DNA of 64,000 nt from an uncultured Geobacter sp. Lineage in GTDB: Bacteria > Desulfobacterota > Desulfuromonadia > Geobacterales > CAIOGM01. Numbering within the stretch: the first letter of the stretch is position 1; every line of letters begins with the position of its first letter. This document shows, one piece after another, positions 1-64,000 of this stretch. The notes under the pieces were generated by a model. That model ran no database searches. It was not told the origin of the DNA and saw nothing but the letters and a program-made list of their open reading frames with translations. The DNA is taken from assembly GCA_903857795.1 (NCBI GenBank), contig CAIOGM010000153.1, positions 1-64,000 on the forward strand, given 5' to 3'. Made by a program: the position numbers and the translations under genes.

Positions 1-543
1 TATCACGGGGTTCGAGTAAAACTGGAAGCCCGGTTGACGTCGGCCAGGAAGGTATTGCAACTGGACATTGGTTTTGGTGACGTGGTGATTGCCGGACCGG
101 TTGAGATGGATTTTCCGGTGCTGCTGGATGATCAGCAACGGCCACACCTGGTGGTCTATTCCCGGGAATCGGCCATTGCCGAGAAATTCGAGGCGCTGGT
201 CAGCCTGAATCTGCTCACCAGCCGGATGAGGGACATCTACGATATTCTCCATCTGGCGGAACGGGAGACTTTCTCCCTGGCAACTCTGCGACAAGCGCTC
301 ATGGCAACCTTTTCCCGCAGACTAACCCTCATCGAGGACCGACGTCTGGTATTTTCCCCCGAGTTTGCAACGAACAGGGATAAAGCGGCTCAATGGAACG
401 CTTTCCTGCGCCGCAGTCGCCTGGAGTTATCGCATATCATTGCCGAAGCGATGGCCAGGCTTGAAGCGTTTATGGAGCCGGTCTGTGCTGCAACGGAAGA
501 TGATAGCGCAACATGGAGTCCATCGGAGTGGCGATGGTTTTAG
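1..543 (+). CDS. AbiEii/AbiGii-type nucleotidyltransferase toxin, C-terminal part
   Basis: The reading frame is open to the window edge, so the N-terminus lies outside. The visible part reads VRVKLEARL..AR..LQLDIGFGD, followed by a helical C-terminal half with IAEKFEALVSL and RMRDIYDI. This is the usual core-to-C-terminal layout of AbiEii-family nucleotidyltransferase-like toxins of type IV toxin-antitoxin or abortive-infection systems. The catalytic N-terminal motif cannot be seen. The partner antitoxin (AbiEi) would be expected just upstream, outside the window. The gene abuts a decayed restriction locus, which fits a defence patch. The family call is by recognition of conserved segments and is fairly secure; activity is not testable here. 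Confidence 0.8.
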   Translation, partial: YHGVRVKLEARLTSARKVLQLDIGFGDVVIAGPVEMDFPVLLDDQQRPHLVVYSRESAIAEKFEALVSLNLLTSRMRDIYDILHLAERETFSLATLRQALMATFSRRLTLIEDRRLVFSPEFATNRDKAAQWNAFLRRSRLELSHIIAEAMARLEAFMEPVCAATEDDSATWSPSEWRWF

Positions 544-657
544 CTTGGGAATCGCCATATTTAGCTTGGAAACGTGCCTAACTAGCTGAATTGCATGCCG
601 TTTAATTTGGGTGATTTAGATTACTTAGCTTATTCCCCAAGTTTAGCAGGGGGATAC

Positions 658-886
658 ATGGATAGAAGCAAAACGCCGGAACATATCCGCATCGATGAAC
701 GTAATCATGTGGAGAAGCCGTTGCTGGATCAGTTAGCCGGCTTGCAGTGGGATATACTGGATCTGGACAAGATCCAGACGCCGCAGCAGACCTTCCGGGA
801 TAACTTCACGGAAGTGGTCATGCGGCCAATGCTACGAGAACAGCTCAAGATCATCAACCCCTGGCTGGAGGATGCTCAGGGGAGAC
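658..886 (+). pseudogene. hsdR: Remnant of type I restriction enzyme R subunit (hsdR), 5' end only
   Basis: From the ATG at 658, behind a GGGGG ribosome-binding stretch, the product reads NHVEKPLLDQLAGLQW, then FTEVVMRPMLREQLKIINPW. This is the start of HsdR-type type I restriction subunits, normally about 1000 residues long. Similarity ends near residue 75 (LEDAQG). From about 870 onward the DNA instead encodes, in another frame, the second half of a metallopeptidase. The open frame runs on without meaning to a stop at 970-972. This looks like a deletion that removed nearly all of hsdR. No hsdM or hsdS is visible in the window. Confidence 0.75.
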
Positions 887-1343
887 CGTTCTGTACCTGG
901 GGCACAACTATCGGCTGGAGATACAGAAGGGAACTGAAGAGAGTATCCGTTTTCAGGGAAAGTTCATCGTGACCAGCATCTCGTCTGACCGAGCAGCGAA
1001 GTTATTCAAGGAATGGTATATCGACAATGCCAGAAATAAGATCATTCTGCGGGTAAAGCTGCATGCCGGCAATCTGGGTGTTCAGGTCAACAAAGTCATG
1101 GTATCGGAGCTTAAATACCGCTGGGGATCGTGTACGCCGAACGACAGCCTGAACTTCAACTGGAAACTCATCAAAGCGCCTATGTTCGTGATGGATTATG
1201 TCATCGTCCATGAACCGGCCCACCTGTTGGAGCAGAACCACACGACCCGGTTCTGGAACATCGTCCTGGTTCAGTCCCCTGGGTATGTGAAGGCGAAAGA
1301 ATGGCTGAAACAGCATGGGGATATTCTGGGGAGTGGGTTTTAG
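870..1343 (+). pseudogene. Truncated YgjP-like (M48-related) metallopeptidase
   Basis: In the frame ending at 1343 the homology starts before any good start codon, at about 876: SGETVLYLGHNYRLEIQKG, then KYRWGSCT, then the zinc motif VHEPAHLLE (HExxH) and NHTTRFW. This is the second half of YgjP/WLM-type putative zinc metallopeptidases, which usually have about 90 more N-terminal residues. A GTG at 969 could start a 124-residue product, but it would cut into the conserved fold. Such genes commonly sit directly after hsdR in type I restriction loci, so the fragment fits a deletion running from within hsdR into this gene. The HExxH motif is intact but the protein is probably not functional. Confidence 0.7.
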
Positions 1344-1439
1344 GTTGGATTATCTGACGGACAAAGGAATTGAAAATTTGAATCACGCCGAACTGGCGCT
1401 TCTGACTGAGCAGACCATACCAACATCCGGGAGAACTCG

Positions 1440-2051
1440 TTGATCACTATTCTTAACTTTTCCCGACGGCCGCAAGGCATCAACGACACCATTTGCAACG
1501 AATTACAGGAGGGGTTCGCCTCAAAGGAGGTCGATACCCGCTACATCAAGGCGCGGGAGCTGACCATAGGATTCTGTAATAACTGCCGGAGTTGCATGGG
1601 GTCGTCTGGAGATGAGCTGGGAGAGTGCCATCTTAATGATGATATGAAAGAGTTGTTGGAGGCGATCCTGAAATCCCGGGCACTTATCGTTTCGGCGCCG
1701 ATCAACTGTTACGACCTTCCGTCACTGGTCCGGGTAATGCTGGAAAGAATGAGTGTCTTCTGCCACTGGCCGGCCGACAAGTACTCTCCGGCAGTACGGA
1801 AGATGCCGAGAGAGATCAAGGGGGTGCTGATCACCACAAGCGCACTGCCGGGAATAGTGGTCCCCTACGTAACCCGGGTGCGAAAGACCTTCAGACTCTT
1901 TGCCCGTCCCCTGCGGCTCACGAAGATCGAATATCACCATCTGGGGTTCAAGGGGCGTACCGTCGACAGTATTTTCACAGATAAAGACCGTCGGACCGTC
2001 AGGAAAATCGTTGATACTCTTGCGGAGCTTAATCCTGGAACCATAGAATGA
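1440..2051 (+). CDS. Flavodoxin-fold NAD(P)H-dependent FMN reductase family protein
   Basis: 203 residues from a TTG at 1440, preceded by GGGAGA at a good distance. The N-terminus ITILNFSRRPQGIND is the phosphate-binding loop region of the NADPH-dependent FMN reductase/flavodoxin-like fold. A cysteine cluster CNNCRSCMG at residues 47-55 is typical of the iron-sulfur flavoprotein branch, and SAPINCYDLPSLVRVMLER matches the dimer/FMN segment. It probably binds FMN and moves electrons between NAD(P)H and an unknown acceptor. Context (defence remnants upstream, unknown lipoprotein downstream on the other strand) gives no pathway. Family confident, substrate unknown. Confidence 0.7.
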   Translation: MITILNFSRRPQGINDTICNELQEGFASKEVDTRYIKARELTIGFCNNCRSCMGSSGDELGECHLNDDMKELLEAILKSRALIVSAPINCYDLPSLVRVMLERMSVFCHWPADKYSPAVRKMPREIKGVLITTSALPGIVVPYVTRVRKTFRLFARPLRLTKIEYHHLGFKGRTVDSIFTDKDRRTVRKIVDTLAELNPGTIE

Positions 2052-2111
2052 GGAGTTTCCTTTCCTTATGAATAACCCGCGGTTATGGGATTATCGAAAG
2101 CTGCCGCTGAA

Positions 2112-2149
2112 CTGAAAACGGGGGAGCGGATAACCGCTCCCCCGTTCAG
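2112..2149. terminator. Hairpin between convergent genes (probable bidirectional terminator)
   Basis: An 11-bp perfect stem (2119-2129 with 2134-2144, loop ATAA) is extended by a second 5-bp helix (2112-2116 with 2145-2149). It lies between the oxidoreductase gene (plus) and the lipoprotein gene (minus). There is no clear T-tract on either side, so termination is inferred from stem strength and position only. Confidence 0.5.
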
Positions 2150-2171
2150 GGTGGTGCAGGGTAATATTGAA

Positions 2172-2777
2172 CTATGGTTTAGCTTTAAAGCCTTTGTATT
2201 CAGTGAACTCTTTATGGAATCCTTCAGATATTTCTCGTTCATAGTCGGTAACCGCTTCATTGTACTCATGGTCAGTCAGATCCTCACCCGGATCGTTCGC
2301 GTCGAGTTCATATAATTCACAGCCACCTTCACCGATCTCCGACGAAAGATGTTCCGGTGATTCGGGCGACAGCGAGACTCTAGCGACAACCCACCCCAGA
2401 CGTGGAGTTTGCTGTACATAATAGATGGTGTCAGGCTCGAAATGTATTTTCCCAGTTTCGAGACTTTCAGTTCTTGCGATAAGATATGTTTGACCCGGAT
2501 CAATATTGTTCTTTACAAAGCAGCTTTTCCCTCTCGTTATGCCGATCAGTTTCCTGTCAAGATAGGTGAAGAAGTTTATTGCTCCACCAAAAGATGTTGT
2601 CCTAGCTATTATAAGTGCAGCCTTACCCTGATCAGGTTTAACAGTCATAATATTAAAATGATCGTCTTTTTTTACCATATTGGCAGGAGAACAGGCGGAA
2701 ATAAATAACATAAATGATGCAATGCATACCATTGTCTTCAGCAATCTACTCTTTAAAAAAACAGTTATTTTGTACAT
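2172..2777 (-). CDS. DUF2846-like lipoprotein of unknown function
   Basis: Start chosen at the ATG at 2777 because GGGAG lies five to six bases upstream; an ATG seven codons earlier lacks a site. The protein (201 residues) begins MYKITVFLKSR, then has a hydrophobic stretch and lipobox FISAC (Cys near residue 29), so it should be an exported lipoprotein. The middle part (KAALIIARTTSFGGAINFF, later KIHFEPDTIYYVQQ) resembles the DUF2846 beta-sandwich group. The C-terminus is acidic and Tyr-rich. The gene is AT-richer than the bulk of the window, as is its neighbour. Function unknown. Confidence 0.6.
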   Translation of the reverse strand: MYKITVFLKSRLLKTMVCIASFMLFISACSPANMVKKDDHFNIMTVKPDQGKAALIIARTTSFGGAINFFTYLDRKLIGITRGKSCFVKNNIDPGQTYLIARTESLETGKIHFEPDTIYYVQQTPRLGWVVARVSLSPESPEHLSSEIGEGGCELYELDANDPGEDLTDHEYNEAVTDYEREISEGFHKEFTEYKGFKAKP

Positions 2778-2840
2778 ATGATGCTCCCTTAGAATCAACT
2801 ATGAGGAGATATTTGCGGGCTGGCTGCGCTCCGGCAATAA

Positions 2841-3455
2841 TCAGTTCTTGACGATATATTTGATCAAATCTCCAGAGACCTCCTGTGCCGCCGCTTCAAT
2901 CTGGGCTCCCTCCCGTGCGAAATGACGGAACTTGGCTACGACTTTATCTTTATCGTCTACCAATACCATCTCTATTCCTATCCCCGCCTGCATTTGATGG
3001 CCGCCTACAAAGGGAATCCATGCCTTACCCGCACTGAAATTCTGAGCATCATAGATACAGAGGTCGGCAGTCAATGTCCCCTTTGCTGCTTTGACGTCCA
3101 TATCGTCAAAGGCGTCACCGAATATTTTTTTAACCGATTCAACCATAGATTTGCTCCGAAGCTCAGACTTGTTTCCAACCTTGCCCACTTTGAGTTTATA
3201 CTGGGCGAGTTTGACTCCCGAGTCGACCCACAGCCATTCAACATCATCGCCCTTGACCATATCCGAATAGTCCGAGATATTGCCTTTCACAAAATCTTTA
3301 TCCTTGTAATCACTACTGTTGACGAGTTTTTCCGGGGCGCTCCACACTGCTGATGGCGTCACCAGAGCCATCATTGCAACAACGGCGAGACAGCAGGCTG
3401 CCGATTTAATTCCTGTTGCACCGTTTAACAGCATTTTTCTGCCAGATAGCATCAT
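2841..3455 (-). CDS. DUF4410-like exported protein
   Basis: Two adjacent ATGs at 3455 and 3452 follow AAAGGAG; the upstream in-frame ATG at 3545 has no site and would overlap hipA, so 3455 is preferred (204 residues). A basic N-terminus is followed by a hydrophobic segment ending VTPSAVWSA, a likely signal peptidase I site. The mature part contains GTLTADLCIYDAQ and AREGAQIEAAAQEVSGDLI, as in DUF4410 proteins, which are periplasmic or outer-membrane-associated and of unknown role. It probably pairs with the adjacent lipoprotein gene (63 bp gap, same strand). Confidence 0.6.
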   Translation of the reverse strand: MMLSGRKMLLNGATGIKSAACCLAVVAMMALVTPSAVWSAPEKLVNSSDYKDKDFVKGNISDYSDMVKGDDVEWLWVDSGVKLAQYKLKVGKVGNKSELRSKSMVESVKKIFGDAFDDMDVKAAKGTLTADLCIYDAQNFSAGKAWIPFVGGHQMQAGIGIEMVLVDDKDKVVAKFRHFAREGAQIEAAAQEVSGDLIKYIVKN

Positions 3456-3538
3456 GTCATTCTCCTTTATAATTGGAGTAGCTAGAATATCACGCAAGGA
3501 CACTATACCAATTCGTCCATTTATTAAAGAGAATATTT

Positions 3539-4744
3539 TTAACAACGGGTTCTGGAGGGGGCGAATGCGTCAACCCCCTGCTGCCAGATGGCCACCATGC
3601 GGGTACCGATCTCCCCGAATTCTGGATTATCCAGGATATGAGATGGGATCAACCCGGCGGTGTCGTTTACCGCCTCGGCTACTCTTTCGATAATCTGTGC
3701 GACCTTCCTTGGCGACAGAGAGAGTTGCTGCACGGCGAACCGCTCCAAAATCTTGGCTGGCCACCATTTTTTCGTCCCTGCAAGATGAAGAGCCGGGACA
3801 TCGTGCTGCAGATACGCGGTTGTCGTGACCAGGTCATAGGCAGGCGCCAGTGTCACCGGACCGTGGGGATGACGATAGAGTACGCCGAAGTTTTTAAGGT
3901 GGGCATCGCCGTTACGGATCATTATCGACAGAACGAGTGTGGCAAAAAACTGCTCCCGGGCGGCAGAAAGAGCTTCCGCTGAGACAAAATCCTTGATGGT
4001 CCTGGCGACCCTCTCGTAGGTGCTCTGGTACTTCCTTTCCGTCCCCACCCCTTGCAGCGAGCAGAAATCCTCGAAACCCAGCAGTTCCCCCGCCTCGGTG
4101 ACATCGAAACGTTTCATGACGAACAGTCCGCCATTTCCCGACAGGGAGAAGTCTGCGACAGGCAATCCCGCCCGTTTCGCCGCAGTCATGCAGAAATACT
4201 CGTTGGCAGCCAACTGGGGATACTCCATTCCCCACGACTTGACGATGTAGGAAGATGCAGCGACCGTCGCCCGCCGGGTCGCGTTCAGAATTACCTTGGG
4301 CTGGATGCCGGATATGCCGGAGTTAGCCGCGTATCGGCTCAACAGTTCATTGAAAAGCGCGGAGGCGTCAGGGTAGGTGAGAATCTCTTCCAGCGACTCC
4401 GGTTTCTCGTCAAGCGTCGCTGTTTCCGCATCGGCAAGGGAGAAGCGGTTGCGGCCGATCTGGTTTCCCCCAGTGATCCGGAGGAGCGCCACGTCATCCA
4501 CCACCATCACCTTGGCAAAGCTGTTCCTGAGGGCTTCGCGCAGGGCTCCCTCAGGAATGTTCATCTGGAATATGGGGTGCAGCTCTTTTTCTGAAACCCA
4601 GCTCTGGAGACGTAACGGCATGGTCAGCGAGACGAGCTGCTCAGCTGACGTATCGGGGAGGTAGTTGAAGAAATAGCCGTCATTCCGGCCGAGAATCCCT
4701 GACTTTTTCCCGCCGTTCCAGACTGCCAGTGCAGGAGATGTCAT
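3539..4744 (-). CDS. hipA: HipA-family serine/threonine kinase toxin
   Basis: 401 residues, close to the family norm of about 400-440. The N-terminal couple_hipA subdomain (about 1-105) has VWNGGKKSGILG and PEGALREAL. The kinase part has the nucleotide-loop segment SGISGIQPK (142-150), the catalytic loop IRNGDAHLKNFG with D280 and N285, and the metal-binding AYDL (D304). HipA kinases phosphorylate translation factors such as glutamyl-tRNA synthetase and induce dormancy. The start overlaps the last codons of hipB by 4 bp, the standard hipBA arrangement. All key residues appear present, so the toxin looks intact. The kinase target is unknown. Confidence 0.9.
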   Translation of the reverse strand: MTSPALAVWNGGKKSGILGRNDGYFFNYLPDTSAEQLVSLTMPLRLQSWVSEKELHPIFQMNIPEGALREALRNSFAKVMVVDDVALLRITGGNQIGRNRFSLADAETATLDEKPESLEEILTYPDASALFNELLSRYAANSGISGIQPKVILNATRRATVAASSYIVKSWGMEYPQLAANEYFCMTAAKRAGLPVADFSLSGNGGLFVMKRFDVTEAGELLGFEDFCSLQGVGTERKYQSTYERVARTIKDFVSAEALSAAREQFFATLVLSIMIRNGDAHLKNFGVLYRHPHGPVTLAPAYDLVTTTAYLQHDVPALHLAGTKKWWPAKILERFAVQQLSLSPRKVAQIIERVAEAVNDTAGLIPSHILDNPEFGEIGTRMVAIWQQGVDAFAPSRTRC

Positions 4745-4986
4745 CGCGTGGCGTTCTCCCTCTGCAACTCCTCAAGGGTCGGCGGCGCCCCCATTGGGCG
4801 AACGGTCAACTCCAGGCTGAGAATTTCCAGCACCCGCGCTACCTTGCGGATGCCGATATCCGGCACACTCCCGCTCTCGATCTGCCCAAGAGTCTTCCTG
4901 CTGATTCCCGACAGCTCCGCCAGCTGCGCCTGAGTCAGCCCCCGTTCCTTTCTTGCCTGACGTATTTTTAGTCCAAAATCGGGCAT
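4741..4986 (-). CDS. hipB: HipB-type XRE antitoxin/repressor
   Basis: 81 residues with a helix-turn-helix of the XRE/Cro type: RQARKERGLTQAQLAELSGI then TLGQIESG. It is immediately upstream of and overlaps hipA by 4 bp. HipB proteins neutralise HipA by binding it and repress the operon through operators near the promoter. The region just upstream (4987-5040) is AT-rich and is where operators would lie, but no convincing repeated operator was found. Confidence 0.85.
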   Translation of the reverse strand: MPDFGLKIRQARKERGLTQAQLAELSGISRKTLGQIESGSVPDIGIRKVARVLEILSLELTVRPMGAPPTLEELQRENATR

Positions 4987-5094
4987 GAAATGCTACCTAT
5001 AGTTCCCATAAACGGTAATAATGGCGCCAGTGTAACATATCCTTCCCTTTAAGGCAGGAATTCTATCCGTTCCCTGCCGCTCAAAGTAGAGATC

Positions 5095-5757
5095 TCAGAA
5101 AAATCGCGAGACTCCCACCAGAAAATGACTGAAATTCAGCGGTTCATTGGGAGTGGCGGTGCCGGCGTTGGAGATATGCAGGTAGCGATACTCCCCCATG
5201 AGGGCCAAATCGGGCCGGATGAGATACTGGAGACCGACCCCGCCCTGATAGGAGAAGTTGAGACTGCTCCCCATGGTAGGGAGATCCATGTTGGTATAGA
5301 CGATGCCGCCCCCGGCAAAGACGTAGGGGAGCCAGGAACCGAGAGAGGTGAACTTCCAACTCCCCAGCAGGTACCCGCCGGTGATCACTGCGCTTTTCGG
5401 ATCCACCACCAGATGGAGCGGGAGCTCCACCAGGAGTTCATGCCGCCCCTGAAACCATGATCCGGCGCCGATCTCTTTGGAAAGAAACCAGCCGTACCTC
5501 CCGATGAGGTCCACCGTCTGCACCTGGGTCCGGGTGTCGCCGAAACCTCGATGGGTTATGCCGTACCCGGTGAGCAGCGCCAGTTCGCTGTCGGCGCTGC
5601 CGACACTCTCCTCGGCGGACGCGGGCGGAGCCGCCATGAAGAGCAGAGAGAACGCAAACGCAACCACCAGAACAACCCCTTCAGATATCCGCATAACTCC
5701 TTCTCCCCACTCTCTCCTGAGCCTCCTAACCCGGACAAGCCGGCAGCCATTTTTCAT
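5095..5757 (-). CDS. PagL-like lipid A 3-O-deacylase (acyloxyacyl hydrolase family) outer-membrane protein
   Basis: 220 residues from the ATG at 5757, which has AAAGGAG at ideal spacing. This gives an unusually long basic stretch before the signal peptide; an internal ATG at 5694 (MRISEGVVLVVAF) is an alternative with a tighter site. After a signal ending PPASAEE, the protein alternates strands as in an eight-stranded barrel and ends in Phe-Phe. Residues 188-204 (GEYRYLHISNAG..) carry the His-x-Ser-Asn signature of PagL, where His and Ser are catalytic; here H194 and S196. PagL removes the 3-acyl chain of lipid A in the outer membrane. It sits 13 bp after a radical SAM gene in a probable operon. 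Confidence 0.72.
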   Translation of the reverse strand: MKNGCRLVRVRRLRREWGEGVMRISEGVVLVVAFAFSLLFMAAPPASAEESVGSADSELALLTGYGITHRGFGDTRTQVQTVDLIGRYGWFLSKEIGAGSWFQGRHELLVELPLHLVVDPKSAVITGGYLLGSWKFTSLGSWLPYVFAGGGIVYTNMDLPTMGSSLNFSYQGGVGLQYLIRPDLALMGEYRYLHISNAGTATPNEPLNFSHFLVGVSRFF

Positions 5758-5770
5758 CGGCGACTCCTTT

Positions 5771-7192
5771 CTACCATTTCTGTTGCAGCTCCAGCCTCAA
5801 AATCGCCGGAAGGTTCCGAAGGAACGACAGGACGCTGTGAGGCGATTTCCAGATCATCTTCGTATACCCCCAGTGAATGCGGCTCCGCCGGTAGAAGCGG
5901 CTGATGAACTCGTTGTAGAGTCGCTCCAACTGCTCCTTCGTCATGCCGTGGGGGATGAAGACGAAGTTAAGGCAGTTCATCAGTTCCCACTCTTCATTGA
6001 ATTCGCCATGCTCCCGGATGCTCTTGTAGATGGGGGCGCCGGGGAAGGGGGTAAACTTGGTGACGTTGATCTCGTCCAGCGGCAGGGTCAGGGCGTAGTC
6101 GATGGTCCGCCGGATGGCTGCCTCGTCCTCACCCGGCAGCCCCACCATGAAAAGCCCCTTGACCCGCATCCCGCTCTGCCGCACCAGGAGGAGTTTTCGC
6201 CCCACCTCGTCTAGCCCGTAGAATTTCCGGTGCTGCCTGAGAATATCCGGATCCCCGGATTCGATGCCGAAATTCACCTGCCAGCAGCCGGAGCTCTTCA
6301 GCAGCGAAATCAGCTCCGCATCCACATGCTCCAGACGAGCGATGCAGTTATAGGTCATCTTCACCCCCTTCCGTTCCTTCAGTTCGCAGAACGCGGCGAT
6401 CCGGGAGCGGTCGAAGGTGAAGAGATCGTCATAGAAGAAGAGGTGGCGGATGCCGTAGTCACGGCCGAGCATCGCCATCTGCTCGACGATGTACTCCGGT
6501 GAGTTGAAGCGGAACCCCTTGCTGAAGACCGACCGGTCGCAGTAGGAGCATTGATAGGGACAGCCGCGGCTGGAGATGATGCTGCTGTTGGGATATGTGG
6601 GGGAGCTGAAGAGCGGCAGCTTGTACCGCCGAGGGAACCCGGGGAGGAGGTGATAGGCCGGAAAGGGGAGATCGTCCAGATTCCGGATCGGCTCACGTTG
6701 CTGGGAGAGTCTCCCTGCGCCGCTTGCGTCCCGGGAGGCCACCCCGGGGATCGAGGCGGCGTCGCTGAAGCCGGCCCGGGCCAGCGCCAGCATGGTCTCT
6801 TCCCCTTCGCCGATTACCAGGTAGTCGATGGCGGGAAACAGGTCGAGGAGCGGGGCGCCGATGGTGCAGGCGTGGGCGCCGCCGAAGACGGTGACGATCC
6901 GGCTGTCGCGCTCCTTGATTCCCCGTGCGATCCGGGCCCCTTCCAAGAAGGATGAGGTGGTGCAGGAGAACCCCACCGCGTCGGGCGCCCGGCGGATGAC
7001 CTCAGCCACCAGCTCCTCCTGGGTGAGGGGGGTGGCGTAACAGTCGATCAACTCCACATGGATGCCGTGGCGTTCCAGCCAGGCCGCGATGCTCATCATC
7101 CCCAGGGGAGGCATGAGATTGAAGATGGTGGTGATGTCCTGGCTTCCCGGCATCCAGTTGCTGCCATGAGGGTGAATGAACAGGAGCTTCAC
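5771..7192 (-). CDS. B12-binding-domain radical SAM protein
   Basis: 473 residues from a GTG at 7192 preceded by AAAGG. Residues 1-145 form a cobalamin-binding-like Rossmann domain (LMPPLGMMSIAAWLE, FGGAHACT, YLVIGEGEETM) that lacks the classic DxHxxG, as is common in this group. The radical SAM core has CPYQCSYC (C211, C215, C218) binding the [4Fe-4S] cluster, GIESG and GLPGEDE motifs. The family includes methyltransferases and other radical enzymes acting on lipids, hopanoids and natural products. Lying between an EF-hand membrane protein and a lipid A deacylase, it may act on an envelope lipid, but that is only context. A subfamily cannot be assigned. Confidence 0.8.
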   Translation of the reverse strand: MKLLFIHPHGSNWMPGSQDITTIFNLMPPLGMMSIAAWLERHGIHVELIDCYATPLTQEELVAEVIRRAPDAVGFSCTTSSFLEGARIARGIKERDSRIVTVFGGAHACTIGAPLLDLFPAIDYLVIGEGEETMLALARAGFSDAASIPGVASRDASGAGRLSQQREPIRNLDDLPFPAYHLLPGFPRRYKLPLFSSPTYPNSSIISSRGCPYQCSYCDRSVFSKGFRFNSPEYIVEQMAMLGRDYGIRHLFFYDDLFTFDRSRIAAFCELKERKGVKMTYNCIARLEHVDAELISLLKSSGCWQVNFGIESGDPDILRQHRKFYGLDEVGRKLLLVRQSGMRVKGLFMVGLPGEDEAAIRRTIDYALTLPLDEINVTKFTPFPGAPIYKSIREHGEFNEEWELMNCLNFVFIPHGMTKEQLERLYNEFISRFYRRSRIHWGYTKMIWKSPHSVLSFLRNLPAILRLELQQKW

Positions 7193-7235
7193 GGGGAACC
7201 TTTCGGAAGTAGATGGACGCCGCGTACGGTACGGA

Positions 7236-9371
7236 TCAGAAACAACAGGCGAAAAGCCCACTCTTCCAGGCCAAAAAGGCCAGGGCCGCGAGGAGGAGGA
7301 GCAGATACCACTTCCAGGCGCTCTTCTTCTCGGCATAGGGATCACTCAAGGAGCGCCGTGTCCCCTCGGGAAGTCGCGCCATGCCGGTGAGGGAGCGGCC
7401 GAAGGGGATGTTCAGCCTCGCCCGGGCGTTAACGGCCCAGCCGTTGGCGTCCAGGAGCGGTCCCAGGTTGCGTTGGTGCAGCTTGAACCAGGCGATCAAG
7501 GTGGCCGGACCGGAGACGATGAGGACGATCCCGGCCAGCGCCAGCGGCATCTGCCACCAGGCGAGCCTGAAGAAGCCGGTGACCACCGAGGCGAGCGCCG
7601 TGCCGATGGCGCCGATGGCCAGGCCGATGGCGGCGAAGATTCCCGCGAAGCGTGCGGCATCGAACGCCTGCTGCGGATTCGGTTTCGCCTCCTTCATTCC
7701 CCCGCTCTGCATCAGGGAGAGCGCTGCCTTGTCTTCTGCGGCCTTGGAGCGGGCAGCGGCCCCCTTCTGAATCATCTCCCCCACGGAGCGGGCGACCCGT
7801 TTGTACGGCCCCCAAAAAGCCTGCCGGATACTGATGGGATGATCGATGATCCGGACCACCGTGGCGTCCCAGTCATTCCCCTGCCGATCGTAGAAGAGCC
7901 CGTTGCGCCCCACCATGATCTGGTCCCCATCTCCGTCGGTCATGGCGGCGGCGATGGTCATCTTCTCACCCCCCCCTTTTCGGGTACAGTCGCAGTAGAC
8001 GAGAAAGAGCCGGCTCAGAGTGGCCAGGGCCGTATGTTTGGTCACGTCGGTCACGGTGACGCAGAGTTCACAACTGCGGCCGTCCAGGTAGAGGGTCCCG
8101 GCCTGGAAGATCGCCTTCCCCTTCCCCGTGTAGAACTCCCGGAACGAGACGAAGTTGTTGACCAGGCGGAAGAGGTCGCGGCAGTAACGGGTCAACCGCT
8201 CCACTTCCACCATGGCCTCCGCCGCTTCCTGATGGGCCAGCTCCTCTGTCACCAGGCTCAGGAGGAGGCTTTCGACACCGCCATCGACCCAGGCAGCCAG
8301 CCGTTCACTTCCCAGGTTGGCGGCGGGAGTCTCGCCCCGGGCCCGCCACCACTCTTCCGCAGGGGCAAAACGGGCCTTGACCCCCTCCCAGTCGGTGGCG
8401 GTCAGCAGCCGCTCATTACCCAACAGGGGGTGCACGATCTCTTCGTAGAACCGGTCCAGCCGTTCTCCCCAGGCAGGGTTGATGCCACGCTCCAGATCCA
8501 GGAGCTGGGACGCGGTCACCGCGGACAGGGGGAGGGCGCCGATGGCGTCACCCTCCGCGGCCAGGTTCTTCCCGGCCAGGAGTTGCAGGTCGGCCTCCGG
8601 GCCGTTAAGGGTCAGGATCGCCCGACCGTCAAAAGCCGCCAGCCTGCAGCGGAGGAAGAAGTCGTCGATCTTCTCCTTGACGGAACACCAGAGGAGCAGG
8701 AGCTCTTCCCGATTCTTGCCGAGGCTCCGGATGGACGGCGCCGCTTCTCCTGCCGCCTGCCACGCAAGCCATGCCGCCGCCTCGGCGGAGAACCGCTGGA
8801 TAATAGGGAGGGTTATGCCGGTTTCGCCGCTTCGGTCCATCTCCCCGCCGTAGCTTTCGATGAGCGTGGCGATCCACCCCTGTAGCGCCTCATCATCGGT
8901 GGAGGCAGCGGTCACTACACCGTCGCCGTTGAACCGGCTCTTGGCGAAAATCCGCTCGCTGTCGCAGCTTTCTGCCACCGTGATCCGCGGAGCTCCTTCC
9001 TTGCCGAGATAAGAGAGGATCGCCCTGGCCGATATCAGCAACCGACGCCCCTCTTCGGTGGCGTCGTTGATGGCTGCCAGGGGGAGCCCCTCATCCTTGC
9101 CGAGCAGCAGATCAGGCTCGCTAAGACGAACCCCTGCCCAGGCCAGGGCCGCGAGCAGCTCCGGCGCTCGAATATGACCATCCTGGTCCGTGTCGATCAG
9201 CTCCAGGGTTCTCCGGTCGAACTCCACCCCCTGGACCGGACAGCTCAGGGCCACCCAGAGCTTCTGATCCAGGGAGTGCAGGGCCAACAGTTCCCGGCCG
9301 GACTCCAGCAAGGGCTGGTCGAACCCGCCTGCCCGAAAGAAATTCCACGACTGCGGGGATGGTTCTGACAT
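7236..9371 (-). CDS. Large EF-hand-containing membrane protein of unknown function
   Basis: 711 residues from the ATG at 9371, five bases after AAGGAGG. Residues 60-71 (DTDQDGHIRAPE) form a canonical 12-residue EF-hand calcium loop with all ligand positions filled. A second, degenerate loop (NGDGVV) lies near residue 155. The middle 400 residues are soluble and match no family I recognise. The last 130 residues hold about three transmembrane helices (FAAIGLAIGAIGTALASVV; a helix near LALAGIVLIVS; a C-terminal LLLLLAALAFLAW), so the bulk is probably cytoplasmic and membrane-anchored. No signal peptide is seen. It is co-directional with the radical SAM gene (43 bp) and an outer-membrane protein gene (63 bp). 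A calcium-responsive role is inference from the loop alone. Confidence 0.6.
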   Translation of the reverse strand: MSEPSPQSWNFFRAGGFDQPLLESGRELLALHSLDQKLWVALSCPVQGVEFDRRTLELIDTDQDGHIRAPELLAALAWAGVRLSEPDLLLGKDEGLPLAAINDATEEGRRLLISARAILSYLGKEGAPRITVAESCDSERIFAKSRFNGDGVVTAASTDDEALQGWIATLIESYGGEMDRSGETGITLPIIQRFSAEAAAWLAWQAAGEAAPSIRSLGKNREELLLLWCSVKEKIDDFFLRCRLAAFDGRAILTLNGPEADLQLLAGKNLAAEGDAIGALPLSAVTASQLLDLERGINPAWGERLDRFYEEIVHPLLGNERLLTATDWEGVKARFAPAEEWWRARGETPAANLGSERLAAWVDGGVESLLLSLVTEELAHQEAAEAMVEVERLTRYCRDLFRLVNNFVSFREFYTGKGKAIFQAGTLYLDGRSCELCVTVTDVTKHTALATLSRLFLVYCDCTRKGGGEKMTIAAAMTDGDGDQIMVGRNGLFYDRQGNDWDATVVRIIDHPISIRQAFWGPYKRVARSVGEMIQKGAAARSKAAEDKAALSLMQSGGMKEAKPNPQQAFDAARFAGIFAAIGLAIGAIGTALASVVTGFFRLAWWQMPLALAGIVLIVSGPATLIAWFKLHQRNLGPLLDANGWAVNARARLNIPFGRSLTGMARLPEGTRRSLSDPYAEKKSAWKWYLLLLLAALAFLAWKSGLFACCF

Positions 9372-9434
9372 GGACTCCTCCTTGATGTACGGAGAGGGGC
9401 TATGAGAGGTGGGAGGTGCCACGCGAAGATCGAT

Positions 9435-10277
9435 TTACCGGAAACAATACCCCACCGAGAACCCCAGGTATTCCGATGTTGAAGCCGGTTGGCTGTAGAT
9501 AAAGTTCGTTTTGGATACTGCGGAGGAGCGGCCGAATCTCTGCTCCTCATAGGTTACGGCGACCCGGAGTCGCCGGTACCGGAGCCCTGCTTCGGCAAAG
9601 GGAGACCACTCCCCTTTTGGTTCCACGGTAACAGCGCCGTCTTCGGCGGTATCAAACGTATTGGAGGTATAGAGAGGATACTGCGCCCCCCCGCCGGCGA
9701 AGAGCCGCCATTCCCGGGCAAGAGGGATATTGTCCCAGCGGATTCCCAGCCGGGTGCTGATTTCCTGCCAGTACTCCGTGGTCCCGCCCACCTGGACCGT
9801 CTGCCTCTGGGCGTCCAGGGTGGTGGTGGCGTTGAGGCTCCTCTGCCAGAATCGGTAGTCGAGACCGGCGAAGGGGCCCAGGGTCGAGCCCCCCACCGGG
9901 AGCCCAAAGCACGCATCGGAGCCGAGCCGGAGGCCGAAATAGTCAACATCGGTGGAGACCGGGAGATATCCGAAACCGGGCTGGGTGTGGCCGTCATACT
10001 GCACCACCCCACCGTAGAGGTCGCCCCTTCCCATGAGGGTGAGACTCTCTCCCGAAGCCCCCCGGAACAGGGTACTCTTGAGACCGCCGGCCACGCCGTA
10101 GAGGGGGCCGCTCTCCTTGACAAGCCGCTCCCCGGCGCTGCCGTTCTCTTTCCAGGTGAAGTACGAGAAGGTCGGCGACACGGAGAGTTCATCGACCCCC
10201 GCTGCTCCCACGGCGAGGGTCGGGAGAATGACCAGCAGGGTCAGGCAGAAGGCACCTATGACCGACGAGATCCGCAT
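9435..10277 (-). CDS. Outer-membrane beta-barrel protein, unknown function
   Basis: 280 residues with a clear signal peptide (MRISSVIGAFCLTLLVILPT to GAAGVDE). The mature part alternates polar and aromatic residues with GDLYGGVV, LGPFAGLDYRFW, WRLFAGGGAQYPLY and a final YCFR ending, typical of a 10-12-strand outer-membrane barrel. No family-specific motif was recognised. It begins 12 bp after the RNase E/G stop and is probably translated from the same transcript or a processed product. Its role could be porin-like or structural. Confidence 0.6.
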   Translation of the reverse strand: MRISSVIGAFCLTLLVILPTLAVGAAGVDELSVSPTFSYFTWKENGSAGERLVKESGPLYGVAGGLKSTLFRGASGESLTLMGRGDLYGGVVQYDGHTQPGFGYLPVSTDVDYFGLRLGSDACFGLPVGGSTLGPFAGLDYRFWQRSLNATTTLDAQRQTVQVGGTTEYWQEISTRLGIRWDNIPLAREWRLFAGGGAQYPLYTSNTFDTAEDGAVTVEPKGEWSPFAEAGLRYRRLRVAVTYEEQRFGRSSAVSKTNFIYSQPASTSEYLGFSVGYCFR

Positions 10278-10289
10278 GGTGGCTCCTCC

Positions 10290-12857
10290 CTATTCCCCCG
10301 TTTCATCCGGAGCGGGAGGAGCCTTCTTCGCCCGTGGCGCCCGTTTCGGTTTCGGCGTCACGTCAGCAGCCCCTTCCCCTTCGACAGCCGCGGTTTCATC
10401 CGCCTTGACCGTTTTCCGGGGGGCACGGCTCCGCTTGACCGGCACCGCCGCGGGACTCTCCGGTGTGCTCTCCGCCGGTTCTTCGGCGCTGTTTTCCACC
10501 AGAGACGCCGCAACCGGCTCTTCAGTCGCCCTGGTCCGTGACCGCGGAGTGCGCGTCCTCTTGGGTTGGGTTACAACGGGCCCCTCGGTACCGGGCTCTT
10601 CGACAGAGGCCTCCTCGGCAGCGAGCTCTTCGACCGCAGCCTCTTCGACCGCAGCCTCCGGAAGGGGGGCCGGCCCCTCATCACTCAGCGTAAGGTCGGT
10701 CTCGTCGATCTCCACCGGCGTCTCCGGCTCATCGTCAGATGCGGAACCATCGGCCGAAGCAGCCTCTTCTGGAGCGTTCTCCTCCTCGGTGCGGCGCTTT
10801 GCCCCGCCACGGCGTCTGCGGCGGCGCTTTTTCTTCGCCTCCTCCAGAGTCGCTCCCTCGATGGGAGCCTCATCGCCAGGCTCGGTGTCGTCGGGAGCGC
10901 CCGTCTCCTCCGCATCCGATTCGCCGTCCCCCTCTCCATCTTCGGCTTGATCAGAGAGCTCCAACGCAGCTCCTTCCTGTGTCGCCCCGGCGCCGGCCTT
11001 GCCACGCTTGCGGCGCCGTTTCCGTTTCTTTGCGGCGCCCCCAGGCGCAGCCTCTGCGGAGGAGTCAGCCTGCTCCTCTTCTGCGTCACCAGCGGAATCC
11101 TCCTGAGCCGACTCAGCTTCCTCTTCAACTGCCTCTTCAGCGGTTTCTGCCTCTTCCCCGGTCACCGGTTTCTTCTTGCCGCGCCGCCGTTTCCGCTTCT
11201 TGCCTGCCTCTGTCGTCTCTTCTGTTTCCGGACTCTCCTCCGGTGTTTCGGAGAGTTCCACCCCCTCCTCACTCTCCTCTTCATCCGGGGACTCTTCATC
11301 GGGGGGGAATACCGGCGCAGTCACCAGCGCTGTCTGGGACGTCTCGGTCTGACCGTCTGACGACGGCTTTTCCCGTTTGACCAACTCCAGCTCGATCTGG
11401 TTCATGAGGAAAGACGGCTTCCCCTTGAGGGTCACCTCAATATCGTATTCCGCTTCGATACGGGCCAGATCCTTCTTTTTCCGGTTGAGGAGATAATAGG
11501 CCACCTCCAGCGGGAGACCGCCCCGGACCTCGCCGATGGTCCCCTTGGCGGCGGAGGCATGCACCTTGCGGAGGAAGGAGACGGCCATGGCCTCCACCGA
11601 CTTGATCCGGCCGCGCCCCTCGCAGTGGGGGCACTCCAGATAGACCGCCTCGTTGGCGGTCTGCCTGATCCGCTGGCGGGACATCTCCAGCAGCCCGAAT
11701 TGGGAGATTTTCCCCACAGTCACCCGGGCCTTGTCGCTCTTCAGGGCATGCTTGAGGGTCTTCTCCACATCGGCGTTATGCTTGCGGTCGCGCATGTCGA
11801 TGAAGTCGATGACGATGAGCCCCCCCAAGTCCCGCAGCCGGAGCTGCCGGGCGGCCTCTTCAGCCGCCTCCATGTTGGTCTTGAAGGCGGTGTCCTCCAC
11901 CCCCTTCTCGCCGGTGGATTTCCCCGAGTTGACATCGATGGAGACCAGGGCTTCGGCCGGCTCGATGATCAGCGACCCGCCGGACTTGAGCAGCACCTTC
12001 TTCTCATAGATCTGGTCGATCTGCTCTTCCAGCTGGTACCTGGAGAAGATGGGGCGTTTCTCCTGATGGAGCTTGACCCGGCTCACCATGCGGGGCATGA
12101 CCTCTTTGAAAAACGCCTTGGCCTGCTCGTAGACCTCCTGGCTGTCCACGAGCACCTCATCGATCTCCGAGGTGAAGTAGTCCCTGATGGTCCGGATGAT
12201 GAGGTCCGACTCCTGATAGATGAGGGCCGCCCCCTTGACCTTGGCCGCCGCCTCCCGGATGGAGTCGTTGAGTTTAACCAGGTAGTTGAAATCCTTGGCC
12301 AACTCCGCCTGCTTTTTCCCCAGAGCCTCGGTCCGGATGATGTAGCCGATCCCGGGGGGGATATCCAGCTCGGCGGCCATCTCCTTGAGCTTTTTCCGTT
12401 CTCCTTCGGCCTCGACCTTGCGCGAGACCCCCACGGAGTCGCTCCCCGGCATGAGGACCATGTAGCGTCCCGGCAGAGAGAGGTAGGAGGTGAGGGCCGC
12501 CCCCTTCATGTCCCGCTCCCCCTTCTCCACCTGGACGATGAGTTCCTGTCCCCGGCGGAGAACCTCCTGGATCCGGGGGCGCCGGTTCCGGTTATCATGG
12601 GGGACATCGTCGCGCCACTGCCAGAAATCCGGGTGGAGCTCCCCCATCTGGAGGAAACCGAGTTTTTTCAGGCCGATGTCGATGAAGGCGGCCTGGAGCC
12701 CTGGCTCGACCCGGACTACCACCCCCTTGTAGACATTGCCGCGGGTCTGCTCCCGTCCGGCGATCTCGATCCCGAGGTCCACGAGGAGGCCATCTTCCAC
12801 TATGGCCACTCGCGCCTCCTCGGCGTGCAGCGCGTTGATCAGCATCTTCTTTGGCAT
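10290..12857 (-). CDS. rne: Ribonuclease E/G with long charged C-terminal tail
   Basis: 855 residues. The N-terminal half is a classic RNase E/G catalytic core: S1-type region (RGNVYKGVVVRVEPGLQAAF), 5' sensor/RNase H region, catalytic aspartates D308 (SIDVNSG) and D351 (IDFIDMRD), and a zinc link CPHC (C409, C412). These are all offset by +5 from the E. coli RNase E numbering I recall. Residues about 545-855 are a low-complexity tail alternating acidic blocks with Lys/Arg blocks (KKRKRRRKRGK type), probably disordered and RNA- or partner-binding. The enzyme starts mRNA decay and processes stable RNAs. The acidic/basic tail is longer than in RNase G, hence rne rather than rng, although such hybrids are named both ways. 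Confidence 0.9.
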   Translation of the reverse strand: MPKKMLINALHAEEARVAIVEDGLLVDLGIEIAGREQTRGNVYKGVVVRVEPGLQAAFIDIGLKKLGFLQMGELHPDFWQWRDDVPHDNRNRRPRIQEVLRRGQELIVQVEKGERDMKGAALTSYLSLPGRYMVLMPGSDSVGVSRKVEAEGERKKLKEMAAELDIPPGIGYIIRTEALGKKQAELAKDFNYLVKLNDSIREAAAKVKGAALIYQESDLIIRTIRDYFTSEIDEVLVDSQEVYEQAKAFFKEVMPRMVSRVKLHQEKRPIFSRYQLEEQIDQIYEKKVLLKSGGSLIIEPAEALVSIDVNSGKSTGEKGVEDTAFKTNMEAAEEAARQLRLRDLGGLIVIDFIDMRDRKHNADVEKTLKHALKSDKARVTVGKISQFGLLEMSRQRIRQTANEAVYLECPHCEGRGRIKSVEAMAVSFLRKVHASAAKGTIGEVRGGLPLEVAYYLLNRKKKDLARIEAEYDIEVTLKGKPSFLMNQIELELVKREKPSSDGQTETSQTALVTAPVFPPDEESPDEEESEEGVELSETPEESPETEETTEAGKKRKRRRGKKKPVTGEEAETAEEAVEEEAESAQEDSAGDAEEEQADSSAEAAPGGAAKKRKRRRKRGKAGAGATQEGAALELSDQAEDGEGDGESDAEETGAPDDTEPGDEAPIEGATLEEAKKKRRRRRRGGAKRRTEEENAPEEAASADGSASDDEPETPVEIDETDLTLSDEGPAPLPEAAVEEAAVEELAAEEASVEEPGTEGPVVTQPKRTRTPRSRTRATEEPVAASLVENSAEEPAESTPESPAAVPVKRSRAPRKTVKADETAAVEGEGAADVTPKPKRAPRAKKAPPAPDETGE

Positions 12858-13165
12858 AATTTTTTAATCCTTTCGCCCTCTTGGGGCAAGCTGTGAATGG
12901 CGACGCGGCTGAGCCGTCACGGGAGCGGGATAATCCGCTCACCTCAGGGCAGCCTGCGTTACAGTGTGCGCCGCGGACGATCCGCTGCGCGTTGTTCCTT
13001 ATTTATGGTCGCCCCCAGCGTCTCAGCAGAGCCGTCAGCAGGAGAAGGTCATTAAAATCGTCGAAGCATAACAGATTTTTCTTGATGACGCCATGTAAAA
13101 CGCGCCGCGCCGCCCCTGGCCCGGCCGTGAGAAACTCTGTCGGGGTTGCCGCCGAGTCATGGCGC
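12858..13165. other. Gene-free leader region upstream of RNase E/G
   Basis: About 300 bases between the RNase E/G start and the terminator of the preceding gene. No convincing coding frame was seen. An AAAGGA site precedes the RNase start. Long 5' leaders are known on rne genes in other bacteria, where they mediate autoregulation, so this stretch could be an untranslated leader. No specific RNA fold was established. Confidence 0.4.
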
Positions 13166-13200
13166 AAAAAAACCTCCGTGGCGTCCAAGGCTGCGGAGGT
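13166..13200 (-). terminator. Intrinsic terminator after the lipoprotein gene
   Basis: Read on the minus strand: ACCTCCG, a 15-base loop region, CGGAGGT, then an uninterrupted run of seven T including the stem end. It lies about 60 bases after the stop of the minus-strand lipoprotein gene at 13260, and so separates that gene from RNase E/G. Confidence 0.75.
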
Positions 13201-13259
13201 CTGTACAAATGCTTCCCCTCTGGAGGCGCGAGTGGGAGATGACAGTGTGATGGTGTTAG

Positions 13260-13742
13260 CTAATTCGAAATGTACTCCTCGAAGCGGCCATCGGTGATGA
13301 CGATGGTCGCACCGGAGCTCGTTGCCAGGATGCCGCTGAAGCTTCCCCCGGCATAGCCGCCCGGTCCGGGCCAGGCGGTAACCTTGAGCGTAACGGCGGC
13401 ATCACCGTTGTCGCTGCGGTACTGGGTGCCGGTGGCATCCGTATAGATGAGGGTGATGACGCTCTTGTCATACACCCCGACGGTCACATTGGAGGGAAGC
13501 GCCAGATAGAGACAGTTTGCGTTTGATTCTCCTGAGGGGGAGGTGTACGTGGCGTCGTATAACCCTCCCGGCGTCAACAAGTAAAAGGTCGATCTGGTCG
13601 TATAGTCCTTGGCCGCGCCGCCGGCTGTAAACGTGGCGTGGAAGATGTTCGCGTGGTCGGTATTCCCACACCCGAAGGTGAGGAGCGCCAGGGTGCAGAG
13701 TGCAAGTGCCGTCATGATTCGGATGAAACGGTTTGTTTTCAT
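13260..13742 (-). CDS. Small exported lipoprotein, unknown function
   Basis: 160 residues; AAAGGA precedes the ATG by six bases. Signal peptide with lipobox LTFGC (Cys at residue 25). The mature part is rich in Thr, Gly and Tyr with predicted beta character (FHATFTAGGAAKDYTT; VTLKVTAWPGPGGY) and no recognised domain. It follows, by about 100 bp, a papain-like protease and a DUF1566 lipoprotein on the same strand, all exported. A shared extracellular or periplasmic role is possible but unproven. Confidence 0.6.
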   Translation of the reverse strand: MKTNRFIRIMTALALCTLALLTFGCGNTDHANIFHATFTAGGAAKDYTTRSTFYLLTPGGLYDATYTSPSGESNANCLYLALPSNVTVGVYDKSVITLIYTDATGTQYRSDNGDAAVTLKVTAWPGPGGYAGGSFSGILATSSGATIVITDGRFEEYISN

Positions 13743-13845
13743 GAGTAGTCCTTTCGTGGGTAGAGTTGAAGGAGCTGTTGAATTCCAAAAATGCAGTCAT
13801 AGGGTCTGCACCGGGTTCAGGGTACGCACCAAAATCCCATGAGCT

Positions 13846-15186
13846 TCAGCCGGCAATCGCCGATTTCCCTTCAAAATTGACAACCGCATACCCGGTGGTC
13901 AGGTTCACATCCTGATACGGCGGAGTAAAAACCACCCCCGGCTGGTCTGGCGTCACCCGGTAGCTGCCGGGCCTGAGTGTCGGAATCCCGTATGTCCCAT
14001 CCATGGCAACCACCGCGAAGGAGTCGTCGCCCGAAAGGGTCACGGTCGCCTCCGAGGCCCCTCCCCCGTCCACGGTGACCTTGCCATAGATCCTCAGAGT
14101 GCCGTCATCGGGTGATTCAGCTTCCAGGAAGGCCGTCGCGCAGTTGACACGGGATGAGAAGTAGCGAATCCGCATGTAGCCGCCTTCCCCCCACGTTGGT
14201 CCCCAGCTGTTGCGCAGTATCCAGCAGCCGCCGTTGCCCCCCTCCGGCGGGTTGTCGTCCCACCCCACCAGGGCAATGGCATGGCCTGTAGTACCCCTGT
14301 AGTAAGGGAGTTTGTTCGGATAGATCCAGATATCCTCATAGATCCCGGACTTGTAGGCTCGAAACGCGCTGTTATTCTCTATCCCCGCGGTTACGGCGCC
14401 ATACTTGTAAATGGCCCGCTTGATCCGGTTGGTGGTCTCCCAGTAGTTGTAGGGATGGATCAGGGCGCAGCGCCTGAGGGTGATCCTCGGGGCCGCTGTG
14501 GCCGCCTTGATCTGGATTGCAGGCGGAGACTGGCCACTACCAGCATGGTCATCATATGATGCGAAGGGGAAATTCTCTTCGCTACAGGAGCCTTCCAGGC
14601 CACCCGGTTCCAGCCAGGGAATCCCGCTTCGCGTCATGCTGTACAGCGCGGAAAGGTCTTCCGTGGCCCCGGCATTGGCCACATGTTTCATATAGAGAGG
14701 AGAGACCAGGACGCTGTTGTCATCGTAGAGGTTGTTGCGGCGGTTGTAGGCGGACTCGGCAGCGGCGGTAGTGGCAAATAGCGGACAGAGCCCGGTACAT
14801 CCCTGGTCGCGGACCGGACCGATGAAGCTGCGGCCGTTGATATCCCGCAGATCGAACCGGGACGGTAACTCCGGGTCCGCCGGCGCCGGAGCCGGTGGAA
14901 TGATGATCTGTTCCGGTGCAGACCTGGGGTCAAGTGGTTTTGCGTCTGCCGAGGTGGCAGCATATCCGTACTGGTGGTAGCACCAGGTGTGATCGACCTC
15001 AAACCTGAAGCCGTTGTGTCTGATGATGGCCCGGATGTTTTCCAGGGTGTCTCGATCATTGAACGGGATCAGCCCCTCGATGGGAGAGCTCCCTGCGATG
15101 GCTCTCCCCCCGCGGAACAACAGCGGCCCGCCGGCAGCGGCAAGGGTCAGCGCACCTCCACCGATCAGAAAATCACGTCGCCTCAT
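13846..15186 (-). CDS. Secreted papain-like (C1A) cysteine protease with C-terminal carboxypeptidase-regulatory-like domain
   Basis: 446 residues from the ATG at 15186 (GGGAGGT upstream). It begins MRRRDFLIGGGALTLAAAGG, a twin-arginine-type signal. The protease core has PVRDQGCTGLCPLFATTAA, aligned with papain PVRxQGxCGSCWAF: the nucleophile Cys is kept, but the usual CW pair is CP. The catalytic His is in GHAIALVGWDD and the Asn in ILRNSWGPTWGEGGY. The last 80 residues (GKVTVDGGGASEATVTLSG onward) form a beta-sandwich repeat like that in the neighbouring DUF1566 lipoprotein. No inhibitor prodomain is obvious; residues 35-100 may serve. Probably extracellular or periplasmic. Confidence 0.85.
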   Translation of the reverse strand: MRRRDFLIGGGALTLAAAGGPLLFRGGRAIAGSSPIEGLIPFNDRDTLENIRAIIRHNGFRFEVDHTWCYHQYGYAATSADAKPLDPRSAPEQIIIPPAPAPADPELPSRFDLRDINGRSFIGPVRDQGCTGLCPLFATTAAAESAYNRRNNLYDDNSVLVSPLYMKHVANAGATEDLSALYSMTRSGIPWLEPGGLEGSCSEENFPFASYDDHAGSGQSPPAIQIKAATAAPRITLRRCALIHPYNYWETTNRIKRAIYKYGAVTAGIENNSAFRAYKSGIYEDIWIYPNKLPYYRGTTGHAIALVGWDDNPPEGGNGGCWILRNSWGPTWGEGGYMRIRYFSSRVNCATAFLEAESPDDGTLRIYGKVTVDGGGASEATVTLSGDDSFAVVAMDGTYGIPTLRPGSYRVTPDQPGVVFTPPYQDVNLTTGYAVVNFEGKSAIAG

Positions 15187-15218
15187 CTTCGCACCTCCCT
15201 CTCCCCGGGTGGGGACTC

Positions 15219-16637
15219 TCATCGCGTGGCATCGCGCACTGCCCAGAAATAATATTCTCCGACAGAGTTGTTCGTCTCGGCATTCGTAATACCGCTGTCG
15301 GTATAGAGGTACCAAGAAGTAGTCCCGTTGCTTGCCGGCTGGTTATAGCTCAAGAGCGTTGACGTCCAGGCTCCCTGAAGCTGTACGTTGGTAAAGGGAT
15401 GACCGGACGGCAGCGTCGGGTTGAGGCGGGAATAATCCACAAGGCTCTGCATCTCCAGGCGGTTCGGCAGGCGCCAATCGCCTTTCCGTGACCCGTCGCT
15501 CAAACCGCAGGCGCCGGATGCCACTCCCCCCACCCAGACAAGTGATTTGGAATAGCTGAGCACCGCATACGCGTTGGCTCTTCTTCGCACCACAGCGCCA
15601 CTGGTCTCCACACAGTTCGTATCCTTGAGCCAGACCAGCTTTGACAGGTTATCGGTGACGGTGCCGTCGCCGTTGTCGGTGAAGCGGGGATTGGGCCAGG
15701 CCGCTCCTTTCTGCTGGTAGCCGTCATCGCCGACGGCATGACTGAAAGTCTGACCCGTTCTGGGAAGGGTGACCGCGCCGGTGATGCCGGCATCGCGTAC
15801 CGGCCAGACATTGAAGCCGATTTTCTTGGAGGAAGGGTTCACCTGTCCGATCAGGAAATGAACAGCCCACGCTTGATAGCCGAGGGATGCTGACGTGGTG
15901 GACGACCAGTAGGAGTAATTCCCCACCCCGGTGAACAGCAGGGTCTCGGGGTTACCTTCAGTCGAAAGCGGCCCCACGGCCGGGTTCCAGCGGCCGGCAT
16001 TGACCAGGCTGTTCAACTCGGTGACGTTGGGAAGCCGCCAGTCGCCTCCCTTGGAGCCGTCATTCAAACCGCAGATTCCGGAGGCCAGGCCGTCGGCAGC
16101 GGTGAGAGCATCACGCCAGCTTTTTTTGCCGATACAGGCGGCGTCCTTGAGCCAGGCCAACCCGGTCAGCTTGTCGGTTACCGTACCGTCGCCGTTGTCG
16201 AAGAAACGTGGTGAAGGCCAGGCCGTACCTTTTTGCAGAGTGCCGTCGTCACCTGGTTTGTAGGTGGCGACCTGTCCTGTCTGCGGGAGTTGAACCGACG
16301 AGGCCGGCGGGGCCACGGCTGCGGTGAAGTCGTAGCCGGCGAGGCTGCCGCCGCTCATCACCGCCGGACGGGCGGCCGGTGTGAAGCGGTAACCGGTCTG
16401 GGTCGGGTTCACCGAGTAGCTGCCGCTCTTCACCCCGTAGACGGTGTAGTTACCGCCGCTGTCGGTGGTTGCCGAGGCGCTCATCGCGCCGCTCACGTTA
16501 ACCGTTACCCCGGCCTGGGGAACCCCGTTGAGGGTAACCTTCCCGGAGATGCCGGGACCATCCCCGCCACCGGAACTGCAGGCGGCAAGCAGGGCTCCGA
16601 GCCCGACACAGCAGATGATACGCAGTTGTTTCCGCAT
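15219..16637 (-). CDS. DUF1566-repeat lipoprotein with N-terminal beta-sandwich domain
   Basis: 472 residues from the ATG at 16637, four bases after AGGAGG. Signal peptide with lipobox LLAAC (Cys about residue 20) followed by a Ser-Gly spacer. Residues about 30-105 are a carboxypeptidase-regulatory-like domain (ISGKVTLNGVPQAGVTVNVS). Two DUF1566 (Lcl-like) copies follow, each with NGDGTVTD, W-LKD, GDWRLPN and a closing WPVRD or WAVRD. DUF1566 domains occur in extracellular or adhesin-like proteins of environmental bacteria, often in multiple copies. It ends 32 bp before the protease start, so the two are very likely co-transcribed. Confidence 0.8.
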   Translation of the reverse strand: MRKQLRIICCVGLGALLAACSSGGGDGPGISGKVTLNGVPQAGVTVNVSGAMSASATTDSGGNYTVYGVKSGSYSVNPTQTGYRFTPAARPAVMSGGSLAGYDFTAAVAPPASSVQLPQTGQVATYKPGDDGTLQKGTAWPSPRFFDNGDGTVTDKLTGLAWLKDAACIGKKSWRDALTAADGLASGICGLNDGSKGGDWRLPNVTELNSLVNAGRWNPAVGPLSTEGNPETLLFTGVGNYSYWSSTTSASLGYQAWAVHFLIGQVNPSSKKIGFNVWPVRDAGITGAVTLPRTGQTFSHAVGDDGYQQKGAAWPNPRFTDNGDGTVTDNLSKLVWLKDTNCVETSGAVVRRRANAYAVLSYSKSLVWVGGVASGACGLSDGSRKGDWRLPNRLEMQSLVDYSRLNPTLPSGHPFTNVQLQGAWTSTLLSYNQPASNGTTSWYLYTDSGITNAETNNSVGEYYFWAVRDATR

Positions 16638-16762
16638 GATTCCTCCTGCAGCGTCTCCATGAATGGCTGGGCTGTTTAATCGAGTACCATATAACTTATG
16701 GATGGGCAACTCAACCGTAAATGTCGCGCTCAAGTCGTTGCTGCACCTGCGACACATCAAAG

Positions 16763-16805
16763 GCGGGCGTCATAAATGCGCGGGCGTCATAAATGCCGCC
16801 CCTAC
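16763..16805. repeat. Two 17-bp direct repeats ending in a GCCCCTAC palindrome half
   Basis: GCGGGCGTCATAAATG occurs at 16763-16778 and again at 16780-16795, followed by CCGCCCCTAC. The terminal octamer is shared by other palindromic repeats in this window (near 17.7, 52.96 and 60.26 kb). It looks like a decayed member of a dispersed short palindromic family. Confidence 0.6.
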
Positions 16806-17044
16806 AAACCCAACGCCTTCTCGATCTTCGCAAACCGCGCCTTCAGATCGCTGTTTTCCGCCTTCAACCCGTCATTCTCCGATTTCAATTCTTGAATCGC
16901 CTTGGTCAGCACCGGAACGAGGTTGACGTAGGAGATCCTCAGGGTTTCGCCTTTGACCAGGTCCCCTTCCGTCCCGCTCACCACTTCGGGCACGACCTTC
17001 TGCACCTCCTGGGCGATTAACCCGACTTGGTGATGGTTGGTGGT
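16802..17044 (-). pseudogene. C-terminal remnant of a tail-fibre/S74-type intramolecular chaperone protein
   Basis: On the minus strand the frame reads TTNHHQVGLIAQEVQKVVPE, then ISYVNLVPVLTKAIQEL, then a heptad coiled coil KSENDGLKAENSDLKARF. This is the end of peptidase S74 (endosialidase-type chaperone) domains, where GLIAQEV is the hallmark and the coiled coil trimerises. Upstream the homology fades and in-frame TGA and TAG stops lie at about 17140, so the main body of the protein is absent. Only a weak GTG start exists. Such domains end phage tail fibres and large secreted proteins; here it is probably debris. Confidence 0.6.
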
Positions 17045-17181
17045 GTCGGCTTTGCCTCGTATGCACCGGGTTCGATAAATAAGGCAACTGCGATCATCGT
17101 AAAAGTACTGATTGCAATTTGGCAGCTGAATACTCTATCATTCAAAAATATACCGAATAAATGCTGCCGAGAGATGCACTA

Positions 17182-17430
17182 ATGAAGTTTATCTGGCACC
17201 AAACAAAAGCAAGGACAAATCTAAAGAAACACCAGGTTACTTTTGATGAAGCCGCAACGGTCTTCCCCGACCCTCTGTCGTTTGTGTTTGCCGACTTAGA
17301 CCATTCAGAGGACGAAGAGCGTTTTCTTATAATCGGTCGTTCGGAAACAGCAAAAATTCTCGTTGTTTCTCATACAAATCGTGAAAATAAGACCCGGATT
17401 ATTTCCGCAAGAGAAGCAACACGAAAGTAG
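17182..17430 (+). CDS. brnT: BrnT-family toxin, C-terminus cut by an amber codon
   Basis: 82 residues starting MKFIWHQTKARTNLKKHQV, with the family signatures FDEAATVF, HSEDEERFLIIG and TRIISAREATRK. BrnT toxins are RelE-fold ribonucleases. In the family the last motif normally runs on as ATRxER..YEE; here a TAG at 17428 replaces the Glu codon, and the same frame continues RIFYEENRTG to a TGA at 17461. The gene therefore looks recently truncated by a single base change. No strong ribosome-binding site precedes the start. The partner antitoxin-like gene starts 11 bp later, at 17441, inside the lost tail. Confidence 0.75.
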   Translation: MKFIWHQTKARTNLKKHQVTFDEAATVFPDPLSFVFADLDHSEDEERFLIIGRSETAKILVVSHTNRENKTRIISAREATRK

Positions 17431-17440
17431 CGGATATTTT

Positions 17441-17656
17441 ATGAAGAAAACCGCACAGGATGAACTAAGACCGGAATATGACTTTGCATCCATGACGGGT
17501 GGGGTAAGAGGCAAGTATTCCGAGCGCTATCGGCAAGGGGTTAACATTGTTAGACTTGAAGACGACGTCGCAGCAGCATTCCCTGATGCCAAATCAGTGA
17601 ATAATGCATTGCGTACATTAAACAAGGCATCAAAGAGCACCGCGAAGCACGTATAG
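17441..17656 (+). CDS. Antitoxin-like small protein paired with BrnT-like toxin
   Basis: 71 residues: MKKTAQDELRPEYDFASM, then GVRGKYSERYRQG and DDVAAAFPDAKSVNNALRTL. This matches a common group of small proteins found directly after BrnT-like or other RelE-fold toxins, with the GVRGKY and VNxALR motifs, and is unlike classic BrnA. The C-terminal helical part is probably the DNA-binding or dimerisation region. The ATG overlaps what would have been the toxin tail, as expected for a translationally coupled toxin-antitoxin pair. The antitoxin appears intact. Confidence 0.65.
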   Translation: MKKTAQDELRPEYDFASMTGGVRGKYSERYRQGVNIVRLEDDVAAAFPDAKSVNNALRTLNKASKSTAKHV

Positions 17657-17681
17657 CTGACATTGGTGCAGTGGCAAGGTT

Positions 17682-17710
17682 GGTAGGGGCACGGCGCGCC
17701 GTGCCCTACC
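17682..17710. repeat. GTAGGGGC-type palindrome
   Basis: GGTAGGGGCACGGC is followed at once by its near-perfect inverse GCCGTGCCCTACC around a GC centre, with one extra G on the left arm. It lies just after the antitoxin-like gene and belongs to the dispersed GTAGGGGC/GCCCCTAC family of this window. Confidence 0.7.
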
Positions 17711-17780
17711 GCCGGGGTGTCATTGCATCGGAATTGACAGCCAAGGCCGCCTGATTTCCTCTCAGGCGATCAAAAGAAAA

Positions 17781-17813
17781 GGGCGAAGCAGATGAACCTT
17801 GCTTCGCCCCTAC
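17781..17813. repeat. Second palindrome with GCCCCTAC end
   Basis: GGGCGAAGCA and TGCTTCGCCC form a 10-bp stem around a 9-base loop, followed by CCTAC. Same family as the element 70 bp upstream. It may also act as a transcription end for the toxin-antitoxin unit or for the Dnmt2-like gene, which ends at 17907 on the other strand. Confidence 0.6.
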
Positions 17814-17906
17814 TATTTTACGGTTTTCCATCCCTCCTCAACTCCGTCAAACTCTCCCCCTCCTTGGCCAAGGCGGGGGGTGGTTCGGCAGTCACCCACG
17901 AAAAGA

Positions 17907-18830
17907 TCAGCTTGTTACCGTCAGTTCCGGAAATGCAGAAAGCAGCTCCCGCACGGCAACCACCGAGAGGCTGTTTCCGGCGAGCCCCCAACGCCTTCGC
18001 AGCGACATCCCCTCGGGAAAACGGAAGGTTTCGGGGAAATGGAGGAGCCGGATGATCTCCTCCGGGGCAAAGCGGCGGACACGAGAACCGCACCGCAGGT
18101 ACGATCCGGCGTTTACCAGCGACCGGCCATAGCCGGAGGTGAAGCAGGTGGTGACGGCCGAGAGGTCGGCCGGGTCGAGAATGGGGAGACCACTGCCGAA
18201 CCGGACTACACTCTCCTCGGGGAGGAGGAGTTCAGTGGGGGCCGTCTCGATAAGCGCCGGGTCGAGGTAGCCGGCAAGGGGACGCAAGGGGATGCAGGGC
18301 GTCGCTCGTTCCGGCGCCAGCGGGGAGAGGGATGCGGCCAAGTAGTAGCGGGGGCGTCGGGAGGGGACCCCCAACTCCGTGGGGCAGAGGAGCCGTTCGC
18401 GCAGGTGATAGCCGAGGCAGCCGAGAAGGGGGATGAGGCGCCCCCGGGCCCGGGAGGTCACGAAGCCGGCGACATTCTCCAGAGCCAGATGACGAGGGCG
18501 TTTCTCCGGTGGTATCCGTTCCAGAAGATCCATGAGATGAATGAGGCTCCGGGTCCGGTGGTCATCCAGATCACGCCGGGCGCCCCGCTCGCAGTAGGGC
18601 TGGCAGGGGGGAGAGAGCCACCAGAGCTCCGCATCCAGTGAGGTCAGCTCCCAGGCGGTGACTCGCTCCAAGTCGACCCGCCGGATCGGGTGTTCCGGGA
18701 AGTTGAGACGATAGCTCTCCAGGGCTTCCGGATCCTGATCAAGCGCCGCCGTCACCCGGACGTCGCATCCCGCCACTGCCGCGGCAAAGCCGCCGATCCC
18801 GCTGAATAGTTCAACTGCGCGTAGAGTCAT
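17907..18830 (-). CDS. Dnmt2 (TRDMT1)-like cytosine-C5 methyltransferase, probable tRNA methyltransferase
   Basis: 307 residues. C5-methyltransferase motifs are in order: SAM loop VELFSGIGGFA (6-16), motif IV PPCQPYC with nucleophile C76, motif VI ENV (118-120), motif VIII RPRYYLA, and motif X GLAGNSLSV. Beyond these it carries the Dnmt2-specific CFTSGYG (C229-F-T), PTELGVPSRRPRYYL and FAPEEIIRLLHFP segments, which line up closely with eukaryotic DNMT2, an enzyme that methylates C38 of tRNA rather than DNA. A Geobacter Dnmt2 has been studied and reported to act on tRNA-Glu (recalled, not checked). No restriction enzyme gene lies beside it, which fits a tRNA role. The length is short but complete. 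Confidence 0.85.
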   Translation of the reverse strand: MTLRAVELFSGIGGFAAAVAGCDVRVTAALDQDPEALESYRLNFPEHPIRRVDLERVTAWELTSLDAELWWLSPPCQPYCERGARRDLDDHRTRSLIHLMDLLERIPPEKRPRHLALENVAGFVTSRARGRLIPLLGCLGYHLRERLLCPTELGVPSRRPRYYLAASLSPLAPERATPCIPLRPLAGYLDPALIETAPTELLLPEESVVRFGSGLPILDPADLSAVTTCFTSGYGRSLVNAGSYLRCGSRVRRFAPEEIIRLLHFPETFRFPEGMSLRRRWGLAGNSLSVVAVRELLSAFPELTVTS

Positions 18831-18831
18831 A

Positions 18832-18898
18832 GGTTCTATGTTCTATGTTCAAGGTTCAAGGTTCAAGGCTCTAGGTTTTAGGTTCAAGGTTCGGGGTT
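18832..18898. repeat. Degenerate heptamer tandem repeat (GGTTCAA units)
   Basis: A run of imperfect 7-bp units (GGTTCTA, TGTTCTA, TGTTCAA, GGTTCAA, GGTTCAA, GGCTCTA, GGTTTTA, GGTTCAA) starts two bases upstream of the Dnmt2 start codon and thus covers its 5' leader. No ribosome-binding site is visible within it. Confidence 0.75.
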
Positions 18899-18964
18899 TG
18901 GGGGAGAGAGGGACGATAGCCCATCACTGCTCAACAAACTAGCTATTTTTATAGATGAATTTCT

Positions 18965-18988
18965 CTCCGTGCCTCCGTGACTCCGTGG
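18965..18988. repeat. Three 8-bp CTCCGTGN tandem repeats
   Basis: CTCCGTGC, CTCCGTGA and CTCCGTGG in direct succession. Similar short tracts occur in intergenic regions of many environmental bacteria. No gene was recognised in 18831-19099 besides these repeats. Confidence 0.6.
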
Positions 18989-19099
18989 TGGACTGCTTTT
19001 TCTAGGATCAACTGCCTTCATGTACTTTCGGCCGCTCCTGTGATAGAAGAGAGTTACCGCCATGAATACGGCTACGAGCGGGGAAAAAGGAGACGACTG

Positions 19100-19420
19100 A
19101 TGGACGATCACCCCCCCGTTGATCCGGCGGTTATTGCCGCGGGACTGCGTATCATCCGCAAACGCCGCTGGTTCCTCTGGTCGCTCATCATCATCTATAT
19201 ACCGGCGGTCTGGACCTCTCTCACCCTGACCCACTCGGACCGGGCCACGGCGTACTTCTTCGGCTTCTGGTTGCTCCTCCTCATTATCGCGGTCTTCTTC
19301 GTCACCACCTGCCGCTGTCCCCGCTGCGGCAACCTGTTCCATATGCACGGCGTCACCCCCCTCTACCTCCGGAGCTGCCTGCACTGCCAGCTCCATATCT
19401 GCGAGGACAAGCGGCGGTGA
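19100..19420 (+). CDS. Small two-helix membrane protein with C-terminal zinc ribbon
   Basis: 106 residues from the ATG at 19100 (AGGAG seven bases upstream). Two transmembrane helices (WFLWSLIIIYIPAVW; FFGFWLLLLIIAVFFVTT) are joined by a short loop. The end holds two paired-Cys motifs, CPRCG and CLHC, which probably form one zinc ribbon. Its stop codon overlaps the GTG start of the NlpC/P60 gene (GTGA), so the two are translationally coupled. No family recognised; function unknown. Confidence 0.65.
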   Translation: MDDHPPVDPAVIAAGLRIIRKRRWFLWSLIIIYIPAVWTSLTLTHSDRATAYFFGFWLLLLIIAVFFVTTCRCPRCGNLFHMHGVTPLYLRSCLHCQLHICEDKRR

Positions 19421-20916
19421 GGCTCCTGCTCCTCCTCCTCTCCGTCACGGCCTGCGCCTGCTCCCCGGCCCTGCACCCTGCGCTCCCCGACCCTGGAGAG
19501 AGGATACCGGTGGGGAGCAGCGTTAACGGCAGTGCCTCTGCTAATCCCTGCCCGAACAGATGCCTTGAACCACTCCCCGTCCCTGCCGCTCCAGTAGAAG
19601 AGAGCGTAGAGATGGAGGTCGCCTCCGTCCCGGCGAAACCTCCCGCCGCTGTTCTCCCTGCCGAGTACGAGCTCGACGACATACGGAGCCTTCCCCAGGA
19701 TATGGGCGCCTACAGCTCCTCCCTTGCCACTGGAGGCCTTACCCCGGCCTGCCAGGCCAGCATGGCGGCCGAGTTCCGCAGCCGCTACTTCTCCCCCTGG
19801 AGCAACGCCACCCCCCTGGCCGACCCGGCGACCATGGTTAACGCCATGGGCAAACAGCTGGGCCAAAAGTGGTATGGCGAGAACCGGCTGAAGGTCCCGG
19901 ACGCCACGCTCAAGGCCCTTAGGGAAAACTGCGATCTGGGGCGCCTTCCCTCGCTGAACCGGCGCGCCATCAGCACCGTCGCCACCAATATGCGGATCCT
20001 CCCCACGGCCAGGCCCTTCTTCAAGCAGCCCGACGGCTTCCCCTTTGATATGCTGCAGCAGTCCGGAGTCAAGCTCAACGAACCGCTCCGGGTGCTCCAC
20101 GTCTCCCGGAATGGTGTCTGGCTTTTCGTGGAGAGCCCCGCTGCCAGCGGCTGGGTGGAGGCGCGGGAGGTGGCCTACCTGGATGAGGCGATGGCCCTCA
20201 AGAGGATGGGGCGCGAGCAGCTGGTTATCGTCGGAGAGTCCGTCCCGCTGCGTGACACCACCGGGTCGTTTGTCCGGATAGCCAAGGTCGGGACAATCCT
20301 TCCCCTGGAGCGCGAAGACGACGACGGCTACGAGATCACCCTGGCGGCCCGGACGGAGCCGTCAGGAGTCATGCAGGAGCTGCGGGCCAGGGTGCTAAAA
20401 AGCGTGGCAGCGCGGCATCCACTGCCGTTCACTGGTGAGAGGATCTCCACCATCGGCAACCAGCTGCTCGGTACCCCCTATGGCTGGGGTGAGCTCTACG
20501 ATGACCGGGACTGCTCCGCCTTGCTCCGCGATTTCTTCCTCACCTTCGGCATCTGGTTAGGGCGAGGCTCCTACGATCAGGGGAACGGAGGAGCGACCCT
20601 TTCCCTCGCGGGAAAGAGCATCGAAGAAAAAACGCGGATATTGCTAAAGAGCGGGGTGCCGTTCCTGACTCTGGTCTACATGAAGGGGCATATCATGCTC
20701 TACGTGGGGAACAGGGAGGGAACACCGCTGGTGTTTCAAGACCTTTGGGGGGTAACGGTCCGGGACCGGGAGGGGAAAGAGAAAAAGCAGATTGTCGGTA
20801 AGGCCGTCATCACCACCCTGACTCCAGGCCGGGAGTTGGGGCTGGTCAGCGGACCGCTCCTGGCCAAGGTCAGCAGGATCCGGATTCTCACCGACTCCTG
20901 CGGATCACCGAGATGA
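19417..20916 (+). CDS. SH3-domain NlpC/P60-type peptidoglycan hydrolase lipoprotein
   Basis: 499 residues from a GTG overlapping the previous stop. Signal peptide with lipobox VTAC (C13). The N-terminal 200 residues include the helical domain common in YgiM/NLPC-type proteins. Two SH3b-like segments follow (about 205-330, with NMRILPTARPFF and GWVEAREVAYL), then a C-terminal NlpC/P60 fold with catalytic Cys in YDDRDCSALLRDFF and His in YMKGHIMLYVG. Such enzymes cleave the gamma-D-Glu to diaminopimelate bond of stem peptides in the periplasm. Lipid anchoring suggests an outer- or inner-membrane location. Confidence 0.82.
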   Translation: MRLLLLLLSVTACACSPALHPALPDPGERIPVGSSVNGSASANPCPNRCLEPLPVPAAPVEESVEMEVASVPAKPPAAVLPAEYELDDIRSLPQDMGAYSSSLATGGLTPACQASMAAEFRSRYFSPWSNATPLADPATMVNAMGKQLGQKWYGENRLKVPDATLKALRENCDLGRLPSLNRRAISTVATNMRILPTARPFFKQPDGFPFDMLQQSGVKLNEPLRVLHVSRNGVWLFVESPAASGWVEAREVAYLDEAMALKRMGREQLVIVGESVPLRDTTGSFVRIAKVGTILPLEREDDDGYEITLAARTEPSGVMQELRARVLKSVAARHPLPFTGERISTIGNQLLGTPYGWGELYDDRDCSALLRDFFLTFGIWLGRGSYDQGNGGATLSLAGKSIEEKTRILLKSGVPFLTLVYMKGHIMLYVGNREGTPLVFQDLWGVTVRDREGKEKKQIVGKAVITTLTPGRELGLVSGPLLAKVSRIRILTDSCGSPR

Positions 20917-20943
20917 TGTCAAGGGCTGGCGAGGAGGTACTCC

Positions 20944-21801
20944 TCAGAAGACGAAGGAGAGGCGGCTCACCACCAGAATCCCCTCGGTGCTGTTCCGGGT
21001 CAGCAGGTCCTGGTAGGCTGCCAGAGATATCTTGAGATGCTCCAGACGGCCATAGACAATCTCGCCTCCGACGGCGAGGCGCAGCAGACCGCTGTCGGCC
21101 AAGGTTTTGCCCCCCTGCTTGTTGTCTGCTCCCGTGATAAAGTTGATGGCCGGTCCGATCCTGATTTTTTCGGCCAGACGGACGGTGGCCAATCCCTCCG
21201 CCACAAACTCGTTGCCGGGGGTGAAGTCGCTCTCCGGATTGCGGAAACGGACGACGTATTTGAACACGGCATCGAAAGCAAACGGCGCCATCAGCTTGTA
21301 GAGATAGAGTTCCATGACCAGGTCCGTCTGACCATCCCCGAAGTTTACCGGATACTGCTTGTCAAAGCCGCCGGTTGGAGCCTTGACCAACAGCACCGGT
21401 TGCACGGTCACCCACTCCACCGGTAGAAACCAGCCGGCCCTCAGCTGGATGTCGCCAAGACCGGCGTCATCGCTCTTCAGTTTACCGACCTCTATGGCGC
21501 CCACCGGGATGATTACGTTCAGATGCAAATCCCCGACATAGTAGTCGTTGCTGACGTAGACGCCATATTTCCTCAGCCCCAGATCCTGGAGTGTGGGGTT
21601 CCCGTCTTTGTCACTGCGCGTGTCAGCATAATAGTAATATGGGTAGAGCCTGAAGTGATAGCCCGGTGACGACCTGGCGCCAGCGCCGTAGTTTACGGCA
21701 TGAGCGCTGGCAGGGAGAAGGCAGGCGCCCACAAGCGAAACCAGCAACAGAATGGTGACTACTGTTTGTATGCGCATGAGAGGGAGTCTATCTGAAATCA
21801 T
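20944..21801 (-). CDS. Outer-membrane transporter-like protein (phenol MetA/SphA-like barrel)
   Basis: 285 residues with signal MRIQTVVTILLLVSLVGACL to PASAHAVNYG. The upstream ATG at 21801 adds eight residues; neither ATG has a strong site. The mature sequence (YHFRLYPYYYYADT, LNVIIPVG, NFGDGQTDLVMELYLY, RIGPAINFITG, ending SRLSFVF) matches the barrel family annotated as MetA-pathway phenol degradation or SphA-like transporters. These proteins occur broadly in Geobacter and their substrates are mostly unknown. It is divergent from rpsF and convergent with the NlpC/P60 gene. Confidence 0.65.
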   Translation of the reverse strand: MISDRLPLMRIQTVVTILLLVSLVGACLLPASAHAVNYGAGARSSPGYHFRLYPYYYYADTRSDKDGNPTLQDLGLRKYGVYVSNDYYVGDLHLNVIIPVGAIEVGKLKSDDAGLGDIQLRAGWFLPVEWVTVQPVLLVKAPTGGFDKQYPVNFGDGQTDLVMELYLYKLMAPFAFDAVFKYVVRFRNPESDFTPGNEFVAEGLATVRLAEKIRIGPAINFITGADNKQGGKTLADSGLLRLAVGGEIVYGRLEHLKISLAAYQDLLTRNSTEGILVVSRLSFVF

Positions 21802-21848
21802 TCTTTACTTCAAGTCTGTCGAATATGTGGTCCGCTCCCAAAAAAAAC

Positions 21849-21878
21849 TTGAATAGCCACCCCTTATCGTGGTAGAAG
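21849..21878 (+). promoter_or_regulatory. Candidate sigma-70 promoter for the rpsF operon
   Basis: TTGAAT and TAGAAG are separated by 18 bases, about 90 bases upstream of rpsF and oriented toward it. The match to consensus is moderate. Confidence 0.4.
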
Positions 21879-21920
21879 TTTCAGTTCCCATGAGGCGGCC
21901 TATTTCGGCTGTCGCTCCTT

Positions 21921-21940
21921 GCTCCGGGCGGGACCGGAGC
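21921..21940 (+). promoter_or_regulatory. Leader hairpin upstream of rpsF
   Basis: GCTCCGG and CCGGAGC form a 7-bp stem with a six-base GC-rich loop, 25 bases before the rpsF start. Many bacteria use an rpsF leader hairpin bound by the S6:S18 complex for feedback. This hairpin is a candidate by position only; the diagnostic bulge was not confirmed. Confidence 0.35.
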
Positions 21941-21965
21941 TACAAACCGAGAGGAGGAAGTACGT

Positions 21966-22343
21966 ATGATAAGGAAGTATGAGACGATCTATATCGTCAA
22001 GCCTGACCTGGCCGAGGAGGAGCTAAAGGCCCTTACCGACAAGGTTCAGGATGTCATCGCCGGCAACGGCGGCGACCTGAAGCGCCTGGAAGATTGGGGG
22101 GTCAGGAAGCTGGCCTATGCCATCAAAAAGTTCCCCCGCGGACGGTATGTGTACCTCCGGTACGACGGCGTCGAAACGCTGGTTGCGGAACTGGAGCGCC
22201 GCTTGCGGCTTGACGACCGGATTCTTCGGTATCTGACCGTCAAGATCGAAAAAGAGACGGTTGCACCGGTGGTCGCCGAACTCCCCGAAGAGGGGGACGA
22301 AGCTGCGACGGAATCCGACGAGACCCTGGAAGAATCAGCGTAA
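21966..22343 (+). CDS. rpsF: 30S ribosomal protein bS6
   Basis: 125 residues; the strong site GAGGAGG precedes the ATG. Starts MIRKYETIYIVKPDLAEEE and carries KLAYAIKKFPRGRYVYLRYDG, the conserved bS6 core that pairs with bS18 on the 16S rRNA platform. The acidic tail (about 30 residues, Glu-rich) is typical of longer bS6 versions. First gene of rpsF-rpsR-DUF2232-rplI, a standard arrangement in this group. Confidence 0.97.
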   Translation: MIRKYETIYIVKPDLAEEELKALTDKVQDVIAGNGGDLKRLEDWGVRKLAYAIKKFPRGRYVYLRYDGVETLVAELERRLRLDDRILRYLTVKIEKETVAPVVAELPEEGDEAATESDETLEESA

Positions 22344-22382
22344 ACCGACTACCGACTGCCAACGAAAGCGAGGATACCGACC

Positions 22383-22661
22383 ATGGCTGACGAAAGAGAA
22401 AGATCACCCCGGCCCAGTGGCCCCCGTAAGAAGCGTACCTTCCAGCGCCGCAAGGTCTGCCGCTTCTGCGCCGACAAGTCCCTGGCCATTGACTACAAAG
22501 AGCCACGCACCCTCCGCTATTTCATCAGCGAACGGGGAAAGATCGTGCCGCGACGGATCTCCGGCAACTGCTCCGCTCACCAGCGCGAGATTTCCGAAGC
22601 GATCAAGCGGGCCCGTAACATTGCGCTGCTTCCCATCGCATCAGCACACGTCTCTCAGTAA
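22383..22661 (+). CDS. rpsR: 30S ribosomal protein bS18 (zinc-ribbon form)
   Basis: 92 residues: a basic N-terminus, then [38 protein letters not shown] and [21 protein letters not shown]. This is full bS18 core sequence. The CxxC plus later Cys and His indicate the C-plus, zinc-binding paralogue type. bS18 binds bS6 and the central domain of 16S rRNA. Lies 39 bp after rpsF. Confidence 0.97.
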
Positions 22662-22672
22662 CGGCCCAAGAG

Positions 22673-23614
22673 ATGACTCCTGAATTGAAGGAGTCCATTC
22701 GCGGTGTCATCAAGGGGAGTGCCGTCACCCTGCTCCTCTTTTTGGCGTATGCCGTCTTCCCGTTGATCGGAGCACCGGCCGGGATCATCGCCCCCTTTCC
22801 CGCGATCTTCTACTCCCTGAAGCAGGGACGAAGCAGTGGGGTGGCGACAGTCCTGGTCACGGTGACGGTTCTGGCCTGCGCCGAGCCGGCTATCGCGCTC
22901 CTCTATCTGTTCCAGGCCGGCCTCCTCTCCCTCCTGCTGGCGGAGTTTCTCCGTCGGGGGGAGGGGAGCAGTCGAAGCATAGCCGGCGCCGTGGCCGGCG
23001 TGACGATCCTGGCGATCATCGCGGCGGCGCTGTATGTGGTCGGGAGCGGGGTCGATCTGAACGGCGTCGTCCGGAGCGGAATCAGCGCCAGTATCGCCCA
23101 GACCTCGGCCCTCTACCAGAAGGGGGGCTTTTCCCCTGAGGAGCTCTCCGCCGTCCAGGAGGCGCTCAAGCAGAGCGGCATCCTGGTCGGTACCATCTAT
23201 CCGGCGCTGCTCCTGCTCCTGATGGTCGCGGTGGCCGGAGTGAACCTGTCGCTGCTCCGAAAAAACGCCGGCCGGCTGCTGCGGCCGCCGGAACTGGGGA
23301 GTTTCTGCAGCTACCGTACCCCTGAGCCGCTGGTCTGGCTGGTCATTGCATCAGGTTTTTGTCTGCTGCTTGATCACCCCCTGCTCTTTCAGGGAGCACT
23401 CAACATCCTCATCGTCACTCTGGGACTCTACTTCATCCAGGGGTTGGCGATCATCGCCACGTTCTTTGGCCGCTTTGCCGTATCTCCCCTCATGCGGGGA
23501 ATCTTTTATGTGCTGCTGTTCTTGCAGCCCTATCTGGCCATCGGGGTAGCCCTCCTGGGGCTCTTCGATCTCTGGCTCAACTTTCGCGCCCCCAAAACAG
23601 GGGAAAACCTGTAA
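22673..23614 (+). CDS. DUF2232 (YybS-like) integral membrane protein
   Basis: 313 residues, 11 bp after rpsR. About eight hydrophobic helices, beginning SAVTLLLFLAYAVFPLIGAP and GIIAPFPAIFYSLKQGRSS, the usual opening of DUF2232 proteins. The family is regularly found between rpsR and rplI in Geobacter and relatives (as yybS near rplI in Bacillus). Its function is unknown; a link to ribosome or cell-envelope growth control is suggested only by this conserved position. Confidence 0.82.
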   Translation: MTPELKESIRGVIKGSAVTLLLFLAYAVFPLIGAPAGIIAPFPAIFYSLKQGRSSGVATVLVTVTVLACAEPAIALLYLFQAGLLSLLLAEFLRRGEGSSRSIAGAVAGVTILAIIAAALYVVGSGVDLNGVVRSGISASIAQTSALYQKGGFSPEELSAVQEALKQSGILVGTIYPALLLLLMVAVAGVNLSLLRKNAGRLLRPPELGSFCSYRTPEPLVWLVIASGFCLLLDHPLLFQGALNILIVTLGLYFIQGLAIIATFFGRFAVSPLMRGIFYVLLFLQPYLAIGVALLGLFDLWLNFRAPKTGENL

Positions 23615-23636
23615 CTTCAGGCTGGGAGGAACACAC

Positions 23637-24080
23637 ATGCAAGTCATTCTCACGGAAAACGTCGAACATCTCGGGCACATTGGCGACATCGTCAAGGTGG
23701 CACCCGGTTATGCCCGCAACTACCTGCTCCCCAAGGGGCTGGTCGTCGAAGCCACCGACCGGAACGCCAAGGCCCTGGAACATACCAAGCGGCACCTGGA
23801 GTACAAGAAGAACAAGGTCATGGAAGCGGCCCGCACCCTTGTGGCCAGGATCGAGGCCCTCTCCCTCTCCATCACCCATCAGGCCGGCGAGGAGGGGAAG
23901 CTCTTCGGCGCCGTCACCAACAAGGAACTGGCAGAAAAGCTCCTGGCTGCCGGCATCGAAATCGACCGGAAGAAGATCATCACCGATCCGATCAAGCAGA
24001 CTGGCGAGTACGCCATTCCGGTCAAGATTCATCCGGAGATCACGGCGACCCTCAAGATAGCCATCGTGGCTGCCGAGTAG
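23637..24080 (+). CDS. rplI: 50S ribosomal protein bL9
   Basis: 147 residues: MQVILTENVEHLGHIGDIVK, then VAPGYARNYLLPKGL, the bL9 N-terminal rRNA-binding domain, followed by a long connecting helix and the C-terminal domain ending IHPEITATLKIAIVAAE. GGGAGGA precedes the ATG. Last gene of the rpsF operon, followed by a strong terminator. Confidence 0.97.
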   Translation: MQVILTENVEHLGHIGDIVKVAPGYARNYLLPKGLVVEATDRNAKALEHTKRHLEYKKNKVMEAARTLVARIEALSLSITHQAGEEGKLFGAVTNKELAEKLLAAGIEIDRKKIITDPIKQTGEYAIPVKIHPEITATLKIAIVAAE

Positions 24081-24107
24081 CTCTTCATTAATACCCCGAG
24101 ACAGGGA

Positions 24108-24141
24108 AGCCCCTCACAAGAGACGTTGTGAGGGGCTTTTT
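24108..24141 (+). terminator. Intrinsic terminator of the rpsF-rplI operon
   Basis: AGCCCCTCACAA pairs perfectly with TTGTGAGGGGCT (12 bp, loop GAGACG), followed by a run of five T including the stem end. It lies 28 bases after the rplI stop. Confidence 0.9.
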
Positions 24142-24200
24142 CTGATCGGCACAGGCTTGCAATACCTCTGAGATGCAGTAAAAACAGGCGGTTACTTCCC

Positions 24201-27200
24201 TTGAGCCAGAACCTAACCACGCCTCTCCCCACCGTCCTCGACCTGCTCCGGAACACCCCGGCGGGTGAGATCTATTTTCTGGCGGACAAACAGTCCGTGG
24301 TTGACGGGTTCGGGCTCTGCTCCCAGGAGGTCATAATAGGGCTGGAGCTTTTCAGGAGGGGAGCGGAGTTGGTGGTGACGGTGCCTGGTGGGGTGGTGAC
24401 CCTCACCGTGGAGGCGGGGTGCCTGAACGTCTCCACGCGCGGAACAGCCGGTAAGCGGCACGCGGTGGCCGTTTGGGCCATCCTCAAGCGGTTGCTCACG
24501 CCGGTAAGCCTGGGGCATGTTCGCTTCAACACTCAGCAGCTGGCCGAAACAGCCTGTCTGCTGGAGCAGCTGGTGACGGCCGAGGGGGGCCAACCGGTCC
24601 CGGTTCAACCTCTTACCCAGAGTAAAGAGAGCTTCCCGGCTCCGCCGCTGCAGAACAGAGGGGTGGGTCGGTTCTATCCTCCGGCCGGCCACCGGCTCCT
24701 CCTTTCTCACCGCTCGGGAGAGCTCTTCGGGCAGCTGCGCCGAGGCGACGCCCCGCTCCACTCCGGTATGGCGGCCCCCCCGGATCTGGCCCGGTTCCTG
24801 TCACGGCACTACTTCTTTCGCCCCACCCAGCAGTACTTTCACGATTTTTCCGCTCTCCCCGGCAACTACCCCATCGTCTGGAAGGGCGCCGACGGAACGG
24901 AGCACCCCTTTAGATACGATGAGAATCTCCCGCTCTCTGCCCGGGTCCGGTTCGACCTGGACGATGGCCGGGTAACCATCCGCCGGTTCCTGGACGAAGA
25001 GCCGGCCACCGGCTCGGAGCTCAAGGTCGCCGGAGAGTGCCTTCTCGACCTGAATTCCGGAATCATCCACCCCTTGCGTTACCCCGAAGCGTGGCAGTTT
25101 CTGGAGTCGGTGCGCCATGAGCTCCGGGGACTCTTCGGAGCCGACCAGTTCAGGACGGAAACGGGGGAAATAACGGTGGACGCCACATCCTTCTCCCGGG
25201 CAGCCATCCGGGTCAACCTGAGCGGCTTTGCCTCCTTTACCGACTGCTGCAGCTTCATCACCAACGGAGTTCCCGCGGATCCTTTCTCCCGGATTTGTCC
25301 CACCTACTTCCTCTCCATCGAGTCGGAGCTCTCCCGGGAGACCATCCGTCTCATTCCCCGGGGGGAGGCGGATGGAGCCCCCTTTCCGCTCTCCGGCGAA
25401 CTGTTCTGGCTCCTCTCTCCGCCGCGCCGCTCCCGCCTCAGCCAGCCCATGAAGGCGAAGAAACGGGTCATAGCCCTGCTGGAAGGGGGGTTTGCTGCCC
25501 TGCGGGCCCTCACTGCCACAGCCCGGGCCCAGGCTATCCGCTCCGCCCTGGCTCCCCCCGATTTTGCCCGGAGGACGATCAAGTCCGAGGCCAAGGAGAT
25601 TGTTCACTCCTTTCTCGACTGCGGCGCCCGTCAGGTCCTCGTGCTTCAGGCCGCTCCCGACGGGTGGCGCTTCGTGGCCGACGACCGGAAGGAGCAGGCC
25701 CGCCTGGTGGAGTTGCTCTATCGCCTCTTCGGTATCGACTCTTTTTGCGGCGAACCTCATCCCGCGGAGATCAAACTCCCCCGTGAAGAGCTCCTGCTCC
25801 GGCTGGGAGAGCTGGCGGGCCGTCTCCGCGAGGAGCGATTCGATCTACGGTTCGGCGGCGCGCTCCTGCAGCAGGGGGAGTGGGAGTTCACCGTGGAGGC
25901 CGCCCCTGTGGCAGAGGGGGGGGCCATCGACTGGTTCGAGCTCCGCCCCGAGATCCGCTGCAACGGGGAACTGCTGAGCGAGGAGGAGCTGCAGGCGCTC
26001 CTGGCTGCGGGGATGCTTCCCCAGGGAGAGGGGCTCTTTCTCCTGGGGGACGAACAACGCCGGATTCTTGAGCTGCTGGTCGGCACCGGGGCAGGAGGTG
26101 GAAAGAAGCGCAAGCGGAAGATGGAGCCGGTTCGTATCCCCCGGCTCCAGATCCTCGACTGGCTGGAGTTGCGCTCTCACGGGGTCACGCTCCGGCTGCC
26201 ACCGGAGATGGAGCAACTCATATCGAGCCTCACACGGCTGGAGCGGCTGCCGGAGCGCAGCGTCCCGTTGATCCTCAACGCGACACTGCGCCCCTACCAG
26301 AAGGAGGGGTACGACTGGCTCTGCTTCCTCTACGAACACCGCTTCGGCGCCTGCCTTGCCGACGACATGGGACTGGGGAAGACTATCCAGGCCATCACCC
26401 TCCTGGCGGGATTGGCCGAGGGGTGCATCACGCCCGTGGCGCCTTCAGGGATACCTCACCTGGTCGTGATGCCGCCATCGCTCCTCTTCAACTGGGAGAG
26501 CGAGCTTGCCCGGTTCGCCCCATCCCTGCAGGTCGCTATCTATGCCGGACAGGGGCGCTCCCTGGAGTTCGGGAGTGCGAGCGTCGTCCTGACCAGCTAT
26601 GGCATCCTCCAGCGGGATGCCGACAAACTCGCCGAGATTCCCTTTCATGTGATCATCTTCGACGAGGCCCAGCAGGTCAAGAACCTCCATGCCTCCACCT
26701 CCGCCGCGGCCCGCCGCCTCAATGGGCGGTTCACCCTGGCGCTCACCGGCACCCCCATGGAGAATCATCTGGGGGAATACTTCGCCATCATGGACCTCTC
26801 CCTGCCGGGGTTGCTCGGTTCCTATGAGGCGTTCCGGCGCAAGATCGACCTCAAGGGGTTCGGCGGCATCGACACCCTGATCCGCCGGACCAGGCCGTTC
26901 ATCCTGCGGCGCTCCAAGCAGATGATCAGCGATGAACTCCCCCCGCGGATCGAGACCGATCTCTATCTGGAGCTGACGCCGAGACAGCGCTCCCTCTATC
27001 AGAAGACTGTGGAAGAGGTGAGGGGGGCCATCGACGAGGCGTTCCAGGTAAAAGGGGGGGGGCAGGCGAGGATGATCGCCCTCACCGCAATCCTGAGGCT
27101 CCGGCAGATCTGCCTCTGCCCGTCGCTCTTCATCAAGGGGAAGGTGGAGTCCCCCAAGATGGAGACCCTGGCTGACCAGCTGGTGGAGCTTCGGGACGAG

Positions 27201-27668
27201 GGGCATAGCGCCTTGATCTTTTCCCAGTTCACCGGCTTTCTGGACATCATCGAGGAGGGGCTGAAGAAACGGGGGCTCGCCACCCTCCGGCTGGACGGGT
27301 CAACACCGGTGCCCAAGCGGAAGCAGCTGGTCAAGAGGTTTCAGGAAGATGACGGTCCGCAGCTCTTTCTCATCAGCCTCAAGGCGGGGGGGAAGGGGCT
27401 CAACCTGACCCGGGCAACCTACGTCTTTCACCTGGACCCCTGGTGGAACCCGGCGGTGGAGAATCAGGCATCAGACCGGGCGCACCGGATCGGCCAGACG
27501 GCCCAGGTTACCGTCACCCGGCTCATCATGCGCCATACCGTGGAGGAGAAGATGATGGCCCTCAAGGAGCGCAAGCTCAAGCTCTATCAGGCGCTGCTGG
27601 ATGACGCCTCTTCTGCGGGGGGAGCGTCGCTGACCCGGGAAGACTTCGACTTCCTGCTGGGGGGGTAA
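24201..27668 (+). CDS. SNF2-family DEAD/DEAH-box helicase (ATP-dependent DNA translocase)
   Basis: 1155 residues from a TTG; no good ribosome-binding site is visible, so the exact start is uncertain. The C-terminal 470 residues are a full SNF2 motor: DDMGLGKTIQAI (Walker A, about 720), FDEAQQVKN (DEAQ version of the Walker B box, about 820), ALTGTPMEN, and the second RecA lobe with LISLKAGGKGLNLT and SDRAHRIGQ (about 1092). The first 690 residues match the long N-terminal regions of bacterial SWI2/SNF2 proteins but have no recognised SWIM Cys motif. Bacterial members such as RapA-like and SWIM-SNF2 proteins remodel RNA polymerase or DNA complexes; this one's target is unknown. Confidence 0.85.
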   Translation: MSQNLTTPLPTVLDLLRNTPAGEIYFLADKQSVVDGFGLCSQEVIIGLELFRRGAELVVTVPGGVVTLTVEAGCLNVSTRGTAGKRHAVAVWAILKRLLTPVSLGHVRFNTQQLAETACLLEQLVTAEGGQPVPVQPLTQSKESFPAPPLQNRGVGRFYPPAGHRLLLSHRSGELFGQLRRGDAPLHSGMAAPPDLARFLSRHYFFRPTQQYFHDFSALPGNYPIVWKGADGTEHPFRYDENLPLSARVRFDLDDGRVTIRRFLDEEPATGSELKVAGECLLDLNSGIIHPLRYPEAWQFLESVRHELRGLFGADQFRTETGEITVDATSFSRAAIRVNLSGFASFTDCCSFITNGVPADPFSRICPTYFLSIESELSRETIRLIPRGEADGAPFPLSGELFWLLSPPRRSRLSQPMKAKKRVIALLEGGFAALRALTATARAQAIRSALAPPDFARRTIKSEAKEIVHSFLDCGARQVLVLQAAPDGWRFVADDRKEQARLVELLYRLFGIDSFCGEPHPAEIKLPREELLLRLGELAGRLREERFDLRFGGALLQQGEWEFTVEAAPVAEGGAIDWFELRPEIRCNGELLSEEELQALLAAGMLPQGEGLFLLGDEQRRILELLVGTGAGGGKKRKRKMEPVRIPRLQILDWLELRSHGVTLRLPPEMEQLISSLTRLERLPERSVPLILNATLRPYQKEGYDWLCFLYEHRFGACLADDMGLGKTIQAITLLAGLAEGCITPVAPSGIPHLVVMPPSLLFNWESELARFAPSLQVAIYAGQGRSLEFGSASVVLTSYGILQRDADKLAEIPFHVIIFDEAQQVKNLHASTSAAARRLNGRFTLALTGTPMENHLGEYFAIMDLSLPGLLGSYEAFRRKIDLKGFGGIDTLIRRTRPFILRRSKQMISDELPPRIETDLYLELTPRQRSLYQKTVEEVRGAIDEAFQVKGGGQARMIALTAILRLRQICLCPSLFIKGKVESPKMETLADQLVELRDEGHSALIFSQFTGFLDIIEEGLKKRGLATLRLDGSTPVPKRKQLVKRFQEDDGPQLFLISLKAGGKGLNLTRATYVFHLDPWWNPAVENQASDRAHRIGQTAQVTVTRLIMRHTVEEKMMALKERKLKLYQALLDDASSAGGASLTREDFDFLLGG

Positions 27669-27695
27669 GGATAGGGGCGTTACAGGTTGATCACA

Positions 27696-27734
27696 AAGAA
27701 GCGGGGGGGTGTCATGGACACCCCCCCGCTTCTT
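27696..27734. terminator. Perfect 18-bp hairpin between convergent genes
   Basis: AAGAAGCGGGGGGGTGTC is followed after ATG by its exact inverse complement. It lies between the SNF2 gene (plus) and the cytochrome gene (minus). It is symmetrical, so it can act in both directions; there is no long T-tract beyond the CTTCTT ends. Confidence 0.65.
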
Positions 27735-27757
27735 GCTGAAGCTCCTGACGATTCAGG

Positions 27758-28657
27758 CTACTGCTTTTTCCCCTTCTTAGGGGCATCTTTTTTTGCCGGC
27801 TCGACAGCCTTGGGCCCCTCAACCTTGGGCGCATCCACGAAGTTGTTGATGTCGTGGGCTATGCCGTGGCAGTCGCCGCACTTGCCGAACTTGGCCATCA
27901 TCCCTGCCGGATGAGGAGTACCGTGGCAATCCTGACACTTGGGCACGGTCTTGTGTTTTTCCTTGTGGCAGAAGGCGCAGGCGAGTTTCCCGTGCTTGGC
28001 CTTGCTTGCAGTGAGCAGGGTGAACGCCTTCTGGTGGCAGGCGGCGCAGGCCTTGTTGGAGATGGTCCCGGCGTAGGTGACGGCCTTGGGCATATGGGGT
28101 TTATGGCACTGCTTGCAGTCGGCCGGGGTCATCTCGGCGGAGTGGGCTTTATGGCACTGAACGCACTGGGGGAGCTGCCGATGGACGCGGTGGCAGATGG
28201 TGCAGGCGAGGAGTGTGTGCTTGCTCTTGTTATCTCTGAGTTGGGTGATCTGCGGGGTGTGGCAGGAGAGACAGGGGTCGGTCAGGCTGCCGGTAAAGGT
28301 GATGGCCAGTGGCGTGTGAGGGTTCTTGTGACAGCCCAGGCAGCCGGTAATCTTGTAGTGGGGTTTGCCCGTGTGGCAGTTGCTGCATTCGGGAATGTTT
28401 TTTGCCGAAGCAGGACGATGCCCGGTGTGGCAGTCGGTACAGCCGACGCTGCTCTTGTGTTTGCCCCCTGCAGCAGCTATCGCCTCAGGTTGTGCAGTGT
28501 GACACTTGGCACAGTCGTCGTTGCCGAGGGCGACCTTGGCCGGAGCGACCTTGGCCGCGGCTGGTTTGGCAGGGGCATCGGCGAAGGCGGCGGATGCTGC
28601 AAGCAGCAGACCGGGGACGAGGAGCAGCAACCTCCTCAGATGTGATACGTTTTTCAT
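27758..28657 (-). CDS. Twelve-haem c-type cytochrome, periplasmic or outer-surface
   Basis: 299 residues; AAGGAGG four bases before the ATG. Signal peptide LLLLVPGLLLAASAAFA. I count 12 CxxCH haem sites (CAKCH, CTDCH, CSNCH, CLGCH, CLSCH, CTICH, CVQCH, CKQCH, CAACH, CAFCH, CQDCH, CGDCH) in about 215 residues, with many extra His as axial ligands. The tail is Lys- and Pro-rich (KKDAPKKGKKQ). Multihaem cytochromes of this density carry electrons through the periplasm or outer surface in metal-reducing Geobacter. No lipobox is seen, so probably soluble periplasmic. A specific Geobacter name is not assigned. Confidence 0.92.
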   Translation of the reverse strand: MKNVSHLRRLLLLVPGLLLAASAAFADAPAKPAAAKVAPAKVALGNDDCAKCHTAQPEAIAAAGGKHKSSVGCTDCHTGHRPASAKNIPECSNCHTGKPHYKITGCLGCHKNPHTPLAITFTGSLTDPCLSCHTPQITQLRDNKSKHTLLACTICHRVHRQLPQCVQCHKAHSAEMTPADCKQCHKPHMPKAVTYAGTISNKACAACHQKAFTLLTASKAKHGKLACAFCHKEKHKTVPKCQDCHGTPHPAGMMAKFGKCGDCHGIAHDINNFVDAPKVEGPKAVEPAKKDAPKKGKKQ

Positions 28658-28778
28658 GGTTCCTCCTTGGCGATAGATGACATCGTTGGTAAAAAAACGA
28701 GTGCGCGGGATTATAGCCGGACTCTGGCCGATGAGTCAACCGATTCGGCGACAAGAAACCGTTTTTCCGAACAATAAA

Positions 28779-29351
28779 TCAGAAGGAAGAGCTCTCTCCC
28801 AGGAGAGCCCGGGCGATGGTGATCCGCCCTGGCCGCGTGGCGGCCTCTTTTGCGGTGCTGATGAAGCAGAGATTCACCGCGACAAGGGTCTCGTTGAGCC
28901 GGTCAAGATCGATGACCGCCGAGCCGGGGAGGGAGGCAAGCCCCGAGAAGTTGAGGGGACAGTAGTCTATCTGCCGGCTGCCGTCACGAGTCATGAGCAG
29001 CGGCAGCCCGTGGGTCCGGCAGATCAGGGGGCGGGCCCCGTAGAGAAGGCAGCAGTGTCGTTCCAGCAGAGGGCAGGGATCGGTGGGGAGGGTGATGCGG
29101 GCACGCGCCTGGATCCGGTGGCGCTCCGGCAGGGGGAGTTCCTGAAGCGCCGTCGCCAGGGCCGCGGCCTCCACCGGAAAAAGTGTCAGATGGCGGCAAC
29201 AGCCGTCACAGCCGCTGCGGCAGACGATAGAGGAGCGCAGTCCCCCTTCGATGCACCGGCAGAGTTCGTCTACGCGGCTGATGAGCTCCCGGTAATTACC
29301 AAGATTCTCACCGCGGTTCTCATTCATCGGGATGGTTCTCTCTCCGCTCAT
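28779..29351 (-). CDS. YkgJ-family cysteine-cluster protein
   Basis: 190 residues. CRSGCDGCCRH near residue 45, a later LERHCCLLYGARPLICRTHG and DYCPLNF make the cysteine pattern of the YkgJ (zinc- or iron-binding, formerly UPF0153) family. Function unknown. It overlaps the hybrid kinase stop by 4 bp (ATGA type), implying translational coupling. An internal ATG eight codons later is an alternative start. Confidence 0.75.
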   Translation of the reverse strand: MSGERTIPMNENRGENLGNYRELISRVDELCRCIEGGLRSSIVCRSGCDGCCRHLTLFPVEAAALATALQELPLPERHRIQARARITLPTDPCPLLERHCCLLYGARPLICRTHGLPLLMTRDGSRQIDYCPLNFSGLASLPGSAVIDLDRLNETLVAVNLCFISTAKEAATRPGRITIARALLGESSSF

Positions 29352-31810
29352 GGGGCTACAGCCCGACGCACCACCTGCTCCAGGTCGTGCAGTTGATACG
29401 GTTTGGTCAGCACCGACCGGAAACCATACTCCCGAAAATTAGCCATGACCGGATCATTGGAGTAGCCGCTGGAGACAATTGCCCGGACAGCCGGGTCGAT
29501 CTCCAGGAGTCGCTCCATCGCTTCTTTACCTCCCATCCCCCCGGGGACGGTAAGATCCATGATGACCGCGACGAAGGGGGTTCCCGCCTCCAGCTCCGCC
29601 TGGTAGCGTTCGATGGCCTCAGAACCGTTGCAGGCAGTGACCGTCTCGAAGCCGATGCTCTGGAGAAATCGCTCCACTACGTTCCGGATCTTCCGGTCGT
29701 CGTCCATGACCAGTATCCGGGCCGCTCCTGCAGGGCCGCTCCACCAGGGGGGGCCTGCTTCGGGAGCTGCCGGAGGGCGATCAGCCAGAGGAAGAAAGAG
29801 GTGAAAGGTCGTCCCCTCTCCCGGTCGGGACTCCACCTCGATATGCCCTTCATGATGGGCCATGATGGAGTAGGAGCAGGCAAGCCCCAACCCGGTGCTG
29901 TTCTCCTTGGTTGTAAAGAACGGGTCGAAGATCCGGGAGAGATTCTCTTGGGAAATACCGGTCCCCTGATCCTGGATGGAGATCCGAACGTACTCCCTGT
30001 CGCCCCCCTGCCTCGCTCTTCGGGGGGGGGAGGGGTGGGGGGCGGCCGAGATGGTGATCTTTCCCGACTCCGGCATGGCCTGGACCGCGTTGATGATGAT
30101 GTTCTGCAGGACCCGGCTGAGCTGGCCGGTATCCACCTCCACCGGAGGAAGATCATCGGGAAAGAGAAGCTCGCAGCAGATGGGAGATCCCCTGAGGGTG
30201 AACTGCGCGGCCTCACGGATCAGCAGACCGATGGCGGTGGACTCCCGCACCGGCGCCCCCCCCTTGGAGAAGGTGAGCAGCTGGGTGGTGAGGCTCGTTG
30301 CTTCCAGACACCCCTGTTCGGCCTCCGACAGGAGCCCGTCGAGTTCATCTCCGGCAGAAACGGAGCGGCGGGCCAGGGTGATGTTCCCCAGGATGGCCGT
30401 CAGCAGGTTGTTGAAATCATGCGCAATTCCACCAGCGAGGACACCGATTGACTCCAGCTTGTGGGCCTTGAAGAGCTCCTCTTCCAGCCGCCTCCGTTCG
30501 GTGATGTCGCTGACGACCCCCACCATCCGGACCGGACGCTTTCCATCGTCGTAATAGCATTTCCCCTGGGACGATACCCAGCGGACGAGACCGTCAGGCC
30601 GCCGGATCCGGTACTCATGGGTATAGTCGGTTCGCTGGGCAATGGCCCGTGCAAGGGCTTCCCGCTGCCCCGGAAGCTCTTCGGGAAGAATCAGAGCTTC
30701 GAAGTTCCGGTGATCGTTACCGAACGTCCCGGCGGTGAGGCCGAAGATCTTGAGGCATAAATCTGACCAGATCTCGTCCCCGGTGGCGAGGTGCCACTCC
30801 CAGGCGCCCAGTTCACCCGCCGCCATGGCGAGCTTGAGACGCTCTTCGCTCTCACGCAGGGAGTTTTCCGCGATCTTGTTCTTCGTGATGTCGTTACTGA
30901 TGACCAGAATGGCCTGGGGCGCCCCTGTCGCGTCCCGCTGGACGGCCCAGCGGCTGGCCACTACCAGGGCGCGGCCGTCGCGGCTGCTCTGGATCAGCTC
31001 CCCTTCCCAGTGCCCCGTCTGCAGTAGCTGCTCGTTGAGGAGGGGAAGCTCCAACGGGAAGACGGTCTTCAGCAGCTCCGAGCAGCGCTTTCCGACGACC
31101 TCGTGCTTGCTCCAGCCGAAGGTCTGCTGGGCGCCGCGGTTCCAGAAGATGATCCGCTCGTCCGGGCTGTAGACCATGATGCAGTCGTGGGTGAGATCGA
31201 TCAGCTCCGCCTGGGAGCGGAGCGCATCCTCGATCTGTCTCCGGGCGGAGACGTCCAGGCCGATGCTTGCCATCCCGATGAGGCGGCCCGAGGGGGCGCG
31301 GAGGAGCGAGTTGGACCAGTTGATGACCCGACGTTCCCCCTCCCGTGTGATGATCTCATACTCCTGCTGTGAAGAGATCGCCGCCTGGGCGTACCCCGCC
31401 GCGTAGTGCCGCGCCAGGGGAGCGCGGATCCCCGGAGGGGTAAAGAGGTCGAACCAGTTCTCCCCCATGATCTCATGGCGGGACCAACCCGTCATCTCCA
31501 GCAGGTAGTCGCTGCAGAAGGTGATTCTCCCCTGGGGATCGAGGCAGACCGCTACCAGGCTGATGGTGGAAAGGATGTCGCTGAAGCGTCGGTTCGACTC
31601 ACCAAGCCTCTCCTCGGCATACTGTCGCTGGACGATTTCCCTCTCCAGCTGTTCGGTGACCCGGGTCAGGTTCGCGTTGTCGCAACTCCCGGAGGAGTAA
31701 GCCGGCTGGTCCGGGGGAGCAGCGGGTCGAAGACGCAACTCATCACTCTCCCGAAGGAACTCCGTGACGCTAACTGTGGGTGGTGAGGGTCGTGAGGAGG
31801 AGTCAGGCAT
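29348..31810 (-). CDS. PAS-domain hybrid histidine kinase with C-terminal receiver
   Basis: 820 residues from the ATG at 31810 (the frame is open further upstream but would run through the carbonic anhydrase gene). No transmembrane helix is seen, so it is probably a cytoplasmic sensor. Three PAS segments follow each other (ISLVAVCLDPQGRITFCSDY; CIMVYSPDERIIFWNRGAQ; a PAC-rich third ending WVSSQGKCYY). The kinase core has GGIAHDFNNLLTAILGNI (phospho-His) and an ATPase domain with TKENSTGLGLA. The end is a receiver, ILVMDDDRK to LTKPYQ, with phospho-Asp in VIMDLTVPGGMGG. An NtrB-like hybrid with unknown stimulus and target. Confidence 0.9.
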   Translation of the reverse strand: MPDSSSRPSPPTVSVTEFLRESDELRLRPAAPPDQPAYSSGSCDNANLTRVTEQLEREIVQRQYAEERLGESNRRFSDILSTISLVAVCLDPQGRITFCSDYLLEMTGWSRHEIMGENWFDLFTPPGIRAPLARHYAAGYAQAAISSQQEYEIITREGERRVINWSNSLLRAPSGRLIGMASIGLDVSARRQIEDALRSQAELIDLTHDCIMVYSPDERIIFWNRGAQQTFGWSKHEVVGKRCSELLKTVFPLELPLLNEQLLQTGHWEGELIQSSRDGRALVVASRWAVQRDATGAPQAILVISNDITKNKIAENSLRESEERLKLAMAAGELGAWEWHLATGDEIWSDLCLKIFGLTAGTFGNDHRNFEALILPEELPGQREALARAIAQRTDYTHEYRIRRPDGLVRWVSSQGKCYYDDGKRPVRMVGVVSDITERRRLEEELFKAHKLESIGVLAGGIAHDFNNLLTAILGNITLARRSVSAGDELDGLLSEAEQGCLEATSLTTQLLTFSKGGAPVRESTAIGLLIREAAQFTLRGSPICCELLFPDDLPPVEVDTGQLSRVLQNIIINAVQAMPESGKITISAAPHPSPPRRARQGGDREYVRISIQDQGTGISQENLSRIFDPFFTTKENSTGLGLACSYSIMAHHEGHIEVESRPGEGTTFHLFLPLADRPPAAPEAGPPWWSGPAGAARILVMDDDRKIRNVVERFLQSIGFETVTACNGSEAIERYQAELEAGTPFVAVIMDLTVPGGMGGKEAMERLLEIDPAVRAIVSSGYSNDPVMANFREYGFRSVLTKPYQLHDLEQVVRRAVAP

Positions 31811-31862
31811 CGAACGGTTCCGTTCAAGGGTGAGACGACGTACTCGTGAGCAGGGAGAAGGG

Positions 31863-32393
31863 TTACCGGTCGTTACGGTACTGTTCGGCGTATCTGACGT
31901 AGTTGCCGGCGGAGCGCTGCAGCCAGGCCCGCTCGTCAGGGGTGAGATCGCGCTTGTACTTGGCCGGGGCGCCGATCCAGAGGGTGTGAGGCGGCACGAC
32001 GGTCCCTTCGGTGACGAGAGCCCGGGCGCCAATGAGCGCCCCCTCGCCGATGACCGCCTTGTCCATAATCATCGCCTGCATCCCCACAAAGACGCCGTTG
32101 CCGATGGTGCAGCCGTGGAGGGTCACACTGTGGCCGATGGTGACGTCGTCACCGATGATGAGCGGCGCACCGGGATCGTCCGGATGCTTCTTGTGGGTGA
32201 CATGGAGCATGGAAAGGTCCTGGACATTGCTCCGCGCGCCGATGTTGATGAAATTGACATCGCCTCTGGCTACGCAGTTGTACCAGATGCTGCTCTGGGC
32301 TCCCATGGTGACGTCGCCGATGATGACGGCGGTTTCCGCCACGAAGGCGGTGGGATCGATGGTCGGATTGACTCCTTGAAACGGACGAATCAT
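31863..32393 (-). CDS. Gamma-class carbonic anhydrase-like hexapeptide-repeat protein
   Basis: 176 residues; AAGGAG precedes the ATG. Left-handed beta-helix hexapeptide repeats throughout (AVIIGDVTMGAQSSIWYN). Metal ligands H64 or H67, H88 and H93 (IGHSVTLHG) match the zinc/iron-binding trio of gamma carbonic anhydrases such as CamH and YrdA. It would interconvert CO2 and bicarbonate; many family members have weak or no measured activity. It begins 12 bp after the nadA stop, likely the same transcript. Confidence 0.88.
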   Translation of the reverse strand: MIRPFQGVNPTIDPTAFVAETAVIIGDVTMGAQSSIWYNCVARGDVNFINIGARSNVQDLSMLHVTHKKHPDDPGAPLIIGDDVTIGHSVTLHGCTIGNGVFVGMQAMIMDKAVIGEGALIGARALVTEGTVVPPHTLWIGAPAKYKRDLTPDERAWLQRSAGNYVRYAEQYRNDR

Positions 32394-32405
32394 CTGTAAC
32401 TCCTT

Positions 32406-33320
32406 TTAGTCTCTCGGAACCGCCAGCATCCGCTCCAGAGCCCTTCGGGCGGGGAGGCGGATCTCTTCCGCTACCGTCACCACCGGAGTGAGAGACCTAA
32501 GTGATGCCGCGATGTCCTCCAGGGAGGTCAGCTTCATGTTGGGGCAGAAGAGGGCCGGGGAGGCAAGGATGAACTCTTTGTCCGGGTTTTCCCGGCGCAA
32601 CCGATAGAGAATCCCCGCCTCGGTGCCGATGATGATCCGCCGGGCATCGCTGTCCCGGCACCAGTCGTACATCCCGGTGGTGGAGCAGACATGGTCGGCA
32701 AGATCCACCACCTCGGGTGAGCATTCGGGGTGACAGAGGAAGAGAGCATCGGGGTGTTCGTCTTTCAGCCTCCGGACGGCGTCCGGCTTCAGCCGTTCAT
32801 GGGTGGGGCAGAACCCGTCCCAGAAATGAAATTTCTTGTCCGAGAACCGGGCTACATACCGCCCCAGGTTCCGGTCGGGGGCGAAGATTATCTCACTTTC
32901 AGGGAGGGAGTCGACCACCTTGAGGGCGTTGGCCGAGGTGCAGCAGATATCGCTTTCGGCCTTGACCGCGGCGGTTGAGTTGACATAGGTGACCACCGGA
33001 ACCCCCGGGAGCCGGGCCTTCAGGCTGCGCAGGCCTTCCGCGGTGATCATGTCGGCCATGGGGCAGCCGGCGTCCAGGCGGGGGAGGAGCACTGTCTTGT
33101 CCGGGGCGAGGATGGCGGCCGACTCCGCCATGAAGTGGACCCCGCAGAAGACGATGACCTGAGCAGTGGTTTTTGCGGCTTCCTGGGAGAGGGCCAGGGA
33201 GTCACCGGTAATGTCGGCAATCTCCTGCACCTCGTCCCGCATGTAGTTGTGGGCAAGCAGCACCCCGTTACGCGACCGGAGCAGCTCCCTAATTTCCAGT
33301 TTCAGCTCTTCCTGGTACAT
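32406..33320 (-). CDS. nadA: Quinolinate synthase NadA
   Basis: 304 residues with AAGGAC before the ATG. Makes quinolinate from iminoaspartate and dihydroxyacetone phosphate in NAD synthesis. The [4Fe-4S] ligands C86 (GCPMADM), C171 (DGFCPTHE) and C259 (ALFCPNMK) are spaced as in characterised Nad[39 protein letters not shown] and CHPECSPEV are family hallmarks. No nadB or nadC in the window. First gene of a minus-strand run with the carbonic anhydrase, the kinase and the YkgJ protein. Confidence 0.96.
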
Positions 33321-33480
33321 GAACGGTCCTTAGACAGCAGAGATATCTGCCCCGGCAAGCGCCGAGCGGTAGACATAGTAACTCCATATTGTCCCGCGTG
33401 TCAAATTCCTTGCAGCGCAAGGGCATCGGAAAAAGAGGAGGCGCACTTGGCGGGGAATATGTCCGCCCTGGATTTTTACC

Positions 33481-33509
33481 TTGACATCGGATAAAAATTA
33501 CCCTATTTT
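33481..33509 (+). promoter_or_regulatory. Sigma-70 promoter for rplM-rpsI
   Basis: TTGACA and TATTTT separated by exactly 17 bases, about 50 bases upstream of the rplM start, pointing at it. Strong match to consensus. Confidence 0.7.
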
Positions 33510-33560
33510 GGGCACTTTCGGAATCCGCTGTCCATTCAACGCTATGGTTGTGAGGGTGTA

Positions 33561-33989
33561 ATGAAAACGCAAGTCGCCAAAAAAAATGAAGTTTCCCGTG
33601 ACTGGTACGTGGTGGACGTCGAGAATAAGGTTCTCGGCAGGGTTGCCACCCAGATCGCCAACGTCCTGCGCGGCAAGAACAAACCGGTTTTTACTCCCAG
33701 TGTTGATACCGGGGATTTCGTGATCGTGCTCAACGCAGAGAAGATTGCCCTCACCGGCAAGAAGCTCACCGACAAGATGTATTACCGGCATTCGGAATAT
33801 CCGGGCGGACTCAAGTCCATCACCGCCGGCAAACTCATCGAAAAGGATGTGGAGCAGGTGATCAAGAAGGCCGTCAAGGGGATGCTCCCCAAGAACAAGC
33901 TCGCCCGCCACATGATCAGCAAGCTCAAGGTCTATGTGGGGCCGACGCACCCCCATCAGGCTCAGCAGCCGAAGCCGCTCGCACTCTAA
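33561..33989 (+). CDS. rplM: 50S ribosomal protein uL13
   Basis: 142 residues. [20 protein letters not shown], then [30 protein letters not shown] and AVKGMLPKN cover the uL13 core. uL13 is an early-assembly 23S rRNA-binding protein. It is followed by rpsI after 30 bp, the near-universal rplM-rpsI pair. Confidence 0.97.
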
Positions 33990-34019
33990 TCACGTATCCC
34001 ACGTTCAGGAGATAGAACA

Positions 34020-34412
34020 ATGGCCGCAGTTCAATATTACGGAACCGGTAAACGGAAGTCCTCCATCGCCCGCGTCTGGATTACTCCGGGCACCGGCGCC
34101 ATCACCGTCAACAAGAAGAGTCTCGACGAATACTTCGGCAGGGAAACCTCCAAGATGGTCGTCAAGCAGCCGCTGGAACTCACCGAAAACCTCGGGAAGT
34201 ACGATGTCATGGTGACCGTCTCGGGCGGCGGCGACATGGGGCAGGCCGGCGCCATCAAGCACGGCATTACCAAGGCGCTCCTGGATGCCGAAGAGACCCT
34301 GCGTGGCACTCTCAAGAAGGCCGGGTTCATCACCCGCGACTCCCGCGTCAAGGAACGGAAGAAATACGGCAAGGCCGCCGCGCGGAGAAGCTTCCAGTTC
34401 TCCAAACGCTAG
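34020..34412 (+). CDS. rpsI: 30S ribosomal protein uS9
   Basis: 130 residues. [20 protein letters not shown] near the start, [17 protein letters not shown] in the middle and the basic C-terminus [17 protein letters not shown] ending QFSKR, the tail that reaches the ribosomal P-site tRNA. Ends just before a terminator. Confidence 0.97.
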
Positions 34413-34435
34413 ACTCTGTTTCAGCGCAGAGAATC

Positions 34436-34467
34436 GGGGAGAATCCGCAAGGGTTTTCCCCTTTTTT
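34436..34467 (+). terminator. Intrinsic terminator after rpsI
   Basis: GGGGAGAA pairs with TTTTCCCC (one G-T wobble) across a short loop, followed by six T. It separates rplM-rpsI from argC, which has its own site CCAGGAGG. Confidence 0.75.
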
Positions 34468-34507
34468 ATTCGTCTCAACCTCAACCTGTTTCTCCAGGAG
34501 GTTTGCC

Positions 34508-35548
34508 ATGCTGCATGTCGCCGTAGTCGGAGCCAGTGGCTACACCGGAGTTGAGCTCTTACGGCTTCTCTATACCCATCCCGAGGTGGCGGTCACCTGC
34601 GTCACCTCGGAACAGAGCGCCGGAAAGCCGGTGGCCGAACTCTTCCCCACACTGAGGAACCGCTATCACCAGATCCTGGAGAACCTGGAGCCGGTTCGGA
34701 TCGCCGACCGGGCGGATTTCATTTTTACGGCCCTCCCCCACAAGGCCTCCATGGAGGTGGTGCCGACCTTCCTCCGGCTGGGGAAACAGGTGGTGGATCT
34801 CTCCGCCGATTACCGGTTTCATGACCCGGCGCTCTACGAGGCGTGGTACCAACCGCACCTGAACCCGGAGCTGCTGAGTCGGGCGGTCTACGGTTTGCCG
34901 GAGATCAGGCGGGAGCAGATCGCCGGGGCCGACCTGGTTGGTAATCCCGGCTGCTATCCCACCTGCAGCATCCTGGGGTTGGCGCCGCTCCTCAAAAACG
35001 GCGTCATCGATCCGGAGCGGATAATTATCGACGCCAAGTCCGGGGTCAGCGGTGCCGGACGGGGGGCCAAGGTCGACAACCTCTACTGCGAGGTAAATGA
35101 TGGCTTCAGGGCCTACGCTGTCGGCGGCGTTCACCGCCACTTGCCGGAGATCGAGCAGGAGCTGTCGCTCCTGGCGGGGCGCTCCCTCACCATCTCCTTC
35201 ACGCCGCATCTGGTCCCCATGGACCGAGGGATCCTGACCACCATCTATGCCGACCTCAAGGGGAGCCATACAACGGCGGAACTCCTGGCCCTCTACCGGG
35301 AGTTCTACGGCGGCGAGGAGTTCGTCCGGATCCTTCCGGAAGGCTCCTTCCCCTCCACTGCCTTTGTCAAAGGCTCCAACTGCTGCGACATCGGCCTCAC
35401 CGTGGACCGGCGTAGCGGGCGGTTGATCATCGTCTCCGCAATCGACAACCTCATGAAGGGGGCAGCGGGGCAGGCGGTGCAGAACATGAACATCATGAAC
35501 GGTTTTCCCGAAAACCTGGGGCTCGATGGCCTGGCGCTCTTCCCCTGA
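34508..35548 (+). CDS. argC: N-acetyl-gamma-glutamyl-phosphate reductase ArgC
   Basis: 346 residues. Reduces N-acetylglutamyl phosphate to the semialdehyde in arginine synthesis. NADP loop [16 protein letters not shown] at the N-terminus, the catalytic Cys149 in [18 protein letters not shown] and the substrate-binding segment [11 protein letters not shown] are present. Full family length. No other arg gene is nearby, so it is probably a stand-alone locus. The MFS gene starts 13 bp after it. Confidence 0.97.
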
Positions 35549-35561
35549 CCGGGAGAATCCC

Positions 35562-36803
35562 ATGACCGGAACGGCCAATCGCTGGCGTCTCTTCGGTGTC
35601 CTGGCGCTGATGTACATCCTCGCCTACTTTTACAGGATCTCCCTGGCGGTGGTGGCCAAGGATCTCTCAGCAGAGCTGGGGCTCTCCCCCCTCCAGCTGG
35701 GGACCCTCTCCGGCGTCTTCTTCTACGTCTACGCGCTGGTCCAGATTCCCCTGGGTCCGCTCCTGGACCGCTTCGGCGGTCGGCTGGTCATCAGCTCCTT
35801 TGGCCTCCTCAGCTCGGCGGGGGGACTCCTCTTCGCCCTGGCCCCCGGCTATGGTGCCGCCCTGGGGGGGCGGATTCTCATCGGCGCCGGGACCGCCTGT
35901 GTCCTCATGGGTTCCCTGAAGATCTTCACCCACTGGTTCACCCGCCGAGAGTTTGCTGTGGTCTCCGGCTACATGGTGGCCATCGGCAACCTGGGGAATC
36001 TCACGGCCACCGCCCCGCTGGCCCTGGCCGTAGCCGCCGTGGGGTGGCGCAGCTCCTTCCTCGCCGTGGCGGGGCTCCAGTGCCTGGTGACGCTCCTCGT
36101 CTTCGGGGTCGTTCGTGACACCCCGGTCACCGGAGCGCATGTGACCGAGGAGAACAGCCCAGGTATCGGGATGATCGCCTCCTGGCGGATCATCCTGGCC
36201 GACCGGACCTTCCAGCTCCTGAGCCTCCTCTCCTTCTTTTGGTACGGCAACTATATGGTGCTCCAAGGGCTCTGGGGGGGGCCATATCTCATGGAGGCGG
36301 TGGGGATGGACCGCTCCGCTGCCGGGCGGGTACTCCTCTTCACCTCGCTGGGGTTCATCATCGGCTCTCTCCTCCTGGGGAGGGTCACGGAGCGGCTCTT
36401 CAAATCCAGGAAGAGGACCCTGCTGGCCGGACAGCTTCTCCTTCTCCTGCTCATGACCCTCATGCTCGGCCCCGCCGAACAGCTCCCCCGGCCGCTCCTC
36501 TTTGCCGCATTCTTCGTCATCGGCATCGGCGTCTCTTCGGGGGTCACCATCTACCTCTTCATCCGGGAGATGTTCCCCGTCAGGATGATCGCCACCGCCC
36601 TGACATCCCTCAACTTCTTCGTTCTCATGGGAGCGGCGGCGGTGCAGCAGCTCATGGGTTATGTGATCGAGCGCTACCCCAAGGGGGCCAACGGCTATCC
36701 CCCCCAGGCCTATCATCGGGCCTTCCTCATCCCCATCGGCGGCCTGTTGCTGGCGCTGCTCCTTTTCACGCAGGCGAGGGAACCAGGGAAGGGGGAACAG
36801 TAA
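35562..36803 (+). CDS. Major facilitator superfamily transporter
   Basis: 413 residues from the ATG at 35562 (GGGAGA upstream). Twelve predicted helices. The first begins LFGVLALMYILAYFYRISLA and the loop 2-3 motif LLDRFGGR matches the MFS signature GxLaDrxGxR. NLGNLTATAPLALAV and the later SGVTIYLFIREMFPVRMIA lie within helices or loops. Most like the anion/drug and sialate/phthalate-type MFS groups, but the substrate cannot be assigned. Probably co-transcribed with argC. Confidence 0.85.
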   Translation: MTGTANRWRLFGVLALMYILAYFYRISLAVVAKDLSAELGLSPLQLGTLSGVFFYVYALVQIPLGPLLDRFGGRLVISSFGLLSSAGGLLFALAPGYGAALGGRILIGAGTACVLMGSLKIFTHWFTRREFAVVSGYMVAIGNLGNLTATAPLALAVAAVGWRSSFLAVAGLQCLVTLLVFGVVRDTPVTGAHVTEENSPGIGMIASWRIILADRTFQLLSLLSFFWYGNYMVLQGLWGGPYLMEAVGMDRSAAGRVLLFTSLGFIIGSLLLGRVTERLFKSRKRTLLAGQLLLLLLMTLMLGPAEQLPRPLLFAAFFVIGIGVSSGVTIYLFIREMFPVRMIATALTSLNFFVLMGAAAVQQLMGYVIERYPKGANGYPPQAYHRAFLIPIGGLLLALLLFTQAREPGKGEQ

Positions 36804-36822
36804 GCTCGATCCCACGGTCGTT

Positions 36823-38751
36823 TCATCCCCGCCGGAGCCGGCGGACATTCTCCACGCGGATGGTCAGTTTGACGGAGTCAAAGTATTCCAGGAGCGGGAT
36901 CATGAACTTGCGGGAGAGACCGCTCAACTCACGGAACTCCGCGGGGGTGATGGTTCCCCGCTCCTTGAGAAAGGCGGCGAGTTGCTCCCGGAGTGCTGCC
37001 AGCGGTTCCGGGGCATAGTAGAGCTCACCGGTCACCCTCACCGCACCCCCCTCCCTGGCCAGGAGGGCGAGTTGCTCCCGCAGGGACTTTTCGGACAGCT
37101 TCAGCCGCTCTCCCAGCTCCTTCAGCGTGGGGGGCTCGGCTCCACCCTGACGCAGGGCCGACAGCAGCAGGTCGCGGACCCCGCGGCTCTCTGATGAGCG
37201 CTGTCCTCTTCCCGCCGCCGGCTTCACCTGATCCCGTTGGTCAAGGAGCCTCCCCTCCCGCACCAGCGCCGCCAGGAGCGCTCCGAAGTAGCGGGGATCG
37301 CTCTGCTCGGGGAGACATCCTTTCAACTCCTCCTTCCCAATCCCTTCATGGAGGGGATGTTCCGCCAGGAACTCCCCCAGGGCCGTCACCAGATGGTCCC
37401 CCAGCTCGCCAAAAGCCTCGCGGGTCACGAACGTGCGCGGCTCCTTCAAGACCTGCAGCAGGTCCCCCCGGGAGAGGAGCGGGCCCAGCTCCCCCTCCAA
37501 CCGCGGCAGCGTGAGCCCCCCCCGAAAGCAGATCTCCCTGACGTTGATCCCGCTCAGCCTGCTCTCCCGGACCAGGAGCCGGACCCTGGTTGCCACGTCG
37601 TTCCCCCCCAGAGCCGACAGGAGCTCCAGGGCCTCGCCGCTGCGGCGCCGCCTCCGGAGAGGGGCAGGGTCCAGCACCGTTCCCCCGCCGATGGTCATGG
37701 CTGGAGAGTGCCGGCGAAGGACAAAGGGATCACCGGGGAGAAGGAGCAGCGGCTCCTGGAGTCTGAGCTGGGCCGGAGCGCTCTCCCCCGGACGGAGACT
37801 CTGCCGATCCATGAGGATCACCTGGGCTGTGCTCTCCGCAGCGCCACTGTGGATCCGGACGAGGCTACGATGTTTCAGTTCGCGGGAAGAGGAGAGGAGG
37901 TCGAGACGGACATCGGCGGCGTCGCTGCTGCGAAACAGGTCAGGTGGGACAAGGCACTCCCCCCGCCTGATTTCGTGGTGATCGATCCCCTGGAGGTTTA
38001 CCGCAACCCGCTGACCGGCAACGCCCTGCTCTTCCTGCCGACCATGGAGCTGCAGGGCGCGCACCCTTCCCCTCTTGCCGGAAGGGAGGAGCTCTACCAT
38101 CTCCCCCACCCGGATGACTCCCGACCAGAGAGTCCCGGTGACCACCGCGCCAAACCCGGGCATGGTGAATACCCGGTCAATCGGGAGGCGAAACGGTCCG
38201 TTCTGTTCCCGTTGGGGGATCTTCCCGCTGAGGCGCCCCAGCTCTCTTCGGAGAGCATCGACTCCGGCGCCGCTGCGGCTGGAGAGCGGGACGATTGCCG
38301 CCTCTTCCAGAAAACTCCCCGCGAGATACTCCCTGAGCTCCTCGGTCACCAGCTCCAGCCACTCAGGCGCCACCAGGTCGCTCTTGGTGAGGACCACCAC
38401 CCCCCACCTCACTCCCAGGAGCCGGCAGATATCCAGGTGTTCGCGGGTCTGGGGCATCACCCCCTCATCGGCGGCGATGACGAGCATGACCAGATCGATC
38501 CCGCCGGCGCCGGCCACCATGGTCCGGACGAACCGCTCATGCCCCGGTACGTCCACGATCCCCATCGTAACGCCGCCGGGGAGCTCCAGGTGAGCGAACC
38601 CCAGCTCGATGGTGATCCCCCGGGCCTTCTCCACCTTGAGCCGGTCGGTATCGATCCCGGTAAGAGCCATGACGAGACTGCTCTTGCCATGATCCACATG
38701 TCCGGCAGTGCCGGCTACTAGGAACGAATTACGAATGCTCACCCCTTCCAT
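36823..38751 (-). CDS. selB: Selenocysteine-specific translation elongation factor SelB
   Basis: 642 residues. GTPase motifs [21 protein letters not shown] (G1; GHVDHGK core), DVPGHERFV (G3) and LTKSDLV (G4), then EF-Tu-like domains and four winged-helix units at the C-terminus that bind the SECIS RNA (ending [17 protein letters not shown]). SelB delivers selenocysteinyl-tRNA to in-frame UGA codons. The ATG at 38751 overlaps the nitroreductase stop by 13 bp; a GTG three codons later is an alternative. selA and selC are not in the window. Its presence implies selenoproteins elsewhere in the genome. Confidence 0.95.
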
Positions 38752-39299
38752 TTCTCGTAATGGACGATCTTGTCCAGCGGCTTGCGCGGCGGGCCGGAGA
38801 CCGTTGCTGTGAGCGGATACCCCAGGGGGAAGAGTCCCACGATCCGGATGTCCGGCGGGATGTTCAGCAGTTCGCCAAGCTCCTCCTCCTCAAAAACTCC
38901 CACGAAGACGCTCCCCAACCCTTGGGCATGGGCCGCCAGCATCAGGTTCTGCCCGGCGATCCCCATGTCGGTCAGATAGTACTTCTGCCCTCTCAGTTCC
39001 CCCGACTCGGTGGGCTCCGCACAGGCGACGATGACCACCGGCGCCTCGGCCAGAGCCTTCTGGGCGGGATTGCTCTTGTAGCCGCGGGTCGCGAAGAACG
39101 CCTCCACATAGGAGAGGTCGCTGATCCTCGATTTCACCTCCGGATCCGTCACCACCACCAGCCGCCAGCACTGCATATTGGCCCACGAGGGGGCCTGCTG
39201 TACCGCCTCCAGCACCGCCTGGAGTTTCTCCGGCTCCACCGGCCGATCCGAAAATTTACGTACGCTTCTCCTGCTCCTGATTGCTTCCAGTGTCTCCAT
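38739..39299 (-). CDS. Nitroreductase-family FMN oxidoreductase
   Basis: 186 residues with AAAGGAG before the ATG. N-terminal [15 protein letters not shown] and [15 protein letters not shown] are the FMN-binding nitroreductase signatures; [20 protein letters not shown] is the conserved dimer/FMN helix. It reduces nitro compounds, quinones or similar acceptors with NAD(P)H. Native substrate unknown. Sits between patatin and selB in a tight minus-strand run. Confidence 0.88.
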
Positions 39300-39328
39300 G
39301 CTCTTCTCCTTTGCCGTTGAAATAGTTA

Positions 39329-40198
39329 CTACTTCTGCCGTCCGAGGAGCTCGTTGATCCTCGGCATGGCCGCCAGAGCCGCCCGCTCCCCCTCCATGAT
39401 CGCCTCGTTCCGTTTGGAAAAATCCGCAGCGCCGATAAAACCGACTGCAGGCCTGATCACCACATCCGCCTTGCCAAGCTGGAGCCGGGAGATCTTGTTG
39501 TACATGATGTCGATGGACTTCATGATGGTCTCCATGGCGCTGGTGGGGTTCGTCTGCTCCACACCGTTGGTGATTTCCACGGCGATGACCATGTCGGCGC
39601 CGTACCGCCGGGCCACGTCAATCGCCAGAGGGTTCACCACGCCGCCGTCCACATAGCTTCTCCCGCCAAAGCTCGCCGGTTGAAAGACCCCTGGAATGGA
39701 GCAGCTCGCCTGGACCGCCATCCCGGTGTTGCCTGTGGCAAAGATCGCCTCCTCGCCGCTCTTGATATTGGTGGCCACCGCATAGAAAGGAATCTTCAGC
39801 TTCTCCATGGGGGTCCCCTTGACCTTGGTATTGACGAAATCCCGCAACCGGTCCCCCTTCAAGAACCCCTTGTCCGGGATGGTCAGCTCCGCCAGTTCCC
39901 CCCGCTCCAGGCCCAGGGCGATCTTCTGCAGGGCATAGGCGTCATAGCCATAGGCATAGAGGCTCCCGACGAAGCTCCCTACGCTGGTGCCGACGATCAT
40001 GCTGACAGGAACCTTCTGAGCCTCCAGAATCTTGAGCACCCCGATATGGGCGAACCCCTTGGCGGCCCCGGCCCCCAGCACCACGGCAATCTTGGTGGGG
40101 CTCGACGTGGGAGTCGGCGGCGGCTGGAAGCCGGCGCATCCCCCCAGAAGAAATGTAACGATCAGCAACAGTACCGGTCTGAATTCACTTTTTAACAT
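39329..40198 (-). CDS. Patatin-like phospholipase lipoprotein
   Basis: 289 residues from the ATG at 40198 (AAAGGAG five bases upstream). Signal peptide with lipobox LLGGC (C21). Patatin catalytic dyad: S72 in GTSVG and D184 in SYVDGG, with oxyanion loop GAGAAKG (42-48). This matches the RssA/NTE-type bacterial subgroup. It would hydrolyse phospholipids or lysophospholipids at the envelope face where it is anchored. 29 bp upstream of the nitroreductase gene. Confidence 0.9.
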
Positions 40199-40446
40199 CG
40201 CTACTCCTTTTGCTTCCAAATGATCGGCGGCGATTATAATCTCTGCCGCCGACAAAGTATATAACCGTCACAATTCACCTCCGGGAAAAGAGCGCGACTG
40301 CGTCAGGCTCACGTTTTCCCCTTGCAGTCAGCAAAACAATATTTTATAGTGATCACCATTTTAAAAAATAATCGTCTATCATCCAAGCATACCTATGTTG
40401 ACACCGTTTTATTTCTGCAACATCGATCCGAATCCGGGAGGTGAAC

Positions 40447-41571
40447 ATGAAACGAGCGAGTGGAGATGAAAAGCAGATTCCCGGAGAGGAGGAGTTCGGG
40501 TCTCCCTTCTGGGAGAAACGGGGGGTCTCCCGGCGAGACTTCATGAAATTCTGCACCGCCATGACGGCGGCGCTGTCGCTTCCCAGCAGCATGATCCCCA
40601 GGGTGGCGGCGGCACTGGAGAACGATAACCGGATTTCCATAATCTGGGTGGAGTTTCAGAGCTGCACCGGCGACACGGAGGCGCTGCTCCGCGCCTCCAG
40701 CCCCACGGTAGCCGAGATCGTCCTGGACGTCCTCTCCATCGACTATTCCGAGACCATCATGGCGGCCGCCGGCCATCAGGCCGAGGAGGCCAGGGCCAGG
40801 ACCATCAAGGAGCGGGCAGGAAAGTACATCGCCGTGGTGGAGGGCTCCATCCCGACCCGGGACAACGGCGCCTACTGCTGCATCGGCGGCCGTTCGGCCT
40901 TGGATCTCGCCCGGGAGCTCTGCAACAACGCCCTGGCCACCATCGCCGTGGGGACCTGCGCCTCCTACGGCGGCATCCCTGCCGCAGCCCCCAACCCCTC
41001 CCGTGCGGTGGGACTCTCCCAGGCCGTTCCCGGCGCCACGGTGATCAATCTCCCCGGCTGCCCGGTGAACACCGACAACCTCGTGGCCACCATCGTCCAT
41101 TTCCTCACCTTCGGCAGACTCCCGCCAGTGGACGGCAAGGGGCGCCCCCTCTTCGCCTACGGCAAGAAGATTCATGACAACTGCGAGCGGCGGGCCCACT
41201 TCGACGCCGGCCAGTACGTGGAGGCGTGGGGGGACCAGGCTCACCGGAAGGGGCATTGCCTCTACAAGATGGGATGCAAGGGGCCGGCCACCTTCCACAA
41301 CTGTCCCATCCAGAAGTACAACGAAAAGACAGCATGGCCCGTCGGCTCCGGACATGGCTGCGCCGGCTGTTCGGAACCGGCCTTCTGGGATACCATGTCC
41401 CCCTTCTACCGTCGGCTCCCCAACGTGCCGGGGTTCGGCATTGAGGCGACGGCCGACAAGATCGGCCTGGGGCTGGTGGCGGCGGCGGCGGCGGGGTTCG
41501 GCGTCCACGGCGCCCTCAACGCCCTGCGCAAGGACAGGGAACCGGGCGAGAACACGAGGGAGGAGGGATAA
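40447..41571 (+). CDS. hyaA: NiFe hydrogenase small subunit (hya type) with Asp at a proximal-cluster ligand position
   Basis: 374 residues from the ATG at 40447 (GGGAGGT upstream). Twin-arginine signal SRRDFMKF (28-35). Proximal cluster segment reads FQSCTGDTEALL: C73 is kept, but the usual second Cys (CxxC) is D76; the other two ligands are in VGTCASYGG and LPGCPVNTD. Medial and distal cluster Cys/His (HCLYKMGCKGP, HGCAGCSEPAFWD) are present. A C-terminal helix (LGLVAAAAAGFGVHGAL) anchors it. A 3-Cys-1-Asp proximal cluster is known from O2-insensitive actinobacterial-type enzymes. Geobacter Hya has been linked to oxidative-stress defence (recalled). Geobacter papers use hyaS for this subunit. 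Confidence 0.93.
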   Translation: MKRASGDEKQIPGEEEFGSPFWEKRGVSRRDFMKFCTAMTAALSLPSSMIPRVAAALENDNRISIIWVEFQSCTGDTEALLRASSPTVAEIVLDVLSIDYSETIMAAAGHQAEEARARTIKERAGKYIAVVEGSIPTRDNGAYCCIGGRSALDLARELCNNALATIAVGTCASYGGIPAAAPNPSRAVGLSQAVPGATVINLPGCPVNTDNLVATIVHFLTFGRLPPVDGKGRPLFAYGKKIHDNCERRAHFDAGQYVEAWGDQAHRKGHCLYKMGCKGPATFHNCPIQKYNEKTAWPVGSGHGCAGCSEPAFWDTMSPFYRRLPNVPGFGIEATADKIGLGLVAAAAAGFGVHGALNALRKDREPGENTREEG

Positions 41572-41574
41572 ACC

Positions 41575-43269
41575 ATGGCCAAGATAGTCATCGATCCGAT
41601 CACCCGCATCGAGGGGCACTTGAGGATCCAGGCCGAGGTGAACGACGGCCGGGTCACCGACGCCTGGAGCAGCAGCACCATGTTCCGGGGGATAGAGAAG
41701 ATCCTCCAGGGGCGCGACCCCCGGGACGCCTGGTACTTCACCCAGCGCTTCTGCGGGGTCTGCACCACCGTCCACTCCATCGCCTCCATCCGCGCCGTGG
41801 AGAACGCCCTGGACATAACGGTCCCCTACAACGCCGAGATGATCCGCAACCTGATCATCGGCATCCAGGTCGTCCAGGACCATGTGATCCACTTCTACCA
41901 TCTCCATGCCCTGGATTGGGTGGACATCACCTCGGGGCTCAAGGCCGATCCGGTAAAGAGCGCGGCCCTGGCCGCCTCCCTCTCCGATTGGCCCCTCAAC
42001 TCTCCCACCTATTTTAAGGGAGTGCAGGAGAAGCTCTCCACCTTCGTGAACAAGGGAAGGCTTGGCCCCTTCGCCAATGCCTACTGGGGGCACCCGGCCT
42101 ACAAGCTCCCCCCCGAGGCAAACCTCATGGCCACGGCCCACTACCTGGAGGCTCTCGACTGGCAGAGGGAAGTCATCAAGATCCACGCCATCCTGGGGAG
42201 CAAGAACCCTCATCCCCAGACCTTCGTGGTGGGAGGGATGGCCATCCCCATTGATCCCGCCTCCCAGAACGCCCTCAACGCCGAGAAACTGGCGGAGATA
42301 GGTGAGCTCCTGAAGAAGGCCCGGCGTTTCGTGGAGCAGGTCTACATCCCCGACCTCCTGGCCGTAGCCTCCTATTACAAGGAGTGGGCCGGCATCGGCG
42401 CAGGGATCGGCAACTACATGACGTACGGCGAATATCCCCGGGAGGCGGGGGGGAAGAAGCTTTGGCTCCCCCCCGGGATCATCCTGAACCGCGACCTCTC
42501 CAGGGTCTGTCCGGTGGATCACCGCAAGGTCGCCGAATATGTGGACAACTCCTGGTACGAGGGCGACGGCAAGCCCCTTCACCCGTGGGAGGGGTCCACG
42601 GAGGCCCACTACACCGGCCCCGCCCCCCCCTACGACATGATCGATACCAACGCCAAGTACTCCTGGGTCAAGTCCCCCCGCTACGAGGAGAAGGCCATGG
42701 AGGTTGGTCCCCTGGCAAAGATCCTGGTGGCCTACGCTTCGGGGCACGCTCCCACCAGGGGAGCGGTTGACATGGTCCTCAAGCAGCTGGGAGTCGGCCC
42801 CGAGGCGCTCTTCTCCACCCTGGGGAGGACCGCGGCCCGGGGGATCGAGACCCTGCTGGTGGCCAGGGAACTACCCGTCTGGCTGGGGAACCTGACCGCC
42901 AGCATCGGCGGCGGCGACTACACCGCCCACAACAACGAGCGGTGGGACCCGGCTGACTGGCCCGCGGAAGCCTCGGGCTACGGCTTCCACGACGCCCCCC
43001 GGGGCGCCCTGGGTCACTGGATCCGGATCAAGGAGGGGAAGATCCTCAACTACCAGGCGGTGGTCCCCTCCACCTGGAACGCCTCCCCCCGGGATGCCCG
43101 GGGAGAGAGGGGGGCCTACGAGGCGGCGCTGGTGGGGACCCCCATCGCCGACCCCAACAAGCCGCTGGAGATCCTCCGGACCATCCACTCCTTCGACCCT
43201 TGTCTCGCCTGCGCGGTCCATGTGACGGATCCCGAGGGGAACGAGCTGATCAACGTAAAAGTTTCCTAG
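41575..43269 (+). CDS. hyaB: NiFe hydrogenase large subunit
   Basis: 564 residues, three bases after the small subunit. N-terminal RIEGHLRIQ, nickel motif L1 RFCGVCTTVHS and C-terminal L2 SFDPCLACAVH provide the four Cys ligands of the NiFe(CN)2CO site. The maturation protease would cut after the His of DPCLACAVH, removing the tail VTDPEGNELINVKVS. Membrane-bound uptake-type (group 1) layout; it oxidises H2 in the periplasm after twin-arginine co-export with the small subunit. Geobacter papers use hyaL. Confidence 0.95.
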   Translation: MAKIVIDPITRIEGHLRIQAEVNDGRVTDAWSSSTMFRGIEKILQGRDPRDAWYFTQRFCGVCTTVHSIASIRAVENALDITVPYNAEMIRNLIIGIQVVQDHVIHFYHLHALDWVDITSGLKADPVKSAALAASLSDWPLNSPTYFKGVQEKLSTFVNKGRLGPFANAYWGHPAYKLPPEANLMATAHYLEALDWQREVIKIHAILGSKNPHPQTFVVGGMAIPIDPASQNALNAEKLAEIGELLKKARRFVEQVYIPDLLAVASYYKEWAGIGAGIGNYMTYGEYPREAGGKKLWLPPGIILNRDLSRVCPVDHRKVAEYVDNSWYEGDGKPLHPWEGSTEAHYTGPAPPYDMIDTNAKYSWVKSPRYEEKAMEVGPLAKILVAYASGHAPTRGAVDMVLKQLGVGPEALFSTLGRTAARGIETLLVARELPVWLGNLTASIGGGDYTAHNNERWDPADWPAEASGYGFHDAPRGALGHWIRIKEGKILNYQAVVPSTWNASPRDARGERGAYEAALVGTPIADPNKPLEILRTIHSFDPCLACAVHVTDPEGNELINVKVS

Positions 43270-43284
43270 AAAGGGGGCGTACCG

Positions 43285-43953
43285 ATGAGCAGCCAATGCA
43301 AGTTCAAGCGCTACATCTGGGAACTGCCGGTCCGGTGGAGCCACTGGGTCAACGCGGCCTGCATCGTTATCCTTGCCGTGACCGGTCTCTTCATCGCCTC
43401 CCCTGCCTCGGTGGGGCGCGCTCCCTCTGCTTTCTCCATGGGGTGGGTCCGGTTCGTCCACTTCGTGGCGGCCTACACCTTCACCGTCAGCGTCGCCTCC
43501 CGGGTGGTCTGGTCGTTTTTGGGGAACAAGTACGCAGCATGGCGGGAGTTTTTCCCCTTGCTCACCGCCAAGGGGAGAGAAAAGACCCTCGCCATGCTTC
43601 GCTACTACCTCTTTATGGACAAAGAGGTCCCCGAGACCATCGGCCACAATCCCCTGGCCACCACCGCCTACGCTCTCCTCTTCTTCCTCTACCTGCTGAT
43701 GATCGTCACCGGCTTCTCCCTCTACGCCACCCACGCTCCCCAGGGGATACTCTTCACACTGTTCGGCTGGGTCCAGGTCGTCTTTTCCACCCAGAGCATC
43801 CGGCTGATCCACCACCTGAGTATGTACGCCATCTTCGGCTTCGTGGTGAACCACATCTACAGCGCCTGGCTCATGGACATCAAGGAGCATGGCGCCGAGG
43901 TCTCCAGCATGTTCAGCGGCTACCGCTTCACCATCCACCGGAAAGACGACTGA
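43285..43953 (+). CDS. hyaC: Hydrogenase b-type cytochrome subunit
   Basis: 222 residues, 15 bp after the large subunit. Four transmembrane helices with haem-ligating His in RWSHWVNAA, RFVHFVAAY, LIHHLSMYAI and VVNHIYSAW. It carries electrons from the small subunit into the quinone pool. Ends about 35 bp before a terminator hairpin. Matches the HyaC/HupC family in length and topology. Confidence 0.93.
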   Translation: MSSQCKFKRYIWELPVRWSHWVNAACIVILAVTGLFIASPASVGRAPSAFSMGWVRFVHFVAAYTFTVSVASRVVWSFLGNKYAAWREFFPLLTAKGREKTLAMLRYYLFMDKEVPETIGHNPLATTAYALLFFLYLLMIVTGFSLYATHAPQGILFTLFGWVQVVFSTQSIRLIHHLSMYAIFGFVVNHIYSAWLMDIKEHGAEVSSMFSGYRFTIHRKDD

Positions 43954-43988
43954 AACCTGAACAAGCGGTTTACCGCAGGGCTAAACAT

Positions 43989-44025
43989 AAAAACGGCGCA
44001 CCAGGATAAAAGGTGCGCCGTTTTT
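43989..44025 (+). terminator. Intrinsic terminator inside the hydrogenase operon
   Basis: AAAAACGGCGCACC and GGTGCGCCGTTTTT form a 14-bp perfect stem (loop AGGATAAAA) ending in five T. It lies between the cytochrome b gene and the maturation protease gene, so it should reduce read-through into the protease. Confidence 0.85.
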
Positions 44026-44045
44026 CACGACAGGAAAGGATTCCC

Positions 44046-44558
44046 ATGGTTGACTTTTCCCCCGATACACTGGTTCTCGGTATCGGCAACCTCATCATGA
44101 CTGACGACGGGGTCGGTGTGCAGGTCGTCCACCGGCTCCAGGAACGGTACAGTTTTCCGCCAACTGTTCGGCTCCTGGACGGCGGAACCCTGGGGCTGGA
44201 CCTCCTCCCGTACCTGGAGGGGGTTCGGCGGCTCCTGGTGGTGGACGCCGTGGAGACCGACGGCCCGCCTGGAACCCTGATCCGTCTTACCGGCGACGAG
44301 ATCAACATCGCCTTCCGGACCAAGCTCTCTCCCCACCAGATGGGGCTTCAGGATCTCCTCCTGGTGGCGGAACTCCAGGGATTCGCCCCGGAAGAGCTGC
44401 TCCTCCTGGGGGTCCAGCCAGAGGAGATCGGCATGGGGACAGAGTTGACGCCGACGGTGGCGGAGCGGGTTGAACCGCTGGTGGATGCGGTGCTGCACGA
44501 GCTTGAGAGGTGGAACGTGAGGTGGGAACCTATTCCTGATATGCTCCGAGGCTCCTGA
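44046..44558 (+). CDS. hyaD: Hydrogenase maturation protease
   Basis: 170 residues from the ATG at 44046, five bases after GGAAAGGA. LVLGIGNLIMTDDGVGVQVV contains the nickel-binding Glu/Asp motif region (D in TDDGVG), and DGGTLGLDLLPYL, VVDAVE and LSPHQMGL supply the other conserved positions (Asp and His) of the HyaD/HybD peptidase family. It clips the large-subunit C-terminus after nickel insertion. Preceded by a strong terminator; its 3' end overlaps the convergent gene by 29 bp. Geobacter papers use hyaP. Confidence 0.92.
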   Translation: MVDFSPDTLVLGIGNLIMTDDGVGVQVVHRLQERYSFPPTVRLLDGGTLGLDLLPYLEGVRRLLVVDAVETDGPPGTLIRLTGDEINIAFRTKLSPHQMGLQDLLLVAELQGFAPEELLLLGVQPEEIGMGTELTPTVAERVEPLVDAVLHELERWNVRWEPIPDMLRGS

Positions 44559-45153
44559 GCGTCTCCGCCAGTTCGTGATCGGCGATGGCGAAGAACCGCT
44601 CCATCAGTCGCCCGGTGAGCACCGGAGGAGAGAGTGGGATGGAGAGCCGGTAGATGAAGTCCAGGAGAGTGTCCTGACGGTTCTCCTCCAGGAAGAGGGT
44701 GCCGTAGGGATGAACCGGGGCGGAGAAGAAGGCATCCTCCATGACCTCATCGTCCTCGCTGAAGAAGGGGAGCACCATCTCCAGGGCGAGACAGAGCCCT
44801 CCCTGGGGGTCTTCGGAGACGAAGATGAGCAGCTCGTCCTTGTTTTCTCCACCGAACTCGTCATGAAAGGGGCAGACCGTTCCGGCGGGGAGAACCATCA
44901 GCTTCCCGTGAAGGGGATCCAGGCCGTACTGCCACCCTTTCACGGAGAGGAACCGTTCGATCCGGCTGTAGACCTTGGCCGTCCCCTGCTCCATATCCAG
45001 GTAGAACGCGGCACGGAACTCCTCCAGCCGTGCCACCAGGAGTTCCAGGGAGAGATACTCCTCCTCGGCATCCTTGGCAGGGGGGCGCTTGTCCGGGTTG
45101 TTGACCACCAGCCGCAGGTTGGGCCGCTGCCGCTCATCCTTATCCTGGGTCAT
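44530..45153 (-). CDS. Conserved protein of unknown function
   Basis: 207 residues, no signal peptide or membrane segment. N-terminus is charged and probably disordered (TQDKDERQRPNLRLV). The rest is a mixed alpha/beta domain with KVYSRIERFLSVKGWQYGL, LPAGTVCPFHDEFGG and MVLPFFSEDDEVMEDAFF. I do not recognise the family. It overlaps the 3' end of the hydrogenase protease gene by 29 bp, tail to tail. A hydrogenase role is not implied, since it is transcribed from the other side. Confidence 0.55.
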   Translation of the reverse strand: MTQDKDERQRPNLRLVVNNPDKRPPAKDAEEEYLSLELLVARLEEFRAAFYLDMEQGTAKVYSRIERFLSVKGWQYGLDPLHGKLMVLPAGTVCPFHDEFGGENKDELLIFVSEDPQGGLCLALEMVLPFFSEDDEVMEDAFFSAPVHPYGTLFLEENRQDTLLDFIYRLSIPLSPPVLTGRLMERFFAIADHELAETLRSLGAYQE

Positions 45154-45359
45154 GTCAACACTCCTTGCTCGAGGGGCCCGTTGGTCTGGTCTCCCGGCTG
45201 ATGATAAAACAGGCTCCGACCGCTCTTGTGTACCATATCCCCCCGATTATGGCAATCCATTCGGCCTTCAGTCGAAATGTCCTGACAAAGAAGCCGTTCC
45301 TTGCTAGTATCCCCCCCCGAAGAGACGGCCCGTTGCTCACCCCCCCCCCGCGAGGTCCC

Positions 45360-45869
45360 ATGAGACTTACACTCCTCTCCTGCCTGCTCCTCCTCTCCCT
45401 GGGAACTCCCCGTCCGGGGCAGGGGGGGATGTTCTTCAATCCCGGCGCCCAGGGACAGCCGTGGCGGTTCGATGGCCGGGAGTTCGTGCCGGGGGCTGGA
45501 GACGGAGCCGTGGTGCTCCTCCTCCGGGCAGGGTATCTGCCGTTGTTCAGGACGGAAGCGGCGGTAACCCCCTCCATCCCTCTGCCTGACGGGATGGGTG
45601 CCGTCGCCGGCATCTGCTATATCCAGACTGCCGGGGGCAAGCTCGCCTCCGGTGGGGGCCCTCTTCTGGTGGAACGATGTCCCATCGAGGTCATGGACAG
45701 CTCACGGCACAGCCGGCAGATAACCGCAGACAATCACGGCTTTTTTGCCCTGCCGCTCCCCCCCGGGCTCTACGAGCTCCGCACTGCGGCGGGGAGGATC
45801 ACACTCGCCGTGACAACTGGAAGGAGCTCTCTGGCGGCGCTCCGGGTCGGAAAAAGGATGGTGGACTGA
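45360..45869 (+). CDS. Exported protein, unknown function, paired with a metalloprotease
   Basis: 169 residues from the ATG at 45360 (GAGG four bases upstream); the frame is open for 65 more codons upstream but without a better site. Signal peptide [14 protein letters not shown]. The mature part has beta character, with two single Cys ([15 protein letters not shown]) and a carboxypeptidase-regulatory-like segment [20 protein letters not shown]. Its stop is one base before the metalloprotease ATG, so the two are translationally coupled. Two unusually long C-tracts (8 and 10) precede the start. Confidence 0.55.
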
Positions 45870-45870
45870 T

Positions 45871-47655
45871 ATGAAAACAGCACGATTGACTGGATTTCTT
45901 GTGGCGCTCTTACTGGTTGGAGCGGCCTTTCCCTTCCCCCTCTTTGCCGGGGCGCTGGATGACTATTACCTGGCCCGCTTCGGAGAAACGGGGCAGAAGA
46001 TCAGCGCCGCAGTGCTGGCGCAGAGCCCCCGGCAGGCCGAGCGCTGCGGTACTCCTCTCTACCGGAACCTCCGCAAAGATTGGCCCCTCCTGGAACCGGC
46101 GACCCGGACGACTCTTGCCAAGTATCTGGCTCTGCCACTCCTCTCCGGCCCGGAGGGCACCATCCTCTCCCCTTCGGGGCGGTTCAAAATTCATTACACC
46201 ACCACCGGCGCCGATGCGGCGACCTCCCTCTGGGCGATGACCACGGCGCAGATTTTCGACGCTGTCTATGCCGCTGAAGCGGCAAATTCGGGGACGGCGC
46301 CGAACCTGGGGTATCTCCCCGCACCGACCCGAAACAGCGCTCCCTACGATGTCTACCTCCAGGACCTGGCCTCCCTGAACGAATATGGTCATACCCATGA
46401 CACGGGACTCATCTCCGGAAGTTCGGTGAGCGCCGCCAGCTATATTGTGGTGGACCGGAGCTTTACGAACTCCCTCTACTCCGGTTACCCCCCCCTGGAG
46501 TCCCTTCAGGTCACGGCGGCCCACGAGTACCATCATGCCATCCAGTTCGGCTACAATTTTTACTTCGACCTCTGGTATGCCGAGGCGACCTCCACCTGGA
46601 TGGAGGAAGAGATCTATGACGGGGTCAACCAGCTCTATACCTATCTCTCCGCCTCTTTGAGTAACCCGACCCTGAGCCTGGACACGGCGGTGAGCACCAC
46701 CACCGGAGGGGGATACGGCCGATGGCTCTTCAACAGGTACCTGGCGGAGCAGCACGGTGTTCCCGTGGTGAGAAAGATGTGGGAACGGCTGGCGACGCTC
46801 CCCGCTCCGGCCAACGGCGCGGACATCCCCATGACCCCGGTTCTCAACGCCGTCCTGATCCAGGAGTACTCAACGAATCTCTCCACCGACTTCTTCGGCT
46901 ATGCCAAGCGGCTCTACAGCCGGGCCTGGCAGAGCCACACCACCGAGATCGATTACATCCCGCGCTACGTTCCCACCGCGACGTATGTCGCCTATCCGGT
47001 GACCACCTCGTCGATACCGGCCCCCTCAATCACCCTCCCTCACTACTCCTACGCCTACATCCGGCTCCCCGCCACCGCATCCGGCGTCACCGTCACCATC
47101 AGCCGGGATTCGGGTATGGAGCTGACGGCATTCCGTGCCGGAGCGGTTTCCGTCGAATATCCGCCGGCCCAGAGCACTCTCCAGACGACGATCTTTATTC
47201 CCCCAACGCCAACGAGCACGGAGATCGTCCTGCTCGTCTGTAACGCCACGGCCATGGATAACCTGTCTGCAGCCTTTACCACCGACGGCAGTATCCCGGT
47301 GCTGCCGGCCTCCGGCGGGAGCAGCGGCGGCGGTGGCGGTTGCTTCATCGCCACCGCCGCGTACGGCAGCTATCTTGCACCGGAGGTGCACTCCCTTCGG
47401 GAGTTCCGCGACCGGGTGCTCCTCTCCGGCAGGGCGGGACGGGGGTTCGTCACCCTCTACTACCGTCTGAGCCCCCCCGTGGCCGACTTCATCCGGAAAC
47501 ATGAACCGCTCCGGGCTGCGACCCGTATCATCCTCACCCCGCTGCTCTACGGAGTGGCCCACCCCCTTGCCGCACTCCTGGGGTTTCTTACCCTGACTGC
47601 CTCCGGTATAATCCGTTTCAGACAGAGAAGAAGCCGCAGCGCCGTCTCGGCCTGA
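45871..47655 (+). CDS. Secreted putative metalloprotease (MXAN_6640-like) with CFI-box C-terminal sorting domain
   Basis: 594 residues. Signal peptide ends at PLFAG. A propeptide-like stretch is followed by a domain with a zinc motif [13 protein letters not shown] (HExxH near residue 215) and a downstream Glu-rich [12 protein letters not shown], as in a Myxococcus-type family of putative metalloproteases. After a Gly/Ser linker (GGSSGGGGG) comes [10 protein letters not shown], the CFI-box; then [12 protein letters not shown], a transmembrane helix ([17 protein letters not shown]) and basic end RFRQRRSR. That C-terminal plan resembles other cleavable sorting tails. Function as a protease is inferred from the motif. 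Confidence 0.78.
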
Positions 47656-47674
47656 CAATTCCCGTGTTTGACGC

Positions 47675-47708
47675 AGGAACGCCCCGGGAAACTCTCCGGG
47701 GCGTTCCT
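47675..47708. terminator. Bidirectional terminator between the CFI-box gene and ppc
   Basis: AGGAACGCCCCGG and CCGGGGCGTTCCT form a perfect 13-bp stem with an eight-base loop, between two convergent genes. No long T-run, but the ends are moderately T-rich (TTCCTATGTTT). Confidence 0.75.
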
Positions 47709-47737
47709 ATGTTTCGAGTATCAGTTGCCGAAAACTG

Positions 47738-50527
47738 CTACCCGGTGTTTCGCAGCCCCGCGGCGATGCCGTTGATGGTGGCTGCCAGGGTGTAGTTGAG
47801 GTCGTCGCTCTCCTCGCCGGAACGTTTGCGCCTCAGGAGCTCCACCTGGATCAGGCTCAAGGGGTCCACGTAGGGGTTTCTCAGGCTGATGGAGCGGGCC
47901 AGGGCAGGATTACTCTCCATGAGACGCTGCTGGCCGGTGATCTCCAGTACCATCTTCCTGGTCCTCTGGTACTCCTGGGTCACCATGCCGAAGACCCGTT
48001 CCCGGAGCGCCTCGTCGGTCACCAGCCCGGCATAGAGCCGGGCGATGGGGAGGTCGACCTTGGTGAGGGCCAGCTCCACGTTCCGGATCAGGTCGTAGAA
48101 GAAGGGGAACCGCCGCATCATGCTCCCCAGCAGCTCCCGTTGCGCTTCCCCCCGGGAGGCGAACCGCTCCAGGGCGGAGCCGACGCCGAACCAGCCGGGG
48201 ATCACATGCCGGCTCTGCATCCAGCCGAACCCCCAGGGGATGGCCCGGAGATCTCCGAGCCCTCTGGCCTGTCCCCGCCGGGCCGGCCGGGAGCCGATCT
48301 TGGCCAGGTCGAACTCCTGTACCGGCGTCGCCTGCTCGAAGTAGGGGATGATGTCCGGATTCTCGGCGATCCGCTCCCGATAGAAGTCGAAGGCCCACCC
48401 GGACATCTCCTCCAGCGCCTCCTCCCACCGCACCTCCGGCCTGGTCTCAACGAGCCCTGTGTTGGCCAGAGCCTCCAGGGATGCGGCCACCATCAGCTCC
48501 AGGTTGCGCACCGCCAGGGCCGGGTCCGAATACTTCCAGTTGATCACCTCCCCCTGTTCGGTCAGCTTGAAGGAGCCGCTGAAGGCGCCGAAGGGCTGGG
48601 CGATAATGGCCCGGTGGGTCGGCCCCCCCCCACGCCCCACGGTCCCTCCCCGACCATGGAAGAGGGTCAGGGTGACGCCGCACTCCGCCGCCACCTGGTG
48701 GAGCGCCCGGTGAGCCTTGAAAATCTCCCATGAACTGGTGAGCATCCCCCCATCCTTGTTGGAGTCCGAGTAGCCGAGCATCACCTCCTGCCTCCGCCCC
48801 CATGAATCCAGGAGGGGGAGATAGGAGGGGGAGTTCCAGAGGGAACGGCAGATCTCCGGCGCGTTGCGCAGGTCTTCGATGGACTCGAAGAGCGGCGCCG
48901 GCATGAGCCCCGGATCACGGCCGTCGGGAGAGGCGGCGCAGTTTACCCCGCAGAGCCCGGCCAGCCAGAGGAGGTTCCGGACGTCATCGGCGGCGGTGGC
49001 GCCGCTGATCACATAGCTCCTGATCGCCTCCGGGTACCGCTTCTTCAACCGCGCCACCTCCCTAAGCGTGGTGAGGAGCTCGATGGTGGCTGCAGAAGGA
49101 AGTGGCGGGATCCGGTCGGGGGTGTCGGCAGTTACCCCGGCGGCCAGCTCCCGGACAGCCGCGGCATGGAGTGCGGCGTGCTGACGGATATCCAGGGCGT
49201 GGAGATGGAACCCGAAGGTCGCCACCTGGCGCAGCAGCGGGTCGATGAGCTGGCGGGCCATCCGTTCCCCGTCGTGGCTCGCCAGGCTCGCCCGGATCAT
49301 GAGGAGATCGGCATTGAACGCCTCCGGCCCCGGGTAGGCTGCGGGGAGGAGATGATCGCTGCCGGCGGCCCGAAGCCGGTGAAGGACGTACTCCAGAAGC
49401 CGCCGGTAGAGCTCGCAGTCGGGGTGGGCCAGCGCCACCGGGCTCACCTCTGGCATGAGCTCCTCGTATCGGGTCAGGAGCGCCGGAATAGCCGGATCGA
49501 TCCCCCGCTGACAGGAGGAGGTGGTGAGCAGCTCCTGCAGCTCCTCCACCCGCTCCCGGTAGAGCCCCAGGATCGTCTCCCGGGCCAGGGCCACGGCCGT
49601 CCCCGTGGAGGCCGCCGTGACAAAAGGGTTCCCGTCCCGGTCGCCGCCGATCCAGGAGCCGAACCTGAGGAGCGTGGGGAGCTCCCGGGGTGCCAGTTCC
49701 CGGCCATAGAGCTGACCGAAGGCCTCGGCGATCTCCTCGTAGAGGGCGGGAAGCGGCCCGACCAGGCAGCCGGGGTAGTGGTCCAGCCCCATCCGGATCT
49801 CGTCGTCCACCGTCGGCTTGCGGCGCCGGACCTCGTCGGTCTGCCAGAGGGCAGACACCTCGGCCAGAATCTCCTGCTGCCTCCGGGACGCCTCGTCATC
49901 GGTGAGGGGGAGCCGGTCCAGGAGCTCCAGGTTCCTGGCGATCCGGCGCCGCTTGAAGAGCGCCACCCGCCGGGTTACCTCCGTGGGGTGGGCGGTAAAG
50001 ACCGGTCGCGCCTCGATTCGCCCCAGGAGAGCCAGTGCCTCATCGGCGCCGATCCCGGCGTCCCGCATCCTCAGCAGCGTCCCCCGGATGGAGCCGGGCT
50101 TGTCGTGAATTCCCCGATTCAGGCGGGTGGCGCGCTGCCGGCGGCGGCGATGGTTGGTCTCGGCCAGGTTGGTCAGTTCGAAGTAGGTGGCAAAAGCTTT
50201 GACGATCTGGAATGCCTCCCCCACTGTCATCTGACCGACGATGCCGACCCCCCGCTCCTGGAGCTCCTGCTCTCCGGGGAAGTCCAGGCACGCCTCCCCC
50301 TGATGATCGTTCAGCTGTCGGTGGCGGATGGCCAGGCGGCGCAGCTCTTCCTCCGCGTCGAAGACCTTTTGTCCTGCCTGCTCCAGGATAACCTCTCCCA
50401 GCAGGTAGCCCAATGAGCGGACATCACGCCGCAGTGGCAGCTCCCGGTCCGCCTCGCTTACTCCGGTCAACTCCGCAAGCCGTTTCACTTGGTTCTCCAC
50501 CCGCCAGTACCATATCCTCTCAGCCAT
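47738..50527 (-). CDS. ppc: Phosphoenolpyruvate carboxylase
   Basis: 929 residues, usual length. Catalytic His in VFTAHPTEVTRR and catalytic motif GYSDSNKDGGMLTSSW; the GRGGTVGRGGGP loop and the conserved end SLRNPYVDPLSLIQVELL with final NTG are all present. It carboxylates PEP to oxaloacetate to replenish the TCA cycle, or runs a biosynthetic entry in acetate-grown cells. No regulator beside it. Single-gene unit, convergent with the CFI-box gene. Confidence 0.97.
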   Translation of the reverse strand: MAERIWYWRVENQVKRLAELTGVSEADRELPLRRDVRSLGYLLGEVILEQAGQKVFDAEEELRRLAIRHRQLNDHQGEACLDFPGEQELQERGVGIVGQMTVGEAFQIVKAFATYFELTNLAETNHRRRRQRATRLNRGIHDKPGSIRGTLLRMRDAGIGADEALALLGRIEARPVFTAHPTEVTRRVALFKRRRIARNLELLDRLPLTDDEASRRQQEILAEVSALWQTDEVRRRKPTVDDEIRMGLDHYPGCLVGPLPALYEEIAEAFGQLYGRELAPRELPTLLRFGSWIGGDRDGNPFVTAASTGTAVALARETILGLYRERVEELQELLTTSSCQRGIDPAIPALLTRYEELMPEVSPVALAHPDCELYRRLLEYVLHRLRAAGSDHLLPAAYPGPEAFNADLLMIRASLASHDGERMARQLIDPLLRQVATFGFHLHALDIRQHAALHAAAVRELAAGVTADTPDRIPPLPSAATIELLTTLREVARLKKRYPEAIRSYVISGATAADDVRNLLWLAGLCGVNCAASPDGRDPGLMPAPLFESIEDLRNAPEICRSLWNSPSYLPLLDSWGRRQEVMLGYSDSNKDGGMLTSSWEIFKAHRALHQVAAECGVTLTLFHGRGGTVGRGGGPTHRAIIAQPFGAFSGSFKLTEQGEVINWKYSDPALAVRNLELMVAASLEALANTGLVETRPEVRWEEALEEMSGWAFDFYRERIAENPDIIPYFEQATPVQEFDLAKIGSRPARRGQARGLGDLRAIPWGFGWMQSRHVIPGWFGVGSALERFASRGEAQRELLGSMMRRFPFFYDLIRNVELALTKVDLPIARLYAGLVTDEALRERVFGMVTQEYQRTRKMVLEITGQQRLMESNPALARSISLRNPYVDPLSLIQVELLRRKRSGEESDDLNYTLAATINGIAAGLRNTG

Positions 50528-50630
50528 GATTCCACCTCTCCCTGCTCTCCGGGGACTCTTTATGCCGTCCCGGGGGAGGGAATCCTACCACAAAACCGGC
50601 TGAGAGGGGCCGAGAAATCGGTCCTGCGCG

Positions 50631-51287
50631 TTACCGGATACACAACCCATCGACGGTCAGCGCCCCATTCTCGACCACCACCCCCTGCAGCAGGGTCAGA
50701 CCGCTGGTCGAGACATACGCCTCGTCGTATCCCCCTCTGAGAGTGATCTCCAGGGGGCGGGCCAGACGCAGCACTTCCGTAAGGGCCCCCGCCTGGGCCA
50801 TGATGGTGTCGCCGCTCCGGGTCGCCGGGTCGCTGTAGGCGTCCATGACCAGCGGGTAACCCCGGCCGCTCTCCAGGAGCATGACCGGGAGTCCGGACGC
50901 TCCCGTAGGAAGGGATGATGGCGCAAGGCTCCTGCTCACCTCGTTGGAGTAGCCGCTCTCATTCCCGGCGCTGTCATAATCGGTGACGGCAAAATAATAG
51001 GTAACACCGTCGGTAAGATTGCTCAGCGAATAGGTTGTGGCGCTCCCCACGTCAATGGAGGCGGAGTAGCTACCTGATCCTCTCCCCAGGTGGAGCCGGT
51101 AGCCGCTGATTCCGGTAAAAGGAGATCCGTCGGCATTGAGCGGCGGGTTCCACGTCAACGTCACCTCTCCCCCTCTGCTCTCCCCCGGGAGAGGAGGGAG
51201 CAGGAGAAGGGTCACGGCCAGTATCAGGAGCAGCGGGCGCAAACGGCGGCAAACGGACAGATACTCTTCCCTGCAGGGTGTTTCCAT
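50631..51287 (-). CDS. Exported fibronectin type III domain protein, under riboswitch control
   Basis: 218 residues from the ATG at 51287 (GGGGAGGA upstream). Signal peptide RRLRPLLLILAVTLLLLPP. Residues about 40-130 are one fibronectin type III domain (VTLTWNPPLNADGSPFTGIS, YRLHLGRGSGSY, YYFAVTDYDSAGNESGYSN). The C-terminal part has IMAQAGALTEVLRLARPLEI, LRGGYDEAYVS and LTLLQGVVVENGALTVDG, a beta-rich module I associate with Geobacter extracellular proteins. Preceded by a GEMM-type riboswitch with a terminator. A surface or matrix role is inferred, not shown. Confidence 0.72.
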   Translation of the reverse strand: METPCREEYLSVCRRLRPLLLILAVTLLLLPPLPGESRGGEVTLTWNPPLNADGSPFTGISGYRLHLGRGSGSYSASIDVGSATTYSLSNLTDGVTYYFAVTDYDSAGNESGYSNEVSRSLAPSSLPTGASGLPVMLLESGRGYPLVMDAYSDPATRSGDTIMAQAGALTEVLRLARPLEITLRGGYDEAYVSTSGLTLLQGVVVENGALTVDGLCIR

Positions 51288-51344
51288 GGGTTCCTCCCCG
51301 TTCCGGCCTGACCGGAATGGCTGGTGGCTGGAGGCGGCCCGGAC

Positions 51345-51465
51345 AAAAAACAGCCGGGCCACCGAAAATATCTCGTGCGATATTTCGGCAACCCGGCTGT
51401 CTCTGGGAGACCCTGTAGGCTTTCCGCCCCATCCTCGCGGATGGTTTAGTATTATCGTGTACCGT
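51345..51465 (-). promoter_or_regulatory. GEMM-Ib-type riboswitch, probable 3',3'-cGAMP sensor, with intrinsic terminator
   Basis: Read on the minus strand from about 51460: TAATACTAAACCATCC, a GCGA tetraloop closing CCATCC/GGATGG, then GGGGCGGAAAGCC, the P3 stem GTCTC/GAGAC and AGCCGGGTTGCCGAAATATC. This is the GEMM-I aptamer layout and is nearly identical to what I recall for the Geobacter 3',3'-cGAMP riboswitch used in crystal structures. The aptamer 3' arm is shared with a terminator: CAGCCGGG pairs with CCCGGCTG around an inner long stem, followed by six T. Ligand binding would therefore set read-through into the exported protein gene. The cGAMP rather than c-di-GMP call is inference. 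Confidence 0.88.
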
Positions 51466-51496
51466 CTGCTGAACTGCCTATGTCGACTGACTCACA

Positions 51497-51525
51497 CCAT
51501 AAAATAGTTCGAATCCGAATGTCAA
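51497..51525 (-). promoter_or_regulatory. Candidate sigma-70 promoter ahead of the riboswitch
   Basis: On the minus strand TTGACA (51525-51520) and TTATGG (51502-51497) are 17 bases apart. Transcription would start about 25-30 bases before the aptamer. The -35 is consensus, the -10 is weak. Confidence 0.5.
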
Positions 51526-51639
51526 GCCGCTTTTCTCCCGACAGCGAGAGGCGCCATCGGGGGAGCCGTTCCCGTTGTTGCCATTTCCCCGGCGCTGTGG
51601 TAAAGGTATCCCATTGAAAAATCAAGAAAAGGAAAAAAC

Positions 51640-52959
51640 ATGACCTTTGACCAGCTGAACCTCCCGGAGACGGTGCTCCGGGGCGTCTCCGACGCCGGCT
51701 TTACCGCCTGCACCCCCATCCAGGAAAAGACCCTGCCGTTGGCCCTGGCCGGAAAGGACGTGGCGGGCCAGGCGCAGACCGGCACCGGCAAGACTGCAGC
51801 CTTCCTCATCGCCCTCTTTACCCGGCTGCTGCGCCAGGAGGTCACCGACCAGGGGAACAATCCCCGAGCGCTGATCCTCGCTCCAACCAGAGAACTGGTG
51901 GTACAGATCGAGCAGGACGCCCAGCTCTTGGGTAAGCACTGCGGTTTCACCATCCAGGCCATCTACGGCGGGGTGGATTACATGAAGCAGCGGGAGGCGC
52001 TCGAGGAGGGGACCGACATCATCATCGGCACTCCGGGACGGCTCATCGACTACCTGAAGCAGAAAGTCTATCACCTCAAGAAGATCGAATCTCTGGTGAT
52101 CGACGAGGCGGACCGGATGTTCGACATGGGGTTCATCGCCGATCTCCGCTTCATCCTCCGCCGGCTCCCCCCCTTCGACGAGCGTCAGAACATGATGTTC
52201 TCCGCCACGCTCAACCAGCGGGTCATGGAGCTGGCCTACGAATTCATGAACGCCCCCGAGAAGGTCGAGATCTCTCCTGACCAGATGACCGCCGAACGGG
52301 TGACCCAGCAGCTCTACCATGTCTCCCGGAAAGAAAAGTTCCCACTCCTCCTGGGACTCCTGAGGCGTGAGGGGATGGCGCGCACCATGATCTTCGTCAA
52401 CACCAAGCGGGAGGTGGAGTACCTGCACGACCGGCTCAACGCCAACGAATTTCCCTGCAAGATGATCTCCGGCGACGTGGATCAGAAGAAACGGCTCCGG
52501 ATCCTGGAGCAGTTCAAGGAGGGGTCCCTCCCCATCCTCATCGCCACCGACGTGGCCTCCCGCGGTCTTCATGTGGAGGGGGTCACCCACGTGATCAACT
52601 ACGACCTCCCCCAGGACTGCGAGGATTACGTCCACCGGATCGGCCGGACCGCCCGGGCCGGGGCCGAGGGGAAGGCGATCTCCCTGGCGGACGAAGACGG
52701 CGCCTTTCATCTGGAGGCCATCGAGGAGTACATCAAGGACAAGGTTCCCGTGGTCTGGGCCGAGGACGATCTCTTCGTGAAGAACTACACCCGGACCAAG
52801 CCCAAACCACGGGTCGAACTCAAGCCTGCGGGACGTCACCATGTGCCGAGCCACTCCAAGCCTCACGCCTTGACCGGCGACCTCACCGACGAGAAGAAGA
52901 GCCGTCGTCGCCCCCGGAAGAAACCGGCAGCCGGAGGGACCACACCAGCACCGTCGTAG
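51640..52959 (+). CDS. rhlB: DEAD-box ATP-dependent RNA helicase (RhlB/RhlE-like)
   Basis: 439 residues; AAAAGGA six bases before the ATG. All DEAD-box motifs are present: TACTPIQEKTLPLAL (Q motif), AQTGTGKT, PTRELVVQI, TPGRL, DEAD (VIDEADRMFDMGF), SAT (FSATL), RGLHVEGVTHVINYDLP and HRIGRTARAG. The C-terminal 70 residues are basic (KKSRRRPRKKPA), probably RNA-binding. RhlB works with RNase E in the E. coli degradosome; whether that holds here is unknown, but the window also has RNase E/G. The stop codon TAG lies inside a palindromic repeat. Confidence 0.9.
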   Translation: MTFDQLNLPETVLRGVSDAGFTACTPIQEKTLPLALAGKDVAGQAQTGTGKTAAFLIALFTRLLRQEVTDQGNNPRALILAPTRELVVQIEQDAQLLGKHCGFTIQAIYGGVDYMKQREALEEGTDIIIGTPGRLIDYLKQKVYHLKKIESLVIDEADRMFDMGFIADLRFILRRLPPFDERQNMMFSATLNQRVMELAYEFMNAPEKVEISPDQMTAERVTQQLYHVSRKEKFPLLLGLLRREGMARTMIFVNTKREVEYLHDRLNANEFPCKMISGDVDQKKRLRILEQFKEGSLPILIATDVASRGLHVEGVTHVINYDLPQDCEDYVHRIGRTARAGAEGKAISLADEDGAFHLEAIEEYIKDKVPVVWAEDDLFVKNYTRTKPKPRVELKPAGRHHVPSHSKPHALTGDLTDEKKSRRRPRKKPAAGGTTPAPS

Positions 52960-53063
52960 GGGCGCGGCATGCCGCGCCCTTTTAACGGCATGCCGCGCCC
53001 TTTTATCGGTATGCCGCGCCCCTACGACGGCATGCCGCGCCCTTTTAACGGCATGGCGCGACG
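52957..53063. repeat. Five 21-bp palindromic tandem repeats, GTAGGGGC family
   Basis: CGGCATGCCGCGCCC starts at 52965, 52986, 53007 (one base different, CGGTATGCC), 53028 and 53049 (diverged), an exact 21-bp period, joined by CTTTTAA or CCTACGA. Each core contains the palindromic octamer GGCATGCC within the larger inverted repeat. The left edge carries GTAGGGGCGCGG. The array supplies the TAG stop of the helicase gene and the TAA stop of the opposite kinase gene. Confidence 0.85.
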
Positions 53064-54334
53064 GGGATCCTCACCGTAAAGGTACTCCCTCTGCCGACAA
53101 CACTCTCCACCAGGAGCTCTCCCTGGTGGTTTTTTATGATCTCGGCGGAGACGCTGAGCCCCAGGCCGGTCCCCCTCCCCACATCTCTGGTCGTAAAGAA
53201 CGGTTCGAAGATCCGCTCCCGGAGCTCCTCGGGGATGCCTCTGCCGCTGTCGCTGACCGACACGCAGACAAAGGGGGCCCCATGCCAGCAACGGAGCACG
53301 ATCTCCCCTGGCCGGACCATGGCCTGTCCGGCGTTTACCAGCAGGTTGAGGAAGAGCTGGTTCAGTTGACCGGGGTGGCAGAGAAGCTCCGGCACGGGTG
53401 AATACTCCTTCCTGATGGTCGCCACGCCGGACAGCTGGCTGGAACAGATGTTCAGGGCGCTCTCCAGGCAGCTGCTGAGCGCCACCGGCGCCTTCTCCGC
53501 CTGATCCACATGGGAAAAGCTCTTCAGGTCTTCGATGATTTTCTTGACCCGCTTCGCCCCACCCAGTGACTCGTAGATCAGATTGACCCCGTCCTCCAGG
53601 AGATGGTCAAGATCCAGAGATCTCCTGTGGTTCAGGATCACCTGCCGCAGCTCCGGCGGAGCGGCGATGCCGATCTCTCTCTGGATCCGGTCAAACCGGA
53701 CCACCCGGTCGAAATAATCGGCCAGAATCCCCAGGTTGGCGGAGATGAACCCCATGGGGTTATTGATCTCGTGGGCCACTCCCGCCGCCAGCTGCCCGAT
53801 GGAAGCCATCTTCTCCCTCTGCATGAGCGCCTGGTCCTTCTCCCGGCTCTTCTTCACCTCCGTGGCAACCCGCTGTTCCAGCTCCCTGTTGAGCGCCTCC
53901 AGCTGCTGCTGCTGTCTCAGCAGCAGCTCTGTCCGTTCCTGGAGGACACTCTCGGTCCGTTTGAGTTCCAGATGGTTCCGAATCCGGGCGCGTACGATGG
54001 GAAGATTGATCGGTTTGGTCACATAGTCGATGGCTCCCAGTTCGAGCCCCCTGGTCTCATCCTCCTCCTGGTTCAATGCGGTGATGAAGATGACCGGGAT
54101 CCCTCTGGTCAACGGATCGCTCTTGAGCCGCGCGCAGACCTCATAGCCGTCCATGACCGGCATCATCACATCCAGGAGGATCAGGTCCGGATGCACCCTC
54201 AGGGCCAACCCGATGCCGTCCTCGCCGCTCAGGGCACAGAGCACCTCACAGTCGTCGTTGACCAGTTCACTCAGGATCTCCAGGTTGACCGGTGAATCAT
54301 CGATGACCAGAATCTTCTGCGTCTCTCGCACCAT
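53045..54334 (-). CDS. Response-regulator receiver fused to a histidine kinase
   Basis: 429 residues. Receiver domain 1-120: ILVIDDSPVN, phospho-Asp in LILLDVMMPVMDGYEV, conserved Lys in YVTKPINLP. A coiled coil (about 130-170, Gln/Glu/Leu-rich) leads to a kinase core with GVAHEINNPMGFISANL (phospho-His) and an ATPase domain with DSGRGIPEELRERIFEPFF and GRGTGLGLSVS. This reversed order (receiver first) marks a cytoplasmic relay kinase, probably receiving phosphate from the adjacent hybrid kinase. The last codons and stop fall in the 21-bp repeat array, so the C-terminus VAPCR may be repeat-derived. Confidence 0.88.
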   Translation of the reverse strand: MVRETQKILVIDDSPVNLEILSELVNDDCEVLCALSGEDGIGLALRVHPDLILLDVMMPVMDGYEVCARLKSDPLTRGIPVIFITALNQEEDETRGLELGAIDYVTKPINLPIVRARIRNHLELKRTESVLQERTELLLRQQQQLEALNRELEQRVATEVKKSREKDQALMQREKMASIGQLAAGVAHEINNPMGFISANLGILADYFDRVVRFDRIQREIGIAAPPELRQVILNHRRSLDLDHLLEDGVNLIYESLGGAKRVKKIIEDLKSFSHVDQAEKAPVALSSCLESALNICSSQLSGVATIRKEYSPVPELLCHPGQLNQLFLNLLVNAGQAMVRPGEIVLRCWHGAPFVCVSVSDSGRGIPEELRERIFEPFFTTRDVGRGTGLGLSVSAEIIKNHQGELLVESVVGRGSTFTVRIPVAPCR

Positions 54335-54357
54335 CTCATCTTCCCCTTAATACCGCG

Positions 54358-57300
54358 TCACTCTGCCAGTGAAGCGCTCAGATCTTCCACCACGCTCCGG
54401 GCCAGCCCGAAATCAAACTTCGCCAGAGACGCCTCGATCCGGTGCGCCTCCGCCTCCAGTCGGGTCCCCTGCAGCAGCTCCTGTAGGGGCGGCAGCAGCG
54501 TCCTCGCCCGGATGCTGTTTTTCGTCAGCAGTCCGTGCAGCCGGCTCAGGAGCGGAGCTACCGCGGCCACGTCAACCGGCTGCACCACACCCCCATCTGC
54601 CGGACGCTCCCCGTCATCCGCCCCCCTGCCGCCAAGCTGCGACACCGAGGCAAGCGCCTGCTGCAGCGCCAGCTCCAACTGCTCCAGCTCTCTTTTTGCA
54701 ACGGGCGCCCCCCCGCGTTTCAGGAGCCCTTCCAGCGCCCCCGCGGCCGCTACCACCGAAGCGGCAGAGAGATTCCCGGCAACCCCCCGCAGGGAGTGGA
54801 GCAGCTGGAGGGCCGTCGCCTGCTCCCCTCTCTCCAGCGCCCTCCTGATTGCGGCAACACTCCCCTGGTGATTTTCGCCAAAGTCCCGGAGCAGCCGGAA
54901 GAGCAGCCGTTCATTACCGCAGAGCCTTTTTAAGGCGGAATCCAGGTCAAAACCGTGAAGATGAAGCGGTGCCCACTTTTCCTCACCGGGAACCTCAAAA
55001 ACAAGCGGAGCGGACTCCCCCTCCTGAAATGGCGGCATCCAGCGGGCCAGGGATTCAATCACCTGCTCCACGTCAATCGGTTTGGTCAGGTGATCGTTCA
55101 TCCCCGCGTCGAGACAGCGCACCCGCTCTTCCCAGAGGGCGTGGGCGGTCAGGGCGATGATCGGCAGCTCCTGACAACCGGGATGGCGCCGGATCAGCCG
55201 TGCGGCCTCGTAACCGTCCATGACCGGCATCTGGATATCCATGAGCACGGCGTCAAACGGGTCGATAGCCGCGGCCACGGCGGCCACCGCCTCCCTGCCG
55301 TGACCGACGAGGGTGACCACCATCCCCGCCTGCTCCAGCACCTCCCGGATTACCTGCTGATTGACCGGCTGGTCCTCGGCCACCAGGATCCGCCGCCCCC
55401 GCAGGAATCTTACCGCCGGCACGCTGAGCGGCGGCTTCTCTTGAACGTCCCCGCGGGTTCCCACCCGGAAACGGGCGGTGAAGGTGAAGCTGCTCCCTTC
55501 ACCCGGTTCGCTGGAGACCCGGATCTCCCCTCCCAGGAGGGTGACCAGCCGTCGGCAGATGCTTAGTCCCAGGCCGGTACCGCCGTAGGTTCGGGTGGTG
55601 GAGCTGTCTCCCTGGGTGAACGGTTCGAAGATGCCGTCCAGCTGATCCGGGGTCATGCCGATACCGCTGTCCTGAACGGTGAACTCCAGGGAGATCTCCC
55701 CATCGGCGTCGGGAAGAGGGCGGACAGTGAGGGAGACCTCCCCCCCGTGGCTGAACTTGACGGAGTTGTTCATCAGGTTGAGGAGCACCTGCTGCAGCCG
55801 AAAAGGGTCCCCCTTCAGATACTCAGGCGTTGCCGGGTCGGTGGTGATGACGATCTTGAGCCCCTTTTCGTCGGCGTGGCACTCCATGAGGTTCGTAAGC
55901 TGCGTTAAGGTCGGGCGGAGCTGAAAGGTGACCTCCGCCAGCTGCAGCTTCCCCGCCTCGATCTTGGAGAAGTCCAGCAGCTCGTTGAGCAGCCGCAGCA
56001 GGCCGTCGGCGGCGCTGGTCATCTTTGTCAGGTAATCGTGCTGCCGGGGGGAGAGATCGGTCTTGAGGGCCAGGTGCCCCAGTCCCATGATGGCGTTCAT
56101 GGGGGTTCGAATCTCGTGGCTCATGTTGGCCAGGAAGTCGCTCTTGGCCCGGTTGGCCGCCTCGGCTTCCACCGTCCGTTGCGCCAGCACCCGGTTCACC
56201 TGCTCCAGCTGCAGCTGCGCCTGCTTGAGGTCGGTGATATCCGACACCAGGACGAAGAAACCGCTCACCTGATCCCCTTTCCAGCTGGGAATGTAGTACG
56301 TCAGGACATGGCCGGTGCTGCCGTCGGCCTTGGTCAGGGTCCGCTCGAAGCATTGCCGCTCCCCGCCGAGGGCCGCACGGATGAACGGTTCGTTCACGCG
56401 ATAGACCTCATCCCCCAGCATCTCCCGGATATGAATCCCCTCCATCTCCTCCCGGTTCTTTCCGAACCACTCCTGGTAGGCGATATTGGCAAAGCCGCAG
56501 CGGAGTTCACGGTTCCAGTATCCCACCATGCCGGGGATGAAGTCGGTGAGCATCCGCATGAACTGTTCACTGGCGCCCAGCGCAGCCTCCGCCTGCTTGC
56601 GTCTGGTAATGTCCAGGTGCGTTCCCGATGCCAGCAGCGGCCGACCGTGGTCATCCCGTGAGACGATCTTCCCCCGATCCAGCACCCAGACCCACTCCCC
56701 CTCCTTGTGCCTCATGCGGAGTTCGCACTCGTAGCTCTCCTGTTCGCCGCTCACATGTCGGTCAAAAAGCTCGAAGGCGCGGTGGAGGTCATCGGGGTGG
56801 GCATACTCTTTCAAAGTATGGATTCCCACCGGTTCCAGCTCCGCCAGGGTGTAGCCGATGATTTCGGCCCATCGCTCGTTGAGCACCGCAGAACCGTTCT
56901 GGAGATTCCATTCCCAGGTTCCGATGTTTGCGCCGTAGATGATTCCGGAGAGCCGCTGCTGCTGACGCGCCAGCTCTAGCCGCTGTTCCTCCAACTCCAT
57001 CACCTGGCGGGTGGCGGTGATATCCCGGGCGATGCCGAGAATCCCCACGACTCCTCCCGAAGCGTCCCGCAGGGGGCTCTTGATGGTCTCCAGCAGGGCG
57101 CGGTGGCCGTCATCGGCAAAGGTGACCCATTCGTTGTTCCTCATGGGGCGGCCTGCCGCCAGGGTCTCCCGGTCCTTTGCCCGGAAGAAGGCGGCCAACT
57201 CCTCATCCACGAAGTCGTAGTCGCTCTTGGCGGCGATCTCCTTCATCGAAGCGCCGAAGAAACGCTCGAACGCCGGGTTGCAGTAGAGGTAGAAACCGTC

Positions 57301-57969
57301 CGGATCCTTGAGCCAGATCAGGTCGGGAATCGCCCCCACCACCGACCCGAAGAGATTCTTCTCCCGTTCCAGATCCCCCTCGGCTTCCAGCCGCCGGAGC
57401 TCAGTTGCTTCAAATTCCAGGGCATACTCCACATCGGCACAGATTTCTGTCAGCAGCTTTTCCTCGTCAGCGGCAAAGAAGCCGTTTTTCATGGAGTAGA
57501 GAACGAGGCAGGCGATGACTCCGTCAGGGAGGAGGACCGGGAACCCGGCAACGGCGTTGAAACCGTAGCGCGCGGCCCTGACGTGTGAGGGGACCGACGG
57601 GGAGCTGATGGAGCGGCTATCCCGGACGACCGGACGGTTCTCTCTGATGGCGGTCCCTGCGGGCCCGCGCCCTTCGGCTATGTCGAGGCACGAGACCCTG
57701 AACGTCGAGAGATATCCTGTCGTGTCTCCGCAGAGCGCCTCGGGAACGAGCCATCCCTCGGCATCGGGAATGCCGAACCAGGCCATCCGAAATTCGCCGA
57801 CCTCCACCAATATCCGGCAGATCTCCTGCAGGAGCTCTTGCCGTACCAGCCTGCGGGTCATGGCGCGGTTGACGGCAGAGAGAACCCCATAGAGACGATT
57901 GATGTGGCGCAGGCGAAGCGTCTGTCGGGGATCGCTGTCATTCGGCACTGGTTTAGGATCGGTGAGCAC
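54358..57969 (-). CDS. GAF-PAS hybrid histidine kinase with receiver and HPt domains
   Basis: 1203 residues from a GTG at 57969, six bases after GAGGAGG. No membrane helix. Domain order: GAF (about 30-185), PAS (about 200-320; SVVGAIPDLIWLKDPDGFYL), two further PAS/PAC units (about 330-590), HisKA with phospho-His in LANMSHEIRTPMNAIMGLGH, ATPase domain ending GGTGLGLSICRRLV, receiver (ILVAEDQPVNQ, VLMDIQMPVMDGYEA) and an HPt domain with LLHSLRGVAGN (phospho-His). A complete BarA/ArcB-like phosphorelay in one cytoplasmic protein. 23 bp upstream of the receiver-kinase gene, so the two likely work in one relay. Stimulus unknown. Confidence 0.9.
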   Translation of the reverse strand: MLTDPKPVPNDSDPRQTLRLRHINRLYGVLSAVNRAMTRRLVRQELLQEICRILVEVGEFRMAWFGIPDAEGWLVPEALCGDTTGYLSTFRVSCLDIAEGRGPAGTAIRENRPVVRDSRSISSPSVPSHVRAARYGFNAVAGFPVLLPDGVIACLVLYSMKNGFFAADEEKLLTEICADVEYALEFEATELRRLEAEGDLEREKNLFGSVVGAIPDLIWLKDPDGFYLYCNPAFERFFGASMKEIAAKSDYDFVDEELAAFFRAKDRETLAAGRPMRNNEWVTFADDGHRALLETIKSPLRDASGGVVGILGIARDITATRQVMELEEQRLELARQQQRLSGIIYGANIGTWEWNLQNGSAVLNERWAEIIGYTLAELEPVGIHTLKEYAHPDDLHRAFELFDRHVSGEQESYECELRMRHKEGEWVWVLDRGKIVSRDDHGRPLLASGTHLDITRRKQAEAALGASEQFMRMLTDFIPGMVGYWNRELRCGFANIAYQEWFGKNREEMEGIHIREMLGDEVYRVNEPFIRAALGGERQCFERTLTKADGSTGHVLTYYIPSWKGDQVSGFFVLVSDITDLKQAQLQLEQVNRVLAQRTVEAEAANRAKSDFLANMSHEIRTPMNAIMGLGHLALKTDLSPRQHDYLTKMTSAADGLLRLLNELLDFSKIEAGKLQLAEVTFQLRPTLTQLTNLMECHADEKGLKIVITTDPATPEYLKGDPFRLQQVLLNLMNNSVKFSHGGEVSLTVRPLPDADGEISLEFTVQDSGIGMTPDQLDGIFEPFTQGDSSTTRTYGGTGLGLSICRRLVTLLGGEIRVSSEPGEGSSFTFTARFRVGTRGDVQEKPPLSVPAVRFLRGRRILVAEDQPVNQQVIREVLEQAGMVVTLVGHGREAVAAVAAAIDPFDAVLMDIQMPVMDGYEAARLIRRHPGCQELPIIALTAHALWEERVRCLDAGMNDHLTKPIDVEQVIESLARWMPPFQEGESAPLVFEVPGEEKWAPLHLHGFDLDSALKRLCGNERLLFRLLRDFGENHQGSVAAIRRALERGEQATALQLLHSLRGVAGNLSAASVVAAAGALEGLLKRGGAPVAKRELEQLELALQQALASVSQLGGRGADDGERPADGGVVQPVDVAAVAPLLSRLHGLLTKNSIRARTLLPPLQELLQGTRLEAEAHRIEASLAKFDFGLARSVVEDLSASLAE

Positions 57970-58040
57970 GATAGGCCTCCTCAAGTAAAGCCATTTTACT
58001 CTAAACTATCTTTTTGTCCATGACAAAAGCTGCGGGTCCG

Positions 58041-58070
58041 TCAACAAATGTGTTGAGCTGATCGATCAGC
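58041..58070. promoter_or_regulatory. Two adjacent inverted repeats in the divergent intergenic region
   Basis: TCAACA-AATG-TGTTGA (58041-58056) is directly followed by the 14-bp perfect palindrome GCTGATCGATCAGC (58057-58070). They lie between the divergent hybrid kinase and FKBP genes, upstream of the FKBP promoter. They could be operators or a hairpin; no known regulator site was matched. Confidence 0.4.
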
Positions 58071-58095
58071 AGGCAGCGCTTTAAAGATGTTGCTC

Positions 58096-58125
58096 TTGAC
58101 GGTAGCAAGTTTTTAATGATAGAAT
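58096..58125 (+). promoter_or_regulatory. Candidate sigma-70 promoter of the FKBP gene
   Basis: TTGACG and TAGAAT, 18 bases apart, 43 bases upstream of the start codon. Confidence 0.55.
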
Positions 58126-58168
58126 ATCACCTCTCGCATTTAAATTCTACAGTAGACAGGGAGAAGAG

Positions 58169-58600
58169 ATGAAACGATACCTCATTGCAGCCCTTGCCAC
58201 CATGCTCATGATTCCGGCGTTGGCGGCGGCCAACGAAACCATCGACAAGGCAGCCAAGGAGAAAGGGGCTGTGAAGAGCCCCTCCGGAATGGTCTACGTC
58301 CCCCTCAGAGACGGTAAGGGGGCATCGCCGAGCTCCGTCAGCACCGTCGAAGTCAACTATCGCGGCACCCTGACCAACGGCAAGGAGTTCGACAGCTCCT
58401 ACAAACGGAAGCAGTCCATCAGCTTTCCGCTCAACGGGGTTATCCCCTGCTGGACCGAAGGGGTCCAGAAGATGAAGATCGGCGGCAAGGCCAAGCTGGT
58501 CTGCCCGCCGGATCTGGCCTACGGCGCCCGGGGAGCAGGGAGCGATGTGCCGCCCAACGCAACCCTCATCTTCGAGGTCGAACTGCTCAGCATAAAGTAG
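58169..58600 (+). CDS. Periplasmic FKBP-type peptidyl-prolyl cis-trans isomerase
   Basis: 143 residues with GGGAGAAGAG before the ATG. Signal peptide MLMIPALAAANETI. The FKBP domain has VEVNYRGTLTNGKEFDSSYK, FPLNGVIPCWTEGVQKM and GGKAKLVCPPDLAYGARG, including the Asp, Trp and Tyr of the proline pocket; it ends NATLIFEVELLSIK. Resembles the C-terminal domain of FkpA/Mip-type foldases without the dimerisation arm. Two Cys (PCWTEG, LVCPP) could form a disulphide. Confidence 0.92.
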   Translation: MKRYLIAALATMLMIPALAAANETIDKAAKEKGAVKSPSGMVYVPLRDGKGASPSSVSTVEVNYRGTLTNGKEFDSSYKRKQSISFPLNGVIPCWTEGVQKMKIGGKAKLVCPPDLAYGARGAGSDVPPNATLIFEVELLSIK

Positions 58601-58630
58601 TCGCTGACGAAAACTCTTCCGCTACCGTTA

Positions 58631-58667
58631 AGAGCCGTCCTTCCCTTTCACGGGGAAGGACGGTTCT
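58631..58667 (+). terminator. Hairpin after the FKBP gene
   Basis: AGAGCCGTCCTTCCC pairs with GGGAAGGACGGTTCT (15 bp, one wobble, loop TTTCACG), 30 bases after the FKBP stop and 15 bases before the next start. Only ATTAA follows, so it may be a weak terminator or an RNA-stabilising hairpin between two genes. Confidence 0.6.
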
Positions 58668-58681
58668 ATTAAGGAAACAGT

Positions 58682-58942
58682 ATGCCCAGTTCCCCCCCGC
58701 AACAGCATCCGGTCGATCCCCTGCACGGCGTCACACTGGAGCTGATCCTGAAGAAGCTGGTGGTACGGTACGGATGGGAACGTCTGGGAAAAGAGATCCC
58801 TATCCGCTGCTTCACCCACAATCCGACGCTTAACTCCAGTCTGAAATTTCTGAGACGAACCCCCTGGGCGAGGGAGAGGGTGGAAGCGCTCTACATCTGG
58901 ACCGAGATGAAGGGGAAGAGCGGAGCTGTCACACCAACGTGA
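58682..58942 (+). CDS. VF530-family (DUF2132) small DNA-binding-type protein
   Basis: 86 residues. DPLHGVTLELILKKLVVRYG, WERLGKEIPIRCFTHNP and SSLKFLRRTPWARERVEALY form the compact VF530 helical domain found in many proteobacteria, proposed to bind DNA. AAGGAAAC precedes the ATG. Probably co-expressed with the DUF2786 gene after it (31 bp). Confidence 0.85.
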   Translation: MPSSPPQQHPVDPLHGVTLELILKKLVVRYGWERLGKEIPIRCFTHNPTLNSSLKFLRRTPWARERVEALYIWTEMKGKSGAVTPT

Positions 58943-58973
58943 TCAATCCGGTTAAGCGGGAGGGGAAGAGGCC

Positions 58974-59663
58974 ATGGAGAAAATAATCGAGAAGATCCAA
59001 AAGCTGTTGGCCCTGTCGGCCAGCAGCAATGAACATGAGGCGGCCCTGGCCGCAGCCCATGCACAGCGGCTGCTGGCGCTGCACAATCTCCAGATGGCGG
59101 ACATCGCCGCTACCTCTCCGCCGGAGCAGGCCGATTCCATATCGGTCCCGGCTGCGGCCACCCTCCCCAAATGGGCCGGTTGGCTCGCCTCCAGTGTGGC
59201 CCTCTCCTGCAGTTGCAAGGTGATCCACATGAAGAGTCCCCCGCCCCGTCTCCTCTTCATCGGGGTCGGCCAGGATGTGGAGGTTTCGTCGTACACCTAT
59301 CAGTTTCTGGAGAAGACGATCCGGCGGCTGGCCAAGAGCTACCTGCTCGGCCGCGAAGAGAGCGTCGTCCCGCTGCTGCGCGAAAGGATCCGGAGATCCT
59401 ACTATCTCGGGGCGGTCCGGGCGGTGAGTCAGCAGCTGGCGCTCCAGACAAAAGAGACCCCGACGACCACGGGGGCGCTGGTGGTGATCAAGGATCGGCT
59501 CATCCAGGCCAGGGTGGCCGAACTGGGGCCGCTCAGAACCCCCCAGAGCAGGAGATCATCGATAGAGCACGACGCCTATCAGGCCGGACAGAGTGACGGT
59601 AACAACATCGCCATGCACAAGGGGCTTGAAAGGAGCGGCCGGGATAACCTTCGCCTCTCCTGA
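58974..59663 (+). CDS. DUF2786-domain protein
   Basis: 229 residues. The N-terminal 40 residues (IIEKIQKLLALSASSNEHEA, AAAHAQRLLALHNL) are the DUF2786 domain, common in phage and mobile-element proteins. The remaining part includes LPKWAGWLASSVALSCSCKV and a C-terminal SIEHDAYQAGQSDG, as in the long form with a C-terminal helper domain. Function unknown. The frame is intact. Confidence 0.75.
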   Translation: MEKIIEKIQKLLALSASSNEHEAALAAAHAQRLLALHNLQMADIAATSPPEQADSISVPAAATLPKWAGWLASSVALSCSCKVIHMKSPPPRLLFIGVGQDVEVSSYTYQFLEKTIRRLAKSYLLGREESVVPLLRERIRRSYYLGAVRAVSQQLALQTKETPTTTGALVVIKDRLIQARVAELGPLRTPQSRRSSIEHDAYQAGQSDGNNIAMHKGLERSGRDNLRLS

Positions 59664-59690
59664 CCGGGTTCCCACAGAATCAACCGTTGA

Positions 59691-59810
59691 TTAGTTCTCC
59701 TGCTTCAGCAGGGAGACGATCGCCGCCACACACTCTTCGCTGCTCTGCCGGAGAGTTTCCAGGCGGAGCTCAGGGATGAGGTTTAAGTGAATATCACTGG
59801 CTCCACGGGA
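59691..59810 (-). pseudogene. Possible C-terminal remnant of an adenylylsulfate kinase-like protein
   Basis: The minus-strand frame ends HLNLIPELRLETLRQSSEEC then VAAIVSLLKQEN, which resembles the end of APS-kinase (CysC) proteins, where nPELVLDT and EECVxxIxxLL are typical. The frame upstream has no kinase core and runs into an unrelated small gene, so at most a fragment remains. Short similarity, low certainty. Confidence 0.3.
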
Positions 59811-59858
59811 CGTCAACGCATTTACCTGGCTACTGTTTTGAATATATAAAGGTTGAAT

Positions 59859-59894
59859 AAGGAAAGGCTCCCATATAACCGGGAGCCTTTCCTT
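59859..59894. terminator. 14-bp perfect hairpin
   Basis: AAGGAAAGGCTCCC and GGGAGCCTTTCCTT around an eight-base loop, ending ten bases after the stop of the small minus-strand gene at 59905. T-tract weak (GTTTT on the plus side). Probable terminator for that gene. Confidence 0.6.
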
Positions 59895-59904
59895 GTTTTG
59901 GGGG

Positions 59905-60066
59905 CTATTTGTCTGCAGGCAGCGCCAGCAGACCGTGCTCAACCATGGTTCGCATTGCGTTTATCCAATCTGCTGATGATCCGGTCCGGAGATCCGGTAT
60001 CCAGCCCTTGGCCTTAAGTCGCTGCAGCGTTTCATATTCTGCGTGGTCTAGTGAAGTGGGTTCCAT
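59905..60066 (-). CDS. Small protein of unknown function
   Basis: 53 residues from the ATG at 60066, eight bases after AGGAGG; a longer frame from 60132 lacks a site. Sequence MEPTSLDHAEYETLQRLKAK, then GWIPDLRTGSSADWINAM and MVEHGLLALPADK, is soluble and helical. Good ribosome-binding site and following hairpin make it a likely real gene. No family recognised. Confidence 0.5.
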   Translation of the reverse strand: MEPTSLDHAEYETLQRLKAKGWIPDLRTGSSADWINAMRTMVEHGLLALPADK

Positions 60067-60261
60067 AAGGTTGTCCTCCTGATCTGAGATAGCAACGCAT
60101 GATGAGTAACACACCTTTCCTTGAAACGCCAACTAAAAATTAAAAAATACTAAGAAAATTTACGGGTTGGTCGGGAGGTTTGATGCGCCTTGCGGACGTA
60201 TCCCCTTCGGTCCATTTAGGTGATTCGAGACAATAAATCTACCATTGACATGGTCATGGTT

Positions 60262-60490
60262 TTGTAGGGGCGACGCATGCGTCGCCCTGTCGCCATCACC
60301 ATCATCGCCGACACATCACCATACCACAAACCATCGTCACGGGCCATGTCGCCGGATGTTCCGTCAAGGGCGACGCATGCGTCGCCCTGTCGCCATCACC
60401 ATCATCGCCGACACATCGCCATACCACAAACCATCGTCACGGGCCATGTCGCCGGATGTTCCGTCAAGGGCGACGCATGCGTCGCCCCTA
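60262..60490. repeat. 100-bp tandem duplication with GTAGGGGC-type palindrome ends
   Basis: Unit 60271-60370 is repeated at 60371-60470 with one mismatch (60318 versus 60418), and the first 20 bases recur at 60471. Each unit begins with the palindrome GGGCGACGCATGCGTCGCCC; the outer ends read GTAGGGGCGACG and GTCGCCCCTAC, so the whole block is bounded like the other dispersed palindromes here. The region 60133-60261 shows no gene. No protein appears to be encoded in the block. Confidence 0.85.
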
Positions 60491-60540
60491 CGATGATGTC
60501 GATACGTTTGATGATGGGGCATTTATTATTGCAAATCATC

Positions 60541-61476
60541 TTACTGTCCCGTAGCGGACGTTGCGGGCTCATCAACTTTAGGCTCTGCCACAGTACTTCT
60601 TTCGGCGCTTCCGGCAGACCCTTCCTGTGAGGTAGGTTCACTTCCTGGTTCAGGCCGGACGGCGCTGCTAACGTTTTGGAATGCCTCTTCTTTCTTGATG
60701 CTCTCGTCCACCTTCCGCTGCAATCCTGCAATATTCGGCGTCTCCGCCACTGCCCGCCGGTACTCCTCCTCCGACAGCACCCCCCGTTTCCGCAGAAGCT
60801 TCAGGATCATTTCCGAACGGTGCATCACCTTGTCGATATCCCGATAGGGGTTGTACGCCACCCGTGGACCCGGAAGCATGGCGGCCAGGAATGAGCACTC
60901 CCGCGGGGTGAGGGCCGAGGCAGGCTTGTTGAAGTAGTACCGGGCGCCATGGCCGATGCCGTAGACCATGGGCCCCAACTCCACCACGTTCAGGTAGAGC
61001 TCCAGGATGCGCCCCTTGGTCAACTCCTGCTCCATCCGTTTGGCCAGGATGAGCTCGCGGACTTTCCGGCTGAGGCTCTTCTCCCGGGAGAGGAAGAGGT
61101 TCTTGGCGGTCTGCTGGGTGATGGTGGAGGCCCCCCGGGCCAGTGACTGCTGCTCCAGGTCGTACTGGATTGCCTTCTTGATCGCCTTGACGTCGATCCC
61201 CTCGTGCCGGTAGAAGTTGGCGTCTTCCGCCAGGATCACCGACCATTTCATCTCGGCGGGGATGCTCTTACCCCCGACCCAGGAAGGGTTTTTCGGGCCG
61301 ACCACCAGGGGATGAAAGTTCCCTTGCCAGTCTTTGACCTGGATGGTCATGCTGAAGGAGCGCTTCTTGAGCGGGGTCACCGAAGGGAGGGAGACGAAGG
61401 CGAAGCCAATGATGCCGCCGGCAATGGTCAGCAGGATGAGGAGGAGCAGGAGGAGTCGTTTGAAGGCAGCGGACAT
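60541..61476 (-). CDS. mtgA: Monofunctional peptidoglycan glycosyltransferase (GT51)
   Basis: 311 residues. One N-terminal membrane anchor (RLLLLLLILLTIAGGIIGFAF), then the GT51 motifs: catalytic Glu84 in AEDANFYRHEG, GASTITQQTAKNLFLS, KVRELILAKRMEQELTK, ILELYLNVVELGP, and YFNKPASALTPRE. It polymerises lipid II into glycan strands on the periplasmic side. There is no transpeptidase domain. The extra C-terminal 60 residues are Ser/Pro/Glu-rich and low complexity. Last gene of a run with the PIG-L, S66 peptidase and pdxA genes. Confidence 0.92.
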   Translation of the reverse strand: MSAAFKRLLLLLLILLTIAGGIIGFAFVSLPSVTPLKKRSFSMTIQVKDWQGNFHPLVVGPKNPSWVGGKSIPAEMKWSVILAEDANFYRHEGIDVKAIKKAIQYDLEQQSLARGASTITQQTAKNLFLSREKSLSRKVRELILAKRMEQELTKGRILELYLNVVELGPMVYGIGHGARYYFNKPASALTPRECSFLAAMLPGPRVAYNPYRDIDKVMHRSEMILKLLRKRGVLSEEEYRRAVAETPNIAGLQRKVDESIKKEEAFQNVSSAVRPEPGSEPTSQEGSAGSAERSTVAEPKVDEPATSATGQ

Positions 61477-61488
61477 GGGGACTGTTCC

Positions 61489-62520
61489 TTACTGAGCAGC
61501 AAGATTGATGACGGCGGGGGTGGCGGGGAGGAGTGCCGCCCGCACCGGGTCGGGAGGAAAGCGGGCAAAGAGCTGATCCAGCCCTTCCCGTTCAGAGAGG
61601 CTATCCAGTCGTCTGATGAGATCTATCCCGTGGTAACCGGGGAGGAGGGCGACGTTGACCCGGGCGTTGAACCAGAGCGGGTGTGAACTCTGGCTTTGAT
61701 AGAACGAGGTCGCTCCACGCCAGTACGCCTCGTAGGTCATCCCCAGTACCGCTGAATAGAGCGACCGGTCGAACCGGAGGTCACCGCTCTGGGGGTGCCA
61801 TGACTCCTGCCACCAGCCATGCTCCCGGATGCCGTAGAGTGCGGGGCGGGATCTGCCGGCCAGGTCGAATCGCCCTCCCTGCCAGAGATCACGGACGATA
61901 CGCCCCAGCCCGAAGTGCTGAGGATGGGCCCAGCTCTCGTCCGGATTGAGGGTGATGATGAGGTCGGGCCGGACTGCGTCGACGGCGGTGATGAGCCGCG
62001 CCGTCAGGAGTTCCCGGTTCCACCCGGTGACGCCGTTGTCCCAGCTGTCTTCGAAGTCGGAGCGCTCCGGGTCGGAGAGGAAGAAGAGCGAGGTCACCCC
62101 GTGTCGGCCGCAACTGGCCAGGAATTCCTGGCGCCGTTGCCGGGCCAGCTCCGGGTGAGTGAGGATCTCTTTCACTCGGGGGCCGTCGGGGGGGACGGTG
62201 AGCCAGGTTCCGGGGCCGGGCTCCTTTTCCATGAGGATATCACCTTCGGCCGGGAGGTAAGCGGGCCTGATCCCCTGAACCACCTGACCGTTCTCGCCGT
62301 TGGTCACCAGGGCGACGCTTACCAGCCACCCCCGCTCGCGGAAGCGCCCCAGGGTGAACATGCTCTCGTCGTCGGGATGGGCGGTGATGAGCAGGACCCG
62401 TACCGTCCCGGTTGGGACGACGGTGGTGTCACTGCTGCAGGAGAAACAGGTGAGGAGGAGCCCCATGAGGCCGATGACGGAGCAGAGCCGTCGGGTAGAG
62501 CTAACGAGGTTTCGGTCCAT
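61489..62520 (-). CDS. PIG-L (LmbE-like) family deacetylase lipoprotein
   Basis: 343 residues. Signal peptide with lipobox-like LLTCFSC (Cys about 25-28). Metal-binding AHPDDESM (H48, D50, D51) and later DESWAHPQHFG supply the zinc ligands of the LmbE/PIG-L fold, which removes acetyl groups from N-acetylglucosamine-type sugars. Export plus a peptidoglycan neighbour suggest action on cell-wall or surface glycans (inference). Confidence 0.85.
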   Translation of the reverse strand: MDRNLVSSTRRLCSVIGLMGLLLTCFSCSSDTTVVPTGTVRVLLITAHPDDESMFTLGRFRERGWLVSVALVTNGENGQVVQGIRPAYLPAEGDILMEKEPGPGTWLTVPPDGPRVKEILTHPELARQRRQEFLASCGRHGVTSLFFLSDPERSDFEDSWDNGVTGWNRELLTARLITAVDAVRPDLIITLNPDESWAHPQHFGLGRIVRDLWQGGRFDLAGRSRPALYGIREHGWWQESWHPQSGDLRFDRSLYSAVLGMTYEAYWRGATSFYQSQSSHPLWFNARVNVALLPGYHGIDLIRRLDSLSEREGLDQLFARFPPDPVRAALLPATPAVINLAAQ

Positions 62521-62530
62521 GGGGCCCCTT

Positions 62531-63703
62531 TTAGCGAAGCTGCTGGGTGAGTGACCGTTGGGTCAGGGAGTAGGTGAGAGTCGCCAGCGCGCCGTTAACG
62601 AGGATCAGCTGGGGGGGGAGGTGGCCGATGTCCATGTCATAGATGACCGGGATGGTCAGGTCGCCGAGAGCGTCCAGCAGGGCGTCCCGTGGGGTGAACT
62701 CCCTGAGGTTTTCCGCCGCGGTCCGTCCGATGAGCAGCGCCTTGACCTGGCGGAACCATCCTGCCAGCCTGAGATGGTGGAGCATCCGGCAGTACTGGGC
62801 GGGGTTGAAGTCGCAGTTATCCAGGTAGAAGAGGAGCCCCTCGGGGGCATAACTTTTACCGAAGCTCTCCAGGTCGCCGTAGGGGGTTCCGGGCAACATC
62901 CCGATGACGTCGAGGGTCCCCCCGATCAGCCGTCCGGAGGCGGTAACCATGTAGTCGGGCTCGTTCTCATGCCCCAGGCAGTTCCAGCGCACCGGCTCGG
63001 TCCGGTTGAAGGAGGTGGCGGTGGGGTTCTTCTCCCAGTCGACGTCGCTCTTCTGATAGAGGTCGGCTGCCTGCTGGGTGAAGGTGGCGCCGGCCGGCAG
63101 GCGTGCTACGTCTCCCCACCAGGCAAGGGACGGGGCCGTCGGGCGGATGGGGGACTCCAGCAGGTTGCTGCCGTGCATACAGGCTATTCCGGTGAGAAGC
63201 GTGTAGGGAAGCATAAAGGTCGCCAGGTCAGAGTAGCCGATGAGCCATTTGGGCGTATACCCCGCCAGTTTGTCGAACTCCAGGTGCGGGAAGAGATCGA
63301 TGAGCAGTTCGCCACCCCAGGGGGGGATGATGGCGGCTATTGAATCATCCTGCAGCATGGCGGTCAGCTCCCTGGCCCGGTCCGGCGCCGGGGCGCTCAC
63401 GATGGCCTCACTCCGGAGACACTCACCCAGGCGGAGTTCATAGCCGAGTTGCCGCAGGGAGTTCAGGCAGAAGAGCAGCCGGGGCTCCAGCGTGGGGCCG
63501 ACCCCTGCCGACGGCGCCGTGATGCCGATGACATCCCCTTTCCGGAGCGGGCGGGGGTAGCGGATGGCCGAGGTCGAAGGCCAGGCGTCCGAGGCGCAGC
63601 CTGCTGCGCCGGTCATGGCGGTGACCCCTGCCAGAGCTGCCGCCTTAAGGAAATCACGGCGGCCTATCTCTTCGTGTCGTAACGCCTTATCCACGAGACT
63701 CAT
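62531..63703 (-). CDS. S66-family (LD-carboxypeptidase/MccF-like) exported protein
   Basis: 390 residues from the ATG at 63703 (GAGGAGG upstream). Twin-arginine-type signal RRDFLKAAALAG with a lipobox-like TGAAGC. S66 fold segments: RKGDVIGITAPSAG, GGTLDVIGMLPGTPYGDL and DMDIGHLPPQLILVNG. Where LD-carboxypeptidases usually carry GGYGS with the nucleophile Ser, this protein has PPWGGELLID, the PPWGGE version seen in a large MccF-like branch; I cannot place a canonical nucleophile. It may trim muropeptides or other peptides, or lack activity. Confidence 0.78.
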   Translation of the reverse strand: MSLVDKALRHEEIGRRDFLKAAALAGVTAMTGAAGCASDAWPSTSAIRYPRPLRKGDVIGITAPSAGVGPTLEPRLLFCLNSLRQLGYELRLGECLRSEAIVSAPAPDRARELTAMLQDDSIAAIIPPWGGELLIDLFPHLEFDKLAGYTPKWLIGYSDLATFMLPYTLLTGIACMHGSNLLESPIRPTAPSLAWWGDVARLPAGATFTQQAADLYQKSDVDWEKNPTATSFNRTEPVRWNCLGHENEPDYMVTASGRLIGGTLDVIGMLPGTPYGDLESFGKSYAPEGLLFYLDNCDFNPAQYCRMLHHLRLAGWFRQVKALLIGRTAAENLREFTPRDALLDALGDLTIPVIYDMDIGHLPPQLILVNGALATLTYSLTQRSLTQQLR

Positions 63704-63716
63704 GGCTGTTGCCTCC

Positions 63717-64000
63717 TCAGATTGACTCTCTCCTGACCCGCGCCATCTCCGCCGCCATCCTGATCGCCGCCGCCATGCTGGCGTCCGAGGCTCTGCCGGT
63801 ACCGGCCAGGTTGTAGGCTGTGCCGTGATCCACCGAGGTCCGGATGAGGGGGAGCCCCAGGGTGACGTTGACCCCGTCATCGAAGTGAAGGAGCTTCAGC
63901 GGGATGAGCCCTTGGTCGTGGTACATGCAGACTACGGCATCGTACTCTCCCTGCGCCGCGAAGTGAAAGAGGGTGTCGGCTGAAAAGGGGCCGGTGGCGT
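63717..64000 (-). CDS. pdxA: 4-hydroxythreonine-4-phosphate dehydrogenase PdxA, C-terminal part
   Basis: The frame is open to the right window edge, so the N-terminal two thirds are missing. Visible: [20 protein letters not shown], then [39 protein letters not shown] and [13 protein letters not shown], the metal- and substrate-binding end of PdxA in pyridoxal phosphate synthesis. Stop lies 13 bp before the S66 gene, so they share a transcript. Confidence 0.95.

Follow-up and report, generated by a model that had tools for sequence, protein, structure and literature searches.

The dnmt2-like locus and its genomic context

The window analysed here, a stretch of 64,000 nucleotides from an uncultured Geobacter sp. 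(contig CAIOGM010000153.1), carries on its minus strand a dnmt2-like gene for a predicted tRNA (cytosine38-C5)-methyltransferase (17907..18830, stop codon included), which starts with ATG and runs intact through 307 amino acids, exactly where an earlier note on this DNA had placed it. The gene is flanked on one side by a BrnT-type ribonuclease toxin gene (17161-17656; PF04365, E 1e-25) and on the other by an NlpC/P60 gene beside rpsF/rpsR, with a papain-family protease, an Lcl_C protein, and RNase E/G among the further neighbours (rpsF/rpsR were named by eye from the sequence). An overlapping 97-aa reading frame that follows the BrnT gene has no family match and could encode the BrnT antitoxin. 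No restriction endonuclease family was detected among nine neighbours scanned in Pfam, and PADLOC returned no match for five neighbours, so that the absence of an adjacent restriction gene, pointed out in the note, holds for the genes scanned. In the genome of 4.05 Mb, the gene is the sole PF00145 match (one genome, with all four candidates scored).

The same neighbours recur in one relative (L001), with RNase E/G on one side and NlpC/P60 and rpsF on the other, while in two others (L002 and L011) the NlpC/P60 side is conserved and an EF-G-like gene, recognized by eye from the sequence, lies opposite; in more distant relatives, the Dnmt2 gene lies at other genomic locations. Gene composition (GC 0.66; third-position GC 0.75 versus 0.78-0.79 in two neighbours) gives no sign of recent foreign origin. 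A 7-bp tandem repeat (18831..18892, no strand assigned; AGGTTCA type, AGGTTCN, 8.9 copies) directly abuts the start codon. The heptamer is repeated throughout the genome: runs of three units, with one mismatch allowed, were counted at 274 overlapping sites versus 0 for a reversed control. Among seven relatives whose upstream regions were printed, only L002 has a shorter trace. The array is therefore not regarded as regulating Dnmt2 and is probably not part of the Dnmt2 system. Elsewhere in the window, a 100-bp tandem repeat (60268-60487) is present in 2.2 copies with a 99% match.

Within the predicted protein, the PPCQ motif (P74-Q77, part of PPCQPY; 18600..18611, minus strand) holds the catalytic Cys76, and the ENV motif (E118-V120; 18471..18479, minus strand) follows; both were positioned from residue numbers and do not vary across the 20 bacterial rows aligned. 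SGIGG (residues 10-14), PTELGVPSRRPRYYL (150-164), CFT (C229-T231; 18138..18146, minus strand), and GNSL (285-288) are also present. The C5-methyltransferase motifs and the CFT motif listed in the note are thus all in place, and its numbering of C229 is correct, this residue being aligned with C292 of human DNMT2. The PTELGVPSRRPRYYL block, which had been read as specific to eukaryotic DNMT2, is instead typical of the bacterial Dnmt2 clade, the human enzyme having PTSLGIPNSRLRYFL. Across 32 bacterial rows, the C and F of CFT are found in 32 and the T in 30, with A in the remaining two. These two rows are L026 (1501-2403) and L170, and the partial locus L027 (1501-2250) likewise reads CFA.

Assignment to the Dnmt2 family

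The reading frame and its family match are real, and chance is ruled out by the PF00145 (DNA_methylase) match in Pfam (E 4e-29), the match to human DNMT2 in the PDB (E 5.5e-47), and 19 homologues aligned at 47-76% identity. In the phmmer search against the PDB, human DNMT2 was the best hit with 163.8 bits, followed by the Dnmt2 proteins of S. pombe, Spodoptera, and Entamoeba (116 to 97 bits), while the DNA methylases scored at most 63.4 bits (M.HhaI), with M.HaeIII at 38.6. An AlphaFold2 model of the protein (pLDDT 89, pTM 0.88) gave the same order in Foldseek, where DNMT2 chains took every one of ranks 1-9 (E 1.5e-27 to 6.2e-23) and M.HhaI appeared from rank 10 (E 5.6e-18).

Three trees of 47, 43, and 55 rows were built with a eukaryotic DNMT2 sample of four sequences, partly fragments. 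The protein falls inside a bacterial clade with support of 100/98, 100/97, and 100/97, respectively. In the 47- and 55-row trees, the two that were drawn, the four eukaryotic DNMT2s group with this clade at 100/100, apart from 22 or 18 DNA C5 methylases that include M.HhaI, M.HaeIII, and E. coli dcm. A locus considered as a possible Dnmt2 intermediate (L052, 106.8 bits) groups with the DNA methylases and was discarded. Sequence, predicted fold, and phylogeny therefore support Dnmt2 family membership, as the note had proposed, and the phylogeny that it had suggested as a check does not place the protein among restriction-modification methylases. That the gene encodes a DNA cytosine-5 methyltransferase, either orphan or part of a restriction-modification system, which only resembles Dnmt2 is highly improbable. 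Such an enzyme is favoured by library names, which in Pfam and NCBIfam are those of DNA cytosine methylases only (DNA_methylase for PF00145, and the dcm superfamily model TIGR00675, which matches below its cut-off), by type II methyltransferase matches in PADLOC, and by C5 chemistry motifs common to both families. Against it, the CFT motif is present, no restriction gene occurs among the scanned neighbours, tree, fold, and similarity scores all point to Dnmt2, and a tree constrained to unite the bacterial rows and M.HhaI, dcm, and spyIM is 94 log units worse and rejected (p 8.9e-6). A bare "DNA methylase" label for this gene would probably be wrong.

Predicted substrate and tRNA recognition

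We consider it very likely that this is a bacterial Dnmt2 gene, whose product, a stand-alone SAM-dependent C5-cytosine methyltransferase, would act on the tRNA anticodon loop, most probably at C38 of tRNA-Glu(UUC). In this proposed reaction, Cys76 would attack C6 of the target cytosine and Glu118 would assist, and the methyl group would be placed on C5. tRNA is the expected substrate because of the descent of the protein and the published activity of its G. sulfurreducens homologue, which methylates tRNA-Glu according to a table in PMC5372726 and the available passages of PMC5456315; these citing papers also bear out the statement in the note that a Geobacter enzyme prefers tRNA-Glu. The target is printed as "cytosine 28" in the passage of PMC5456315, which we take as an error for 38.

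The tRNA recognition surface is probably built differently from that of the human enzyme. In the alignment, human K122, R289, K295, and R371 correspond to A121, V226, S232, and G282, and R84 and R288, the latter important in human DNMT2, correspond to E81 and A225; R275 (here R210) and R95 are kept, and K367 is replaced by R278. Of the 32 bacterial rows, 31 have arginine at position 82. The changes at R84 and R288 weigh against the proposed tRNA methyltransferase activity. The G. sulfurreducens Dnmt2 is likewise described as being without K122, R289, K295, and R371 in the passage of PMC5456315 on these residues, and this agreement in turn supports the proposed reading. Conservation of the human tRNA-binding residues was thus not found in the predicted protein, but such conservation was not taken as defining the family, as the active G. 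sulfurreducens enzyme is also partly without them.

Two tRNA-Glu(UUC) genes were found in the genome itself, both with the anticodon loop CUUUCAC containing C38 and with the variable loops CGAC and TAAC. In all seven Geobacter-order genomes read (L114-L133), there is a pair of tRNA-Glu(UUC) genes that differ markedly, CGAC being the variable loop in one and TAAC in the other. A pattern allowing 3 mismatches found no tRNA-Asp gene in the genome itself; as the draft gives 36 tRNA matches, this gene probably lies in an assembly gap, and tRNA-Asp loops were taken from relatives, in which C38 is present (CUGUCAC) and the variable loop is AGGCC or AGGTC. The variable loop of mammalian tRNA-Asp is AGAC and has a role in recognition, and Shanmugam et al. 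in 2014 reportedly identified the variable loop as the determinant of Dnmt2 specificity.

That the protein is a Dnmt2 tRNA methyltransferase but works in vivo mainly on tRNA-Asp or some other tRNA, not on tRNA-Glu, seems unlikely, yet this reading has some points in its favour, in that the tRNA-Asp of close relatives also has C38, the bacterial recognition residues vary, and eukaryotic Dnmt2s prefer tRNA-Asp according to the available text of PMC5372726. On the other hand, one of the two tRNA-Glu variable loops, CGAC, is closer to the mammalian AGAC than the AGGCC or AGGTC of the relatives' tRNA-Asp, and the sole bacterial enzyme tested prefers tRNA-Glu in the passages of PMC5372726 and PMC5456315 that describe it. 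Co-evolution of the tRNA substrates with Dnmt2, which would have favoured the proposed activity, was looked for and not seen: in the 7 of 12 genomes read for this comparison, the anticodon and variable loops of tRNA-Glu and tRNA-Asp are the same in the five Dnmt2-bearing genomes as in the two Dnmt2-free ones (G008 and G025), CGAC and TAAC occurring alike in both.

Distribution and loss among bacteria

A scan of genome contigs with six exact peptide words as query gave 14 loci, of which 12 align at 57-76% identity and the other two at 25-31%; eight of the 12 come from records titled Geobacter, Geobacteraceae, or Desulfuromonadales and four from Syntrophales, Syntrophaceae, or Syntrophobacterales. 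Among 141 genomes of the same order, 56 match at all, and 12 of these have a real Dnmt2 (at least 54% identity), with a remnant in one more (G011). Dnmt2 was found in at least 21 of 277 genomes of the same class, with partial genes in at least three of them (G004, G756, and G759), and in at least 10 of 155 genomes of a second class, that of G341 and G405, which carries Syntrophales-type titles. In an even sample of the phylum, at least 11 of 395 genomes pass; six score at least 420 bits, all within those two classes, and the remaining five reach at most 107 bits. The counts for the two classes and the phylum sample are lower bounds, since at most 5 candidates per genome were scored in the phylum sample, 8 in the same class, and 15 in the second class.

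The remnant documents a recent loss of Dnmt2. In G011 (L186, G011:C57), the DNA to either side of a gap of 815 bp (L005 5898-6712) matches L005 at 90-98% identity, and most of the Dnmt2 gene is deleted, only its C-terminal part remaining. Because this near relative lost most of the gene by an 815-bp deletion, Dnmt2 seems dispensable in G011. Carriage by mobile or viral elements was considered and set aside, as all matches in such records are of low identity: 24 loci in viral records have best segments at 22-29%, and 344 phage and 256 plasmid matches all lie below 60%, the 15 listed of the 344 and the 15 listed of the 256 each being at 23-26%. These matches are probably ordinary C5 methylases.

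The text available from a 2011 paper (PMC3227630) reports bacterial Dnmt2 only from Geobacter and suggests transfer from eukaryotes, and no bacterial Dnmt2 outside Geobacter was found in the literature consulted, including the available parts of PMC3227630, PMC5372726, PMC5456315, and PMC5995894. The predicted protein is thus a further example of the known bacterial Dnmt2, and what goes beyond this literature is the spread of the family across at least 31 genomes of two classes.

Relationship to eukaryotic DNMT2

In all three trees, the four eukaryotic rows form one clade (98/96, 95/87, and 98/93), and the deepest branches of the bacterial Dnmt2 clade lie outside Geobacter. The bacterial Dnmt2 clade is accordingly sister to that of the eukaryotic DNMT2s sampled (four sequences). 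AU tests did not reject the nesting alternatives in the 43-row set (p 0.087, 0.16, 0.098, and 0.154), nor bacteria inside eukaryotes in the larger set (p 0.069), nor a grouping that puts the eukaryotes together with the two bacterial rows that branch deepest (p 0.097). The ancient transfer suggested in the earlier note is therefore neither shown nor dated, the two groups being sister clades with neither direction of nesting rejected.

That Geobacter and its relatives received Dnmt2 by transfer from a eukaryote is possible, though we regard it as doubtful; this scenario concerns descent and is compatible with a tRNA methyltransferase. It is favoured by the wide presence of the family in eukaryotes noted in the available text of PMC3227630, by the patchy bacterial presence seen in the two classes, and by the failure to reject nesting of the bacterial clade within eukaryotes (p 0.069 to 0.16). 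It is weakened by the wide bacterial distribution, by the deepest bacterial branches lying outside Geobacter, and by the sister-clade relationship, the best trees giving separate eukaryotic (four rows) and bacterial clades. We tentatively raise another scenario, which is itself not the likelier outcome and rests on the four eukaryotic sequences: Dnmt2 may be long established in anaerobic Desulfobacterota-type bacteria of at least two classes, not borrowed by Geobacter, with eukaryotic DNMT2 borrowed or co-inherited. If this were true, an enzyme resembling DNA methylases would have methylated tRNA before the eukaryotic family arose.

As a kind, the gene in the window is ordinary, and its use lies in questions of distribution and origin. 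Bacterial Dnmt2s offer a way to test, in simple organisms, the debated origin of eukaryotic DNMT2, as well as how a DNA-methylase scaffold was turned to tRNA. The wider set (at least 31 genomes of two classes, with some genes partial) adds deeper branches, a natural loss, altered recognition residues, and two of 32 rows without the T of CFT.

Comparison with known systems

The nearest described counterpart is GsDnmt2 of G. sulfurreducens (GSU0227; Shanmugam et al. 2014, as cited in the available parts of PMC5372726 and PMC5456315), likewise a Dnmt2 from a bacterium related to Geobacter. The likeness is drawn from the published description of its residues, both proteins replacing human K122, R289, K295, and R371; activity is published for GsDnmt2, whereas it is predicted for the protein in the window. 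The eukaryotic DNMT2/TRDMT1 enzymes (human 1g55/9hgm, S. pombe Pmt1 6fdf, Spodoptera 4h0n, and Entamoeba EhMeth 3qv2), which form the sister clade, share the predicted fold and the PPCQ, ENV, and CFT motifs, and human DNMT2 is 40% identical over 266 compared positions. They differ in that several human tRNA-contact residues are replaced in the predicted protein and that the eukaryotic preference is for tRNA-Asp, as stated in the part of PMC5372726 available. M.HhaI, M.HaeIII, and E. coli Dcm have the C5-methylase chemistry motifs and the catalytic domain in common with the predicted protein, but they stand separately in the tree and score lower against it.

Follow-up and report, generated by a model that had tools for sequence, protein, structure and literature searches.

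Position 20 of the GEMM-I aptamer (Vc2 numbering) contacts the ligand. The substitution A20G in the cGAMP switch of Gmet_0970 results in selectivity for c-di-GMP (PMC6456294), and in Desulfobacca, the presence of A or G at this position served as the discriminator and was probed (PMC9481103). In the pilM cGAMP switch, the terminator captures C75 of the aptamer (PMC9262584), and RNA-seq of Geobacter sulfurreducens indicated that deletion of gacA lowers all GEMM-Ib genes (PMC6456294). In addition to GacA, a second cGAMP synthase is found in this species: GSU1937, a HAMP protein with Ser and a GGDDF motif (PMC8835794). Genes for fibronectin type III (FN3) proteins are also reported behind GEMM aptamers, namely Gbem_1796/1798/1799 in G. 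bemidjiensis (PMC2996986) and KN400_1971 in G. sulfurreducens, whose leader mutated over 17 years on electrodes (PMC13194489). Since these two reports already describe GEMM control of Geobacter FN3 genes, the case analyzed here is less novel in that respect.

The search of the window, i.e., the entire 64-kb stretch of DNA analyzed in this study, detected no RNA family besides RF01051 (c-di-GMP-I/GEMM-I) at the gathering thresholds of Rfam 15. The match is on the minus strand at 51460–51384 and scored 46.3 bits (gathering score, 35), with an E-value of 6.8e-6 over the entire window. The original prediction had placed a GEMM-I aptamer on this strand and had named a covariance model search as a means of checking it; every motif that it quoted was found there, and the match exceeds the gathering score. 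The minus strand from 51465 to 51343 reads ACACGATAATACTAAACCATCCGCGAGGATGGGGCGGAAAGCCTACAGGGTCTCCCAGAGACAGCCGGGTTGCCGAA and then ATATCGCACGAGATATTTTCGGTGGCCCGGCTGTTTTTT, and the predicted span of 51345–51465 corresponds to the aptamer together with its terminator. In the cmscan alignment, G11 of the model, which was equated with G20 of Vc2, is aligned with an A in the window aptamer. The comparison of the ligand-specificity position, also proposed originally, therefore yielded the residue published for the cGAMP type. In an alignment of 32 relatives with A20, compensatory changes were found in the P2 stem and the scaffold was nearly invariant, and the pocket positions that are invariant in the relatives are all intact in the window aptamer.

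The leader has a simple layout. A sigma-70-like promoter (TTGACA-18-TATGGT, 51525–51496, minus strand), identified by a consensus scan only with 10 of 12 matches, lies upstream of the aptamer. The 3' arm of the aptamer, GAGACAGCCGGGTTGCCGAAATATC, is at the same time the 5' half of the helix of an intrinsic terminator (51403–51343, minus strand). When this 61-nt segment was folded alone, it formed a near-continuous helix that starts inside P3 and takes up the entire 3' arm, followed by six T at 51350–51345, as the original prediction had described. The free energy of the hairpin was −39.0 kcal/mol, compared with −15.1 ± 2.7 kcal/mol for shuffled sequences (z = −8.7), and none of the 200 shuffles was equally stable. 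The terminator was correctly predicted to precede the ribosome-binding site, but the spacing of 60 bases was not correct, because the T run and the Shine-Dalgarno (SD) sequence GGGGAGG (51298–51292, minus strand, read directly) are separated by ~46 nt. A second aptamer was considered for the window leader and rejected, this interval being merely ~46 nt long. The start codon of the FN3 gene is the ATG at 51287.

Both folds, aptamer and terminator, are retained by the 32 A20 relatives, and the terminator pairs 63–69/108–114 and 78–82/94–98 are kept in 27–32 of the 32 aligned sequences. Because the 3' arm is common to the two structures and these pairs are conserved, an ON switch acting by antitermination is expected; the competition between the terminator and the 3' arm was found in the structures, and the ON direction is the predicted outcome. 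Minimum free energy (MFE) folding of the window leader without ligand favored the terminator, as expected, and the effect of a ligand is invisible to such folding. In the absence of ligand, the 3' arm, including the ligand-pairing C, would join the strong terminator, and transcription would end at ~51345. cGAMP produced by one or more Hypr GGDEF enzymes of the genome would bind at the P1/P2/P3 junction and keep the 3' arm in the aptamer, so that the terminator could not form and RNA polymerase would continue into the FN3 gene. This direction agrees with the RNA-seq results for the gacA deletion in G. sulfurreducens. The terminator helix of the window is longer and more stable than that of most relatives, and such a helix (−39 kcal/mol) might keep the gene nearly silent at any ligand level, which would make the leader a degenerate, non-switching one. 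We consider this highly improbable, because the binding pocket described above, the promoter, the SD sequence, and the open reading frame are all intact, and a stem of similar length (−33.2 kcal/mol for a partial segment) precedes a cytochrome gene in another leader of this genome, that of C150.

We also examined the other GEMM-I aptamers of the same genome. Reading by eye assigned three of its eight GEMM-I aptamers to the A20 type and five to the G20 type. The A20 signature ACTAAACC is shared by the aptamers of the window, C150, and C29; C150 precedes the gene of a cytochrome c lipoprotein, and C29 that of an NHL-repeat exported protein. The G20 aptamers are C143, C2, C140, C73, and C87, the last of which is built on a GEMM-Ib-like scaffold. 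In the alignment, rows G049–G069 (A20) and own_C73 (G20) were assigned by eye from their 5' sequences, in which the AAACC anchor is divergent. The C87 aptamer (L139, 4383–4457) is located just after a GGDEF gene and has a terminator-like T run; with G at position 20, it may represent a GEMM-Ib scaffold that senses c-di-GMP.

The genome also encodes both known types of cGAMP synthase, recognized as GGDEF proteins in which Ser replaces Asp at the base-contacting position. The first, L019, is a REC...GGDEF protein with GHRIGS (Ser348) and GGDEY, and by far its best match in the PDB is the Hypr GGDEF structure 6d9m (203.8 bits; next match, 105). The second, L025, is a HAMP-GGDDF protein with GYVPAS and fits the description of GSU1937. 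The presence of these synthases and of an A20 aptamer in one genome suggests that the source and the receiver of the signal are likely both present. The same genome encodes many GGDEF proteins of the canonical kind, which have Asp at the base-contacting position, so c-di-GMP is certainly available as well. Furthermore, sensitivity to both dinucleotides has been reported for the omcST leader of G. sulfurreducens (PMC6456294), and membership in the Geobacter GEMM-I set is therefore no guarantee of strict selectivity. A20 could accordingly be permissive rather than enforcing, and in vivo, as with omcST, the window aptamer could be promiscuous or respond chiefly to c-di-GMP. This alternative appears unlikely, given that A20 occurs on a scaffold nearly invariant among the A20 members, that both synthase types are present, and that a paralogous FN3 gene has its own G20 switch, i.e., the genome separates the two types. 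The assignment of 3',3'-cGAMP as the ligand is well supported by inference from A20, the GacA-type Hypr GGDEF protein, and the conserved, mutually exclusive folds, in line with the GEMM-Ib reading originally proposed. Taken together, the locus is very probably a GEMM-Ib ON switch for 3',3'-cGAMP that controls the gene of a small exported FN3 protein.

This gene (50631–51287, minus strand, stop codon included) encodes 218 amino acids with a signal-peptide-like N-terminus, in keeping with the prediction of an exported protein behind the switch, and a single FN3 domain (Pfam fn3, 29.1 bits, residues 41–118). A Foldseek search with the predicted structure (AlphaFold mean pLDDT, 87.5) returned FN3 domains and weak matches to beta-helix polygalacturonases. 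The 218 residues contain no haem motif (CXXCH), and an electron-transfer product such as a multihaem cytochrome is not supported. The original placement of the target in a surface electron-transfer regulon was thus unsupported by an FN3 protein that has no CXXCH motif and carries an undescribed C-terminal domain; the same features make a function at the surface or in the matrix more likely, and the product is probably a component of the cell surface or matrix and not an electron carrier. On sequence grounds, the window element is a well-formed GEMM-Ib member with a putative non-cytochrome surface protein as its target. The C-terminal domain (50634–50897, minus strand; ~88 residues) had no match in Pfam and no meaningful match in NCBIfam, and follows the pattern ..AY..A..G..I...E.L.L....T..GGYD......G.T...G.LTV..G.LTVDRL.IR-stop. 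It is a recurrent C-terminal element of exported proteins in the Geobacterales: it was found in 35 of the 58 Geobacterales genomes searched (G000–G057), with 18 copies in the genome of the window and 47 in G040, and was located at the exact C-terminus in all 38 proteins checked. We regard it as a candidate domain for sorting or anchoring. A PEP carboxylase gene (47738–50527; Pfam PEPcase) follows the FN3 gene on the same strand, 104 bp downstream. A weak terminator-like site is present between the two genes (50613–50596), and PEP carboxylase is possibly co-transcribed with the FN3 gene under the riboswitch.

The relatives of this gene were also compared. No ortholog of the exact window gene was found among three genomes of the same genus, in which the FN3 half alone matches (53–54%). 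A close paralog in the same genome, on contig C143, shares 54% identity over the FN3 part. The aptamer immediately upstream of it has the highest score of all GEMM-I aptamers in the genome (77.9 bits) and is of the canonical c-di-GMP type, with G20; a divergent argH-like gene at this locus leaves no space for a second aptamer. When 141 Geobacterales genomes were searched with an FN3 relative, matches were obtained in 32 (E of 1e-15 or better), and most of the FN3 genes from these genomes have a GEMM-I aptamer in the leader. Upstream of the FN3 genes in G001, G003, G018, and G012, no GEMM match was obtained with Rfam, and nothing aptamer-like was seen on reading. The FN3 proteins of L057 (3947–4846), L146 (8938–9867), and L056 (2596–3492), which lie behind two A20 switches, have a dockerin-like C-terminus (the Pfam Dockerin_1 match in L057 was just below the cut-off), and their genes adjoin genes of HD-GYP-like and CRP-type regulators.

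Ten leaders (G004, G007, G015, G048, G126, G038, G084, G075, G080, and G062) combine a G20 aptamer, placed nearest to the FN3 gene, with one or two upstream A20 aptamers that have a terminator each. Pattern scans identified five more mixed leaders (G021:C26, G024:C32, G009:C1, G133:C11, and G080:C63), of which three lie before genes of FN3-like proteins; the proteins encoded behind all five have a signal-peptide-like start. The A20-then-G20 arrangement thus occurs in at least 15 leaders from 14 genomes besides that of the window and from three GTDB families, a lower bound set by the search patterns. A20 is always upstream; the scan patterns require the A20 type first, so the Rfam scans of the FN3 leaders are the only independent test of the order. 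Distal A20 and proximal G20 aptamers with differing expression platforms before FN3 proteins were observed at L056 3604–3950, L057 4961–5320, and L145 4928–5400, and the same arrangement was seen in L146, L162, L166, L169, L175, L179, and L184; the L056 leader is that of Geomobilimonas luticola. In the G035 leader, three aptamers have A20 and a further, variant one has C20. In a leader with four aptamers, the proximal position is taken by a C20 aptamer, which has neither A nor G at position 20 (L168 1280–1371/L062 3789–3880).

The expression platform of the G20 aptamer is of two kinds. In the SD-type leaders, it has no terminator, and an anti-SD segment is able to pair with the SD sequence in all 13 sequences. 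The predicted SD accessibility was matched by at most 2 of 100 shuffles in 9 of the 13, and the SD-sequestering hairpin is the MFE structure in nearly all cases. A second hairpin, which would incorporate the 3' strand of P1 and bury the anti-SD segment, is possible before the SD sequence is transcribed and was only weakly better than shuffles. P1 prevents this second hairpin, which in turn prevents SD sequestration, so c-di-GMP binding is predicted to favor the OFF state; this direction comes from the topology, the energies alone being weak. Ligand-free folding was dropped as a proof of switching in the SD-type leaders, since the SD hairpin was the MFE structure nearly everywhere and its competitor was weak relative to shuffles. 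In G021, G024, G009, and G133, the G20 platform resembles a terminator when read by eye (CTGTTTC...GAAACAG...CTGTTTC) and is therefore probably an ON platform. Most of the mixed tandems accordingly look like "cGAMP AND NOT c-di-GMP" gates, and we infer "cGAMP AND c-di-GMP" logic for the four terminator-type leaders. A broader reading, for and against which we see the chances as evenly balanced, is that the exported FN3 proteins of Geobacterales integrate the two messengers through distal A20 antitermination and a proximal G20 platform (SD, AND NOT; terminator, AND), the genome of the window having split these inputs between two FN3 paralogs, with just an A20 switch at the window gene and just a G20 switch at C143.

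The pairing of cGAMP-type and c-di-GMP-type switches before one gene appears to be undescribed. A mixed tandem is absent from Table 2 of a 2022 survey of tandem riboswitches (PMC9481103), an earlier account elsewhere being possible, and a 2025 survey handles c-di-GMP tandems as same-ligand (PMC12452182). The gene family points to natural mixed-ligand GEMM-I tandems, which are counted as same-ligand doublets by surveys that use the single Rfam model RF01051. In G. sulfurreducens, cGAMP and c-di-GMP favor opposite kinds of extracellular electron transfer (PMC6456294), and with a single leader RNA reading both, this antagonism could be tested directly in a reporter assay. With these results, the cGAMP/Hypr pathway also covers a lineage of Geobacterales that does not belong to the family of the named Geobacter genomes, and the targets of cGAMP switches would include non-cytochrome surface proteins. 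We see most of the value in the undescribed C-terminal domain and in the two-messenger pattern of the FN3 gene family, the window switch itself being of moderate interest.

In known tandem-riboswitch logic gates (PMC9481103; PMC12452182), as in the relatives, two switches are arranged in series in one leader, whereas the window contains one. In the relatives, an aptamer of the cGAMP type is combined with one of the c-di-GMP type, and such pairs are not set apart from same-ligand c-di-GMP tandems in PMC12452182. Similar to Gbem_1796/1798/1799 (PMC2996986) and KN400_1971 (PMC13194489), an FN3 surface-type protein is encoded behind a GEMM riboswitch; in the relevant passages of these reports, cGAMP and c-di-GMP types are not separated and mixed tandems are unmentioned. 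The locus most closely resembles the GEMM-Ib switches of Geobacter (pgcA GSU1761, Gmet_0970, and pilM) in its aptamer fold, its A20, a terminator that uses the 3' arm, an exported or surface target, and a Hypr GGDEF protein in the genome. In contrast to these systems, its target is a short, haem-free FN3 protein, and its host belongs to GTDB family f1, whereas the named Geobacter and Geobacteraceae genomes belong to f2.
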